DNA from: Capitulum mitella
Taxonomy: Eukaryota > Arthropoda > Thecostraca > Pollicipedomorpha > Pollicipedidae
Length of the DNA: 64,000 nucleotides
NCBI GenBank assembly: GCA_030062745.1
Contig: CP099848.1
Location: 6,627,685-6,691,684, forward strand
Direction of reading: 5' to 3'
The notes under the pieces are model-generated. The model saw nothing but the letters and a program-made list of their open reading frames with translations. It searched no databases and was not told where the DNA came from. Made by a program: the position numbers and the translations under genes. Positions 1 through 64,000 of the stretch are shown one piece after another; position 1 is the first letter of the stretch, and each line of letters starts with the position of its first letter.

Positions 1-3000
1 TTCTGCAGAAGACATTGTGGGGTAAAGCGATGCATTCAATGCAAAACATGCACCAAAGACACCAGCCCGTCGCTCTTTTCATCCAAAGCCGGTTTCCATG
101 TATCGTGGCCACGTTATGAATTGCATACTAGCCGTTCTGAGCTGCTGTCCCCATCCCTGAGCCGTTACCAAGCACACAGTATCCGGGCTGGCGGAGGGAT
201 TCGGCACTGCTCATTTTGCAGCTTCTGACGTTCCACGATGTACGACGGTATCTGGCAACATGGGTCTGACAGTTGACGTCGGCGAATGCTGCACCTCCTG
301 ACAGCCGCTCTCGGATGCGATGGGCCGATTGGTCGCGGCAAAAGGTCGGTGTTTCGGCCACGGCAGTGCTGCATTGCCGGGAAGCAATGCCGTTTGGAAA
401 GAATGTCCCACTTTGGTCAACTTTTCATTAAAAATACCCGGCCGGTTGGTTTGAAAATGTTGCTGATAATGTTTTCAGTACCCATCTTTCTGGAAAATGT
501 CTAGAAGCTGTAGGAAACGCGATTTATAAAAAAAAAAATATATGTCCGTTTTGTGGCCACCTGTCGATGTGACGCACTACTGGCCTGCACAGGCCAATTA
601 AAGCAAGCTTTCATTAGTCTGCGACTGGCGCCACGCATCAGCTGTAAATAGGATACGAGCAAATAGGGCAAAACAAAGGGCGCCGGTGAAAAGCCGTGGA
701 AAATTGCTTTACACCTCCGCAAGTGTAGAATTTTGAGATATACTGCATGCTATTCTTTATCATCAATGCCCTCGCTGATCGACCCGCTAACGCCGCCGCT
801 GCACACTCGGAACCCGTAGCTGCTCCAGGACCTGGCCCCGGGTTTTGACGCCTCTGCCGCGACCGATCTACGATAGGCTCCATGTATGTTTTATTTCTTT
901 GTGCTCGCTCCTTTCGTTTATTATCGGTTTTAGCAATGTCGAATCTATCAGCCATTTAACCCGAGCTGCATGAGCCCCAACACCGATAATTTTTGCCCAA
1001 GAGTGCTACTAAGCTATCTGCTTCATTTGTTTTTATGACCACTGCGTGTAATTTTTAGTCGCTCGGCTGTATCTCGGAAGAGACTGATATGAAAAGAAAA
1101 CAAACAAATAAAAAATACACCACCGGTGGAATCAGGCAGAGGTTTAGGATTACGCATCGGCGTAAAAGATTCCAGGCTACCTCTTGGCTATCTTAGTTTA
1201 AAGCTTGCATTACGGTGGAACATTGCCTTTAAAGAATGTTACTTTCTTGGCAACCGTAAATTGGAGAAACGGTACAACAACAAGACGACGTTGCATGGGC
1301 CGAATGTTTTGCTCACAGAACCATTTAAAACACGGGAGCTCGCAAAGGTGACTAGAATTGAAGACTGTCGGAAAGCAGTTCAATGGCAATTGGTGTGTTC
1401 GTGCAAAGAAGACGAATTATGTTTGACAGGTATAACGAAAACCTCACGGTCCCTTTAAGCCGATAATTCTTGCATGATGAATTTGGTGATGCAGTTTTGT
1501 ACAGAAGTGTTCAGCTGACATCAATCGAAAGTTGCACCATGTTACGCAACACCCACCGCAACGGCTGGCCTCGCCGGGCCATCCACGCATCACCAGGTCG
1601 GAAAGTGGGCTGCCTTGTTGCCGTTGCTCGGCTGCGAGCTGGACCGGGCACTGTTACACGGCCGGCTGAGTGTGGGCGGGTACATGCGCAGGAACAGTGA
1701 TCCAACCAGGCGACGGGGAAAACAATGATAACGTACTGCGTCCTCGCCCGCGATTCGGAGCTCAGTCAACAACTTATCTTCGGAACGATTCCCAGCCGGT
1801 GATTTAGCGTTCCGTAACGATTATGGATAAACACAACTCAGTTGTTCATTTGCAAAGCGAGCGGAAGCATGCCGTTACGGGGTGATGCTGCATGTTCTCC
1901 GTTTGCCGTACAGCGTCAGACGACACGACGCAGGCGTGGAGAAAAACGAAGCGACGCTCCAACAGACAGCCTGCTGAACCTGCCCACCGACCTGCCCGAG
2001 ATCAAGAGCGAATGCGCCAGTGCTCTGACCTCACAGAATGTTTTATGGAGATGGGAGAGGAACGCTGCTAAGTTGAAGGCCACACGATCATGCGCAGACG
2101 CTTCTCCGTGTACTAGAGAGGATGCCATATGGACCCGGTGCTAGACCATATTGACTCTGGCCTACGGCGTGCCACGTCTGAGGCTCTTGCCAGACGGGTG
2201 TCATTCGCGAAGAATGCGGAAATGGTGGATCCCGACACTCAGTAGATGCGTGTTCACTGCAGCTCATCCTGCCATGGGATGACCATTTCTGTTCACTGCG
2301 TCCTTCAGATGCGCAAGGGTCACCAAGCGCGTAAGCCACAGCTCCACAGCCAGCCGTCCTCCGTCCGGCCGGCAGCGTGGCGTCGCGTTCGCTCCTTGCA
2401 CTGGCCCGCGATGGGTGACCTCAGCGATCAGCCCGGCCGGCCGGAGACCCGGTCATCCGGCGACGTGACTCACTCTGCGGCCACTCCGAGAGATCACGTC
2501 ACTGGCCCAGGGGCCGTGCAGGAGTCACTCCAGCTGTTGACGAGCAGGCCGGAGGCGGCCAGGTCCGCTGCAGCCTACAGAGTGGCGTCATATGCGGTGA
2601 CGTCACATGCCGAGACGGTCAGACCCTCGGTGAAGCTTGTCTTAGTTGGGCTGCGAGCAAGGGGTCCGACATGAAAGCTAAAGAGATGGCAGAGTAGCCT
2701 TGGAAGCCCTGCGGTTCTGAGGAGGTTGCCTTTGTTGTGAACCGGAGCCGCGCCGCTCCCGGTTCCTCGGCGCTGAAGCAACGCCGGCTCCTGCACTTAA
2801 GCACTGCCCCGTCGTGTATTGCGTCATGAAGATCTTCTCTCAGTTCAGTGCGAACTACTGCTTTTGAGCTGGAAAACTGATTAACTCTGTTTGTCTTGCA
2901 AGCTGGGTCTTAAATTGCGGCATACTTCAGTCTTTTTTTGTCCAAGGAGAATTAGCGTCATACATGATGAGCTTGTAAAAATATGGGAAGGCCAAAACTT

Positions 3001-5299
3001 TTCCAGTTCACTGGAGCCGTTATTCCAAGTCTCTTGCTGACCTTTTATGCGATAAAGAAAAAAATAATAGCGGCATAAGGTAAACTAAAGATCCACGAAT
3101 ATCCGCGAAATTATTTCTTATGCGCTAAATATATGGGGTCGCCATCAAACAAGCTGATAAGTGCAAACTATCCGCTCTATCCCTTGCCCTACGGATGGAG
3201 GGAGGGAACGTTTGGCCTTCCCCAGCCGTTCAAACTTTAAGAAGGATAGAGAGTTTGGGAAAACGACAGCCGACATCCCGTCCCTTCCCCTACAACAAAA
3301 ATCCACAGCATTTTTGTGTAACGCTTACCACTGACCTCTCGGCCCGCGTCAAGCTCGGTCAGCAAGGTCAAAATGGCCGTTTTTGCTCTTCGGTTGAAGG
3401 GAATCTGATTACTTTTGATATGTTAATATCGCGCAACGCTTTCATCGTGGTTCGGACAAGCAGACACATTTCGAAGCCATGGTGAACCCATGTCGGGTCC
3501 AGTGGGCATATCGTAGGTAAGGTTTCGAATTAATCTTCGCGTGGTTGATGGATTAACTGTAAATTGTCAAGAAACGGTTTTCCGAACTGATGTGCTTCGA
3601 TCTTAGGTGACAAACTGTGATCTTTAAGTTCAAACAGACGCTCTCTGCCATGTGTATTGCCTCGATGATGTTTGAAATGTTCGCAATCCACCAAACGGTC
3701 AAAGCAGGTCGTTGACGTTCCCTAGGCTTTCAAGGGTCATAATAGGTAATGAGGCTTTGAAGAACATTTCTGATAAGACTGGATACAATCTCTGATCTCT
3801 TATTCAACAAGCAATTTTTTAGGAAGTACGAAGGACTGTGGGACCACTGCACATGTCTTTCAAAATGATTTCATATATTTGTGACATGAAATGGCCTAAG
3901 ATTGGGATGGGTCTCAAAACATCCACAGCTAAATGAAGCTAAGCTACCCCAGGTTTTCTGCAGCTGCTCCAAGACGTTCCAGAACTTCGGAGAAAATACC
4001 ATGGGCGCTGAATCACCCAGCTCTTACAGAGAGGGTTAAAAGTCGTGGAAATTCGTGCTCGTCACGAACACAAGGGCCATTACATGACACCTCTCTATAC
4101 CCATATGCCCATTTGTATCATTCTGTTTGCATCGCGATTCATGAATTAATCGCCTGTCCTGTTCAACACATCGCGTAAAATCTGCAACAAGGCTCTTAGC
4201 CTGTCATGTCCTCTGCGGCTGCAAGCTCTTCAGCGTCGTTATTTTAGAACAGGGATATTGCCTGCCGTTCGCTGTAAGCCTCTTTGTTTTCGCACTCTCT
4301 GGCCTTCGCCTTCTCGGGCCGCTGTTTTGTTAATGGTTTCTTTGACCTAACCTCGCCACTTCCACAAACAAAAGAATACAGCAAATAGCTTTCCGAAGCC
4401 CCAAAAAGGCGACGCACCAAACCGTTAGCAAGCAAAAACATGACACAAAATATCCAACGGTATTTTCAGTAAATATGCTGGAGACTGCATCGCGTTAGGT
4501 CCTGCAACTTTCTACAGCTTTCATGCGGCATCTGCACTGCATAACCCGACTCCAGACAAGGCGCATTAGTGTGGTATCAGGCAACGCTCAGCTCTGTAAT
4601 TTTTCCCATCCCCAGACGCCTTTTTCTAGCTCATGTCACAATCACAAAGTCACCGTTTCTCTTTTTATCGCGTCGCCTCATTCGACGTAGCGACCTCTGG
4701 TGGAGCCAACCTGTTCCGGAGAGGTTTTTACCTGGCCTGTTTTTCCGCCCGCTCCCATCCTCCTGGCTTTGGTGTTATTTCTGCTTATTCATCGTGCTCT
4801 CCCTCATCTCGGCGGCCGACCAAAGGCCCAATTCGGTACATGGGCCGCCCGGAGGACACCGTAGATCATAATCGTCTGAATTCCACCGTTTTTACACATC
4901 TGCCTATTATCGTTTTTCGTTCGGAATCCTCTGCTGAACCCTTTGCTGGTCGATTATTTCAGCTATTTGGCCATTTTTCTCTCTGCACATGGACGTTTGG
5001 GGTTAATCTGTGCATACTAATGCCGTGGATGCTGGTGCAAGACAAGTTTTTGTGCCGTTGAATTCGGATGGTTTTCAGAGGGCAGACAAAGGACAATCCG
5101 CGATAAGAAAAGGGAGCAATGACATGAATGGAGTAGGTGCAAGCCGAGAGGAATGGCATTCGAATGTGGCCATTTTTCGTGAATGCTCGTAGCCTGACTC
5201 AGTTTAAATTCGCCGAGGTTACGTAGCAACGGAAAGCGGCGCAGATCCCTCACAACGTTTGTAGACTATTATCAAACATTTCCAGCCAACTGAGCACGC
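1..5299. other. Intergenic DNA, no gene recognised
   Basis: I read both strands and found only short, unconnected open frames with no recognisable domain and no consistent splice structure. No tRNA, snRNA or rRNA signature was seen. A palindromic CRE octamer lies at 2598-2605. The stretch lies far downstream of the two genes at the right end of the window. Confidence 0.6.
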
Positions 5300-8200
5300 C
5301 TAAAACCGCAGATCTCAAACGGAACGCGCTCTCACCGAAAGCGGCCGTTCCGCCATGTACAGATGCAGTCAGTTCCCTTGACGGCCGTGCCGTCAACACC
5401 GCTCCACATTCCGATCCGGACTCTATCGCCGCCGGCGGCTGTCGCGTGCCGCGCAGGGGCGGGGCGAGAGAGGGGGACGGGGGCTGACCTGGCTCCCCGG
5501 GGCCGGCGGCCGCACCGTCCGGCCGCGCGCTGGCTCCTGTCCGGGCCCGGTATCGGACGCGCTGACACACGGCTCCCAGAGGGTGACCGTCGCGGTGGCG
5601 TCCGCCGGCGGCTGCCGGCCGGCCTTTGTCCGGGAGCGCCGCCGTCGGCGCCGCCCGGCCGCCGCCGGCGATTTCTAATGTCGCGCGCTGATTATAGACG
5701 GCCGACGCCGGGCCGTAAATATAATCGAGGTGGTCAAACAAACCATTAGCCACGTTCCGTTCGCCGCTGACGCCCTGATGACGCCGGCGCGGTGCGCAGC
5801 AGGTGTTGTCTCCGTTCCTGCGGATTTGTGCGGACTGAGCGCAGTCGGGCAGGCGCGGTCTCGCGAGCGAGCTGGGCCCGAGGCCGAGAATCTGAGTAGT
5901 GGTGTTAATTTTGTAAGGGGAGCCGTCTTCTTTTCTCTGTCTCCTGGACGCACGTCGCTCCGTGCGGGGAAATGGAACGTATCCGACCACTTACAGTCAT
6001 TGTCAAAGCACACATGTCGACCTAAACTGCACCACTAGTCCCAGCAAGGTCAGAAGGATCCGTTTCACACAGGCTTCCTGCATAGAGGGTCTGGCTAGCC
6101 CCGTTCGCCCCAGCGAGCGGTCATCGGTTTGACCTGCACCCGTACCGGCGCCGTAGCCGACTCTCACGGCTAGGGTCAGCCACAGCTATCAGATCGCCTG
6201 CTGCCCATCAAGTGCGATATATGGGTTCACGATCTAGGCACAGCATTTTTATTATCATATGTTATTTATTTAAATAACTCTTTATTTTACGATGGCACAT
6301 TATTTCTTTAACCACAAATCCATTGTTATTACATTGTTGCTGGCGGGTTATGTTTGGAAAAGAGTTTCATAACATGAAATGTTATGAAACGTAGCGTCAA
6401 TGCAATCCGTTGAAAGAACAAGACATCCGACTGATAAGTGATGTAAACCGGAGCCACCGTGACCTTTCTATGCTCTTTAATTTCATCCTGAGACTGAGGA
6501 GATTCAATGGAGTTCCGGCAATTGGATTTGCATTGGAATAAACACATTAGAAATTGTGGGGATAGTGATTCGAAAGATGTCATTCATTGGTAGTTTCACT
6601 CAGGCTTTGTTGCTGAAAATTGGAGTGAAACGCTTGGGCCTTTATAATGGTTTAAAACACATGACACTGGTTTCAGAGATTTTGATGTTTCACATGCAGA
6701 CAGATGATGTACAAAATGGCATAAGTTGGGTATTTGTACTGCCTCTACGGCTTTGCTGTCCACTAAATCCGCGATTATTTTGCAATATTTGCCAAATTTA
6801 CTACACCTCACACCATGCCATAACATACCATATCTTCCATAACATATCTCCGCTAATGTGCTGACCAGGTTTTGTAAACTGTTGGCGATCAGTCGCACCA
6901 CTGTTGTAGCGTAATGTGATTTTTGTGCTCATCTCTCATGTACTCATGTAAGTCACTCATATTTGGAAGCAGAGCGTTCGTTTTTTCCAGTTGAACTTCT
7001 CTACCGCTTCCTCCTGCACGCTGTCAAGCTGAATGTCGGTGCGAGATTTTGATTAACACATTGATTTTACGGGAATTCATGTTATCCAAAATGGAGTGTA
7101 TCTTATTACAAAGTGACGAATTCCTAATGATCGCTCTTGTCAGATTAACGGAGTGACATTGATTCGTAAATATGCAGCACGTGAAGGCAGCTCCCTGACA
7201 TGATATCCACCGGTCCTTGGCCTGGAGAGACTTTTCAGTACAACGGTGTTACACTCAGTGTTTTTCTCCTATAACAGCGATCTCAGCGGATAACCCAGTT
7301 CAAACACCACCGGATGGCGCACGACCAGCGGCCGGACCGTCGTCTGCGCCGTCGCCCGAGTCGTCCTTTGCACGCGCTGGCCGGCCCGTGTCGCGGGCGC
7401 GCGTGTTTGTGGCTTCGAACCGCCCGCGGAGAATGCATCGGGCCTTGTCCGCCCGTCCGACAGAGCATCCATCCTCTGTTTCCAAACAGCGCGAGGTGAA
7501 ATGGCCGTGTTCATTCTCGGCCGCCCACCCGCCTCCTTCCCACATCTCCATAAAAAGGTCGGGGGCCCCGCCGCGCCCATACATCGTCCATGATCTGGTT
7601 CAGGGCCCTGAATACAAAAATCACGGCCTGCAAGAAACCGTGAATCCCGTCTCGCCGCTAACGGCTCGCGCCCGATGAATACCCGGTCATGCATTGTCAA
7701 ATGCCGACGTCAGATTTATCTCGGCCGGCGCCGACTGGGGCGCCCCTGGCGGAGGTGCTCCACAATGCAGCATTGTTCGTCGGCGCGGCCCGGTCATCGG
7801 CACGTGCAAGAGAAAATGCTCGGGCACCTCCTGCGCGCGGAGCGATGCGGCTGCCTGATGAATCGATCAATAACGGGATATCAAATGACAAGGGTTGCTG
7901 AACTGCTGCATGAGAGCACCATGTGGAGGACTCGTGATTCGTGAACAGTAGGTGTTCACGACGCTGGGCAGACTGAACCATTCTCACGTCAGAAGCAGAA
8001 CCAATATGAAGTATACCGCTGCGGCGCCATGGCCCCTGGACGACAATGTGGAACGGATGGGGCTCTGAGTGGGCGTCTCGCGTGCTTCTCTTCGCCCTGG
8101 CATCTCCGCGGCGACCGCCCGCCTCATTGCGCAACGACCGCTTCACCCTTTCAGTCTGGAAACAGCCCGTCACGATACGGGGCAGACCTCGCCCGGCGAA

Positions 8201-8916
8201 ATGGAATCAGTCAAAAATCATCCATCATGCGCACCAAATGATGCGGCTTTTTACAATCGCACAGATGTAGGAAATCCCTCTTAGCAAGGGTTGGAGATAA
8301 TTAGATATTCCATATCTCGGTTCGGAGCGTGAATAAAAAGCCTTCAGCCACGGAGGTCATTAATCTAGCTCAGACCGAAATGGAACGTCCGCTCGCCAGC
8401 ACACAGAGGTCAGATGAATAGAACCAAATCAATTAATTGTGCAGCGCAGACGGGATGCGATGCGAAACCAACTTGAAAAAGTCACGACCAGTGGAAAAAG
8501 CGGACGAGAGTTGAAACACATTTGAAACGCTTTCGTATCAGCGACCCGCCAGGTTCTACCAGTCTCGCTGATGCATTAAAATACCGGCGTGGTTGCTGTG
8601 TGCAGAGCCCGGGAAAGTATCCCACCAGTCACCGTCTGGGATTCTCAAAGGACACTCTGCACAGCGTTATCTTCTCTCCGAAGCGAGGATGCACGTCACC
8701 TGAGCAATTGCCAGTAATTTAATCGAAAAATATGGCGCATAAACGCTTCACCAGCACACAGATTCCCTCAGCTGCTATCCAGATTAATGGCCCCTTTTGA
8801 TGAAACCCGATCCATATTCTGCAAATATGGCGGCCGGCCGGTCGGGCACAACGTAGCACTTTTTCTAATAACAAGGTCCCGTTCCATACCTCATCGGCGT
8901 GCAACACGCCTTATGT

Positions 8917-8924
8917 ATGCAAAT
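8917..8924 (+). promoter_or_regulatory. POU octamer ATGCAAAT
   Basis: An exact match to the octamer bound by POU-homeodomain proteins, set in GC-rich surroundings. One exact octamer in 64 kb is about what chance predicts, so only its context is suggestive. Confidence 0.2.
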
Positions 8925-11208
8925 GGCCCGGCAATGCTGACCGGCCCGGTTTCTCTCGACGGGGGGCAGACGAAATCGTGGAATGTAGCAAATAGATGAC
9001 CGCGCCGGGGTCGATGGCTGTGCGGCTGATTTGCGGCGGTCATTGCGCGGCGGCGCGCCGCCATTGGCGCAGCGTCACCGGCGAGCGTCGGCGCCGATCC
9101 GGGCGGTCGCCGCCAGATGGAGCGATACCTCGGCCGCTGCGGCGGCGCCGCGCTTTATTGCACGATCCTCCATCTGGAATATTGTTCGCCAATAAACTTA
9201 CCGGCAAATGAGCCTTGGAATCGCTGCAGGAATGTTAACCTAATGTGAACTACTTTAATGACCGTGCGACTTTGCAGAAGGTTTCTTCGTTAGATTTTGT
9301 CTTTGGCTTCCAGGCGAGTTATGACGGCCCTAAAGTACGGCTCTTCGACCGCAATGGTACAGACGCTTGCAAATGGAAAGGAAAGTGGCATTTAATCTGT
9401 CGATCCTCGGATTGGCACAGACGAGTAAAACCGGCGGTTCGGGGCGTCAAAGGAAATAAATCCACGGCCATTTGCAAAACATAAAGGAATGACCGCACGG
9501 GCGTTCATGTCCAACGATTTGTACGGGAATAGTTCAGTGTTCGAGCCATTCTTCCATTACGTTTATTATCCTATTCGCGTTCATAATGCCTCGCCGCCCA
9601 TGAACTTAATGAAACCACGGTTGTGCTATTTTATAAAGAACCATTAGCATCAAATAAAAAGTAATTTTCTTCATCGGAGATAAGTACACAGTAGGGGAAT
9701 TACGTTTTTATAAATTAGAAGCCCGAACTATGCTGGAAATCACTTTTTGTAAGATTTATGGCTTTGGAGACCAGCCGAGTCTATCCTCGGCTCCAAATGA
9801 TGGAGTCTAATTACGTCTGAACAACGAGCGATTACCGGCGGCCAATCTTTGTAATTGTGGCCCAGAGTGGCCGCCGAGAACAGGTTGAGGTCAACAAACA
9901 GGTGGAATAACCCCAAATCTGGTGTGAAAACATGGACGCCGTGCCCGGAGTTCGCGGCGCCTCTGCACTCTCCCCGAGGGGCCGTGCGCGCTCGCCCCGG
10001 GCTATGGGCACAAAGCGCTTCCGGAAGTCATCTCGCCGGGATGAATCCAGCACCGTTTTTCTTTATTGCAGCCGTGATGGGAATAAAAACAGATGCCCCG
10101 CGTTCTGACAGCCGATGCCGCGGAGTGGAGCGGCCCATCAGGCGGAGAGGGTTCGTAATGGACTCAACATCTGCTGCTTTGTCACCCGCTTGCGCAGTCC
10201 TAGTGCCTCACGCGGACGGGGAACAGGCTCCGCGCGCAGCTCTCGCCAGCTCGTGCGGCGGTCGTCTGCGGGCCGCCCCTCGCGAGGCGGAATATCAAGC
10301 CGCGCCGCGCCGAGGGGCGTTTTTCTGCCGCCATCAGGGCGGCCGCGGCGCCCTCGTCGCCGCGTTAGCTGGCGTCGGCGTCTGGCCGCCGGCGTCGTTT
10401 TATGCGCATGACTTGAATAATCCCAGAAATGTGCAATTCCGGGTGCGCGGGTTGGTTTTTGCCGGCGCGCGGCGGGTGGGAACGGGCGGGGTGCGCCGGC
10501 CGCCCCCCGCGCCGCGGCCGGCAGGGCGGTTATTGTGCGTGCACGGGGGCCGGCGATCGACACCGTGGTGGGGCTGGGAGAAGCCGGCGCCGGCTCGGCC
10601 CCGTCTGATGGCGGCGGTCCCGGTGCTGTCGGCGTGTGTCACCTGCGGCTGCTCGAGCTGCTCGGCAGCCAGCTGTTGGCTGTCAGCTGCCGCTGCTCGT
10701 GCAGGTGTGTGATTCTGGACTTCTGACCATTGTGTGGTATTTGTTCAACTTTCTCGTATTCCATTTAGCCGAAACAAGAAACTAGACTGAAGCAGTGCCA
10801 ACTTCTACGAAGGCGAAAGCACAGGCAACTCCCGGGGCTTAACCAACATGGTGGCAGAGCAACGCCATGGGACGAATTTTGCAGCATGACCACAATGAGG
10901 TCGAGTCGTCGGACATGGTGAAAACACTCCCTCTTCGACGTCCTCGCACGACCAGGCTTTGGGGACAATGCGACCCTCTGACCGCGGAAAAAGCCTCTGA
11001 CGACAGCGACTCCGGGCAGCAAACGCCCCGCTGCGGATTCTCTGCAGGGTGACTGATTATTTTCACAGCTATGCTGTTTATTTCCAGAACGGATGCCGCT
11101 CTGCCGGAGGCCACAGAAACCCGCTCTGACAGATACTAATAATGCACTTAAACTGCCAATAAAGCCCGACGGCGGGTTTAACGTCCGTATTTCACAGGCG
11201 GCGTCCAG

Positions 11209-11332
11209 TGACGTCACCGACAGCTCGGCCGAGCGCAGGCGGCGCGCGGCTCACGCAGCTGCGCCGGCGCCAGCGCGTTGCAGCGCCGCGGCTAATTCAA
11301 TTACCGCCTAAGAACTATGACAAATGACGTCA
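11209..11332. promoter_or_regulatory. Pair of CRE octamers
   Basis: Two perfect TGACGTCA palindromes (11209-11216 and 11325-11332) lie 116 bp apart in the GC-rich domain. The octamer is the known binding site of CREB/ATF-type bZIP dimers. Whether they are used is not shown. Confidence 0.3.
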
Positions 11333-14300
11333 TTAAGTTTTTCCTCAAAAGTCCGGACCGCGGTTGTCGTCGCTGACGCGTGCAGAGCGCGAGCCGGCGA
11401 GAGCAGGGCGGCAGAGCGGGCAGCGGGGGAGCGGTCGGCTGTGGGCAGGCCCTCTCAGCGCGCGGCCACAAAAACGCCGCTGAAAAATGGTACGAATTTG
11501 TTGAGAAACGTTGTCACCCTGACCTGATGGATCAGTCGGCGTGAATGCCGGTGTGATGAGGTGCTACACGGGGCGGCCACGGCGCGCCACACAACAACAG
11601 CCGTCCAGGCGCGGCTGAACGGGGTCACCTGCAACGCGGCCTGCATAGATGAGCGCGGTCGGCGCGAGATGACGAATGGCGCGAAACGCGCTCGGAGCCG
11701 CGCCATCGGCCGCGACCGCGCCGGCAGCGCCGCGCGCCGCCGCGGGCCAGAAAAACAGCCGCCTCCAAATGGCCCTTTTCATAAAACCCAATCGGCCCAG
11801 GGTGGAATCCGCGCGTCTAAAAATGCGGCTCAATCGCTCTCACCTTCGACACGAGTGTCATTCATCAGATAAAAATGTGGCAGGTAAAAAGCCGCGCTCG
11901 AATCGGCGCTTGCGGCGCCATTGTGGCCGGCCGCCGCCGCGCCAAATGGTATCGGCGGCGATCAGCGGCGCGGTCGGCGCGCCCGGGCGTCGGCTGTCGC
12001 GCGCGTGACGGCCCAGCCGGCTCGCGGCCTCGTTGTGGCGCGTCGCGGCGAGTTGCGCGCGTCGCGGCGCGGCGGACGCGTGCACGCCGGCTCTATCGGG
12101 CGCGCCCGGGGAGTCTGCGGACGTCTCGGGCGTTTAGGCGGCATTCAGAGTGCATATCAACCGGCGTTATCGTCTGAGCCTACTCAGACTGGGATAATCT
12201 CCCGGCAAACAGTCGCGACACAGACAGGGTATATCTTGCATGGGAAAGCACTATTTTAGTCAAGTGCCATCGAACGTGTTGTCTCCATACCGGGTTTTGG
12301 GCAAAAATGTAAAAACCCGCGAGATAAGATTGGTGGCTATCTCAATGACCTGTGTCAATATAATGTGTTCGTCTGTCGAGGACATTCGAGGACAGCGTGC
12401 TGCGACGCGGCCGGCGCTCGACTTTGCACAGAGGTCATTGCAAAGTTCTGCCCAAAAATAAATGGTTAGTTTATCTCGTGCCATCTCGGGCACATACCTA
12501 TAAATTTCAGGCTCCCCGCTACGGGCCCGAGCAGAGATTAATTGTGCCAGCGTTTCATTAGCATTTTGTTGCAGCGACTCACGAAATCGACTCTAAATAG
12601 GTAACCCAGAGTGACTATGGATTATGTAAATGAGAGCGCGGCGCGCGCGCGGCCACGCTGATCCACATGCTAATCGCAGGGCCCGGTCGCCGCGCCGAAC
12701 ACGAGTGATCGGTGCAAAACACCGGCCGGAGGTCGGGCGTCCCCGGCCGGCGCGCCCCGCCCTGGTGCTGGTCGGCCGCCGCAATGTCACGCCGCAGACG
12801 ACCGGGAGCGTCTGAGCTGGTGGGCGGGCCGGCCAGAACGTCCAGGAATGTCAGACTCGGACCGAGAGCGGGCAGGGGGGTCGTGACGCCGCCTGAAAGA
12901 GGCGGCCTTGGGCTGCACTGCTTCGTTTCGACTGCAGTGATTGGACTTTTAGCCATGTGCTGTATGGTTTCTATGGAGCTTTGCAATGCATAATCAAGTA
13001 AGGTCAGGCCCGTCTTAAAAGTTCTAGTGTCAGCCTTCATAAGACGCCAGTTAGTTTTGTCTTATCATAAACCTCATTTTCAGAGTGGTGTTTGATTCTC
13101 ACAAGAGCATTAGATTTGTCGATCTAGGACCGAACACCATGTAACGAGCGCACCCTCGTAAAACAGACATGCATCAGTTATCAAACAATAAATTTTATGA
13201 GAAGGCGGCTATTTGCATTACGTTTGTAGTTTGTACCCCGCACAGTCTGTGCAAAGATGTACTCCAAAAGAGCATCGTAAAGTGTGGCAACATTGCCGAA
13301 GCACCTGCTGGTGACGTGAGAAAGTATGAAGGTATGGTACGTTCACCACAAGCAATATTCGAAGTCGTTTCTTTCCATGACAGTGAACTCATCTGCTCAA
13401 CAGTTCAATATCCAGACTTGCGCTGGGAAGAGACGCGACCTTTATTCGGTTTGCAAAACTCGGGTTATTTGCAGACTTGTGTGGCAACGCACGAAGCGAT
13501 GAACTACTTTCACCTCGAACTGACAGCGTGCTTGCTTCTTGTGGCCTCAGCGAAAGAAGCATCTGCGATAACGACAGCCACTCTAGGCCCCTGACTTCCA
13601 TCTCCTTTCTCTGCCAGGCCATGTGTCGTCTCTCGGCGGCCGCAAACACGTCGGGATCAGCGAGTGCTCCACCGGGTGATCCCACAAAGGCGAGCTGCGA
13701 TCCGTCACACGTCACGTCCACGGCGGTAAGCGCCAACCTGTCCAGCGCTGGACTAACCCGAGCAGCTCCCCTGCCCGCCGGTCAATACCCGCGCGAACTG
13801 CGAGGCCACCAGCATCAGACGGGCCACCCGGTCGCGCGGTCCATCTCGCCGGTCCTCTGCACGGCGTCCGGCCGGTCACCGCCCTGCCCGCGGCCGACTT
13901 TCGTGCGCCGGCCGCAGCGCGGCGCTGCCTGTCGGCCGCCGCGCCGCCCGCTGCCGGGGTCAGGCAGCGTGGCAGGCCAGGGCGCCGCTGTTCGCCCCAT
14001 TCACACGGGAGCCGCCGGGTCAGGGGCTAACGATGGGGGAAGCCGCGCGCCCGCTGCCGACGCGGCGCAGCAGCGGCGTCCGCCGCCGGCGGGTGTGAGG
14101 CCGCCGGCAGGGCTGGCTGGCGCGGCGGCCGGGCGCGCAGCCCAGCCGGACGAGCCCGACTGATTTGGACCCGGCAGAAGGCAGCGTTAATTGTCGCCGA
14201 GATTTACGATAGGTGCAGTCCTATAGCCTTTCGCTTCTATCAAGATTTTACGGGTAGATGGCCCGGGCGGGCACCGCGGACGTAATGTCCGCCAGTGTTG

Positions 14301-15759
14301 TATTCCACTTAGCCATGCGCGGCGGCCGCTGCAGCGACCTTCCAGCTATTTTAACGGCGCCGTCGGCCGGCCGGTTTTTAGCGTTCCCGGCAAATGCAGC
14401 GCGCGGCGAGCACGACGTCCCGGGGAGCGACGGCGCGACCGACGCCGCGCGGCCGCCGCGGCAATGGTCTCCGGGAATGCGGGGACGCTCTCGAATGACC
14501 GCCGGCCGGTGCTGACGGTCAATACCGGACGGGGTGATATCCGGCGGACGACGGCATCACCGTTCCGCCGCCGCGGCCGCCGTCCAGGCCGTGACCGGCT
14601 CCAGGAATGGCTAACGGTGAAGGTGGTATTGGATTGGTAGAATAATGCTGGCCTTCCAGATTGACGACAACGCCACTGTTTTCATTCTTTTGTGTGACGC
14701 AACAACCGAGAGTGGAGGAACCCCGAAGAAAGTGGGGTTGGCGGGTCAGCAGATTTGGAGAAGATTCTTCCCGTTTAGTCCCGCGTACGTGGTGCGAAGG
14801 AAAACTGAAATCTGGACATCTGCTTCCCTACTACTTCTACTCCTCTTGCTTCAGCGTTTAGCCAAAAAGTGAAATGGTTTAAAAGCAAGCAGTTTACGAT
14901 GTCTACCTTCAGTACCGGCAAAAAGGGACTGAAATTTCGAACAAGACATGCGACCTTCCAACAAATATGCTTGCGATGATCGTGCGATGCTTGGCCGCTT
15001 TGAGAATTCCTGGAACTTCCCAGTGTATTATTTTATAATTCGTGGCATGTTTTACATGCACGAGCTGGTTTATTTGTCAGACTTCGAGGAATGCCGCCGC
15101 GCATGTGGTGTGGCTTACAAAGTGCACATGCCTCTATAACGTGCATGACTCACGCAGTTGTAAACCGCTGCAAAATGCATGAATCGTGTTTGCACGGACG
15201 ATGCAGGGAAGTGGTTAACTCCCTTGAAAACTGCCTGCCATGGCTCATGTAACTCATGGCTATTTCCCGTTGGTCGTTCACGCAAGCGTTTGCCATTAGC
15301 ATCCATGCCCACGATCTCGAAGTCGTTTTCGTTCTGGGAGTCTCTCGAGCTCAGACGACGTCTCTTGCTAATGTTCTTGGTGTCAAGTCCTGTATGCAAT
15401 CTCTTTGTGAATCCGGTCATTTGCGAGCAGTTCTGTTTATTGTGTTTCTGGTTTTGTGCCCTCTGTCAGCAGCCGATGCCCTTTCCTACGTCAGATAGTC
15501 TGATCAGGCGTCCCGTGTTTTTTTTTATGACGTCTCTCGCGCGACTGGTGCAACTCCTAAGCGGATCTGCTGTCAGCTGAAAGTTTCTCAACACATCTTC
15601 GTCGTCCCAGAGCCAACTTGTGTCAAAGCTCACGGCAATGTCCACTGCCCGTTGTCTGCTATGCTAAATATCACCTGTCCATGTTTCTCCTTCCGACAGT
15701 TTTATTTTAGTCTTCGTCGTCTCCCAGCAGTCTTGCGCCTTCTTCTCAACGTCAACGTC

Positions 15760-16540
15760 CCACAATGCCGTACAGTCGGCTGCTGTCACCAGTCTCCTGT
15801 ACGTGTTTCTCTTCAGTCAGAGTAACGTCTTATGTCAGTCTTCCGTATGTGTTTCTCTCCAATCACTGTACCGTTTCATGTCAGTCTCCTGCACGCGCTC
15901 TTCTCCATTCAATGTACCGTCTCCTGTCCGTCTCCCTGAAGTCTCGTTGGCACCTCTTACCAACGTCAATACTTTACCCATTCCAATGCCTATCATTGTC
16001 TTGTCTACTTCTGCCATTTTTTTTTTTTTACTGTGTCCTCGGCAGATTGTTGTGAGATTCTTGCCAAATGCTTGAAGGCCCTTGTCAGTTACCAATGAGT
16101 CTCCTGTCAGCTTTCTTCAAGTCTCCTGTCAGTTTCCTGCAAATGTCTTGTCAGTCTGCCAGCTATCAGTAGTCTCCTGCAAAACATCCGTCTGTCAATT
16201 TCCATTGTCTCCGTCCGGTTTTCTGACAGCTTCTGCCGCGCCTGCTGGTGTCTCCGGTCTCCATCCGGCACTTCTTACGATCTTCCGCGGTCTGCACCCT
16301 ACATCCCCCGTCTCCGTTCAGCGTCTCCCTGGCCTCCTACCGGCTTTTCCCCGGCCTCCTTACGGCGTCTCCGCCGTCTCCGGCCTGCGTCTCCCAGGTC
16401 TCCTGCCGGAGTTCCCGCGGCCTCCAGCGGGCGTGGTCCCGATCTCCTGCGGGCGTCTCGCCGGTCTCCCGCCGGCGTCTCCCCGGCCCCCTGCCGGCAT
16501 CTCCGAGGTCTCCGGCGGACGGGAGCGCGCCTGGCCAGCT
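15760..16540 (+). repeat. Pyrimidine-rich degenerate tandem repeat
   Basis: About 780 bp of strongly strand-asymmetric sequence built from degenerate units around GTCTCCTGTCAG and, further right, GTCTCCNGCCGGC. The left part is AT-richer and the right part GC-richer, as if one repeat drifted in composition. The overlapping open frames (16082-16612 and 16248-16847) are products of the repeat and show no protein domain. Confidence 0.6.
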
Positions 16541-17606
16541 CGTCAGCCCGGGCCGTCAGCGGTTGCCGGCTTCCGCGTGTCGGCCGACGATCTGGCGCAT
16601 CATTCTCTTTAATTGGCCGGAGCGCCGTATTCCGGAGCGCTGGCGATCTCCGCCGAGACGCCGGCCGGCCGCCCGAGGCGTCGAGGCGAGGCGCCGGCTT
16701 CGCCTCGCCGGCTCGCCTCGCGTCGACGCCGACGTGGGCAGCCGCGTCCACGACCCATCCGCCCGTCGTCGTTACCGACGGCATTATTTTTGGCCGCCGA
16801 ACAATCGGCGCGTGACAGCAAAAAGGGAATTCGAGCTGCCAAAATAAATAATCGAAGGATGGCCTCCGTCTGCACGATGAGATGCAGGAAAACGCCCCCG
16901 GCCCGTCACGTGGACCGCATTAAACAGGGGCGCGCCCAGCGCTAATGCGACGGGACGCCGCGCGCGGCCAGCGTCGGCCAAGCCCGGCGACGGCCGAGCT
17001 CTGCCGCCGGCGGCGCCGGCTGCCGCGCGGGTTCAGCGGCGGCCGGTGGACGTCGTTACTGCCGAGATCGGTTCACGGTGCGCCGCCCGGGGCCGTGACC
17101 GTTCCGTGCGGAACGGCGCGGTCGCCGCCGCCGCCGGCCTCGCCTCGCCGCTGCCTGCCGGCTATTGTTAGCCGCCGCGGCGAATCTGTCACAGTCCGAC
17201 GCGGCCTCGACGCGGCGCCGCCCCGCCCGCGGCCGGCCTGAAAAATTGCAGATGGCGAGCGGCGACCGCGGCGGCGCTGTCGGCGCGCGCCGCAGATGAC
17301 GGCCCGGATGACGGAGTGCACGCGGCGCGCGTGCAATCCAGCGAAAACAGCGCGCTGGACGGGCGACACCTGGGGTGACGCCTGAGGCGGGCCGCTGGCC
17401 GCGGGACCGGCCCGCGCCAGGCAGACCGGTCCTCACGGCGGGACGACACCGGGCGGTCACAGGACGTCACGGCGGCCGGCCGCAGCGGTTCCCACGGAGC
17501 CGCCGGCGGCGACGCGGCCACGTGCCGCCAGTTACGGGCTCGGCTGGACGCCAAACGGCCGGCACGCGTCCCGTGGGAGCGACTGGCCGGCCACTTCCGG
17601 CGACGG

Positions 17607-17633
17607 CCCGCCCCCGCCCCCGCCCCCGCCCCG
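17607..17633 (+). repeat. CCCCCG hexamer repeat
   Basis: Four or more consecutive CCCCCG units, equivalent to clustered GC-boxes, inside the GC-rich domain. Confidence 0.6.
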
Positions 17634-19108
17634 ACCCGCTCTGGCTGGTCGCGGCGGTAAAAACGGTCGTCCGGCGCCGGGCCGACCAGCGCGCTGCGTG
17701 GCTGGGAGGCGGGAGGCGGAGTGGACCTGAATCGGAGCGGGGTTAACCTGCTGGGTCTGACTGGCCGTCGTGTTGGGGTCAGTCATCGCTCGCACCTGAA
17801 GACCCACAGCTATGAGCCGACCGCCGCTATTGGCAGCTGTCCACTGCATGAAGCGACTGCCTCCAAATGAACCAAGCTGAAGACGCTTCAGCATCGCGGA
17901 TACCGTCCTGACCCGGTGACCATCCCTGGCACTGCCGAAGCTTGGTGAATTTGCGTCTCCTGGAACCACCGATAGAGCGCTGCTCATGACCGCTCTACTG
18001 CCACTGGGTGGTCTTGTTTTTCCGCCGTCTCGACATTTCACGCGGCGCTGCACGCGCGTTGCACAATCGCCGTTTCCGTATCACAACATTTTTATCACAT
18101 TTGGCGGAGCATGAGGCGGGCCAGGCGGCCGCGGCCGGGACCCGAGCCGGACGCTTTCACTGCCGCAAAAACCGCCACGAAAAACTATGTAAATAAGTGA
18201 CCAAAATCTGGCCCGAATGGCTCCGGCAGACACATTAGATGCGTTAGAGCAACACATACAAGAACGCGGTGGGGTGGTTTTTTGGCGGCGGCCGAGCGGC
18301 CGGCGGCTTTACGTGAGCTGGAGGGCAATGCCGGCCGCGCGGTCGGGCCGGCCGTCACGTGCATGACGGCGCAGTGACGGACAGCGCCGGCGCCTGCACT
18401 GGACAAATACGGCCCGGCGCCACTCGGCGCGGACCACATGGCACGTGACACATGTCCGAGGGGCAGTCGCTCGCGGTATGATGGCTGAACGGCGGGGAGC
18501 CGTGCAGGCCGGACGGGTGGCTCTGGGGTGGGAGCGGACGCGACTGTGTGAGGTGTGGCCGTTCAGGCACAATGGGCGGTTTAATGAAGTGTTTAAGCTC
18601 TCGTGGCGGTAATGAGAATGGCCTGCCGAGCGGCGCCGGCGCCGGATCGGGTGTCGAAATTCGGCCGTGCCCGCCGGATCGATGGCCGCTCCGCTCATTG
18701 GACGTCCGCGCTCGGCGGCGGTTGAATGAGAGCGCCTGCAATGTCGCCGCCAATTATCGGAAAGACTGGCGTCGGCGAACATGACGGCTTAATTGCCGGC
18801 CCGAACCGGCCGTGTAATTACGCCACACTGTTCACATTCGCCGCCGCGGCCGGCCGCCGCCCGCTCGTGCTCGGGAGTCGCGGCGGCACGGGATCGGGCG
18901 CCTGCCGGCCGCTCAACGCCAGGGCCCAACACAAGGCTGCTGCCGGCGGACGCGCTGCAGCCGCGGCCATGTATGGGATTGCTCCTCCCCGCAGCGGCGG
19001 CGGCGGCGACGGCCGGCCCGTTTACGTATGGCCTGGATTAGCGAGCGCCTCGCTTTTTATCTGGGCATCACTCGCCGCCGTGACCTGGATCCGTCCTTGT
19101 CCGGTCAC

Positions 19109-19155
19109 TGAATTAATGGTCAATGATTAGCCCGGTGATAATGAATTAATCTTGA
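19109..19155. promoter_or_regulatory. AT-rich homeodomain-type motif cluster
   Basis: A short island containing AATTAATGG, TCAATGATTAG and GATAATGAATTAATC in otherwise GC-rich DNA. ATTA/TAAT cores are homeodomain-type sites. The call rests on motif density only. Confidence 0.25.
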
Positions 19156-22100
19156 CGCAAAAACGGCGCGCCGCGGTAAACAGACAATTGCGGCGCGGAC
19201 GCGCGGGATGACGCTCCTCGGAGGACTCGGATGTCGCGTCGAGGCGTGCCGCGGAGGAAGGCGGCTCAGAATTGACTGCGGTTGACGGGAAGGAACTGAT
19301 GACTGACAGCTCCGTCGGCCACAAGCTATTACAGCGCTGCATTGCCGCGAATGTGCTTCTCCACGACATCACCTTTACGCACATTTTAGGAGCATCATAA
19401 GCCAGGGTCCTGGCAGGCTTCCAACACCATCGCGCGAGCGTATATTGCATTACGTATCGTTGATCGCGCCGCCAATTTTGCAGGGTCGGAAACAATCTTC
19501 TCAAACTCTGGCATGCTCATTTCACCACATCATCCCATCCCCACACTGGCGAGCTACGGGCTGCCTGCACTCAGCACCTCAGCGCCGAAGCCGGCCTGCT
19601 CCAGCTCCCGCCGCCTCCTCGGACCCTCGACGCCCAGCCAGCAGCAGCAGCGCCGCCGGCCGAGCTTCTGGATCCGGGCGGCACTAATCTCCGATGCGCC
19701 GCTCACGCCGCATGACCGGCTGGGCGCCGGAGGACCCCCGCCAGCTCTCCCACGGCCGGCGCGCCGTCAGCCGGCCGGGGCTGCAGGCGCTGCTGCAGCC
19801 GTCTCCGGGCCGTTCTGGGGCGGCGGCGGTCCGTCTCGTCGCAGCTGGGTTCCGGCGGCCCGAGGAGGAGGCGCCGCGCCCTCCGGCGGGCCGGCCAGCT
19901 CTTTGTTCGAATGCCCGCGCGGCCTGCAGAGAGGCCGGCCAGTCGTGACTGGCGAATCCTCGCGCTGTCGCCTGCAAAAATGTGGGCCTCCGGACGGCTT
20001 GTAGCGCGTTCCACCTTCGTCACGGAGACCGGCGCTTCGGGGCGGCGTCCTCGGCGACTCAGTGAATATGGGAGTGACAGACGTGCTAGCGGGGAACCAG
20101 AACTTCGCCTACTCGAGCTTGAGAAATTTAGAAGATTTGATATATATACAAGGGAGAATTTCTCGGAAGCTAGGTGCACCGAAGGTGCGCATTTTTATAT
20201 TTTAAAAGGCTAAGGGTCTCGCAAAATAAGAACGATGAGTGACCACCAAGTCACCTCTCACCTGAATGTCGGTGAAGCACAGAATCGGAAAGAGATTCTC
20301 ATCTGACTAGCCTCTGGACCCACAACCGGTAAATATTGGGAAATAGTTTGCTTTTCAGGCAAATAAATAGCGATTGCCAGCGACACTTAAGGGATTGTCA
20401 ACACGATCCAATATGTCAAACAAGCTGAAAAATTAACGCTATTTGATTACGATGATTAGCAGAAATCGTATGTCTCACCTGGTGCCATAATGATAGTTCT
20501 GTATCTCTTGTGCAGAGGAAGCCATCATTAGTTTGTTACATGCCTAGGAAACCAATTAGCGAAACCACGACACGTATTCCTCTCGGTCTATGGAGCCCAG
20601 ATCGAAGAACCCCACAGTCATGTTCCGTCCTTCAGACGAGCACGCCAGTGCTGAAGACGATATCTGTTCTAAATCTGCCTTATCAGGGCGGTCGAATCCG
20701 AGAATCGCTGGAACGCCCAGCCTCGGCAGCAATGGCAATTTACGCGGCGTCGCCGCCATGCCTCTGAAAACCACGCGCCGTTCGCCGCTTGCAACCGCGC
20801 CAAGCATCCCAAACAGGAACTGGGGAAACGCGCCGCGCGCAGGATTCCGGAATCGTCGCCAGGAGCGGATCGAAAATAAATCGGCGTCCCGCTGGGCTTA
20901 CGCAGCGAAAGGCGGCGTTCCGCTGGCCGGCGGCCGGCGCGCGGCGGCCAGTTACCGGCGTTGTTCCCGCCGGCGGCGGCCGCGGTGCCAACACCGGCGA
21001 CCGCGCCGCGCGCCGGGAGCCGGCCGAACCGGCCCCGTGGGGAGGCCGCGAGGACGGGCGCGCCGCTCCGCGTGGGTTCGGACAGAACGATGTGGATAAA
21101 CGATCAGAAAGCAGGAGGGGAGTTCACTAACGGCGTCGCTGGGCAGGTCACACTTAACTCAACGAAGATAACTAAGACAAAATTAAAACATGTGTTTGAT
21201 GTTCGAACTGCCCATTAATTCTGACGGCGACAAACGATAGGAAGATGAGACGACTGATACTGCGAAGTCACTATTTACCGGTGCCGATGCCGGTGTACCG
21301 GTGTACCGCTGTACAGGCGATCCGACAACATCGGTCCTGTCCCCACCCCGCCCCCGGCGTCGTGGCAACAGCGAGCTGCCCGAGACCGGCCGACAGTGGG
21401 TGCCGGTCAGGCAGGCCCGTTTGCCCCGCCCGGGCCCTTCCATCGATCGGCGCCGGACGTGGTGTTTCCGGTGTCTGCCGGCGCCCTGCCCTGGGGGGGG
21501 GGGGGTCGGGGGGCCGGACGGGACGTCAGCGGCGGCCGAGGTCTCTGGCGCGGTGAATGCAGTGACCGCACACTGACGTCACCGATACAAATGACCGGAG
21601 CCGGCAGCGGCCGTCTGCACTCGCATACCCCGCGGACGGTAATGATTTCAACAATGACATAAAACTGGGCCAGGCGAGTTATTATCAACACGAAGGCTCG
21701 GATGTGGCCGGGCCCGCGGGGCAGGCGACATTGCTCGGAGGGCGCTGATTGATGGCGCCGCTCAAATGCCGCTGAGCAATCAACCGTTCCCGGTGCTGAG
21801 ACGTTTCAGTGGGTTGATGTCATGCCGAGGAAGGCCAAAATACCCGCGACTTTTGCAAAACATCATCGAGGAGCATCATCAGTGTCCCATGCAACTCGGC
21901 TGTTGCATGGCTCTCGAAAACAAGGACAGGCTGGGCGGGAGGGACGTTAACCAGAGCGGTACATTAATTTGGATGGCTGGTTCACCATTCCGGTGAATTA
22001 TCTCCTGCATATCGGGGAACATCACAAATATCAGAATCCAATGTTTTTTTAACACAGGCAACGTGGCATACATGTAAAGTGTGACAGCTGCTTTTCACAA

Positions 22101-23049
22101 CTATCATAAACAAAACAAAAAAATATACATTGATCCTAGAAGAGCTTCTCTGATGACCATCAGTACAAACGACAACAAAAATACATGCATAGTGTACACA
22201 TTTGCATGCAAGCTGTACAATGTTCCGCGTATGTGACACAAAGACATGCCCAGTATAAATTTTTTTGCCGTGTTCCGTGGTCGATGCGCACCCACACAGC
22301 GGGCAGAACGCGGCGCCTGCCGGTGTCGGAGCATGACGAGCCAATGGCCAACACCGGTCGCCCTATTCAGTCCGATTCGCGGCCTAAATCACGGCTCACC
22401 ATCGACCCGTCCCCTGGCGGCCCGCCAAATCGAACGCCCGTGCCCTGGTGCTTACTCCGTGCACCGAAGACACAATACCGTCCCCGTCTTCCCCTCCCCC
22501 TCCTCGGCTCCATGCGCGACGCAACTGCGGGACCACAGGTCGTACAAAATCGGTGGGTTTCAGATGTGTTTAGAATGCTAGAAGATCTGACCTGGAGGGG
22601 CACAAGTCACCGGATTGTGGTAATATGCAGGAACTAAATCTTCTTCTTCCTGCCACCGGCGTGATCGCTCGGCCACCAGCGATGTGCCAACCCTGCGAGC
22701 CACTCCCTGACTTCGGGGAGCCCCAGGTGGTCACCTGCCCAGCTCTCTCGAGGCTGGCCCAGCCGGCGGCAATTAGGGTCAAGGTCACTCCTCGGCCGGC
22801 TCACACGCTCCACCATAGGTGGCGATTTTAGTGATGCGATGCGTCGTTCCCGACGCTCAAAGAAAATGCTCAGACAAGCTTTTTCCATAGGACTTTTGAA
22901 TATACCTGTCAACACGAAACCTACACCTTAAATTGGCAGAGCTATTAACTATTCAGTGCAGTTCAACACTACTGAAAAATAACAATATGACATGGAATTC
23001 ATTGTAAGGTTACGTTGTGCCTGAATTCATGCCTTGATTTGCTTCAAAG

Positions 23050-24143
23050 TAGCGATGCACCGGATATACCGTCAGGCCGGATGTCCGGCCGGACACTAGA
23101 GATCGTTCGGTATCCGGTATCCGGCCGAATATTTCCGTGATCCGGCCGGACATTGCCGGATATTTAGCCTCCCGGCGTACGATCAAGACGTTGTTCTAAT
23201 GTCCGCCTACAAAATCGTTTCAGGAATGTTCTTTGTTGTATTAGATTGTCGATGTAACTGGCAGCTCGAAGGTCTGTCTGGAGCACCGCTTTTCCTTTTT
23301 AGTTGGGGATGGTTGTGGTATATTTTGCACGAGTGGGACTCAAGCTGAACGCTGTGAAGAAACAGCCAGCCTGTGACCAGCAGCCCATTTTGTTATGTAT
23401 TTTCTTTCTGTTTTTCAGACATTTATCTTTCTCAGATCCTCTGATACAAATGTATTAAGGGACAATATACTTCAGGCGACATAACTTAGTATTCACACAG
23501 AATGCTTATCGAAACAGGCATTCTAATTTTACTGAGGCGCTAACCTCTGCGGGACTGGAGGGGGAGGCATGTCCTGCGTAGTTTTCCAGAAATGGTGCTT
23601 TTTTCCCCAAATTTTTAAAGTATCGGACGGATACATTGGCGGCACAATTTCTTGAACTCTAAAACTCAACAAAGGAATTTTAACCGTACGTTATCATACA
23701 ACGACCAAAAAGAGGTGATTTTAGCCCCCCTTCCTACATATTCTTGGTGGATTGCAGCCAGCTTGTCCCCCCCCCCCCAGTTTTTGAACTGCGGTTACAC
23801 CCATGCTTTTGAATGCAGGGAGAGATGGTGAGCTTCGCCTTGACTACTGTGTTCTTTATTATCTGTTTACCTATTTATTTTACAAGGAAACCTACGGGAA
23901 CCTCACAGTAAGTGTATGCACTAGAATGAATGTTTCATACTTTTAACATTCTATTCAACATTTTTTTCATTTTTCCAGGTTCCTCCTTTTCCAATTTAGT
24001 CTTTTTCGTTGCATTTATCAGTAAAAATAGTAAATAAAAATAAGGAAGCATAACATCTGGTTTCCGACAGGATATCCGGCAACCCGATTCGGCATATCTA
24101 GCATACGGCAGGATCACAAAAATCTCGATCCGGTGCATCTCTA
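23050..24143. mobile_element. Non-autonomous hAT-like DNA transposon
   Basis: The left end TAGCGATGCACCGG and the right end CCGGTGCATCTCTA form terminal inverted repeats of the GATGCACCG type widespread among hAT elements. Subterminal CCGGATAT/CCGGCC words occur near both ends. The flanking octamers CTTCAAAG (23042-23049) and CTTTAAGG (24144-24151) match at 6 of 8 positions, as expected of an old 8-bp hAT target duplication. At about 1.1 kb with no transposase frame, it must have depended on an autonomous relative. Confidence 0.75.
23540..23810 (+). repeat. Dispersed repeat, copy 1 (inside the hAT-like element)
   Basis: Similar to 24184-24478 in the same orientation. Shared blocks include a TTTTCCA segment, CTTGAACT followed by an AAAGGAATTT-type segment, a GCAGCCAGCTT/GCAGTCAGCTT segment and a poly-C tract of 12 or more bases. 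No coding capacity was recognised. Confidence 0.6.
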
Positions 24144-24183
24144 CTTTAAGGTGTGTTTGGAGCGAAAACGTTACGATTTCATG

Positions 24184-24478
24184 CTAGCCTCTCTCTTGCG
24201 CCATGGGTGTAATCTTTACGGAGGCTGAGGAGACATGTCCCTGCAGTTTTCCAAAAGTAAAGATTTATCCTCCCTAATTTTAAAGGCACCAAATAGGTGT
24301 TGCTATTGGTGATACAATGTCTTGAACTTCGAAGCATAACAAAAGGAATTTCAACCATAATTTGTCATGCAATGCCCGCAAAAAAGGATTTTTATCCCCC
24401 GCCCTAACAATTTTTGATGGACTGCAGTCAGCTTCCCCCCCCCCCAATGTCTCAACCCTGGCTGCACCCTTGTTTTGC
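24184..24478 (+). repeat. Dispersed repeat, copy 2
   Basis: A diverged second copy of the sequence at 23540-23810, lying just outside the right end of the hAT-like element. The two probably belong to one older repeat family; copy 1 may have been carried as cargo or inserted into the transposon. Confidence 0.55.
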
Positions 24479-27400
24479 GCTTTGCAAAATCAGTGTCAGT
24501 TGTTCTGGTGTCGTGAAATTTTCCCGCCAACATTCTTTTTCCAAACACTACAAAATCGGGCGAGGAATGAATGGCGGTGCAGCGCATCAGTGTGATGATG
24601 TTATACGTGCACTATGCTTCACGCCATAGCGAATCCCGTTTTTCTCCATCCCTCCAATCCTGGCATTTTCCTGTCACATCTAAGGGGGTCTGGAAAAAGG
24701 CGGAACCAGCGATGCTGATAACCTTGCCGAATGATAACAGCTCGCGTCACTTGCACTATTCTCTTCAAGTGGTGGTGAACAAGACTTCCAGGCTGCAAGA
24801 CCACCAAGAGCCGTGACTTAATCAACCCTAGGGCGGCAACGCCTCTGGAGCGCTGGTGCTCTGCATCCTCCCCTCTGTGGTCTTCCGGGGTCCTGTCCCA
24901 CTGGCAGAATTCATTCAAAGAATACTGCTTTTACTGGAGACAAAATAGTTTAAAATAACATTTACATGCCACTAAAAACTTTCCAATGGGACTTCAGAAT
25001 GCCGCGACATAGTCTACATTAGTTCATGGTGGTTTCGGACATTTTTGGCGGTCGGGATTTGGCTGCATGATGCAAGGGATTTGGCGGCATGGAATCGCAA
25101 ATGCTGTGACTGGCGATTCAGAGCTTTACCATATGAAGCCAGATATGCAACCAAATTACTTACCTCAGTGGGCCATTGTGTAACCAAGCTCAAATTCAAG
25201 CTCAGGTGACTTAACTTAACAAACAACCCTGTTTTTACTGCATGGTTGTTGCCAAAACCACTCAATGTTAATTTCAGACAAGACGGAACAGAAGTCGGCT
25301 AGTCACAAGAGACTCCCTGAACCTTGCATCTGGTTTGAAACTGGAAATTCTTTGAATGTGAGGAAGCAGCTGGCATATTTCAACCCAGAAATGTGGAACC
25401 GAAGTGATTAGAACGTCTGTACTGGGTTAAAAACGTTCTGTTGTGAGTCGGTGTGGTTTCCGAGCGCTGGCGGTCGCCGGGTCTCGCCATTAAAAGACAG
25501 TCAACGCTGGATGCAGGGTGGCGGAACTGCCGTGCGCTGGGTCGCTGCACTCTTCCTACCGTCTCCGGACACTAAAGTTCAGAACAGCCGTATGACGATG
25601 ACTATAAAGAAGTGTCATAAAGATGTCCTGGGCTACTTCACCCCATCCCCTTAAAACCGGACATTCCGTCGCCGTTGAATAAATCCTCAGTTGTGTTTAC
25701 CAGTCAGGGCACGCATGGCATGAAGTGTCATGACAACGTGTCATGAGCACGTTGTCGATGGTGCCACGCGGTGCAGCTGATCATTCAGCTCGAATTGGTT
25801 ATCGTTTGTACTTTCAAAAAAAGATTGTTGAGCTTTTGCTTTTTTTGACAGCTTTTCCTCTAGTCAGTGGGTCTGGTAGCCAATACTCACCACAAGAGCT
25901 GCACAAAATCGGCCGGCTGTTAAACAATGAGCTCCGGTGACGTGAGGGGAAAATACCTGGTCCGGACGTTCCGCGGAGCAATGCAGCTGCTCAAATTGAA
26001 ATACGCATGGTTTCCATTTCCCTCTTTGAGAGTTTCCTCAAGAATTGTCCACCAGATTTGTTTAGGAGCATTTTGTACTAATTTTCAAATCATGCCACAA
26101 ACCCAAAGCACTAAGCAGCTTTGAGACATTTCCCTGCGTACCAAGGCTGTCGTCCAAGTAAGTGTAACTCAGGAATCATCTGCAGAATACCTTTAAGCAA
26201 GCGAGCATTCAGAACTCTGGTTTTCATCGATTGCGAGGATGTGTTCGCTCGCTTCGCTGGCTCACTTCGTCTGGAAAATCCAGAGACGAGTTAACAATGG
26301 CACATCATGTCTGCAATCAGCGCCCCTGCAGCTAACTCATATCAGTGGAGACTATGCAGGCAATGCGCGTTTCCCTGCCGGTTTCGAGACTGGGACTCGC
26401 TGTGTTTGCTCCGTATGGCAACACCGGACGTTTTAAGTGGCACCCCTGTTTATTTATTCCCCCGAATCTGATCAACAGAGGGTCGAGACAGAAAACAGGG
26501 ACTTCTGTCACCGAGATGACAGTCCTTTGCGTCCGAGCCAACGACACGGAAGGTGTAAACCGAAACCGAACTTCGGTGCAAGCCTCCCACCGCGTGCAAT
26601 GAATCTGTGATCCTGCAGACCGTGAAATGTGATCCTATTTGGGAACACCCCTTAATTTGACGAGTTTCTTTGCCTGCTTGTACTCATTTTTGATGACTTC
26701 TTGTCTCACTCTTTAGAGCCTTCTCCATAAACTCGGCGTGGATCAACAAATCCCTTGTAAATCTGACCTAATGCGGTATTCCCCGTACGCCCAGTCTCAG
26801 TCCAACGATGCGCTATTATTCCGTCGATTATCACGGTGCAGCTGATAGTATGCCAGCCTTTCCAGACTCAAATCTATGCAGACATCTGCTTTTTACCCTC
26901 GGCTGTCTACATGATATGAAAGCAGAGCGATAATTAATTTTTACACATCGTTTGACAGCAGTTCAGACGGTCGTAATAGACAAAAGCATAAAATCAAACA
27001 TTCATACCTCGTTTGGTTTCCCATCTAATTCTTCTCGATTAGCATATGTGTGTCTAGCTGTTGTGAATGCCGATCCCCACAGCGGCCGGCGGATTTCGCA
27101 TTTTCGCAGCCGTCCGCCGCCGAGCTGAATGCGAACCGCCTTTTCGATAGCTGCCGCCTCGATCAGGCATTTAAAGAAACGGCGCGCCAAAGGGTTGCCG
27201 TTCCGCAGCGCTCGTTGGCCATTCATCAGCGGCGGCCGGGCCGGCGGCCGAGTCGGCCGTGACCGATTCGAGTCCCGGCGCCGGAGACGGCGGGATCACA
27301 CCGTGCATAATGCCCTGTCAATACGGCGCAGCGCGTCTGCCGGCATGCAAATCGGCGCCGCGCCGACGCCGGCCGCTTTGTGCCGGGACCGGCGGCGGCG

Positions 27401-28974
27401 GCCGACGCGGGACGGGCGCGTGGTGGCAGCGATGCGGCGGTCTCATTTGGACGGCGGGCGCGACCGGGGAATGCGTCCTAACTGGCTGATTGATGCGCAC
27501 GGCGCGGGGATCTGAATCGGCTGAACAGAACGACTTCGTATGCCATGGATGTATTAGGACATGAGGACAGTGGGACAGGGGAAGATGTAAATTAACCGAA
27601 GCATTATTTCCGAAATGACAGACCGTGCAGGTGGTGTATCCCTATGCGTGTTCGTGGAGCAGAGGCAACTGCACACGATTAGGCGTATTCAGGACTGAAA
27701 ACATAACTTCGAGAATCACCAGTGCTTTGTCTTTAACATTACATACTTGCGATGCCTTTATTTTTCCTCACTGCAGTTGATATATTATAAAAACAGCATG
27801 TCTGATGGATACTCCTAAACGATCTTTGTAGGTACGCGTTATGTTCAGCAGTTATGCGATAAATAATGATGTAAGGCATTAATAAATCGTGTGAAATTAA
27901 TAAATCGTCATCTTAGTGCGGCACTAGAAGACATTTCCAAATGCCCGCGAAGAGAGCTTACGACTGTTAGCGTTCGGGTTCATGATGTACGCTTCTTCAT
28001 TATTTATATCCTGTCCTTGATCAATGTCTTGTCCTTATATCTAAGCCTTGGTCTTGGTCCTTGATGTCACATAATCCAATGAATGAGCGACGTAGCTTTC
28101 CCTGCTAATCCCAATGTCTCCCACAAGAACTTCGCAGCTTTGGCGCATTGGGCGTCATTTAAATTTATTCGAAGGGGCTTATTTACCAGGTGTCAATTCC
28201 TCTTATCAACCACCAATTGTACGCTTATCTTCCTACCGTTACAGAGGGATTTCTCGGCAAGTCTGGTACATTTTCCTTCGAGCGAAATCGAATTAATTTG
28301 TTTATTGCGACTCTGCGGCGTGGTAAACTGCAAACACGTACTGTTTGATTTCACCTGGATAAGCCGTATCGACCGATTTACCATTTATCGCCGTGGCCCC
28401 GACCACTCTATAGTGTCTAAGGCGGCGGTGCAACAGCAGCTGCGCCTGAAGTGCGCCATGACCACCGCTGCCCGAATCTGAAGTAAGTCGCACCCGGCGA
28501 CCGCGCTCCGCGAGTGCAGCGCTCTCACAATCTGGCGAGAGAAGTCAAGTTTGTCCCCGTCAAGTGTCCCATTTCCTCGGAGAGTTTCCCGCCGATTAGA
28601 TAGGCCCGCCGCCAATAATCGGGGCCAGGCTCAACTGAATCAGTTAACCAGGTCTCCTTGCGCTGACCTGAATGGGCGCAAACACTCATGGGCAGCAGCT
28701 TCTGTACATTGTTTTCATGCCACAGTCGATTAGCAAGCTTAACTAAGTTGCTGCGTAGCAGTACGGACTGGGCTATAAGCACAGCGTTACATTTACCAGA
28801 TTAAAAAGTTATACGAATGATACGCACTGAAGTACGAAACATGGCAACAGAAGATGGGGTGTACTTGGTTCAAAACTGGAGGAAAAGGCTTAATCTTATG
28901 ATAAACTGGACTGAACGATTCTCCGATTGCCGCTCGGTAAGGGAACTCGTGGTTATACGATAACTGTCCCGACG
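24479..28974. other. Intergenic DNA, no gene recognised
   Basis: No coding exon, RNA gene or complete transposon was recognised. Small GC-rich patches at about 27050-27520 and 28480-28660 resemble the style of the 5-23 kb domain, with short AT-rich words inside GC-rich flanks. Confidence 0.5.
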
Positions 28975-29060
28975 CCCGCGGCAGTGTTAGACGTCTTGTC
29001 AACAATTCCCACTCGAGGTGTAACATGAAGGTCATGGGTTCAAATCTCGACGGAGGCAAT
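28975..29060 (+). repeat. Probable tRNA-derived SINE head
   Basis: An A-box-like stretch (CAGTGTTAGACGTC) is followed about 50 bp later by a good B-box, GGTTCAAATCTCG, the spacing of an internal RNA polymerase III promoter. The segment does not fold into a convincing tRNA gene, so a SINE head is more likely. Confidence 0.4.
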
Positions 29061-29480
29061 CGCTTTTCCATGGGTAGGAAGAGGAAACAAATTGTTTACC
29101 GCCGACACCGGTAGCAAGGGATTTCTGGGTACAAACACGTCTATTTTACTGATTCTTTAACTGTATTTATGGTACGTAAGCTTGTGCTAAGAGGATTGCT
29201 CTAAGATGCAAGCAAGATTACGAGTAGAAGAGTAATATTTATATACTTTGTCAAAACCCCCTCGGAATACCATAGGAACACAAATATCGTGGAAGACAAT
29301 GCTTTTACTTTGACTCCACCGTGAAGAAAGACTAGCGCCGACTGTTTGAAGTTTTCCAGTTTCAGCGGCCCGAACGCTGTCCGGCAGGCCGCCGGCCCTA
29401 TGGAGTGGTCAGCAGGGCAACACGCATACACAAACTGCAGCCATGAAGTCGTGAAAATTATATTTATTTACACATCTCGG

Positions 29481-30182
29481 CAGGGGCGTAGCCAATATTT
29501 CACATGGGGAGGGGACAAACTGGATCAGGGAACATCGTACGTCGTAACCAATGGGGCCCATGTGGTTAAAATCATATCATGGTGTGAAACGACGGGTGAT
29601 GTCGACGAAAAAACAACCGTAATGGGCACCTGTCCGGTCAGTAAGACCGTCTTTACAGGTAAGTAGGGACCCCTTTACACTCCAGCGGGGCCCTTTGCAA
29701 GCTGGCGAGGAGTCTTTTCGCTGGTCAGTAGGTGTCTTCTTACAGACCGAAATGAGGTCACTCATGAGGCCGACAGGGGCCCTTTATGGGTCGGCACAGG
29801 GCCCTCTCCAGACAACCAAAGAGCTCCCTACAAGCTAGCAGGGGTCCTTAAACTCTCATTCAGACCACGGGCTTCTCTTCATAGCCTACGTAGTCCTTCT
29901 CCATATTCTGAGTACGTTTTTTAGATTCATAAACCTTCTTCAGTGTTTAAATTACTCTTATTTTGCTTTAATTATCAGTTTCGGACAGTGTAAGGCGCCC
30001 TGCGGGCACCTCACACTAAACAAAGCTCTGGGCCAGAGGCCCCGGTGCTTTGGAGCTACCTGGGGCTTTCGGCCTAAGAAAGCTCCAAAATCGCTTGGCT
30101 TTGGAGGGGAAGCATGGCCCTTTTGGACCCTATTGTCCGGGGGTTGGGCATGGCCCATTTTGGCCTTTTGGCTACGCCACTG
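29481..30182. mobile_element. Short hAT-like non-autonomous element
   Basis: The left end CAGGGGCGTAGCC and the right end GGCTACGCCACTG are inverted repeats of the CAGNGGCGTAGCC type common in hAT elements. The flanking octamers CATCTCGG (29473-29480) and CATTTCAG (30183-30190) agree at 6 of 8 positions, fitting a worn 8-bp target duplication. The 702-bp interior includes imperfect repeats around a GGGGCCCTTT word at 29680-29850 and has no transposase. Confidence 0.7.
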
Positions 30183-30372
30183 CATTTCAGTTATTTTTAT
30201 TTAATTTAAAGTGGAATGGTGACAGTGCGAATTTGGAAATTTCAGTAGGAAGGATGGGTACGAAGAACGTCTAGACAGGCAAACAGAAAGTTTCTGCACA
30301 GTCTTCGGAAAGCCACTGTTTTAAAGCCATGTTACTTGTCACTGCGGGAGGTTGTGCGCTTCGGGTAGGCCA

Positions 30373-30836
30373 TCAGGCTCCTCCCATGCCTCCCGATGTC
30401 CGAGTTCTTGCCAGGTCCTGTAGAACCTCCTGGAAGTCACTGTAATCGATGTCATTGTGGCAAGCGATGCGCTTCAGGTAGACCATCAGGTTCCTCCTGT
30501 ACGTCTTGGTATCCAGGTTTCTGCCTCCTTTCTTCAGCTTAAACACTTTCGAGACCATTGGAAAGGAGAAGGAGTTCTTGGCGTGGCGAACTTCAATAGA
30601 GAGTGGCTTGTTTTTGTCCTTGTCAGAGAAATCACTTTTTCCAGGTGCTTGCTGACAACCTCTGGGAGGATGCAAAGTCCTCCCAGCTGAGTGAGCTCAC
30701 TGAAGCCAGCGTTTCTCCGCTTGTCAGCAGAGGTGATGGCCATTTCCGTGGCGTTAAGCCTTCGCTTCTTCAGATCATTCTGGCCATCCTCCCACTTCTT
30801 CATGGTCAGGTCGATAGGTCCCTCCTTCTTGGTCAA
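30373..30836 (-). pseudogene. Broken protein-coding relic, family not identified
   Basis: Two neighbouring minus-strand frames read like genuine protein: lysine- and arginine-rich, with ordinary residue usage and no low complexity. They carry segments such as KKWEDGQNDLKKRRLNATE and YRRNLMVYLKRIACHNDIDY. The relic is broken at least once and has no recognisable start or splice context. It sits in a transposon-rich block, so a mobile- or virus-like source is more likely than a host gene, but I do not recognise the family. Confidence 0.4.
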
Positions 30837-31119
30837 CTTGGCGAGCCATTTGTTTATCTCCCTGCCCTCCAGCAGGCTGGCCGTCTTCCCCTTGACACGG
30901 ACCGCACTGGCTGCCGTGAACTGCTAGTTCCCCCTCATCTCCAGTCCGAAGGTGATGGATCTTACGCTCCTCTCTGCAGCCCAGTTCGAGACGGGACTCC
31001 TTCCAGTTTAATCCTCAAAATTGGCAATCTTCATGTTGCAGTCGTCGTCAATGCCGTCCCCAAACTAAAACATGTCCCCGTGCTGCCGGGCCCACCCAGC
31101 CGACAACTGGGGTAGGACG

Positions 31120-31200
31120 ATGTTGAGCATAGTGATCAACTCGCTCCTGTGCTGATCGATCAACACGGTCGTGGGTTCGAGCACAGGTCGGTTACAGGCA
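31120..31200 (+). repeat. Probable tRNA-derived SINE head
   Basis: An A-box-like TAGTGATCAACTCGCTC is followed about 30 bp later by the B-box GTGGGTTCGAGCAC. The order and spacing fit the tRNA-like head of a SINE. There are no clear acceptor-stem ends, so a functional tRNA gene is unlikely. Confidence 0.45.
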
Positions 31201-34200
31201 CACCTTGGACCTGTCCAGTGCGGTGAAAGGGAAGGCTGGGCGGGTCAGGTCCAGCGTCAGCTCCGGATTCACTGCGGCCCGGTTCGTTTAGAGGGTGGGT
31301 AAAGTCACTCCCAGGTGGTCTTGCTGGAAGAGGTGAGGCCCAAGTTAGGCTCGACTGGATGGATGCCCAGGATGCCTCTCCACTGTAAACAGGACCCTGA
31401 GGTAGTCCAGACCCTCAAAACTTCTAACAATGCACGTGACGCTATTGGTGACGTTGGTGTACTTTTTTCAGGAAGTCGATGACGTGGGAGTCTAGCCAGT
31501 TCGTAACAAGGCAGGAGCACACTAGGTTGTTAACCTGTCAACCATCAGGCGCTTCGGCTGTTTCTGCAGCAGGGAGCTGAGTATGTCGGATTCGTCTGTT
31601 CTTTTCCAAGCTGTCTTCAAATTTACTAACAATCTTTGATTTAATCTCACATGCACTGCAATCTGGGTTCTCCAGATTACTAAAAAAGGCATTGTAAATA
31701 GTCAGCCAAAGTTTAAAATGCACTAACAAGCGATCAGCGGACCTCCATCTGTTTTCCATGCCGTCGCATAAATTTTGGTCACTGCTATTGGTCCACAGCC
31801 TTAACCTGTCCTGGCTGCCTAATTAATTAATGGTCATGTCTTGATATGCATTTCATCTTGACTTTGCATTACATTTACTTAAATTCCAATTTGGATAATA
31901 AATAGTCGTACATTGTCTAGCTTTACGAAAAAGTGTTTCATTTCAGTAACTGTGTCACAACAGTTTGACAAATGTGTCCCCAGAATTGAGGAAATCGCTA
32001 AGAAGTACCGGTAATTTCGCTGGGCGAAGGTCTTAATTTTGCATTTCTGCGAAAATAATCGTATTTCCTGGTCACTGGCATGTGGCGCCATAAGAATATG
32101 GGCAGGAATTAAGGCTTCCACACATTTAGTCAAATGCATCCTCCCTCTCTTACAAATGTGCATCGCAAAGCAATTGTCATATCAGTCAATGGCATAAGCA
32201 GCCCTTTCTAAGCTTACTAAATGTTCTGACTTTGAAGAGACCTCTTGTTCTTTCCATTCTGACTTAAAACCAGTTCCACACCAGCACAGTCTCTGGTAAC
32301 CCAATCAGATACCAAACGGCCATCATCAACGCCAAACAATGATCCGGCAATCGAAAGTGTGATATGAAACATGACCGGCTGGACTGCCTGCAGTGCACCT
32401 ATCGCATTCAAGTGGTTAATGGGCTACGTGAAATGCGCACGTCGTGACGCTGAAAGAGCGATAATGGATGTTGCATTCCGCTGAAGCCCTTAAAAGTTAT
32501 TTAACAGCGACGCATCACGCCATGCTGTTGGGCCGATTCATAGTCAGCGGCTGAGACCACAAAACCTCGCCTTAGTTTCAGTGGGAAATCCTCGAATGAC
32601 ACGTCTATGGTGATGCAGTCCCTCACACAGTGGTCCTCCTGGAGCCGTAGCTACATATGAACCTCAGGTATCTTATGACAACGGCACCGAGCCTGGCTAT
32701 TAAAATTCTGAGACCGAATGTAGCCAACTTTAAGTTTTCTGACAGCGCTGAGTTGCACAAAAGGACGAACTGACGTCACTGAATGTCAGACTGCCTGTGG
32801 TGTTTTCCGAAGGGCACAGCAATGAAGAAAATTTTACGGACATGGCGAAAAATGAAAAAATATTGATGAGCATTTCAATCCTGCCCACTCCGAAAACAAA
32901 TCAACTCGGGAGCTGATATGAAGGATGTCAGGCAACTCCTTCGCGCTCGGTGTCTGACGCTTCGAGCCAATGTAGACGGAAAGTCCAAATTTCGTCGAGA
33001 CGAACAACACTCGAGAAATGGCTTCTAAGCTTGGTCATTGACAGCCAGTAAATTGCGGACCGCTTCTGTACTCAGGGCACAGGTTTCAGGAATACTGAAA
33101 CGACGGTGTTGACATGCGTGCAAGGCATGCAAACATTGTCGTTTATTTATTTATTCTTTACTGTTTTCTATCGCGCTGCCAGTGGTCCGCGGTTCAACGA
33201 CCGCCTGCAGAAGATCAATCTGCAGACCAAAAATAAAAGCAATGAAAACATTTTTGCAGTGGATAATGCGAGGACTTACCATTTGAATCTATCTCACAAC
33301 CGTTACGCGCAAGCCTTGGATCAGCACTGCTGATACAGTAAACAGAACAATACTCATGATATCGCTTCTCAGTTACGTTGTCATGCACCGTAAAACGTAC
33401 TTTATTCACTCACGTGTTTTGACCCGCTCTTGAGAAAAGAACTGTGGTAACTGTGTAGCTAAAAAAAACATAAATTGTAGTGAAATCTGGCGTGTTATCA
33501 GCCGAGCTTTTGAATAGCATAACTGTTATTAGGGTTGAAGTTCATTGTCATTATTTTCTTATTTTTTGAACAGTGCATAATTTTCTTGAACGGCTTGAGC
33601 ATCTTTGTCAAAACAACGTTTTACCTAAAAATTACTTCGTTCGCATCTTTGACAGGCATCATTAGGTTACATCTGACCTTAAAAAGAAAACAAAAAACCC
33701 ACCAGGGTTGGAAAAATTTCTGCCTTATTCCCAGAATGTTACATCACAACTCCCTTCAAATATTAGAAAGGCCCGATCATTTCGGGTACCGAATGAGCTC
33801 CTCTTTTCTTGCGGACTGTAGGTTGTTCCATCTTACGTTTTATTTTTCCCTTTTCGTAACAGCTAATACAGTTCTTCCTGGCATGTTTCTAGTTTTTTTG
33901 CAGTTATGCTCATCAGGAAAACGCCTGCTCTGTTCTCTTCATGGGCTTTTTCCACAACTCCAGGATACGACTGTTAGTCGAAGTCCAATACAATGTCATT
34001 GGCCGCCCGCCAATGCTTTACTCCTCGCATTTGGATTCTGATGTACATTAAAATTAGTTTCCTGGTCATTCGAGCTCACACCATGAGCTCCATCACACCT
34101 CGGGCTCCTCCATATCGTCTTAGTACCGAGACTCGGGGTTGAGGTGCAAGATGTTGACCGTCTCACCCGCAGTTCTCCATATTGCACGGCCGTTCCTGCG

Positions 34201-35816
34201 TAAAAGCCGATTGTTTCGTTGATCTGCCGTGTTGCTGGGGTTCCATTCCTGTTCTTCCACTTCCTTAACCGACGGCTGTTTTACAGATGGGTCTTCACCG
34301 GTATAAGAAGGCACCATCGAAAGTTGGCTCACATGGGCTGCATTCGATGGATGGCCACGATGTTCTCCTTGCATTTCCTGGACACTTGAACACAGTGATG
34401 TGGAGGTTCACGTCTTCCCCCATTACGTCCGTCTTCCGCCAAACCAAGAGTGCCAAAAACACCAATTTGTCGTCGATACAGCCAGCAGCAAACCAGCCAG
34501 TTTTTGAGCGGCTATGTCGGGTCATTTGGCCAATCTTTGGACCATGACACCCAAATAGACTCTGGCTTGCATGCATACGGATCGTCTCATTGCACTGAAC
34601 ATTCTCTCGCACTGCATCACCAATAGCTTAATCTCACGTGAAACTCTTATGATGTCCTCTGATCAGGCACTAGGTTACTTATGGAAGCCCTCGGCAGCCA
34701 GGGTCATGCTGCGCCACAGTCTCTCGCGACCGTTGCCGGAGGGGGGGGGGGGGACATGTCGTATATGGAATGTATGGACGTATATGGGTAGAATCCTATA
34801 TATATATATATATGGAAATGTCGCCGTCACGTAGACTCGAAACGCTGATATTTCACCGCCACCAAACTTGCGTGATGACCACTACGACACGTCCCCCCCA
34901 CAATTTAACAATTTATTAATGGCAGGTGAATATCTAATTTACTCCTAGTCATATTCCACCATTTTTTGAGGGCTATAATATAACTAAATTAATATGAATG
35001 AATAGATAAAGATATATAGTCCTCAAGAACCCCGCGGCTAGGGTATCGCATTTCCTTGAAGAACTGTATTTTAAAAAAAAAACAACTTATGGGTGTTTAA
35101 TCTGTGCCATTCCTGTATTTTTCTCGTGACATTTTTTTCACGTATATTTACACTTGGTGGGGAAAACGGTTATGTTCCAAAAATGTTTATAGATATGTTT
35201 CCTTAAGACAATTTCAACACCATCTAAACATCGTATTTGGTCATCTTGTAGAAAGCAAAGTACAAAGACTATGAAATTTCGTGGTAATATATGTGTTAGT
35301 CATGAATATTTATGCATTCCATGACTATGTTAAGCTGTGAATGTCCATTCGTATTTTTTTACAAAAGCCTGAGGACGTTTTTGAATTTGGGCCAAAGTTG
35401 CTGCCCGCGATAAAAAAAGGCCTTGTTCCACGACATTTCGCAGTAGAAGAATAGAACTGTACCACCGTTTTTATTTGTTTCATAAACATGGACTACATCA
35501 ACGGTTTCTAAATTTATGTAAAAAGATATATTAAAACACTTTAAAGAGTAGACTTGGAAGACTGGGATTTTATTGATGCCTTCTTTAAGTTTGTTTTGTG
35601 AGATACAAATAGTCTCCTTTATGTCGAACTTGATCAAATGTATTCCGAATCACCTCTTTCGGAAGAATATGGGCTCTTTGATAAACGGAATATGGTTTTT
35701 GGGCTATTTTAAGCCCCTCCACCCGCATATAAATATCCAATGTCGTCTACAGTTACTCAACGCGATGTGTATGCAACAGCTTGGGCTCCGTATCGGTCAG
35801 GCTGATGGTTGAATGG
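31201..35816. other. Intergenic DNA with small simple repeats, no gene recognised
   Basis: Short minus-strand frames near 31.5-32.4 kb and 34.1-34.6 kb look somewhat protein-like but match nothing I know and lack a gene structure. A 13-base G run lies at 34741-34753, a short TA repeat at 34797-34813 and a CRE octamer at 32771-32778. Confidence 0.45.
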
Positions 35817-35820
35817 TTAA

Positions 35821-37050
35821 CCCTATTCCCGTGCGGCGTGGACTTCAGAAGCCCCCTCCGTTTTTTCTCGCTTTTCCCAGGTTTTTTAAGCAGCGTCGCG
35901 AAACTTGGTGGCGTTTCCTGACAATTCTTTCTACGCTTTATGCCAAATTTTCATAATGTTATCTCGCTCAGAGACGGAGTCAGGTCAGGTTTTAGGGAGG
36001 CACCTCAGGCTATTTTGGGCACATTTGAAGGGAACAATGCGACCAAAAATATGTTTTTTAAGATAGAACTGAAAACTTTATATGAGTGTATAGGTGGATA
36101 AATGGGAAGATATATATATATATATATATAAATACTTCAGTTCATCTGAATTCAGATCATAAGGTCAGATCATGGTAAAAACTTTCAAGTAAAAACTCAG
36201 AATTTGGTTCAGTGTACATATTTTTTGGCGCTAACTCCCAAAATACGAAATTCGGAAAATTTGTGATAATCATAATCAAAAAAAAATCAGAGCAATGCCC
36301 ACTACTTGCACTTCAAGGTTCAAGTTGATAACAGACCGGACTGCGGATCAATGACCTAAAATGTCTGTGCGCTTATCCTATATCACGGCGGCCATGACCA
36401 GGACTTTTAGAAATAGGTATGTGATGTGTATTTCTAAGTTGTAAAAAGACATAAATATTAGAAAAAACCAAATGACTGGAAACGTTTTCAAACCCTATGA
36501 AATGAACTCAAGGCCATTCCATGTGACTCTGGAGCCATTTTAAATCATTTAAGGTCAAAGTTCGTAAGTTGAACTGATGAATGAAAGTTCCCCGTTTTTC
36601 AAATTCCTGGCGCCGCCTATGCCAACTTTGTGTAAACAGTGTAATAAGATTTGCACTGAGTATGTAATGACCGGCAAAAACTAGAAAAGAGACTTTGTTA
36701 ATTTCCTATTAATTAAGTTTTAAAAAAAACAAACATTCCTCACATTTTCCAAACCCCTTGAGCTCCCATGCATTTTGTCAAAACTGCAAACATGCGGGCT
36801 AATGAAAAAGCCCCATCCATTACCTCTCGATTCATACTATCCAAATCGAATTTCCCCTTTCTGACTTTTTGCCCCCTGTTTCTACCTCTTTCAAGATTTT
36901 CAAAACACAAAACTGTGGTTAACGTAATGGCCAATCGATCGCCTTTGTTGCGATGAAATCGAACGGCTAGTTCTCTAGACCTCAAGGGGGCCGAATAAGT
37001 CCCCCCCCCACACACGGGAATGCGCTCTGGCGCAATAAGCACGGGACCAG
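35821..37050 (+). mobile_element. Possible TTAA-flanked, piggyBac-like non-autonomous element
   Basis: A TTAA at 35817-35820 is followed by CCCTATTCCCGTGCGG. A downstream GAAACTTGGTG block corresponds to the 5' region of the better defined copies at 37161 and 44862. The right end is uncertain; a GGG-CTAA near 37050 could be the worn terminus. A TA microsatellite lies inside at about 36110-36131. Confidence 0.35.
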
Positions 37051-37160
37051 GGCTAATGTGTCTTTTCCGTCATGACTTTGAATGACAAAAGCTGGCCATC
37101 TTACATTTTCACAACACTTATCTGAACTGCACCGCAGCATTTCTTTTTTGCTTTGATTAA

Positions 37161-38394
37161 CCCGCCCCGACTGGGTGGGCAGCTGACCGCCCCCCCCCCC
37201 CTGAGGTTTTTCCGAGATTGCGAGAGAACGAACAAATGCAGCGCCACGAAACTCTGTGTACCTTTTGACTGATCATTTTTACATCTTGTATCCAATTTTT
37301 GATCTCAGGTCAAGTAAGGTATCTGACCTGGCTCAGGTCAAGTGGGCCTATGTCCAAAATCGTTTGGCGCCCTGTAACTTTTTCGCAAAACGTGATATCA
37401 CAATAGAGCTTTCAAGGCTTAGAGCTTTTGATAAATGCAACAAATCTGCTATCTCGGATTTTTCGGAAATGCCCGGAGCATTGACCTGTAGTCAAGGCCG
37501 TGTTCAACATAAGTCGTGTTTTTTTTCGAAAATCGACGGATTTTCTTTAAACAAGTTGAGTGTAAGGAGATCCAGCCACCCAGTTTCCGCCAATGGGCAA
37601 AGTTTCAATGACCTCCTACCACTGGCCTGAGATCAGGTCACGAATAACTGTTATGAGTCAAAATGCGCTGCCATCATAATCGACGATGAATGACTCAGAT
37701 CGGGTTGAAACTGGCAGAACTGGCTTGCACAGCTGCAAATAATACAAGGAAGTTCAAAAAGTTTCAAAAATTGTGTACTTTGGGAATAAACAGACCTTTG
37801 CGAATAAAGCTCCGCCAATTCCGTAGATTGACAACTACTGAGCTTTTCCGGAATTTAAGCATGAGGAGTCATCCCAGAAACATTAGGATCAAGAAAAAAC
37901 ATTTGGAATGGTATATTTCGCAAAAATAAAACAACGTTAAAATTAGTTCCCTTTAATTTCATAACGCCTTCGTCGGCGGTGTCCGCCTTGCAGCGTTGCG
38001 GAAATCACCGAGTCTTGAACCCAACTTTCCAACATTTCCGTGCACCTATTAAAGAAATGAGAGAAATGAGGCGTGTATCGGCATCTGCGCACTTTTACCT
38101 GTCCGCTGGTGCCTTTATCCAGACTTTATTAGTCGCAGCCCTTGAGATTCAGGCCGTTTCGTGAGATTCGCGGTATCGTGCAGTCGGCTATGATAAAACA
38201 TATATAGGGCTTATATGGCTTACATATTATCCAAAGCTAAAAGTGAGAACAGATTTGAGCTCTGCTCGTCACAAGCTTTCCAGCGATGTGCTTGTTTTTA
38301 TTGTGCGACCAACCGTTCGTGAGTTACAGAGGGAGGTCAACCACCCCTCCCCCCAGTCGAGCGTTCATGGCGGCGACACACAGTCGCGCACGGG
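37161..38394 (+). mobile_element. TTAA-flanked, piggyBac-like non-autonomous element, copy 1
   Basis: TTAA at 37157-37160 and TTAA at 38395-38398 bracket a 1234-bp unit that starts CCCGCCCCGACTGGG and ends CGCACGGG. TTAA duplications with CCC-starting inverted ends are the hallmark of piggyBac-type transposition. A poly-C tract lies about 28 bp in. Much of the length aligns with 44862-46076. There is no transposase frame, so it is non-autonomous. Confidence 0.7.
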
Positions 38395-38697
38395 TTAATA
38401 CCTCGCAACGGTATGACGCAACGGAATGAAAACGCAGCCTTCGGGGATTGGACTCGCATATGGCTTTGTTTCTCTTTCGACAAGGCATCAAAGAAGCTGA
38501 TCCGGGGCGGTATAAAGGCAAAGTACTTGATCATGCTCGTCATATGTGACATGTGTGGTAAACAGCAGTCACTTGTGGCCTATTTTGTGTCCTGTCTTTG
38601 GCCAGGATATTACACATTGGACCAAAATATTACACATAAAGCTAAAAGCAACATGTTTGAATTACTCGTGAGATTTTACAGCAAAAAAAAACGTAAA

Positions 38698-38710
38698 AGG
38701 TCAAAGGTCA
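38698..38710 (+). promoter_or_regulatory. DR1 nuclear-receptor half-site pair
   Basis: AGGTCA-A-AGGTCA is an exact direct repeat with one-base spacing, the known site type for RXR/USP- and HNF4-class nuclear receptors. A TGACCT lies just downstream. Use in vivo is not shown. Confidence 0.25.
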
Positions 38711-39800
38711 GAGCATGAAGTCACTTGACCTCGTCACCTAGGTTGAGCTCAATTGCTCAGTTTCTCAACAACATGGATTATCGTTGCAAAATAACTTCAT
38801 TTCATACTACAAATTGGCAGTTTTGACCACTCTTGCTTTGTTAATGGGCCTCCAAAGCGGTCGACAGATTATCCTCATTTTGTGGCTTTGACCTCGTCTG
38901 TGGCGTCATCATTGACCTTGAGGGCAATACGTTGATATCCTGAACTTCAGAATTGCAGGACATTGACTGCCCATTGAATTGCTGGAAATTGGTCCACCTG
39001 GAGGTAGAAGGGGAAAATGCCTTCCAGCAACCGGAAGACGGCAAAATACCACCGTCACTGCCGAGGTATCCGAGGTAGGCCGTCCACGTGCAGAAAACAC
39101 CGGCTGAAACACAAGAAAACTCACTCCTCATCTGCGTGCACTGACCGTGACAGAGGCGTCGTTTCCTGTCGTCACGTGACCTCCGCAGTCGACGGTGGTG
39201 GGGGAGGAAGCGGCGTGCGGCAGCGTGCGCCCACGCTCCCCGGCCGACGGCACGATTTCGAATGGCGCCGGCTGGTATTGACCAGGACGGCGATTCCCTA
39301 AAACGCTGCAAAATAGCGCCGCCCGGCAAGTCGCTGTGGATACGGAGCCAAACGCAGCCGGGCGCGGCCACCATCCGAACTTCGCCGTACGCCATCGATC
39401 GCCGGACGGCCGAACGCCGAACCGGAAGCCGCTCCCGGCTTACCGTCATGGGTTCGATTACGCTGGTGTAGCCATTTCCTTGTTTTCGAAGCCTGGTGCC
39501 ACCAAGCGATTTCCAGGTCAGGTAAGGTAGGCCATCGAGCGAGACATGCTCCTGATTTTTTCAGCCGTTTGGGGCTGCGTGAAAAAACAACGGCAAAAAT
39601 GGAAAGCAGCCGAGGAGAACTCTGCCCGAACCAATCTTGGTAGCACCAGCACAACTTAGTTACGTTTGTTGAAGTTAATCAGAGTGGTTCCTGGGGTGAT
39701 ATCAGAAATTGGAGCTTGTGCTAAGCAGAGTTTGTTGCACAGAGACTCAAACTCAAACTCCCGATCCAGCAAACTCCAGATATCTGACGAAAGTTCGACG

Positions 39801-39957
39801 AGCCGCAAAGGTTGCGACACGATCGTGTGGTAGTCAGCATGACCTTTTACTGAACAGTTACCAGCTGACCTGTGGACCAAATATCGAGCACCGGTGCGAC
39901 TGGAGCCCGTCTTGCTAGGACAAGATGACCAGCGCTCTAAACAACTGAGGTACCGGT
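39801..39957 (-). repeat. tRNA-derived SINE, copy 1
   Basis: On the minus strand the unit starts near ACCTCAGTTGTTTAGAGCGC (A-box region) and has a weakened B-box, GGCTCCAGTCG. The body continues through GGTCAGCTGGTAACTG and GCTGACTACCACACGATCGTG. Head and body align in order with 42025-42190, so the two belong to one SINE family. The degraded B-box marks this as the older or silent copy. Confidence 0.65.
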
Positions 39958-42024
39958 AAAAGTTTCTGAAAACGAACTTGGTTAGAAATTAAGGCCAAAA
40001 TGCATTTTACATTTTGTGATGATTACATGATGTGACAAATTTAAAAGCTTCATCACGAGTGTTAATGGGAACTATTTATATTATTACACGAGTGTATTAT
40101 TACACGAGTGTCAATGGGACCTGTCAGAAAAACCACCGCAGACTCGTATGTTTCGCATATAGCCCACGAGTTCAAAGAATATTTGGGACGGGACAATTAC
40201 TCTTATTACATTCGTCTGACAAGTAAGCATGATTTTTATGCCAGGAATCTCCATTTTTTGTTTATTGAGCTTGTAGTTCAAATGTCTGCGGCTCTTTCTC
40301 GACTTCTGAGACGTGTCAGTTCTCAAACTGGCGTGGTGTCAGTTTCAGTCACCGACGTCTTCCGTTAAGTTGGTTGACAGTCGCGTGACAAGCAAACGCC
40401 ATTTGTTGCCAAGAGGCTTAGATAGAGGAGCACTTATTTTGTCATTGCCTACATGCAGTTAAGGATAAATAAATGCAGAGTTTGGCTAAATGGATGAGCC
40501 CTCTAATGCCTACACTGCCTTAGATACCACCCTTAGGGCCTCATGTCGAATTTATATATATTTAAATGTACTTAAAAAAAACACACTTCCGCTGGCACAT
40601 CCTCCAAAAAATACGCAAAGGGCTACGAAGTATAAGCGGTGGTCTTGATTTGAAGGAATCAGCGGAGATAAGCAGAAGTTCCTGGAGTTTAGCCTGTTCA
40701 GCCGTGCAGCTACTCATTTTATACCGTTAATCTCTGACAGTTAACGGCCTGTTTCTCGGGCTTTGACTCACTGGGACGGACGTTCGCGTGTCATCCGCCA
40801 TACCGGGTGTGTGCAGTTTTGACGTATGACTGGCGCATGAAGCAGTCTGTGGCGGGAGCCGTCTGGACGGACGGCAGCGAGCTGCAGCCGCGGTCGACAC
40901 TCGCTCGGCGAAATGTAAATGATGCGAGAAAAGCCGCCTAAAGATCAGACGGTGCACAGTAGCCATCGCAGCCGTCTTCCCGCGATGAGGCCACAGAAAT
41001 ACATCTGCGACAGGGTTCGAGAAGTCCCGTCAGATACAACAGGGCGCTCAAAGAGCGCCAATGAGGAGGTACACGTAAAGCTCGATGACCCTGGGCGTCC
41101 AACGGTCAAACTTCTATTGCGCAAAAGTCCCAAATGAGGCGGACTAATCAAACATATTGTGAAGCATACACGTAACATGGGTTACGGATGCATTCATGAC
41201 TGTGCTACCAGTATCCGGCGAGAGTATTAGCTTTCGTTCATTCGTACGCGAATCTTTAACTGCGCAGTATGCGATTTCCATCTTTCTGGCACTTGAACAC
41301 CACGAGCTGGACAAAACTTAAGTCCAGACATGCGTCAACATGAACATGTTTGAAAGCTGAAGCTTGCTTGCTGATGCTTACCTCTTTAAATAAGCTGCTG
41401 TCGATAATCTTCTTATCGTGTCGATTTTAGAACAAACTGCAAGCAGTTTGCACCAGCAGCTGATCGTCTTGCAAAGCATTTGCCTGACTTTTTCCCCAAA
41501 CGCAAGAATAATAATTGTGGATTTTCGATACACATGCAGGAATACTGAATTCTTAGACATGAAATTGGAAACTAAATGCCATTACCAAAACGGAACAGAT
41601 ATACAAGACATTGTCTGTTACATTCATGGCATCTTGGGGCTTTGGCACGCAGAGCCATCTGGTGGTTGAAGTTTTGCTTGAACACCTCGCTGAGCTCTGC
41701 TCCGAACGTGTATTTCGTCGTTAAAACAAACTTGGTTCTAAAAAGCAAAAACAGATGTTTCTGCCAAATCCAGCACTACGTAAACAACGTTATTTGCTCG
41801 GATGTCTGCATGGAGTTTGACAAGAATTGCCACTTGAAGAGATTCCAAAGCAGCTGCACCGAAGACAATTTCATTGCTTTATATAAAATGTGGTCCGATT
41901 GGCTTACTAGAGTGATAATGGGAGTTGCAGCCAGTGCCAAGTAGAGATTGTTTCATGGATACCGATTCCAACACCTGGCCGCGCAGTTTCAGGTAACGGC
42001 GGATTTTGTGGCGAAGGTTTAACG

Positions 42025-42190
42025 TGCCGCCATTGGTGCGACGCGACCGTGTAGTAGTCAGCTTGCCCTATGTTGGCCAGTTGCCAGCTGACCCGAGGGC
42101 CAAATACTGAGCGCCGGGGCGACTCGAACCCGTCCTGCCGGGATGAGGAAACGAGCGCTCTCCAGCTGCTTTCCAGCTGAGTTACCCATC
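42025..42190 (-). repeat. tRNA-derived SINE, copy 2
   Basis: The minus-strand head carries TAACTCAGCTGG with AGAGCGCTCG (A-box region) and an exact B-box, GGTTCGAGTCG. The body, with GGTCAGCTGGCAACTG and GCTGACTACTACACGGTCG, is shared with 39801-39957. The tRNA-like head plus unrelated body defines a SINE rather than a tRNA gene. Confidence 0.7.
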
Positions 42191-44857
42191 ACGGTAGCTC
42201 ATTCATAAAGATTACCCAAGGAACGGTGGCCGATGGACGCGTTTTATTTTGCATCCATACGGTTTTTTTCCAGGTAGGTCAACGCATTAGTTTCCAGGCG
42301 AATATGATGCTGTGGTATTTATATTCAAAGCAAAGAAAAATATTTGCGAACATCCTTAAAACCAACAAAGCGCTTCACTAGCACTAAATAACTATAGGTT
42401 GATAAATAACAACCAGTATCGATGGGGCAGAAATGCCTGGATAATAGACAGCGATGCTGAAAGCCGAGCTATCCACATACAAAAGAATGCAACTGTCTGT
42501 CTGCGTCATTGATCTGCCTATGCCTGACTGAAATGCTGGTTTATAGCGAGACGACCGCTAAAGGTGCGACGGAAAAGGTGGCCCGAACTGCGCTGCACAC
42601 GCTGATTTAAAGGATTTGTATTAATTTTCCGGTCTGCGCAACACAAGCTCTAGAAAGGGTCCATTGCAAGCGATTTGCAGTGCTTGGGTCCGTCAGCACA
42701 ATGCAAGCTCGATTCGTGTACTGGACCGTGGAAGCATTAACTGAAAGTTTCTGCTTGCTGAATGCCACGCGCTCCTGACGCCTTCCACGAAACTTGGTAA
42801 TCGCTCATACTTTCGGCTAAAAGCAAAATGCGTCAAAATGGATGGCTGCATGTACTTTGCCAGCAATTGTCTTCGAAGTTGGCCAATGCCCCGAAAGCTG
42901 CCACATCGCGGATAGGCATTCAAAGTTTTAATGGCGACTGTAATATTGGGACCTGTCAAAAGCCGGGACATTATCATTACGATATCCATAATTCTACTGC
43001 GGCGACGTGACATGATATTGATGCGAATTGTCGCTGCATCGGCCGAAATGGGTTGGTTGCCTGGAAACAAGGCAAACCAAGCAAACTTTAAAAACACGGA
43101 AAACTTGCCGACTATTCAGTGCCGGGCGGCCATCGATTGACATAAAGGAGCCGCACCGGCGGGGAAGGGCGGGGAACACTTGCCAGAGCGACATCGAGGA
43201 TGGGGGCCGGCCGCGCGCGAAAAACTTCCTTCTGCCAGTCAATAGAGCCTTTTACAAGTGATCGAGTAAAAGAGGGTCTTTCACTCCCCTCAGGGGACTC
43301 AACAGAGGCTCACACGAATAGCTGCGGTCTGTGCAGTCACTCTCCGCATGGCCAGGTTATGGCCGGCTGATCGATTAGAGAGTAGGCGACTGGCACCCAG
43401 TGCGGGCTCGGCGGACAGGGCAGCTTGTCGACCCAGCCTGCTCGCGGGGGAGACGGGAGAACCAGTTGTCTGCGCGGGCAGCGACTGAGGAAGGCCGCGA
43501 GAACGCTGAACTCAGTAAAAACCCGGCTACGAGGAAAACACTATTCCGCGCGCAAAAACTTTATGTGGATGGCATTAGCATGACATATTTGCCTCATAAA
43601 AATTCCATATTTGCCGACATCTGTGCAGGAATTCATCATACTCCGAAGCCGGATGTTCCCAGAAAAAGAAAACAGAATGCTCCCCACGGCGCGAAACAAG
43701 CGAAAGGTCAGTAACCTTTTCGCAAGGGCCTGGGAATAGAGCCAGGACTACAGAATCGTAGCGGCAAGATGTGAGCAGTAATAAAATGCTTGTTGTTTGC
43801 GTCAGTCCTTGCAAAACACTGTCATTGCTGGGTGCCATAAAGGGGACCCATAAAGGACTTCGCATCTTTGAGGAACTTTTTGATCTGATGAGCTACAAAA
43901 GCAACTGATGGAAACTGCTGCATTGCTCCAAAGTCATAGAATAAAAAGCAGATGTTTATTCAACGTTCTGCCGAGCAACGTTGGTTGCCCTGTCTTCAGC
44001 GCAAACGAGACGGACGATAGGACTGGGGATGATATGCGTTCACTTGTGTCACTTCTGTCGCTAACGGCATCGCATGCAATATCAGCAGGACAGCACAAGA
44101 ACTGCCTTCCCCGTATCGAAACGAGACACAACTGGCACCCGTCTCCAGGGTACGATGACGCACGACACTGGCGTGGGATCTCTGCCGACATCCCAGATGG
44201 GATGGGTCTGTGGGAGAAGGATTCTGGTGTTGCTGGGGCTGTGAGAGCTTCAAACAACCAGTTCACGTTCACGAGTGCTGTTCCCAGCGGAGATCTAGCC
44301 GCAGTCGATACTTGTTGGAGGTAGCCCTAAGCCTAGGCAGAACTCGATATGATGTTTTTTTTTGTTGTTCGTTGTTGAATAATTTTACACATCACTTCAT
44401 TTTCCTGCTCGTTTCATCCAGCATGATCTATACCATGTTTAAAGTTGAAATAAATTGGAGTTAAATGCATACGCAATGCTTAGAACAGTACATGTACTTA
44501 TAACTTTTGTCAAATTACGCTAACACGCGCCCTTCTGCCATTCCAGCGGTTGGCCTTAAGGACGGACCCCTGACCGATGGCCTGCAATTTCTCATGCGCG
44601 CCTGTACTCCCCTTGACCGATCAGGTCAGTCTGTGACGTATGGTGTGACGTGATCGGCGATGTCAAAGCCTCCAGTAGGGCATCCAGCGGGATTATTGTT
44701 ATTGTTTGACGCATGAGCTTCTCTGAGAAGTGCACCGATAGTTTCTATTCGATTTCGGCCGAACTTTTTCCAGAAGTCAGTGCCTTACGTGCAAGGTCTC
44801 ATCAGTGTGAAGCGACAGTCGTTAACGTCTCTCAAATAGGAAACGCAGGGTTTGACA
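42191..44857. other. Intergenic DNA, no gene recognised
   Basis: Several short frames are present, but none has a domain or matching splice sites. No RNA gene or transposon end was recognised. Confidence 0.5.
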
Positions 44858-44861
44858 TCAA

Positions 44862-46076
44862 CCCGCCCCCAACTGGCGGGGGGCGCTTGACCGCCCCCCC
44901 CCCCACTGAGGTTTTTCTGGGATTGCAAGAGAACGAACAAACACAGAGCCACGATACTTTGTGTACCTTTTGCATGATCATTTCTACACCTTGTGTTAAA
45001 GTTTTGACCTCAGGTCATGTCAGGTGCTTGACCTAGGTCAGGTCAAACGGACCTATGTCCAAAGAAGTTTAGCGCCTGTAACTTTTTTAGAAAACAAGAT
45101 ATCACAATAATACTTTCAGGGATTAGTGATATTGATAAATGCAACAAATCTGCTATCTGAGATGTTTCGGAATTTTCCAGGTTATCGACCTAAGGTCAAA
45201 CCCATTTTTAAAACATGTCGTTTTTTTCGGAAATTGACGGAATATTTCATATACTTTTAGTGTGCAGTAAATCAGACATCTAGTTAACGTCACTGGGCAA
45301 AGTATCAATGACTTCCAGCCATTGACCTGAGGTCAGATCACGAATAACTATTGTGGGCCAAAATGTACCACAGTCAAAATCAGCGATGAATTACTCAGAA
45401 TGGGTAGAAAATGGCAGAACTGGCTTGCACAGACGTAAATAATACCAGGAACCTCAAAAGTTTGAATAAATTGCATAGTTTGGAATTAAACAGGCTCTCG
45501 CGAATAAAGCTCCGCCAGTTGTGTAGATTGGTAACGAATGATTTTTTCAAAATCTAAACATGGAAAACCACCACAAGAACCACTAAGATCAATAAAATTT
45601 ACATGAATAGGCTTTTTCGCGAAAATAAAGGCACACTTAAATTAGTTCCCGTCATTTTCTTACTGCGTACGGCTGCGGTGCACGCCGACAGCCGGCTTAA
45701 AAATTGCCGTGTCTTTAACTCAACGTTTCGGCGTATATATTAAACAAATTCTAGAAATTATATGTGTATCGGCATCTGCGGACCTTTACTTGTGCGCTGG
45801 TGCCTTTACCTATGCGTTATTAGTCACAGCCCTTGAAATTCAGGCCGTTTCTCAGTCGCATGCAGTCGGCTATGAGAAAACATATATAGGACGTAAATTG
45901 CTTACATATTATCTAAAACTAAAAATGAGACCAGTTTCGAGCTCTACTCGTCACAAGCTTTCCAACGGTGTGCTTATTTTTATCGTGCGGCCAACCGTTT
46001 GTGAGTTAGAGGGGGGACGGCCAACTGCCCCTTCCCAGTCGAGCGTGATCGTGGCCGACCGACGGTCGTGCGCGGG
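44862..46076 (+). mobile_element. TTAA-flanked, piggyBac-like non-autonomous element, copy 2
   Basis: The unit starts CCCGCCCCC after TCAA (44858-44861, a worn TTAA) and ends GTGCGCGGG before an intact TTAA at 46077-46080. It aligns along most of its 1215 bp with 37161-38394, including the poly-C tract, a GAGAACGAACAAA block, GTGTACCTTTTG, repeated AGGTCA-like words and a GCATCTGCG block near the right end. No transposase is encoded. Confidence 0.7.
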
Positions 46077-46551
46077 TTAACAGTACCATTTTTTTTTTTT
46101 TGCTTGCGATCTACCTGGCTCATTTGATACTATGAGCAAAAGTACGGACAAATCGAATAGTGATTACATTAGACAGAGCGTAACAATAAAAAAACCACTA
46201 CAAGCATTCCGAAATATAACAGTGCTTGGTAGCGTCATCGCCTAAAGGCGTATTTTCTGTCGTTGCGACCAAAGAGCGGTCTCAGTTTAGGTCAGAGTCT
46301 AAAGGCGTATTTTCTGGCGCGGCAAAGAGCCCCCTCAGTTGTCTGGGTCGGACCCGGGAGCAAAATCGCTTCATGTTGCAAACGTTTCGGCTCGCGAGAC
46401 AAGCGCGCCCGCGAGACAAGCTGTGCTTAGTAAAGCGGAGCTTTGACTGACCGGTGATAAGCTTTGCCGCATGAGCCCTGACTTAGATATACTGACGTGG
46501 CATACATTGCTACTCGCTTCCAGATACTCGGAATTTATGAACATCTCTTAA

Positions 46552-46800
46552 CCCTCGCCCGTGTATCGGGGGGAGGGGATGATGCAACTCCCCGAGGTTT
46601 TCCGGGGACAGTTTCCGAACGGTTTGTTTGATCGATCTGAAACTTGGTGTACCTTCTGGGGCATCCTCTCCGCATCTTATGGCGAAATTTTTTTCTACGT
46701 TGCCATTGTAACGAGTTATGACGTCACAACGGGAACCAAGTCAGTCGTTTCTGCGTGCTGACGTGGCCGGTTTACAACGGTCTCAGTGTTGTCTCACTGT
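46552..46800 (+). mobile_element. Probable fragment of the same TTAA family
   Basis: TTAA at 46548-46551 is followed by CCCTCGCCCGTG and then CCCCGAGGTTTTCC and GAAACTTGGTGTACCTT, blocks found in the same order in the 5' part of the other copies. The right end is not resolved and the stretch runs into a TA microsatellite. A CRE octamer lies at 46719-46726. Confidence 0.45.
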
Positions 46801-46828
46801 AAGACGGTTGGAGCGCAGAGATACAATA

Positions 46829-46831
<3 letters not shown>

Positions 46832-46898
<67 letters not shown>
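46832..46898. repeat. TA dinucleotide microsatellite
   Basis: A 67-bp uninterrupted alternating TA tract. It produces spurious Ile/Tyr-rich open frames on both strands. Confidence 0.95.
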
Positions 46899-46902
<4 letters not shown>

Positions 46903-47760
46903 CGAATCCAAATTGTATATTCCACTAGACTATAAATATATTTAATAGGCTTATGGTCGCTGCCAAGATTATCGAGGATGTAAACTGAGGTCATGAGCTA
47001 CGGCGGGAAACACGTCACTTTTTATCTTTGGAAATGCCGCAAGAAATAGGTATCGCAAAGCAACCTTTATATTCGGGTTGTTTCAGGTGCAAGGCATCGA
47101 ATGATATAAACTTTGCTTAATTTTTCTTCCATTTCATCAAAAGAGGGAGCAATGCAGCGAACGCCTCACTTCCGTTCCGACGGGCGCCCCGGCCTCGGCC
47201 GCGGAGTGATCAGTTTACAATATCACGGCTTGCCTAAAATTAGCTTCTGTGTTTGATATCAAATCGAAAAACGCCCTAAGGTCATCTAGGTAACGATTTT
47301 TAGCTGTTTCGAGATCATTCTAGGTCACTGGCTTTAGATAACCCTGGATGACCCAGGATGACCTTGGATGACCTAAGATCCCAAGATTTAAGATCTAAGT
47401 TTTAAGACACAAGATCCTAATACCTAAGATGACCTAAGATTTGTATGTTATTCGACAATAGTTCTTGTTAATTGAAATGCTACATTTTACTTCAACATCT
47501 ATTATTATCTACAAAAATGCCTCTACAGCTCCGAGAACCCATTTAAGCCGCCGACCGCGCATGACAAAAACTGGCCTAACATGACCTGGATCGGACTCCA
47601 TGGGTAAAATACAATCATGTGATGCACAGGCAGACTTACAAATGATTGACGAACAGCATGGTATCCGTTCCGTTTCATCATTTATTCTTCGACGTTCATT
47701 TGCGCTTAAACTAAAAAAAGTACCACTTTCTGCCAATTTTTTTTCCTTTGACCCGACCTG

Positions 47761-47813
47761 GAAAGTCATCAATCGATCGATCGAGAAATCGATCGATTGA
47801 CCAAGAAAGTCAT
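47761..47813. repeat. Small palindrome flanked by 9-bp direct repeats
   Basis: CAATCGATCGAT (47770-47781) and ATCGATCGATTG (47788-47799) are perfect inverted arms around a 6-nt loop. GAAAGTCAT occurs directly repeated at 47761-47769 and 47805-47813. The layout resembles a tiny foldback insertion with a target duplication, but chance or slippage could also produce it. Confidence 0.55.
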
Positions 47814-48125
47814 GGCCTGGGACCATAGAAAGGGATACCAGTCGCGAGACCTCGTCACGCGTACCACGCTGCTTTTCCGCGACGCTCCAGGACGCACGGT
47901 GTGGAAATGGCGGGGGTCGTACCAATCCCCCCTATACGTTCTTGTTACGCAGAGGGCCCAGTACGGGTGAAGGTTGAAACAGGTGTCTTTTAAAAACAGA
48001 AAAGGACGTAACACTACGGTGGAATGCAGTAGGCACCACAAATGTTTCTGAGATATTAAAACAGTCGAATGTTGAGTTCCCGGAGAGCCCACTGGATGGT
48101 GGTGTACGGTGTTCTTGGAGACCTT

Positions 48126-48267
48126 CTTGGTGGTTGTTTGCCTGTATCCCCTAAAGCGCGGCTTGTGGCTCTTAGAAGAGCTGGGGATCTTACTCTCTTG
48201 CTTACTCCCCAGCTCTTCTAAGAGCCACAACCCACACTATAAGTCATACAGGCCAACAACTACCAAG
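48126..48267. repeat. Long inverted repeat able to form a hairpin
   Basis: The inner arms 48163-48187 and 48206-48230 are perfectly complementary over 25 bp around an 18-nt loop. The outer arms 48126-48147 and 48246-48267 are complementary with few mismatches. The 15-bp segments between them are more diverged but equal in length, so one inverted duplication of about 62 bp explains all three parts. Read outward on opposite strands, the arms encode related peptides (SSSKSHKPRF and SSSKSHNPHY, then YRQTTTK and YRPTTTK), suggesting that a coding-like source was duplicated. Confidence 0.8.
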
Positions 48268-49644
48268 GAAACAAAGCAGTCAAAAGCTAACATAAATGGG
48301 CTATCTCCTAAAACTGCAATCACCGTTGCAATACGCAATTCACGTCTTGACACCTGCAATCACAGGTCAAAAACAGGAGGCCTCCGGAGGTTTTAACAGT
48401 TCCATATGTTTTGCACCTGACCGCTGACCCCTAACTTGACGGCCAAGAAACCATTACCGCCGAAGCTTTTAGCATTTTCCTCGACTGCTGACTTGTTTCA
48501 AACCGCCTGCATTACCGCAGACACATATCTCTTACAAAAACAAGAACTCCCAAAAACATTTCGCCTCAGTTCCTGCGGCGAGCCAAAAGCTCTGGCATCC
48601 CGCGCAACGGGCGTTCCCATGGATTCGGTCGGTCCGCCGACGGGCTCGGATAACGCCAGATTAGCCTTCACCTTCCGGCATGCGCCATCGCTCTGCACGG
48701 CCAAACTGGTTCCCGGACATATGGCAGGCCGGCAACAGAAGAGCCGAGAGCCGCAGCGGTTCACTGACATCACTCTCGCCACTAAGGGTCACAGATGGCG
48801 CCGCCTGTCACCAGGCGCCGGGTGTCCGCTGGCCGTTAGTAGCGACACCTAGGAATAGCTGCCGTGAAAGCAGAGTCACCTAGTGACTGGTGCGAAAACA
48901 GTGCAGTGCTTGTGGCGCCTACAATGTAATTTACCTGCGGAAGCACGAGTCATGCAGTCACTGCAGGTGCGGGAGATTCTTCTGGTTCACCAAGTAATGA
49001 CCAAGCTTTACCCAATGGCTCATAAATGTCATGACGTACAAATGTTTCCTTGCTTCTGTTTTCCTTTTTTTGTAAACAAACCTTGTTCGTGACGAAAGAT
49101 GTTCACGACAAACCAATGCCCTACAAGCCAAACGCATTGTGAGGTACAGCGCAGCGCAGCCTGCTTTACTTACATTCAGATTGGGAAGCATGATGTAAAA
49201 AAAAAACGGCGCATTGATTTCCCTTTGATGCATCTGACGGGGCAAACCGACCGTTCCGTATAAAGATCCGGTACAAAGGAAACATCATGTGAATTAATGG
49301 GGAGAAATTTCGTCCCGCTTTGTTTTTTGCCTAGCGGAACAGAACAGCCGTCTTTGGAAAAAGTGAAACAAAAACAAAACAGAGCGAAACAATTTGGCCA
49401 GGTCATCATAGACCAGGTCATATGACGTCATAACCTGATCATAGATACGCTCTTCCGGTACTGTTCGGACTCAGGTGTCTGTATGTCCCTTGGGGCATGG
49501 CTTGAGCGGAACTCATTAGGGATGGGACGAAAGCGAAATCTTTTTTCACGCAAGTCATATTTTACCTAAGGTGAGGAACACAGTGATTATTTGTTAGATT
49601 CGAACAATGCCAATTTAGCTTCCTTTCTAAGACGAATCTGCTTT

Positions 49645-49754
49645 GAGGGCTAGTATCGCAGATACGGAGAAACAGATACAATTTCTGGGCTTTTCGCGAG
49701 AGGGCTAGTATCGCCGATACGGAGAAACAAATACAATTTCTGGGCTTTTTGCGA
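49645..49754 (+). repeat. 55-bp tandem duplication
   Basis: Two consecutive, nearly identical 55-bp units begin GAGGGCTAGTATCGC and end near TTTCTGGGCTTTT. The high identity points to a recent duplication. No function is apparent. Confidence 0.85.
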
Positions 49755-51700
49755 GATTCTCCATCCGAGCATACAAAAGGCCAAAAGTTCTGTTATAAGC
49801 TTTTGGCATTGTGACTCAGCTTGATCTTGCGTCCTTCTGGCAAGAAAATTATTTATCGTGGTAAAAGTGATTCATTTTGTTTCATATTTCCAATTATAAC
49901 CATTCCTACTATTTCGGGGTTTGATCCGACTTGTCATGCCATCCTGAAGCAAACAAACGAGTCGTGGTTGGAGCCTCAAAATAACTGGCTCTTGACTGCC
50001 TTTCGCGTTACGAAAATCGGATAATTGGTTTTCGAGAAAGGCAGGGGAAAACCTTCCCCAGTAAATGGAGAGTGGCAAAACATTCCAGTCGGTATCAAGT
50101 CAATATTCACTCAATAATCCATTATTTCAGTCGGTTCCAAGTCAATATAGAAACAATATTCCAGTCAGCTTTACCAAACTTCATTATTTTCCTCCCAAGC
50201 AATTGCAAGTTTGAACACCACGCTCACCCATGATGTTGTTCAGTGTTGTTAACGAGCGGCTCAGAAACAGATGCAGAAAAAGACTAAGAGAGCAAACACC
50301 ACTCCCTGAATAACCAATAACCATGTGGACAGAAGAGCTTGCCGCCGAACGTATCGCAAATTCAGCTGCAAAAAAATGAGCTATCCTCCTGTGAAAGCTT
50401 AACATTTGGTGTCCAGCGGTTCCGAAGTTATGGGTCTTTCAAACAAACTTATGGCCGGACCGGCACGGAACAGCAGTTGAATTTGATTTTTTCTTTCAGT
50501 GGAAGTAAGACACCCAGGCAACCGTTTGACACATATTTAACCCTGTTAGCCTAATTATGTTGAAACGAAAACAGTGAGAGCATTTTCGGTATTTTTTTTA
50601 TTTCCCATTTATTTCTCAGCAGTTATGCTATGCATTCTTAGGGTGCATGAATACCCGAAGGTCTCTTTTAAAAACAATCTTCCATTTTTTAACGGTATGC
50701 TGTAGTAGACGTTTCAATGCATGCACGTTTTCCTCATAGCGAACATCTTGACAACGAACAAAATAGAATTAGCGTCGCTGAGTTATTCCAATTAGAATAT
50801 AAGAACGGCGAAATTCCTTACTAAACAGTCCTATTCGTACCCTGCCAGTATCACCGTGCCCAAAATGCACTGATGCCCAATAACAGGAGGAAAATTTTAA
50901 ATACTGAATTAGTGTCAGCTGTTATTTGAGCAAAGATTAGGTTTATGGCTGTCAAAATACTCCAAGATAATTCAGGTGTCCTCCCATTACCCGGATATGA
51001 TTATGAGCTAACACCTGTCTAAATACGATTAGCACTTGATCACCACTTCCCTACAGCCACAAACCAGCAGAAAACGGGATAATTCCGCTCGTCGTTTTTG
51101 CAGCTGAAAGCTTATCAGCAGCGAAGCATTTATCACGAGGGCAGGAGAGCTTGCCCAAAATTACCAAGGGGGAGGGGGTAGATGATACTTAAAAGGCCAT
51201 TCGTAACATGGAAACCCAGTGTTACTTGACAATGAAATTGAGATGCATCTGCATCCCTGGATCTTCACCGGAGTTCCAAACAGCGGAGTTCCAAACACGG
51301 CTGCCTCGATTGGTAGCACTCGCTCCCTTCGGCTCTTCACTCATAAAATCTCCTCAAAGGACCATGAGCGGGGCTTTGCCAAAATGAATGAGGAAGCAGA
51401 CACCATTGCTGCGGTTAATTCTTTTCATGCGACACCACAGGCGTTCCTTATTTTCTCCGTTAACATAAGAATGTGCGTGCATCTTCTTCCAGTAACCTGC
51501 GTCGTGCACTTGACTGAAAGGCCAGCGGGTGTACGAGTGTGCGTGACCGTGTGACTGTTTCCTTTGGCTTTTACCTGACTTGACCTTTTCTTGACTCTTT
51601 TCGTTTCAGTTGCCGACTACAGGTCCGAATAGCCACCATGTGTTGTGGACGACCTTAATCAATGTCTGAATCTGAACCTGAATCATATCACAGCTCCACC
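49755..51700. other. Intergenic DNA upstream of the Sel1-repeat gene
   Basis: AT-richer DNA with short, unconvincing frames. Small direct repeats (CAGTCGGT with AAGTCAATAT) occur at about 50085-50165. No gene or RNA was recognised. Confidence 0.5.
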
Positions 51701-51734
51701 GATGGACAGGACTGATTGCCTTGTGACTTCACGC

Positions 51735-52102
51735 GTCGTCACGGCAACCCAAGTGGCACCGATGCAACTGCTGCACTGTACATCAGCGCACTGGAGCGCA
51801 GTTTGACTGCGGCGGTGACGTCCGCCGCCCGAGTCGACGCCTCGTCAGCCGCCGCGGTCCGTCGGTGCCGGCGGCCAGCGGCGGGGCCGCGTCGTTCGTC
51901 GGCTCGCGGGGGCGCGGGCCTGACGACGGCCCACCGCCACGTGGGCCACGGCGCCCTGTTGTGGCGACGCCGGGCGACCATCGACCGCGGCCTGGCTGCG
52001 TCCAGTGACGCGCCGCCGCCGCCGCCGGCCGCACCTGGCCCCGACCTGCGACCGGTGACCTCTGACCGGCGACCCGTGACCGGTGACCTGGCGGACGCGG
52101 CG
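51735..52102 (+). promoter_or_regulatory. GC-rich 5' region of the Sel1-repeat gene
   Basis: A CpG-rich patch directly upstream of the chosen ATG, likely promoter plus 5' leader. The frame of the first coding exon stays open through it but contains no ATG before 52103, and the translated text is Arg/Pro/Ala-rich, so it is probably untranslated. An X-box-like word, GTCGTCACGGCAAC (51735-51748), is one mismatch from the RFX consensus. Confidence 0.4.
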
Positions 52103-52255
52103 ATGGCGCCTCACTCGGGCCTGCGGCAACGGCGCAAGTCGTTCGACAAAAGCCAGTTCGAGCCGCCGGACTGGGACGAGACGCTGCCGTACGGTGGAAA
52201 GGTCTACCTGGCCCGCAGAAAGAAGCCGGACACGTGGGCCTGTGTGCTCCTCGAG
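52103..52255 (+). CDS. Sel1-repeat gene, coding exon 1
   Basis: Runs from the ATG to a strong donor, GAG|GTGAGG, and ends in phase 0 after 51 codons. It encodes the charged N-terminal region. Confidence 0.75.
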
Positions 52256-55200
52256 GTGAGGGTCTGCCGCCCAGGAGGCAGTCATTGGGGACGCTGATGA
52301 ATGACCACTGCGTGCCACCCTGTCTAAATCCTGGATTAGATAAGCAGAGCACTGCCAACGTGGTGGTCAGATTGCACAGGACTTGTACTGCCGAGGATTC
52401 CACAGTCAGTTATCACAAAAATTTCTTAGACATACTGAACTATTATGGCCGCTGAAAAATTATTTGCACTGTACATGATACTCTGCAGGCAGTAACAATC
52501 ATCCACGAACAAAATTCAGACGCTGCAATGGGTCGGAGGTCCTGTCACTGCTCCGCTACTGGCCATCAGGCATCTGCTTCATGTTTTTTTGGAATGGATA
52601 TTCACTTCACATTTTGGGGGAAACAGGAGTACGAAATGCGTGTCATTGCTCTCTAGTGTCTGGAGCTCAGCTAGTTCAATCCGCGACAAGCAGGCATTAA
52701 ACATGCGTCAGCAACAGTCGGAGATTATTGGGTGTACTGTCACGAGTACCGTTTTTCAGCGCCAAAACAGCAGGCCGAGATTGCGATGACCGCACTGTTC
52801 ATGTTTGTCACTCGGCAGGTGGCGGTTCTGGCCGCATGCATCGGCCTCGGCTACTGGTGCTACTACTACTTCGACCACTTCCACTTCCACGTGACGAAGG
52901 CGTACGCGCACATTGGCCACACGGAGGCGCAGCACCTGATCGGCCAGCGCTACCTCCATGGTCGGTGTCTCATTTCTAACTGAGCACCTGTGATTTTCGC
53001 TCCGGATCCCACTAATCTGCCATGCATTCAGATGCGTAGATTAAGTTATGTATTATGTAGGGCTTTCCCGAGGGACTTGAGTATGGTGCAAGTTTTGTTT
53101 CCTTCGCCTGAGATTGACGGAATTCATCGTATTTTTCGCACAACGGATTTGAGCGCCCAGGTTTGAAGAAATTTATATTGGTCATAATGAAAAGGTCTCA
53201 CATAGGCCTTAAAAAGTATGAACGTTTTACGAGCCTGAAAGGTAATCAAATACATTTCTCTCTCGCTTTATATTGCGAAGTCCACTGGCTTAGTCGTAAA
53301 ACCAAGCAAATGGTTCTAATCCAGCGACAGATTTAGATTAAGATAACTTTATGTCAGCCCGGCCAGACTGCGAACAGTTTATGCTCAGTGTCGCATTAAA
53401 GTCGTTAGCACCTGTTCATTTACGGATGCATAAGAAGGAAACTAAATCCTAATCGTAGGAGCACCGGTATGAGTTATCACTAGTCTCTTAACTGAACGTA
53501 ATAATAGAAAGTTTTCCCCTAAGTGTTGTTCTCAAACACGTGGAAACGTTTAGGTCCACGGTTTGTTCTTTGGACCCGGCAAAATAGATCTTAAAACATG
53601 TACAACTAAGAAGATGCCTAGCTTACTCAAAAAGGCTCACTTACTCAAAGCTTTAGCTTACTCAAACCATTTCTTTTCTTGAAACTGGACTGTACGTTCC
53701 CGTTAAGGTTAATAACAGTATGACTAAGCGACTTTGTGTTTCTAAAGCCGTCCACAGGCGCTTGTTCTGCTATGGTGCTATGCTATGGCAGAATGATTGC
53801 TGGTTAGCCATCTTTACACTCGGTTTGATGACTTGCTTTCATCGCAGATTGGTTAGATTACACAACTGATTAGCGTGCGGTGGCATCGGGCAACAATTGT
53901 GAAATGGTTTCCGTACGTGCAGAACATTTGAAAATCATAATGACGTTATCGACCAACCAGACCAGCTACACGATGTGCAAATCAACGCATTTTTGTACAA
54001 AATGCGGCGTTAAATTCAATAAGATGACGCGACCTTTTCGGGCTGAATACATGCTCACTCAATACATCAACTGACGTGACAATGTTTCGCACAGGCAAGG
54101 GCGTGGACAAGGACCATGTGCAGGCAATGAGCTGGTTCCGTAAGGCGGCCAGTCAGGGACACCCTCACGCCTCCTACAACCTGGCGGTGGGTCACCTGCA
54201 GGGCCTGGCCGACGACCTGCAGCCCGGGTAAGTGGTCTCCAGATCCCGCGAGCTGATCCAGAGGCCGGGTAGGTGGTCTCCAGGCCCCGTAATGGGATCC
54301 GGAGCCCGATTACGTGGTCTTCAGGCCCCGAATGTGTCATAAAGCCAGGGTACGTGGTCCTCCAGACCCTGTGGTGTGATCCGGAGCCCAAATACGTGGT
54401 CCTCCGCGCCCGCATATGATCCGGAGCCCGGACAGGTTGTGCTCAGTGAAAAGAAATGCATTTCTGTGGGTACCCCGGCGTGCCTACAATAAAACCATGC
54501 AATAAGAGTAAAATGGCACCATGAACATTTCAACTTAGCCGACTTTGGGTCGGTTTTGTAAAAAAGAAAAAACACTAGATGTACCCTGCCTTGTCTTCTG
54601 AACAATTTGCAGGCTTATCCGACAGTGTGTACCATGGCTAGAGGTTTCCAAAAACTATTGGAGGAGGGGGAGGTTTGACTTGGATTTCAAAAAACTTCTT
54701 TCCAGCGACTGGCGTAGGCCTAATGTTAAAATATCTGCAAAGTGGAGGATCTAGACCCTCCAACCCGCGAGGACGTCCCGCCATGGTGTGTACGACACTC
54801 TTAATTTTCCATTGCCGTATCTTTCTCCTTGCGGTTCTCATCGGGTATCCTCGTTCTGCTTCTTCTGTTCCCGTGCGCCATAACTGTATTCTTCGCCAGG
54901 GCTGCCTCCGGAAGACCTGCGCGATATATTGATTTACAAGGTCACTGCTTGAGGGCTTCGTGTTCCGGTTCGCCCCACGCATTGGCCTGGCCATATTATC
55001 GGAATCCGGTGTCTTCCTGTTTCGCAACGTCGTTTCCTGGATGTTCAGCCAGCCCCACTGGTCTGAGCGCTTTGCCTGTCCGTGCCATTTTTCACTTCCT
55101 CCGTTCTACTGGTCTCGGTCTAGCCGGCCGGGGCGTCCGCAGGCCTGACAGCTCTGCGTGTTTTCGCCAGGGAGGCGCAGAAGCTGATTCAGCACGCAGC

Positions 55201-55270
55201 TGACCACGGCGTGGAGGAGGCGTTCGACATGCTGGACTCGGTCTGTGTCTGGGGCAACTGTGACGAGTGA
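52103..55270 (+). CDS. Membrane-anchored Sel1-repeat protein (four exons, about 191 residues)
   Basis: The coding exons are 52103-52255, 52771-52960, 54095-54227 and 55171-55270; they join in phase to give 576 nt including the stop. Residues 1-51 are a basic, cytosolic-looking N-terminus (RQRRKSFDK, then PPDWDETLPYGGKVYLARRK). Residues of about 66-86 form one hydrophobic segment (VAVLAACIGLGYWCYYYF) that should span a membrane. Two Sel1-type helical repeats follow, with the family hallmarks EAQ, YLHGKGV, AMSWFRKAASQGHPHASYNL and EAQKLIQHAADHG. Sel1 repeats are known as protein-interaction scaffolds; this protein's partner is unknown. The start is the first in-frame ATG, in good context (GGCGATGG). 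The gene converges on grh, about 2.1 kb away. The exon 2 acceptor is the least certain part. No orthologue name is assigned. Confidence 0.8.
52771..52960 (+). CDS. Sel1-repeat gene, coding exon 2 (transmembrane segment)
   Basis: Encodes the hydrophobic segment and the first half of Sel1 repeat 1, ending CATG|GTCGGT in phase 1. Two adjacent acceptors, ACAG|CAG|, can start it at 52771 or 52774 in frame with exon 1. The better pyrimidine tract belongs to TTTTTCAG at 52752-52759, which would be out of frame with exon 1, so a small missed exon or alternative first exon is possible. Confidence 0.7.
54095..54227 (+). CDS. Sel1-repeat gene, coding exon 3
   Basis: Acceptor TTTCGCACAG|GC and donor CCCGG|GTAAGT. 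It completes the GKGVDKDHVQAMSWFRKAA repeat and starts the next (SYNLAVGHLQGLADDLQPG). Phases match exons 2 and 4. Confidence 0.85.
54228..54435 (+). repeat. 40-41-bp minisatellite beginning at a splice donor
   Basis: About six imperfect units start exactly at the exon 3 donor. The donor word GTAAGTGGTCTCCAG recurs as GTAGGTGG (54269), TTACGTGG (54310), GTACGTGG (54350) and ATACGTGG (54391), at steps of 40-41 bp. CCCGG/GCCGGG preceding several units copies the end of the exon. Confidence 0.8.
55171..55270 (+). CDS. Sel1-repeat gene, coding exon 4 with stop
   Basis: Acceptor TTTTCGCCAG|GG, then EAQKLIQHAADHGVEEAFDM and a short tail ending VWGNCDE, with a TGA stop at 55268-55270. Confidence 0.85.
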
Positions 55271-57375
55271 CCTCCGGTCAGCCGGTCAGACCCGTCTGAC
55301 GTCCCTCCAGCCGAGATCGACGCTTGGCCTCGTCACGTCAGCGGACAAATACTTCAGAAGCGATCCGCAGGACGGCGCCCCAGAGCCTACCTCGCCCTCA
55401 TGACATGAAACAGCAGACGTTTTCGAATGACGTTTACACATTCGACAAAACTTGCCACATAAACCGTTCGACTGGCGTGCGTGTGTCTCAGGTTTCATGC
55501 GTTTGACGGATTCACCTATTCCGACGTTTGCCGCACTGGCGTGAGCGAGCTCCGAACAGAGGGCGGTAATGGTGCGCGGCGCCTCCCGCAGCAAGAGGCC
55601 GCCGCGGCCGCCACCCATCTGCAGCCCTGACGCCGCTGCGCACCCGATCCATGGCCAGAGCTGCTGCGACGTTTGACGAGCACACAGCTCACGGTTGCAC
55701 AGAGCGGCCGCAGCGTCCCGGGCCGCTTTCACCTCAGATCCGCAGCCGCCGCCGAGAGCGGCGCTCGTGCCGGGCCGACATGTTGCGCTTGAGCTTGAGC
55801 GATTGCGTCCCGTGACGACACTGCTGCATGTTAAAAGCGTTCGGCTGACCCGGTCTGCTCGTCTCGGGCCGAGGAGACCATCCGCTGCCGACGCCTGTTG
55901 CTGTTGCTGGTTTCGACACGTGCCATTGCAATGGGAGGGCCGCCGTTTTGCTGATGCTCCGCGCTGGCATCATTGGTGGGCCTATGTGTGACCCGATAGC
56001 GCGGTCAAATCCCGATAGCAGGATAAACTTCACTGTCCGGACCCGTTTTCAGGAAATCGCGGAGTGGAAATACATGTCTTGTTCAACCAATCCTTTCCGC
56101 ATTCTGCTGACGGGGTTTGACCAAAAAGGAAAAAGCTGTCATGCAGGTACAACACCACACGGTCGCATAGTCGGTGCGAAACATTTAAAACGTCGGCTGG
56201 ACATATGTATTGAATAGCGGCATTTCCAACTAGCAAGCTCGCTCGTAGAAAACAGAAGCAGCTGACACATTTCAAACACTGCGACCAATAAATTACACTT
56301 AAAACGCTCATGCGAATCAACCGCGTGAGAAACGCTGTGTATCTAGTTCGATGAAAAAACCATCGACAACACCCACAACATATCCATAGACACATGATAT
56401 GAGATAGCTGCCTGTTACTTAGTGATTGGTCCCAATGTCGGTTCCGTGAGAGTCATGAGAATATTTGCTACCTGTCACCTATCCGAGTGTCATATTTAAA
56501 GTTCGTTTAACTCTCGCGTCTGTAGTACAGCGGGGAAAAGATGAGCAAAGTAGGGGGAACATTAAAGCTAGCAAAAACTAAGTCTACAACGCCTACTTTC
56601 CTTTACGAGTGATTTCGTTATACCACCTCGAGACAAAACAAGAGATGGTACACGAGCAGTATGGTTAAAACAGTCATATGTGGGTTCCGACAATTTTGTC
56701 GAAGGACACTATTGTATTGCTAGCTTTCTTGTTTTGGCACTGACGAATTCAAGCGGGCTTTATGTACACTAGTCAGTCGAGCTGCTTACAGTCTAAACGC
56801 TCCTTGCTCCGTTTCACAGTAAGGCTAAAACAACAGACAAAACACTACCTTATTTTGATATTGATCTCGTTGTCAAGCCAACATTTTGATCAGGTACGCA
56901 ACTGGACAGAACTTATCACAAAATTCCCTCGGCTATGACATACTGTTGGTGAACGGTTGCCTCTGAACTAGTTTTGGTGAGAGAGATAGGTATATTGTGG
57001 TGAGTATGACACAACTTTTGGCTTTCGTTTTGCTTGCTTCTGGCACATGGAACGAGATCCTGCCGCACAGGAGACGCAGTGTCTTATCTACCGGTCGTTT
57101 ATACAGCTTACATCGTGCACGACTGAGCACAACCATTATGACTCCGCAAAACCCATCAATTACCACTCATCGCCACGACTCTACGGGCAGGCTAGTATCA
57201 CAATGTTCATGCCAACATTCAACTCAACGTTGTTTCGGCTCGCCCGCCGACGCGCAGTAACAACGAACAAACCACCACGTACACGAAAGCGAGGACAATC
57301 GCCCGTGGCCCGCCGGCCAGCATGGAGAACGCTTTGCGCGCCATCTGTCGACGACCCGCGTTAGCAGAGTCTCAC
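55271..57375. other. Region between the two convergent genes
   Basis: Contains the 3' ends of the plus-strand Sel1-repeat gene and the minus-strand grh gene. An AATAAA at 56287-56292 is the first plus-strand polyadenylation hexamer I noticed, about 1 kb past the stop, but it is weak evidence. No poly(A) signal for grh could be assigned. A GC-rich patch at 55550-55780 has frames without domains. Confidence 0.5.
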
Positions 57376-57502
57376 TCAGTCGCCCACTTCGATGAGGGTG
57401 ATGTCGTAAGCGCCCTCCTGTTCCGACTGCCGAATCTCCAGCAGGAAAGTGTCTTCATTGCAGTAGTGTGCAATCATGTCATCGTCCATGGTCGCTATCA
57501 CT
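57376..57502 (-). CDS. grh: grh terminal coding exon
   Basis: 127 bp, acceptor TCTCGCAG|A, with a TGA stop at 57376-57378. It encodes [20 protein letters not shown], then [21 protein letters not shown], matching the usual end of Grainyhead proteins. Confidence 0.95.
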
Positions 57503-60500
57503 CTGCGAGATAACCAAAAAGGCGTCAAAAATACATGGCCGGCATTTGGAAGTAAACAAACTCCAGTCTGCTAGGAGTCCCTTGCCTCAGCTGAGACGCA
57601 AGGCTTCCGTTTTTGAGAATACACAGTGAAAAGAGATAAGCATGGGTTTGCGATGGCAATAAATGGACTGTTTGCAGGTTACTTAAGGACCTGTTTTTCT
57701 TTGAAACTCATATGTATTTCTTATGACGATCGTGACTCATTTCTATTCATTTCGCGCAAAAGAGCACCGAAATAGTTAAATGTAGGGCTCACTTGTAATT
57801 GAACGTGTACATCCATAACAAATGTGAGCGCCTTCCCATGATCGGAACAACTGGAATGGTGTGAGGTGCGGTCCAAATAAATGGAGACTGTTTGTTTTAC
57901 CTTGTATGGTAAATGTCATTAATATCTAGTCGTGCTAGTCGCACGTTTAAGTACATGTATTTGTTAGCGCACTGCGCACGCATACGTACCCTTTCTTATT
58001 TTTCCGACAGAGGGTTTGAGCACAAGATGCACTGATTTTGTACTTGCTCTCGATCTGAAACAAACAGAACCGACAGGGTTAATGCTCTGCACATCTGTGC
58101 CTGACCGGGTTATTGTTGCAATTTCTTCTGTCGGTCTTTGGTCCGATCCGACAGTCCGGAAGGTTACAGGACCGAAAGAAAAAGGGGACGGGCGCGACGC
58201 AAGGACATAGCTTGGCGCGCAGTGAGTCGATCAATCTAATCCCAGCTCACCGTTGGCAGAGGTGCGCTTTTTGCCCTTACGATAACTTAAGAGCTCTTGA
58301 AAGGTACGAAATGCGTTTTGTCACACCCGAGTATTTGACACATTGTGAAACATTTCGTATTATTGCAGGATTTTATCTGCATGATTACAGTCTACACAAA
58401 GAACTGCTGAGTTAACTTAAGTACAAAATTGATTACGCTAGCTGCAGCAAATTTCCAATCCAATCGTGTGACATGCAGCACTTTTCTGGTGCCCTCAACA
58501 ACAGTGCCACCCTCTCTACAGTGGCGCCATCTGAGCCTCGCTCACCGCGTGCAGCAGGCCGATGGTGGTAGGAGGAACCACGTGCAGCGGCGTGTAGAGC
58601 TCCTCGCGATCCTGGCGCACATACAGCATGACCCGCTGACTGAGCGGCGGCGAGAGCCGTGCCCGCTTGCCGCCGGGCATGAACAGGCCGTCGTCATCCT
58701 TCCTCTCCCTGTGAGAGAGGTCACAGTCGACGTCAGAGGCCGCCAGCAGACCACGAGCACAGACCGCCGGCCAGTAGCGCAGCCAGGATTTTGGCAACGG
58801 GGTCGATGCTGAAACAGAAAGGCTTCACAGTACTCTTACCATTTGATTGCAAACAACGAGATATTGACGGTACCATATAGAGCACTCCAGATTTTGAAAA
58901 TAAAAATACATTAGTATTAAATTTTGAGATGCTTTTTTTTTTAGAAAATAATTTGTGGTAATGGCCAACTTGTGGGATCCTCTGAACATAAGTAGGGTCA
59001 GCTGACCCTTCTAACCCCCTCTGGCTACGCCACTGCCGCTAGCCAGCACACCATTTCTGCAGGCCGACATCAAATCGGCACACGCCACGACGCACCATTC
59101 GAGAAACCAGAGACCGAATCGACTCCACAGCTGTCCTCCGACGCCCTCAGCGCAGCGCGGGTGTTGCAAGCGTTTCAAAACGGAACACCATTAGCATCAT
59201 GACAACGTATGGTAATGGAGCGAAACCTGGGGCCGAAGCGGGTAGCGTCAGCAGCGGGGGCGCCGCGGCGGCCAACTCTGGACGTCGCCTCGCGCCCGTG
59301 GCCGCCGGCGGCGCAGCGCAAGCAAAGCGCAGGCGCGGCGGGGGCGGGGCGGCACTCACCCCTCGGACGCGGCGACAGGGTTCGTAGGGAAGTTGTAGTG
59401 AAACTTGAGGGAGGCAGGGTTGGCGGGGGGCGGCGCCTGCGGGGGCACGGGCGAGACGGCCGCCTCGTTGCACCTGGTGAGCCGGCATCAGGACGGTTAG
59501 TCACGTGACATGCCAAGCCGGTGACGCTCGCCACGGGTCGCATGCAAAGCGCGGCGCGGGGGCGGAGCCGGCCTAGCAAGGGTCACTATCACAGGGCGGC
59601 ATCTGCAGGCGCACTGATGGACGTCCTCTATTTGCATTGGGTCTGGTCGGCATTTAGCGATGCAGCCAAGGCAAGCAAAAGTAAACAGAAACGAGGGCGC
59701 CGCGTGCTTAAGAGCGAGGAGTTTTTACATTTGAAGGTTCATGCGATGATTGTTTCGCACCTCGGTATAAGCCAGCTCAGCAGTCATTTTTTGTGTTTCG
59801 TTTCTAATTTCCAGAAAAAAAGATTAGGCGCAAAACGAACCCGTTTTGCGAGACAGGCATGACTTGCAGGAGACGCTTGTCTGGCTACTGTGTTTGGAGA
59901 GTTCAGAGATGGTTGCCAAACATTAATCATGAATAGTTGCATAGCACTCAGTCATCCGGACATGATGGCAGTCTATTTTAACAAGAACTACTGTCAACAA
60001 ATTAACACTTTGGTCACTGGCCTTTGGCCATAAGCTACTGACCATTGGCCTCAAATGGAAAAATGTACGACTCCCGTCAGCGTTCGAACTCTTTCCTCTT
60101 ACCAGCGGTCCATGACGCACAAGGAAACAGATATGAGGAAAAGAGACAGATGGCAGAAGAAGGATTAGTTAACGAAATCAAAGGCAGATGGCAGCAGGCA
60201 TGTACTTACAAGCTACTCTCACTGTCCTGCTGCGCATAATAGTTCTGCAGCTCCGTGTTCCCAATCTGAAAACGCAGGTGTTCGTTACGAATTGTCGTAT
60301 TCTATTGGAAATATGCAAATGAACATGTTTACCGCAGAGAAATGTTTTTTGGGCGAGCTGAAAAGTTTTCTGCAGAAGCCGACATGATTTCCGCCATGCA
60401 GCTGCCACTGCTGATCACAGCCAAACACCACGCCTTTAAGCATGCGTTGCAAACAGGTTTACTCTACATATTAAGACTGGCAGGCGGCCGACATTAATCC

Positions 60501-63500
60501 TGTCGGCCAGGGCGTCGTGCCGTCGACTGGGGACCTGGCGTCGGGCGGTGCTGGCGGGGGAGGGGGCGCTCCCCTCGGGACGCCTCGAGAGGCCTCGGTC
60601 GGTGCCGGGTGTGGGCAGTCCCCGCACCTTCTCTGGGTCGTCGCTCGGCTGGAACAGCGTCGGCGGCTTCGTCGTATCGGCCATCGCGTAGAACTCGGAG
60701 CGCTCACACGAGCCGTGGTACATCTCCTCCATCTTCTTGCGGCCGGTGGCGGTCATCTTACGTTTGGAGGCGCGCCGCTCCTCGTCCCGCGTCTTGCGCT
60801 CGGCACCCTGCGAAAGGCCAGGTCAGGTCAGGTCAGGTCAGACGAGTCACTGATTCCCTGTCGCACCAGGTCTCTCACCAGGTCACTCAGGCCATCACTC
60901 TGCGTATATTCTTCACCCGACGACCGGAAAAGAACAGTTCGTTGGCGGCCTATCGAAGAAAACCCGATTATGTAGATGTAGCCCGCTTTTTCGTCTGTCG
61001 GATATTTGTCACGTGACGTAAACGGCGCCATTAGCGGCGTTTCACTTTTAAAAGGGCTCGGAGCCCACATCTGGGGAGGCCGAGCCGCCGACGAAAAAGT
61101 CCACGCCCGGGGCGACAGGGAGCCTCGCCTGATGGACATGCGCCCCCGGTGAAAGTGATTTGGGCCCAGCGACAGATGCATGCTACTCTGCAGCACGCGG
61201 CGCGCTGCACAGCAGGAAGATTTGGAACGGCTTTTTAGAACAAGGTCAGAGTGTGCTCTCTTCCAGCGGGATCGACATCAAGCGAATCATAAAGCGGCAT
61301 TAATTTGCGGCTGAGTGCCGCATTTAAAGACGCCGGAGTGCAGGGCGGTATTACGACCTGAGCGGTGGTCGGGCGCACGCGGACCGGCGCCGGTCGGACC
61401 CGGACCAGCGGCCAGCCGCGCCATGTGTAGCGGCGGCAGTGGCGGCGCGCCGCCGCTCGCCGCTCGTCCGTCATTAGCGGTATGACAGACTGCGCCGGGT
61501 GTCCGGTGTCGGGTGATTTACCGACGCCGGCTGCAGGGCTGCACGGCCGCCTCCATTGTTCGAACGGCGGGCGCGGGCGACCGGGCTCGAGACGTGTTCG
61601 GTGCCCTCCAACGTCGTCCAACGGCGGCCAGCAGCGCTGTCCGCCGTCCAAACGGGACGCTGTGCGGGGATTGACAAAGACGAGCGAGAACTTTTATGGT
61701 CTGCCGATGCAATGATTTCAACCGGCGCCGGGCAGGTCCAGGTGAAGTCTGTCGCACTCAGCGGACCACTGATCAGAAGTCTGGGACCGCAGTCATTGTA
61801 CCACGGAACGTTAGTCTGGGAACCACAGTCAGCGGACCACGGGTCGGCAGTCTGGGACCGCAGTGAGAGGACCGCGGGTCGGCAGTCTGGGACCGCAGTG
61901 AGAGGACCACGGGTCGGGAGTCTGGGACCGCAGTGAGAGGACCACGGGTCGGGAGTCTGGAACCGCAGTGAGAGGACCACGGGTCGGGAGTCTGGGGTCG
62001 CAGTGAGAGGACCACGGGTCGGGAGTCTGGGGTCGCAGTGAGAGGACCACGGGTCAGAAGTCTGAGGGTCGCCTGATCGGCCAGTTTGAGGAACAGGCAC
62101 AGCCAGAGCTGGACGTTAGCTGGTGTTCGTGAAAAGATCACGCTGACCGCGTTTGGCCAGTTGAAGGAGAGTATATCCGTGTGACGATCACGCGCATTAT
62201 GCCAACGGAAGCGGCAGCGTGCGGCGTTCACCAGCGAGCTCACAGCTGATGATGAAGTAGTATAGTGCATATCAGAGATGTCACTTTGTTTTCTTTTGTG
62301 AGAGCCCTGACCCATGCTGTTTTATGCCCCCCAGTCTTGGTTTGGGCCCCAGTGTTTTTTTGGCAGAATTTTGAATCAAGGAAAAATTTTAAAAAAATAC
62401 GTAAGGTCTGTTTTCCTTGGGCATAAGCTGCTCAAGTACAGGACATCTGTCCCGTGATCGTGATTTTTTCGTGATCGTGATCCGATCCCAATTCGTGATC
62501 CAACCCTAGTTTCAGTTTTGGGTTAGAATATACTCTTGCAGACCAAATGGGAAAAATAAATCGAAGAAGAAAAATGGGGAAAAATCGGGACAACGAAAAT
62601 AAAGTGATCGAGATCCGAGGAGTTTTTTTGTGTGGGGTAAGAAAGCCAAGACTTGGTTTTGCCCATACTCGGTGGCTGGATACGCCACTGGGTTAAGCCT
62701 CCCCTAGTTTTTTTTTTTATCGACATGTCTGAATCATAGTTACAAAGCCGCTGCTGAAACCCTTTGTTTAACTGAGCGATCCCACGCTCATTTCTAATAC
62801 ATGTATGATGTTCAGTCTGTCTTTTAAAACGGTGCAACCGAAGCACAGTTCATGGAGGTGTTGCCCTTGTCTTGGTCTATAACGTATGAGTTTATGCTTA
62901 CTATGGAGAACTGACGTCAAAGCAGACCCAGTATCCATTGCATGTTAGCATGCACCGACGAATTTATCACACGGTTTGGATAGGCGGTTGTCCGTTTTAC
63001 ACACACCTTGTCGCAGAACGATTTGACCTGGCAGTAGGCTCGGTGAGAGACGGGAGCGTTTGGGTCCCGGTAGTCTTCGTACGTGTCGATCTGTATGTGC
63101 AGAGGCAGTCCCTGCAAGCACACCCAGGCCGTCAGCTGAGCCCAGTTCGTAGAAGCCGCCGTCGACGCAGAAATTTGATACGACATCCCAGACTCGCATC
63201 TAAGACGAGGCTGAGTGAAAGTTTTTATTCAAATCATAAACGAACCCGACGACCGGCCACGTGATTTAACTCATGGCCTCGTTTTGACACGGCAAGCAAA
63301 CAAGGACAGTTGGCAAGGCTGCCCACGGCATCTCAGGCATAATTACGCATGAGCTGCTAGGGCAAATGACTGCTGCTCTGCAGCTGAACTCGAAGGTGAG
63401 GCCCAGTTGTCTCTCACCTTGACGCCTTTTTGGCTACTGAAGTCAGTACTAAAGCACTGCAAGGCGATGCTTATCTGCAATCAAGGTGTGATATCAAAAC

Positions 63501-63579
63501 GGTTTCTAACTGTTTCTCTCACCTTGACGCCCTTTTGGCTACTGAAGTCTGTACTCAAGCACTGAACGGCGATATTGAT
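57376..63579 (-). CDS. grh: Grainyhead transcription factor, C-terminal half (partial gene)
   Basis: Minus-strand exons are 63523-63579 or 63418-63474 (alternative copies), 63007-63111, 60628-60807, 60210-60265, 59360-59473, 58546-58708, 57990-58054 and 57376-57502. They join in phase for 867 nt, giving 288 residues and a stop. The first three encode the end of the CP2-type DNA-binding domain ([54 protein letters not shown]). A variable linker follows ([26 protein letters not shown]). The last three encode the dimerisation domain ([47 protein letters not shown]). Grainyhead is a nuclear factor that controls epidermal and epithelial genes in animals. The N-terminal activation region and most of the DNA-binding domain lie beyond the right edge. 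The tandem duplicate exon is unusual. Confidence 0.95.
57990..58054 (-). CDS. grh: grh dimerisation-domain micro-exon
   Basis: 65 bp, acceptor TTGTTTCAG|ATC and donor AAAGG|GTACGT. It encodes [16 protein letters not shown] followed by RKNKKG, filling the exact gap expected between LLHA and VIATMDDD. Two cysteines replace residues that are not cysteine in the fly protein as I recall it. Confidence 0.9.
58546..58708 (-). CDS. grh: grh dimerisation-domain exon 1
   Basis: 163 bp, acceptor CTCTCACAG|GGAG and donor CACGCG|GTGAGC. It encodes a basic KRARL segment, then [19 protein letters not shown] and [10 protein letters not shown], the opening of the C-terminal dimerisation domain. Confidence 0.95.
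59021..59035. mobile_element. hAT-like terminus fragment in a grh intron
   Basis: CTGGCTACGCCACTG matches the right end of the element at 29481-30182. No matching left end was seen nearby, so this is the remnant of a truncated insertion between grh exons. Confidence 0.4.
59360..59473 (-). CDS. grh: grh proline-rich linker exon
   Basis: 114 bp, acceptor TCACCAG|GTGC and donor GAGG|GTGAGT. It encodes a Pro/Ala-rich stretch and [11 protein letters not shown], a short block conserved in arthropod Grainyhead linkers. The phase agrees on both sides. Confidence 0.85.
60210..60265 (-). CDS. grh: grh short linker exon
   Basis: 56 bp, acceptor GTTTTCAG|ATT and donor CTT|GTAAGT. It encodes [19 protein letters not shown] (the last codon is split), in phase with both neighbours. 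The linker is less conserved, so support comes from splice sites and frame. Confidence 0.85.
60628..60807 (-). CDS. grh: grh exon [12 protein letters not shown]...SDDPEK
   Basis: 180 bp, 60 codons, acceptor TTTCGCAG|GGT and donor AAG|GTGCGG. It holds the basic [17 protein letters not shown] segment, known to lie at the DNA interface in this family, then [20 protein letters not shown], a Grainyhead hallmark. Confidence 0.95.
60820..60841 (-). repeat. grh: Four tandem CTGAC units upstream of a grh acceptor
   Basis: On the minus strand CTGACCTGACCTGACCTGAC lies 10-35 nt upstream of the acceptor of the GAERK exon. CTGAC fits the metazoan branch-point consensus, so the acceptor has several equivalent candidate branch points. 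Confidence 0.6.
61020..61480. promoter_or_regulatory. grh: GC-rich patch in the large grh intron
   Basis: This part of the 2.2-kb intron (60808-63006) has the same GC-rich-with-AT-rich-islands texture as the 5-23 kb domain, including GGCGCCATTAGCGGCG and CGGCATTAATTTGCGG. An intronic enhancer is an inference from texture only. Confidence 0.25.
61755..62070. repeat. 35-bp minisatellite in a grh intron
   Basis: Eight or more units of 35 bp around GGACCGCAGTGAGAGGACCA followed by CGGGTCGGGAGTCT. The CAGTGAGAGG word recurs at 61861, 61896, 61931, 61966, 62001 and 62036. Earlier units are more diverged. Since 35 is not a multiple of three, the long minus-strand frames across it are artefacts. Confidence 0.9.
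62676..62690. mobile_element. hAT-like terminus fragment
   Basis: GCTGGATACGCCACTG resembles the CAGTGGCGTA-type right end of the other hAT-like pieces. The left end was not found. It lies in the grh intron. Confidence 0.3.
63007..63111 (-). CDS. grh: grh exon [13 protein letters not shown]...FCDK
   Basis: 105 bp, 35 codons, acceptor TGCTTGCAG|GGA and donor AAG|GTGTGT. It carries the strongly conserved [12 protein letters not shown] and [13 protein letters not shown] strands of the DNA-binding domain. Confidence 0.95.
63418..63474 (-). CDS. grh: grh DNA-binding-domain exon, copy A (tandem duplicate)
   Basis: 57 bp, phase 0 on both sides, acceptor GATTGCAG| and donor AAG|GTGAGAG. It encodes [19 protein letters not shown]. 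It differs from copy B at 8 of 57 bases and 3 of 19 residues (N to S, V to L, L to F), and the last 11 residues are identical. Only 48 nt of intron separate the two, so both are unlikely to be spliced into one mRNA. Confidence 0.85.
63523..63579 (-). CDS. grh: grh DNA-binding-domain exon, copy B (upstream in the gene)
   Basis: 57 bp, phase 0 on both sides, acceptor TGGTTGCAG| and donor AAG|GTGAGAG. It encodes [19 protein letters not shown], nearly the same as the segment I recall from fly Grainyhead, so it looks like the ancestral version. Confidence 0.88.
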
Positions 63580-64000
63580 CTGCAACCATTGAGTCATCTT
63601 GTCAGAACATCTAATGGTCGACTCAACCCATTGCGCGTATATTTATCAAGCTATTACTATCCACGCGGCAAATCAGATACAGCTTAAATCACCGCCTGCA
63701 CATCATAAACGCGACTGAAAGTAGAACAACGAAAAGTGGCTACGTTCAAGGACAGGGCGTAACGCGAAAAGGTGGCAAACAAAGACAACTAACGCAGCCA
63801 CTCGCGATTTTACCGCTCAGATCCAGGACAGCGACGGCCCGGCCCACGGGTGGATTAACCAACCCCTTCTAGCACCGACCTCATCGCTAACCACTCGGAC
63901 GCCGGCCTGAACCAGGTCAGCTGGCGGGACTCAGCCGGGCCCGGTCATCTGCGGACCCGATCGCCGCACCCAGTTCCAGCGCCGGCTGCCAACGCCGCCG
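63580..64000. other. Upstream grh intron sequence at the window edge
   Basis: The next upstream exon should encode the CIEEVSHNAIAVYWNP-like part of the DNA-binding domain. I find no such frame here on the minus strand, so the intron continues past the right edge. Confidence 0.6.

Follow-up and report, generated by a model that had tools for sequence, protein, structure and literature searches.

A tandemly duplicated, probably mutually exclusive exon pair in the DNA-binding domain of a barnacle grainyhead gene

The window analysed here is a 64,000-nt stretch of the Capitulum mitella genome, and no clear gene was seen within it other than a grainyhead gene carried on the minus strand. Two adjacent exons, A (63523..63579) and B (63418..63474), are each 57 nt long, specify 19 residues in phase 0/0 and are flanked by AG and GT. 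The gap between them is exactly 48 nt (63522-63475). The exon preceding the pair lies just beyond the window edge and ends ...NPLESSAK in phase 0. Downstream, and on the same strand, are the next common exon of 35 residues, beginning GLPLHIQ (63007..63111), the exon holding the end of the DNA-binding domain (60628..60807), a 19-residue exon (60210..60265), and an exon conserved in a paralogue on contig C12 (58546..58708), the boundaries of the last two having been read by eye.

Exons A and B are identical at 49 of 57 bases (86%, eight differences), both retain intact GT-AG splice sites, and their donors are the same from -8 to +8. An earlier note on this DNA had described such a pair, and its coordinates, lengths, phases and degree of identity were all reproduced. 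When the region 63000-64000 was compared with itself, A/B was the sole strong repeat (74 bp, 87.8%, E 8e-23; the next had an E value of 1.5), which bears out the tandem duplication proposed in that note. The two are neighbouring exons of equal length, the same phase and clear homology, the features by which tandem mutually exclusive exons are recognised. A DNA search of the whole genome with 63400-63600 returned, among the best candidates scored, only this locus and one exon of the C12 grainyhead gene. An assembly duplicate is unlikely, because there are eight differences within the exons and the flanks have diverged, matching at 30/48 positions when the breakpoint is chosen to maximise the match (shuffles gave 25.5 on average, P 0.048).

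Alignments and the CP2 profile place both copies in one and the same slot of the CP2/Grainyhead DNA-binding domain (profile positions 150-170 for A and 144-170 for B); the alignment to GRHL1 (5mpf) was made with the joined B form and with the A segment alone. This agrees with the earlier view that each copy supplies a segment used once before GLPLHIQ, and the segment is present once in GRHL1, GRHL2, TFCP2 and the C12 paralogue. Scores against PF04516 (CP2) were 199.3 bits with A, 196.7 with B and 146.2 with neither, at a cut-off of 25. With A and B joined, the score did not fall (214.5 bits, in two stretches). The encoded protein is nearer to GRHL than to LSF/TFCP2 (207.6 bits to GRHL1 vs 71.9 to TFCP2) and belongs with the Grainyhead subfamily; the LSF-like exon of the same genome reads STEFTPKKHGGEKGVPF. 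The proteins of A and B differ at three residues (positions 2, 5 and 8; I[N/S]IA[V/L]QC[L/F]), all conservative changes, and SSQKGVK is identical in both. Altered DNA specificity between the two forms is perhaps unlikely, since none of the three differing residues falls within SSQKGVK. The proposal that the gene makes two Grainyhead DNA-binding domains therefore stands in part: either copy fits the slot, but with so few differences and a shared SSQKGVK the two forms may be just slightly different.

Divergence between the copies is 0.65 at synonymous (dS) and 0.079 at nonsynonymous sites (dN), a difference with a Fisher P of 0.025 or 0.003, depending on rounding, and the exons are better conserved than the flank (49/57 vs 30/48, Fisher P 0.007). 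Were one copy wholly neutral, about 10.5-13.4 nonsynonymous differences would be expected and about 3.5 are seen (P 0.014-0.064). A cruder simulation, in which one neutral copy received three, four or five changes, gave P values of 0.54, 0.25 and 0.10 for at most two residue changes and no stop. Taken together, these comparisons are a modest and partly ambiguous indication that constraint acts on both copies.

The second grainyhead gene, on contig C12, has one copy of the exon (here C), and the other aligned exons are common to both genes. Pairwise identities (A-B 49/57, A-C 46/57, B-C 47/57) weakly favour a duplication of A/B after the split of the two genes. Position 5 is Leu in B and C12 and Val in A, GRHL1, GRHL2, TFCP2 and the genome's LSF-like gene, a distribution that favours duplication before the split. 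No relic of exon A was found in the C12 gene: none of the three exons aligned locally to its upstream or downstream intron better than shuffles did. In C10, the downstream intron gave P 0.015 with C, as one of 12 comparisons. With a 60-aa grainyhead exon as query, no relatives outside this genome appeared in the genome contigs or viral contigs searched, and a text search of the literature with peptide strings returned no paper. A whole-genome duplication has been described in barnacles (PMC11331182).

The earlier note held the 48-nt intron (63475..63522) to be too short for comfortable splicing, and the intron sizes found here are in accord with this. None of 182 introns estimated in the genome is below 150 nt (shortest about 156 nt, median 497.5 nt), so the gap has less than a third of the length of the smallest. 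Ten in-match inserts of at least 30 nt (36, 42, 42, 57, 66, 99, 234, 267, 306 and 384 nt) were excluded from the 182; the 99-nt insert, in a kinesin match (C9:24058980), looked like a spurious extension when its sequence was read, and the five of 36-66 nt hold no stop and are likely coding loops, although some may be short introns. A candidate branch point of the 48-nt intron, placed by eye, is TTTTGAT, with the A at position 29. Any branch point inside the gap lies less than 50 nt from donor A, and two sources give a minimum donor-to-branch-point distance of about 50 nt (PMC7969005; PMC5740500). A branch point inside exon A or farther upstream is conceivable. The NAK1 introns of B. improvisus, at about 190-1500 bp (PMC3793950), agree with our estimate, apart from the first intron (3-5.8 kb). 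If the gap is retained, translation runs through 13 residues to an in-frame TGA. Exclusion by frameshift and nonsense-mediated decay does not apply to this pair: 57 is divisible by 3, so double inclusion or skipping keeps the frame and decay would not clear the products.

The sequence around both donors can form local hairpins. The donor A arm (TCAAG|GTG, 63520..63527) has an 8-nt perfect complement (P 0.010, 300 shuffles) in an anti-donor arm, CACCTTGA, within the acceptor tract of B (63481..63488), and the donor B arm (AAG|GTGAG, 63413..63420) has one (P 0.013) in a second anti-donor arm, CTCACCTT, downstream of B (63393..63400); the coordinates of these arms were counted by hand. Such an 8-nt downstream complement was seen at donors A and B; among 17 further donors inspected across the two grainyhead genes, complements did not exceed 5 nt. 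The hairpin search was post hoc, made once a fold had been viewed. The hairpin between donor A and the B acceptor tract is unusually stable (z -4.16, 0/200 shuffles as low; by a second estimate z -3.32, with 1/300 background windows as low), the folding energy of the donor B hairpin is not unusual (z -1.25 and -0.74), and a possible weak hairpin covers acceptor A (63577..63636; z -1.85, 5.7% of 300 background windows as low). Folding of the region as a whole is unremarkable (z -1.06; a 147-nt part, z -1.94). The predicted mean unpaired probability is 0.12 for donor B and 0.15 for donor A. The donor sequence common to A and B could pair with either anti-donor arm (-16.6 and -14.2 kcal/mol); competition between the arms is not indicated by the fold, because nearly all of the predicted pairing is local (cross-pairing 0.01). 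A common origin of the two arms is without support, since the 48-nt intron aligns to the flank of B no better than shuffles do (288/500 as good). The hairpin over donor A and acceptor B, together with the in-frame stop on retention, is support beyond the arguments of the earlier note.

We consider that A and B are probably tandemly duplicated, mutually exclusive exons of a grainyhead gene that, as far as its examined exons show, seems intact; the use of both exons, their exclusivity, their regulation and the involvement of the hairpins are all inferred from the features above. The upstream exon (...SSAK) would be joined to either A or B, and the chosen exon then to GLPLHIQ.... Direct joining of A to B would be blocked, because the 48-nt gap cannot space the donor and branch point sufficiently, and folding of the gap would pair donor A with the acceptor tract of B. 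Whichever exon is chosen, one complete CP2/Grainyhead DNA-binding domain would result, the isoforms differing at the three residues given above.

It is unlikely that a single copy does all the work while the second is left over from the duplication, silent or scarcely used. There are only 57 bp to judge from, the C12 gene carries a single copy, a few changes on one neutral copy would give a pattern that is not improbable (P 0.10-0.54), and for the tandem pair of barnacle NAK1 just one copy was seen in cyprid cDNA (PMC3793950). Both reading frames and all four splice sites are nevertheless intact here, with identical donors, and the copies have diverged strongly at synonymous sites and in the flanks but little at nonsynonymous sites. 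Inclusion of A and B together, which would place the 19-residue strand and loop in the domain twice, would keep the frame and is tolerated by the Pfam profile, but it is barely credible given the gap that falls so far below the estimated introns, the single segment in all four related proteins, and the hairpin between donor A and the B acceptor tract. A poison arrangement is very improbable: a closed hairpin would leave acceptor A and donor B to define a 162-nt exon that includes the 48 nt and its TGA, leading to less Grainyhead or a truncated protein. The in-frame stop is in its favour, as is the masking of donor A and acceptor B by the most stable hairpin, yet it leaves the preserved coding sequence of B unexplained, and donor B is also covered by predicted pairing, at least as fully as donor A.

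A more elaborate form of the mutually exclusive reading is possible but doubtful. An exon may have been duplicated together with a donor-covering stem-loop to make a self-contained splice gate, in which folding of the 48-nt intron would bring donor A against acceptor B and the second arm would cover donor B. Depending on which of them opened, one of two DNA-binding domains would be selected, or the stop-containing composite exon would be left. As this gene would have the gate and the second grainyhead gene would be fixed for a B-like form, exon and gene duplication would then divide the same task.

Grainyhead, a conserved protein, regulates epithelia and cuticle. To our knowledge, its known isoforms arise from other exons or starts, and in none of them is this part of the DNA-binding domain exchanged. 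A splice switch here, if true, would be a new means of tuning the protein, in an animal that also has a second grainyhead gene without the duplicated exon. A literature search found no paper linking grainyhead with mutually exclusive exons of this kind, most subscription papers lying beyond its reach. The family makes several splice forms (PMC7471608). In Daphnia, exon 12 of grainyhead is listed as having an alternative 5' splice site, a different event from a choice between mutually exclusive exons (PMC7318467).

Tandem mutually exclusive exons are a known kind of arrangement, and a grainyhead pair with a splice-site hairpin would be a further case; the 48-nt gap and hairpins make it a compact one for how tandem exon duplication becomes mutually exclusive. 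Human OGDH exons 4a/4b are likewise mutually exclusive, with a short intron, branch points less than about 50 nt from the donor and stable hairpins predicted over the branch points (PMC7969005); the barnacle pair differs in its 48-nt gap, in belonging to an arthropod transcription factor and in a predicted stem that pairs donor with acceptor tract. As in Dscam and srp (PMC6071210), identical donor arms at A and B are each followed by a complementary arm, as might follow if exon and stem-loop were duplicated, but unlike the competing structures of those genes the predicted pairing is almost wholly local. FOXP1 exons 18/18b also lie within a transcription factor's DNA-binding domain and are mutually exclusive, although the FOXP1 isoforms change critical residues and prefer different motifs (PMC11701043), whereas A and B share SSQKGVK. 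NAK1 exons 11a/11b are also a tandem and presumed mutually exclusive pair in a barnacle; they belong to another gene and are common to other arthropods (PMC3793950).

The grainyhead gene on contig C10 carries two adjacent minus-strand exons, A (63579-63523) and B (63474-63418), and both a reading of the sequence and its self-comparison bore out the earlier note's description of them. Between them, 8 of 57 bases and 3 of 19 residues (positions 2, 5 and 8) are different, their 74 bp repeat ends near the splice sites, and together they are a well-formed tandem exon pair. Judged from sequence, this pair is probably functional and its members are probably mutually exclusive. No paper in the literature searched links mutually exclusive exons of this kind to grainyhead.

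The 48-nt intron between the exons (63522-63475) had been proposed to be too short to splice comfortably, and the intron data agree. Four Pfam families (chaperonin, 40 pairs; myosin, 29; kinesin, 92; adaptin, 21) served to estimate 182 intron sizes from the gaps between adjacent exon matches; among the matches listed, the minimum was about 156, the median 497.5 and no intron fell below 150 nt. Ten in-match inserts, one of which was inspected, are not counted here, and introns read through within a match would escape this estimate. The matches used were 60 of 62 for chaperonin and all those listed for myosin (87), kinesin (135) and adaptin (42). Close neighbours are detectable by the search, since it reported A and B apart although just 24 nt separates their matches. 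Published barnacle figures agree with these estimates: one gene has introns of about 190-1500 bp and a first intron of 3-5.8 kb (PMC3793950), and Pollicipes introns average 2,077 bp (PMC8917513). The donor-to-branch-point limit is put at about 50 nt in mainly vertebrate work (PMC7969005; PMC5740500), so that any branch point inside a 48-nt intron falls under it. If the 48 nt were retained, the frame would meet a TGA after 13 residues. Inclusion of both exons, which the earlier note saw as adding a second strand and loop to a compact domain, would insert a second 19-residue copy in frame were the gap spliced out, but the Pfam score (214.5 bits) does not oppose such a protein.

The 48-nt intron is predicted to fold as a hairpin, while the whole 261-nt region has a z of only -1.06. 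Folded alone, the segment from donor A to acceptor B reached -17.8 kcal/mol, and shuffled sequences gave -8.7 (z -4.16; none of 200 was as low). A second run gave z -3.32, a value matched by 1 background window in 300; there the segment was the lowest among 29 distinct splice-site windows from the two grainyhead genes, several acceptors being left out. Within the acceptor tract of B, CACCTTGA exactly complements donor A (TCAAG|GTG), and CTCACCTT, 18-25 nt into the intron after B, exactly complements donor B (AAG|GTGAG). Among 19 donors of both genes, with boundaries set by eye, these two alone are followed, between +9 and +68, by an 8-nt complement; none of the remaining 17 exceeds 5 nt there, and the C12 exon reaches 4. 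Three of 44 AGGTRAG-like sites in the sequence examined reach 8, namely donors A and B and the B hairpin read on the opposite strand. Several points count against the hairpins: the energy of the B hairpin is ordinary (z -1.25 and -0.74), predicted cross-pairing between the arms is 0.01, and the hairpin hypothesis was formed after a fold had been viewed.

Between A and B there are 4.5 synonymous differences over 10.3 sites and 3.5 nonsynonymous differences over 46.7 sites. Identity is 49/57 in the exons and, with the breakpoint placed most favourably, 30/48 in the flanks (Fisher P 0.007). The flanks retain some trace of common origin: alignment of the 48-nt intron with the sequence upstream of A beats 485 of 500 shuffles, while its alignment with the sequence downstream of B is not above shuffles (288 of 500 as good). 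Free drift of one copy predicts 10.5-13.4 nonsynonymous differences, and the probability of at most 3 or 4 is then 0.014-0.064; a cruder simulation with 8 neutral changes overall gave P 0.027. Against constraint on both, a neutral copy with only 3, 4 or 5 changes gave P values of 0.54, 0.25 and 0.10 in that simulation. Both copies are therefore likely, though not certain, to be under constraint. Pooled C10-C12 values (dS 0.48, dN 0.118) are off because the pair for GLPL, the next common exon (63111-63007), was one base out of frame; the A-B values are unaffected.

By hand count on alignments, the A/B segment occupies chain positions 124-142 of the GRHL1 structure 5mpf; at chain 180, 5mpi has Q where 5mpf has R. 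If chain position plus 247 gives GRHL1 numbering, this substituted residue would be number 427 (labelled R427Q) and the segment residues 371-389, including the DNA-near K386-G387. At position 5, A, GRHL1, GRHL2, TFCP2 and the LSF-like gene carry Val, and B and C12 carry Leu; Phe at position 8 is found in B only. SSQKGVK is unchanged between copies. The two Grainyhead DNA-binding domains that the earlier note proposed may therefore differ only slightly, and we expect the A/B choice to act subtly on folding or stability, or to serve regulation by splicing itself, rather than to create a new DNA motif.

A genome-wide CP2 profile search (12 matches listed; assembly G000, 477 Mb, 16 contigs) found three CP2 genes, with one weak match (C10 at 19.0 Mb) left out of the count. 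Two are grainyhead genes, one on C10 and one at C12:2022976-2035671 (2.02-2.04 Mb), and the third, on C1, is LSF-like. The window spans C10:6627685-6691684. The joined C10 exons, including B, scored 207.6 bits against GRHL1 and 71.9 bits against TFCP2. The C12 gene shares with that on C10 the exons that were aligned, is open in these with the same exon plan, and has a single 19-residue counterpart of A/B (C12:2028033-2028089). In PMC11331182, thoracican barnacles are reported to have 16 chromosomes and to have undergone an ancient whole-genome duplication; the paper also cites a Capitulum mitella assembly of 478 Mb. Two kinesin gene pairs seem to be C10/C1 duplicates (C10:2927340-2933218 with C1:12494658-12501454, and C10:3565983-3567359 with C1:4272152-4273193), and perhaps stem from the whole-genome duplication.

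In window positions 1-57000, no clear protein gene outside grainyhead was seen among the longest open frames (best 45 of 124, first 110 residues, by eye). A 35-bp minisatellite of 8.6 copies (61763-62064) lies inside an intron of the C10 grainyhead gene. Elsewhere in the genome, myosin profile segment 377-436 occurs as several adjacent copies at three places (C14:17197973-17199021, C15:16425920-16428593 and C16:5450234-5453643), which are probably tandem alternative exons of the kind already known from muscle myosin.
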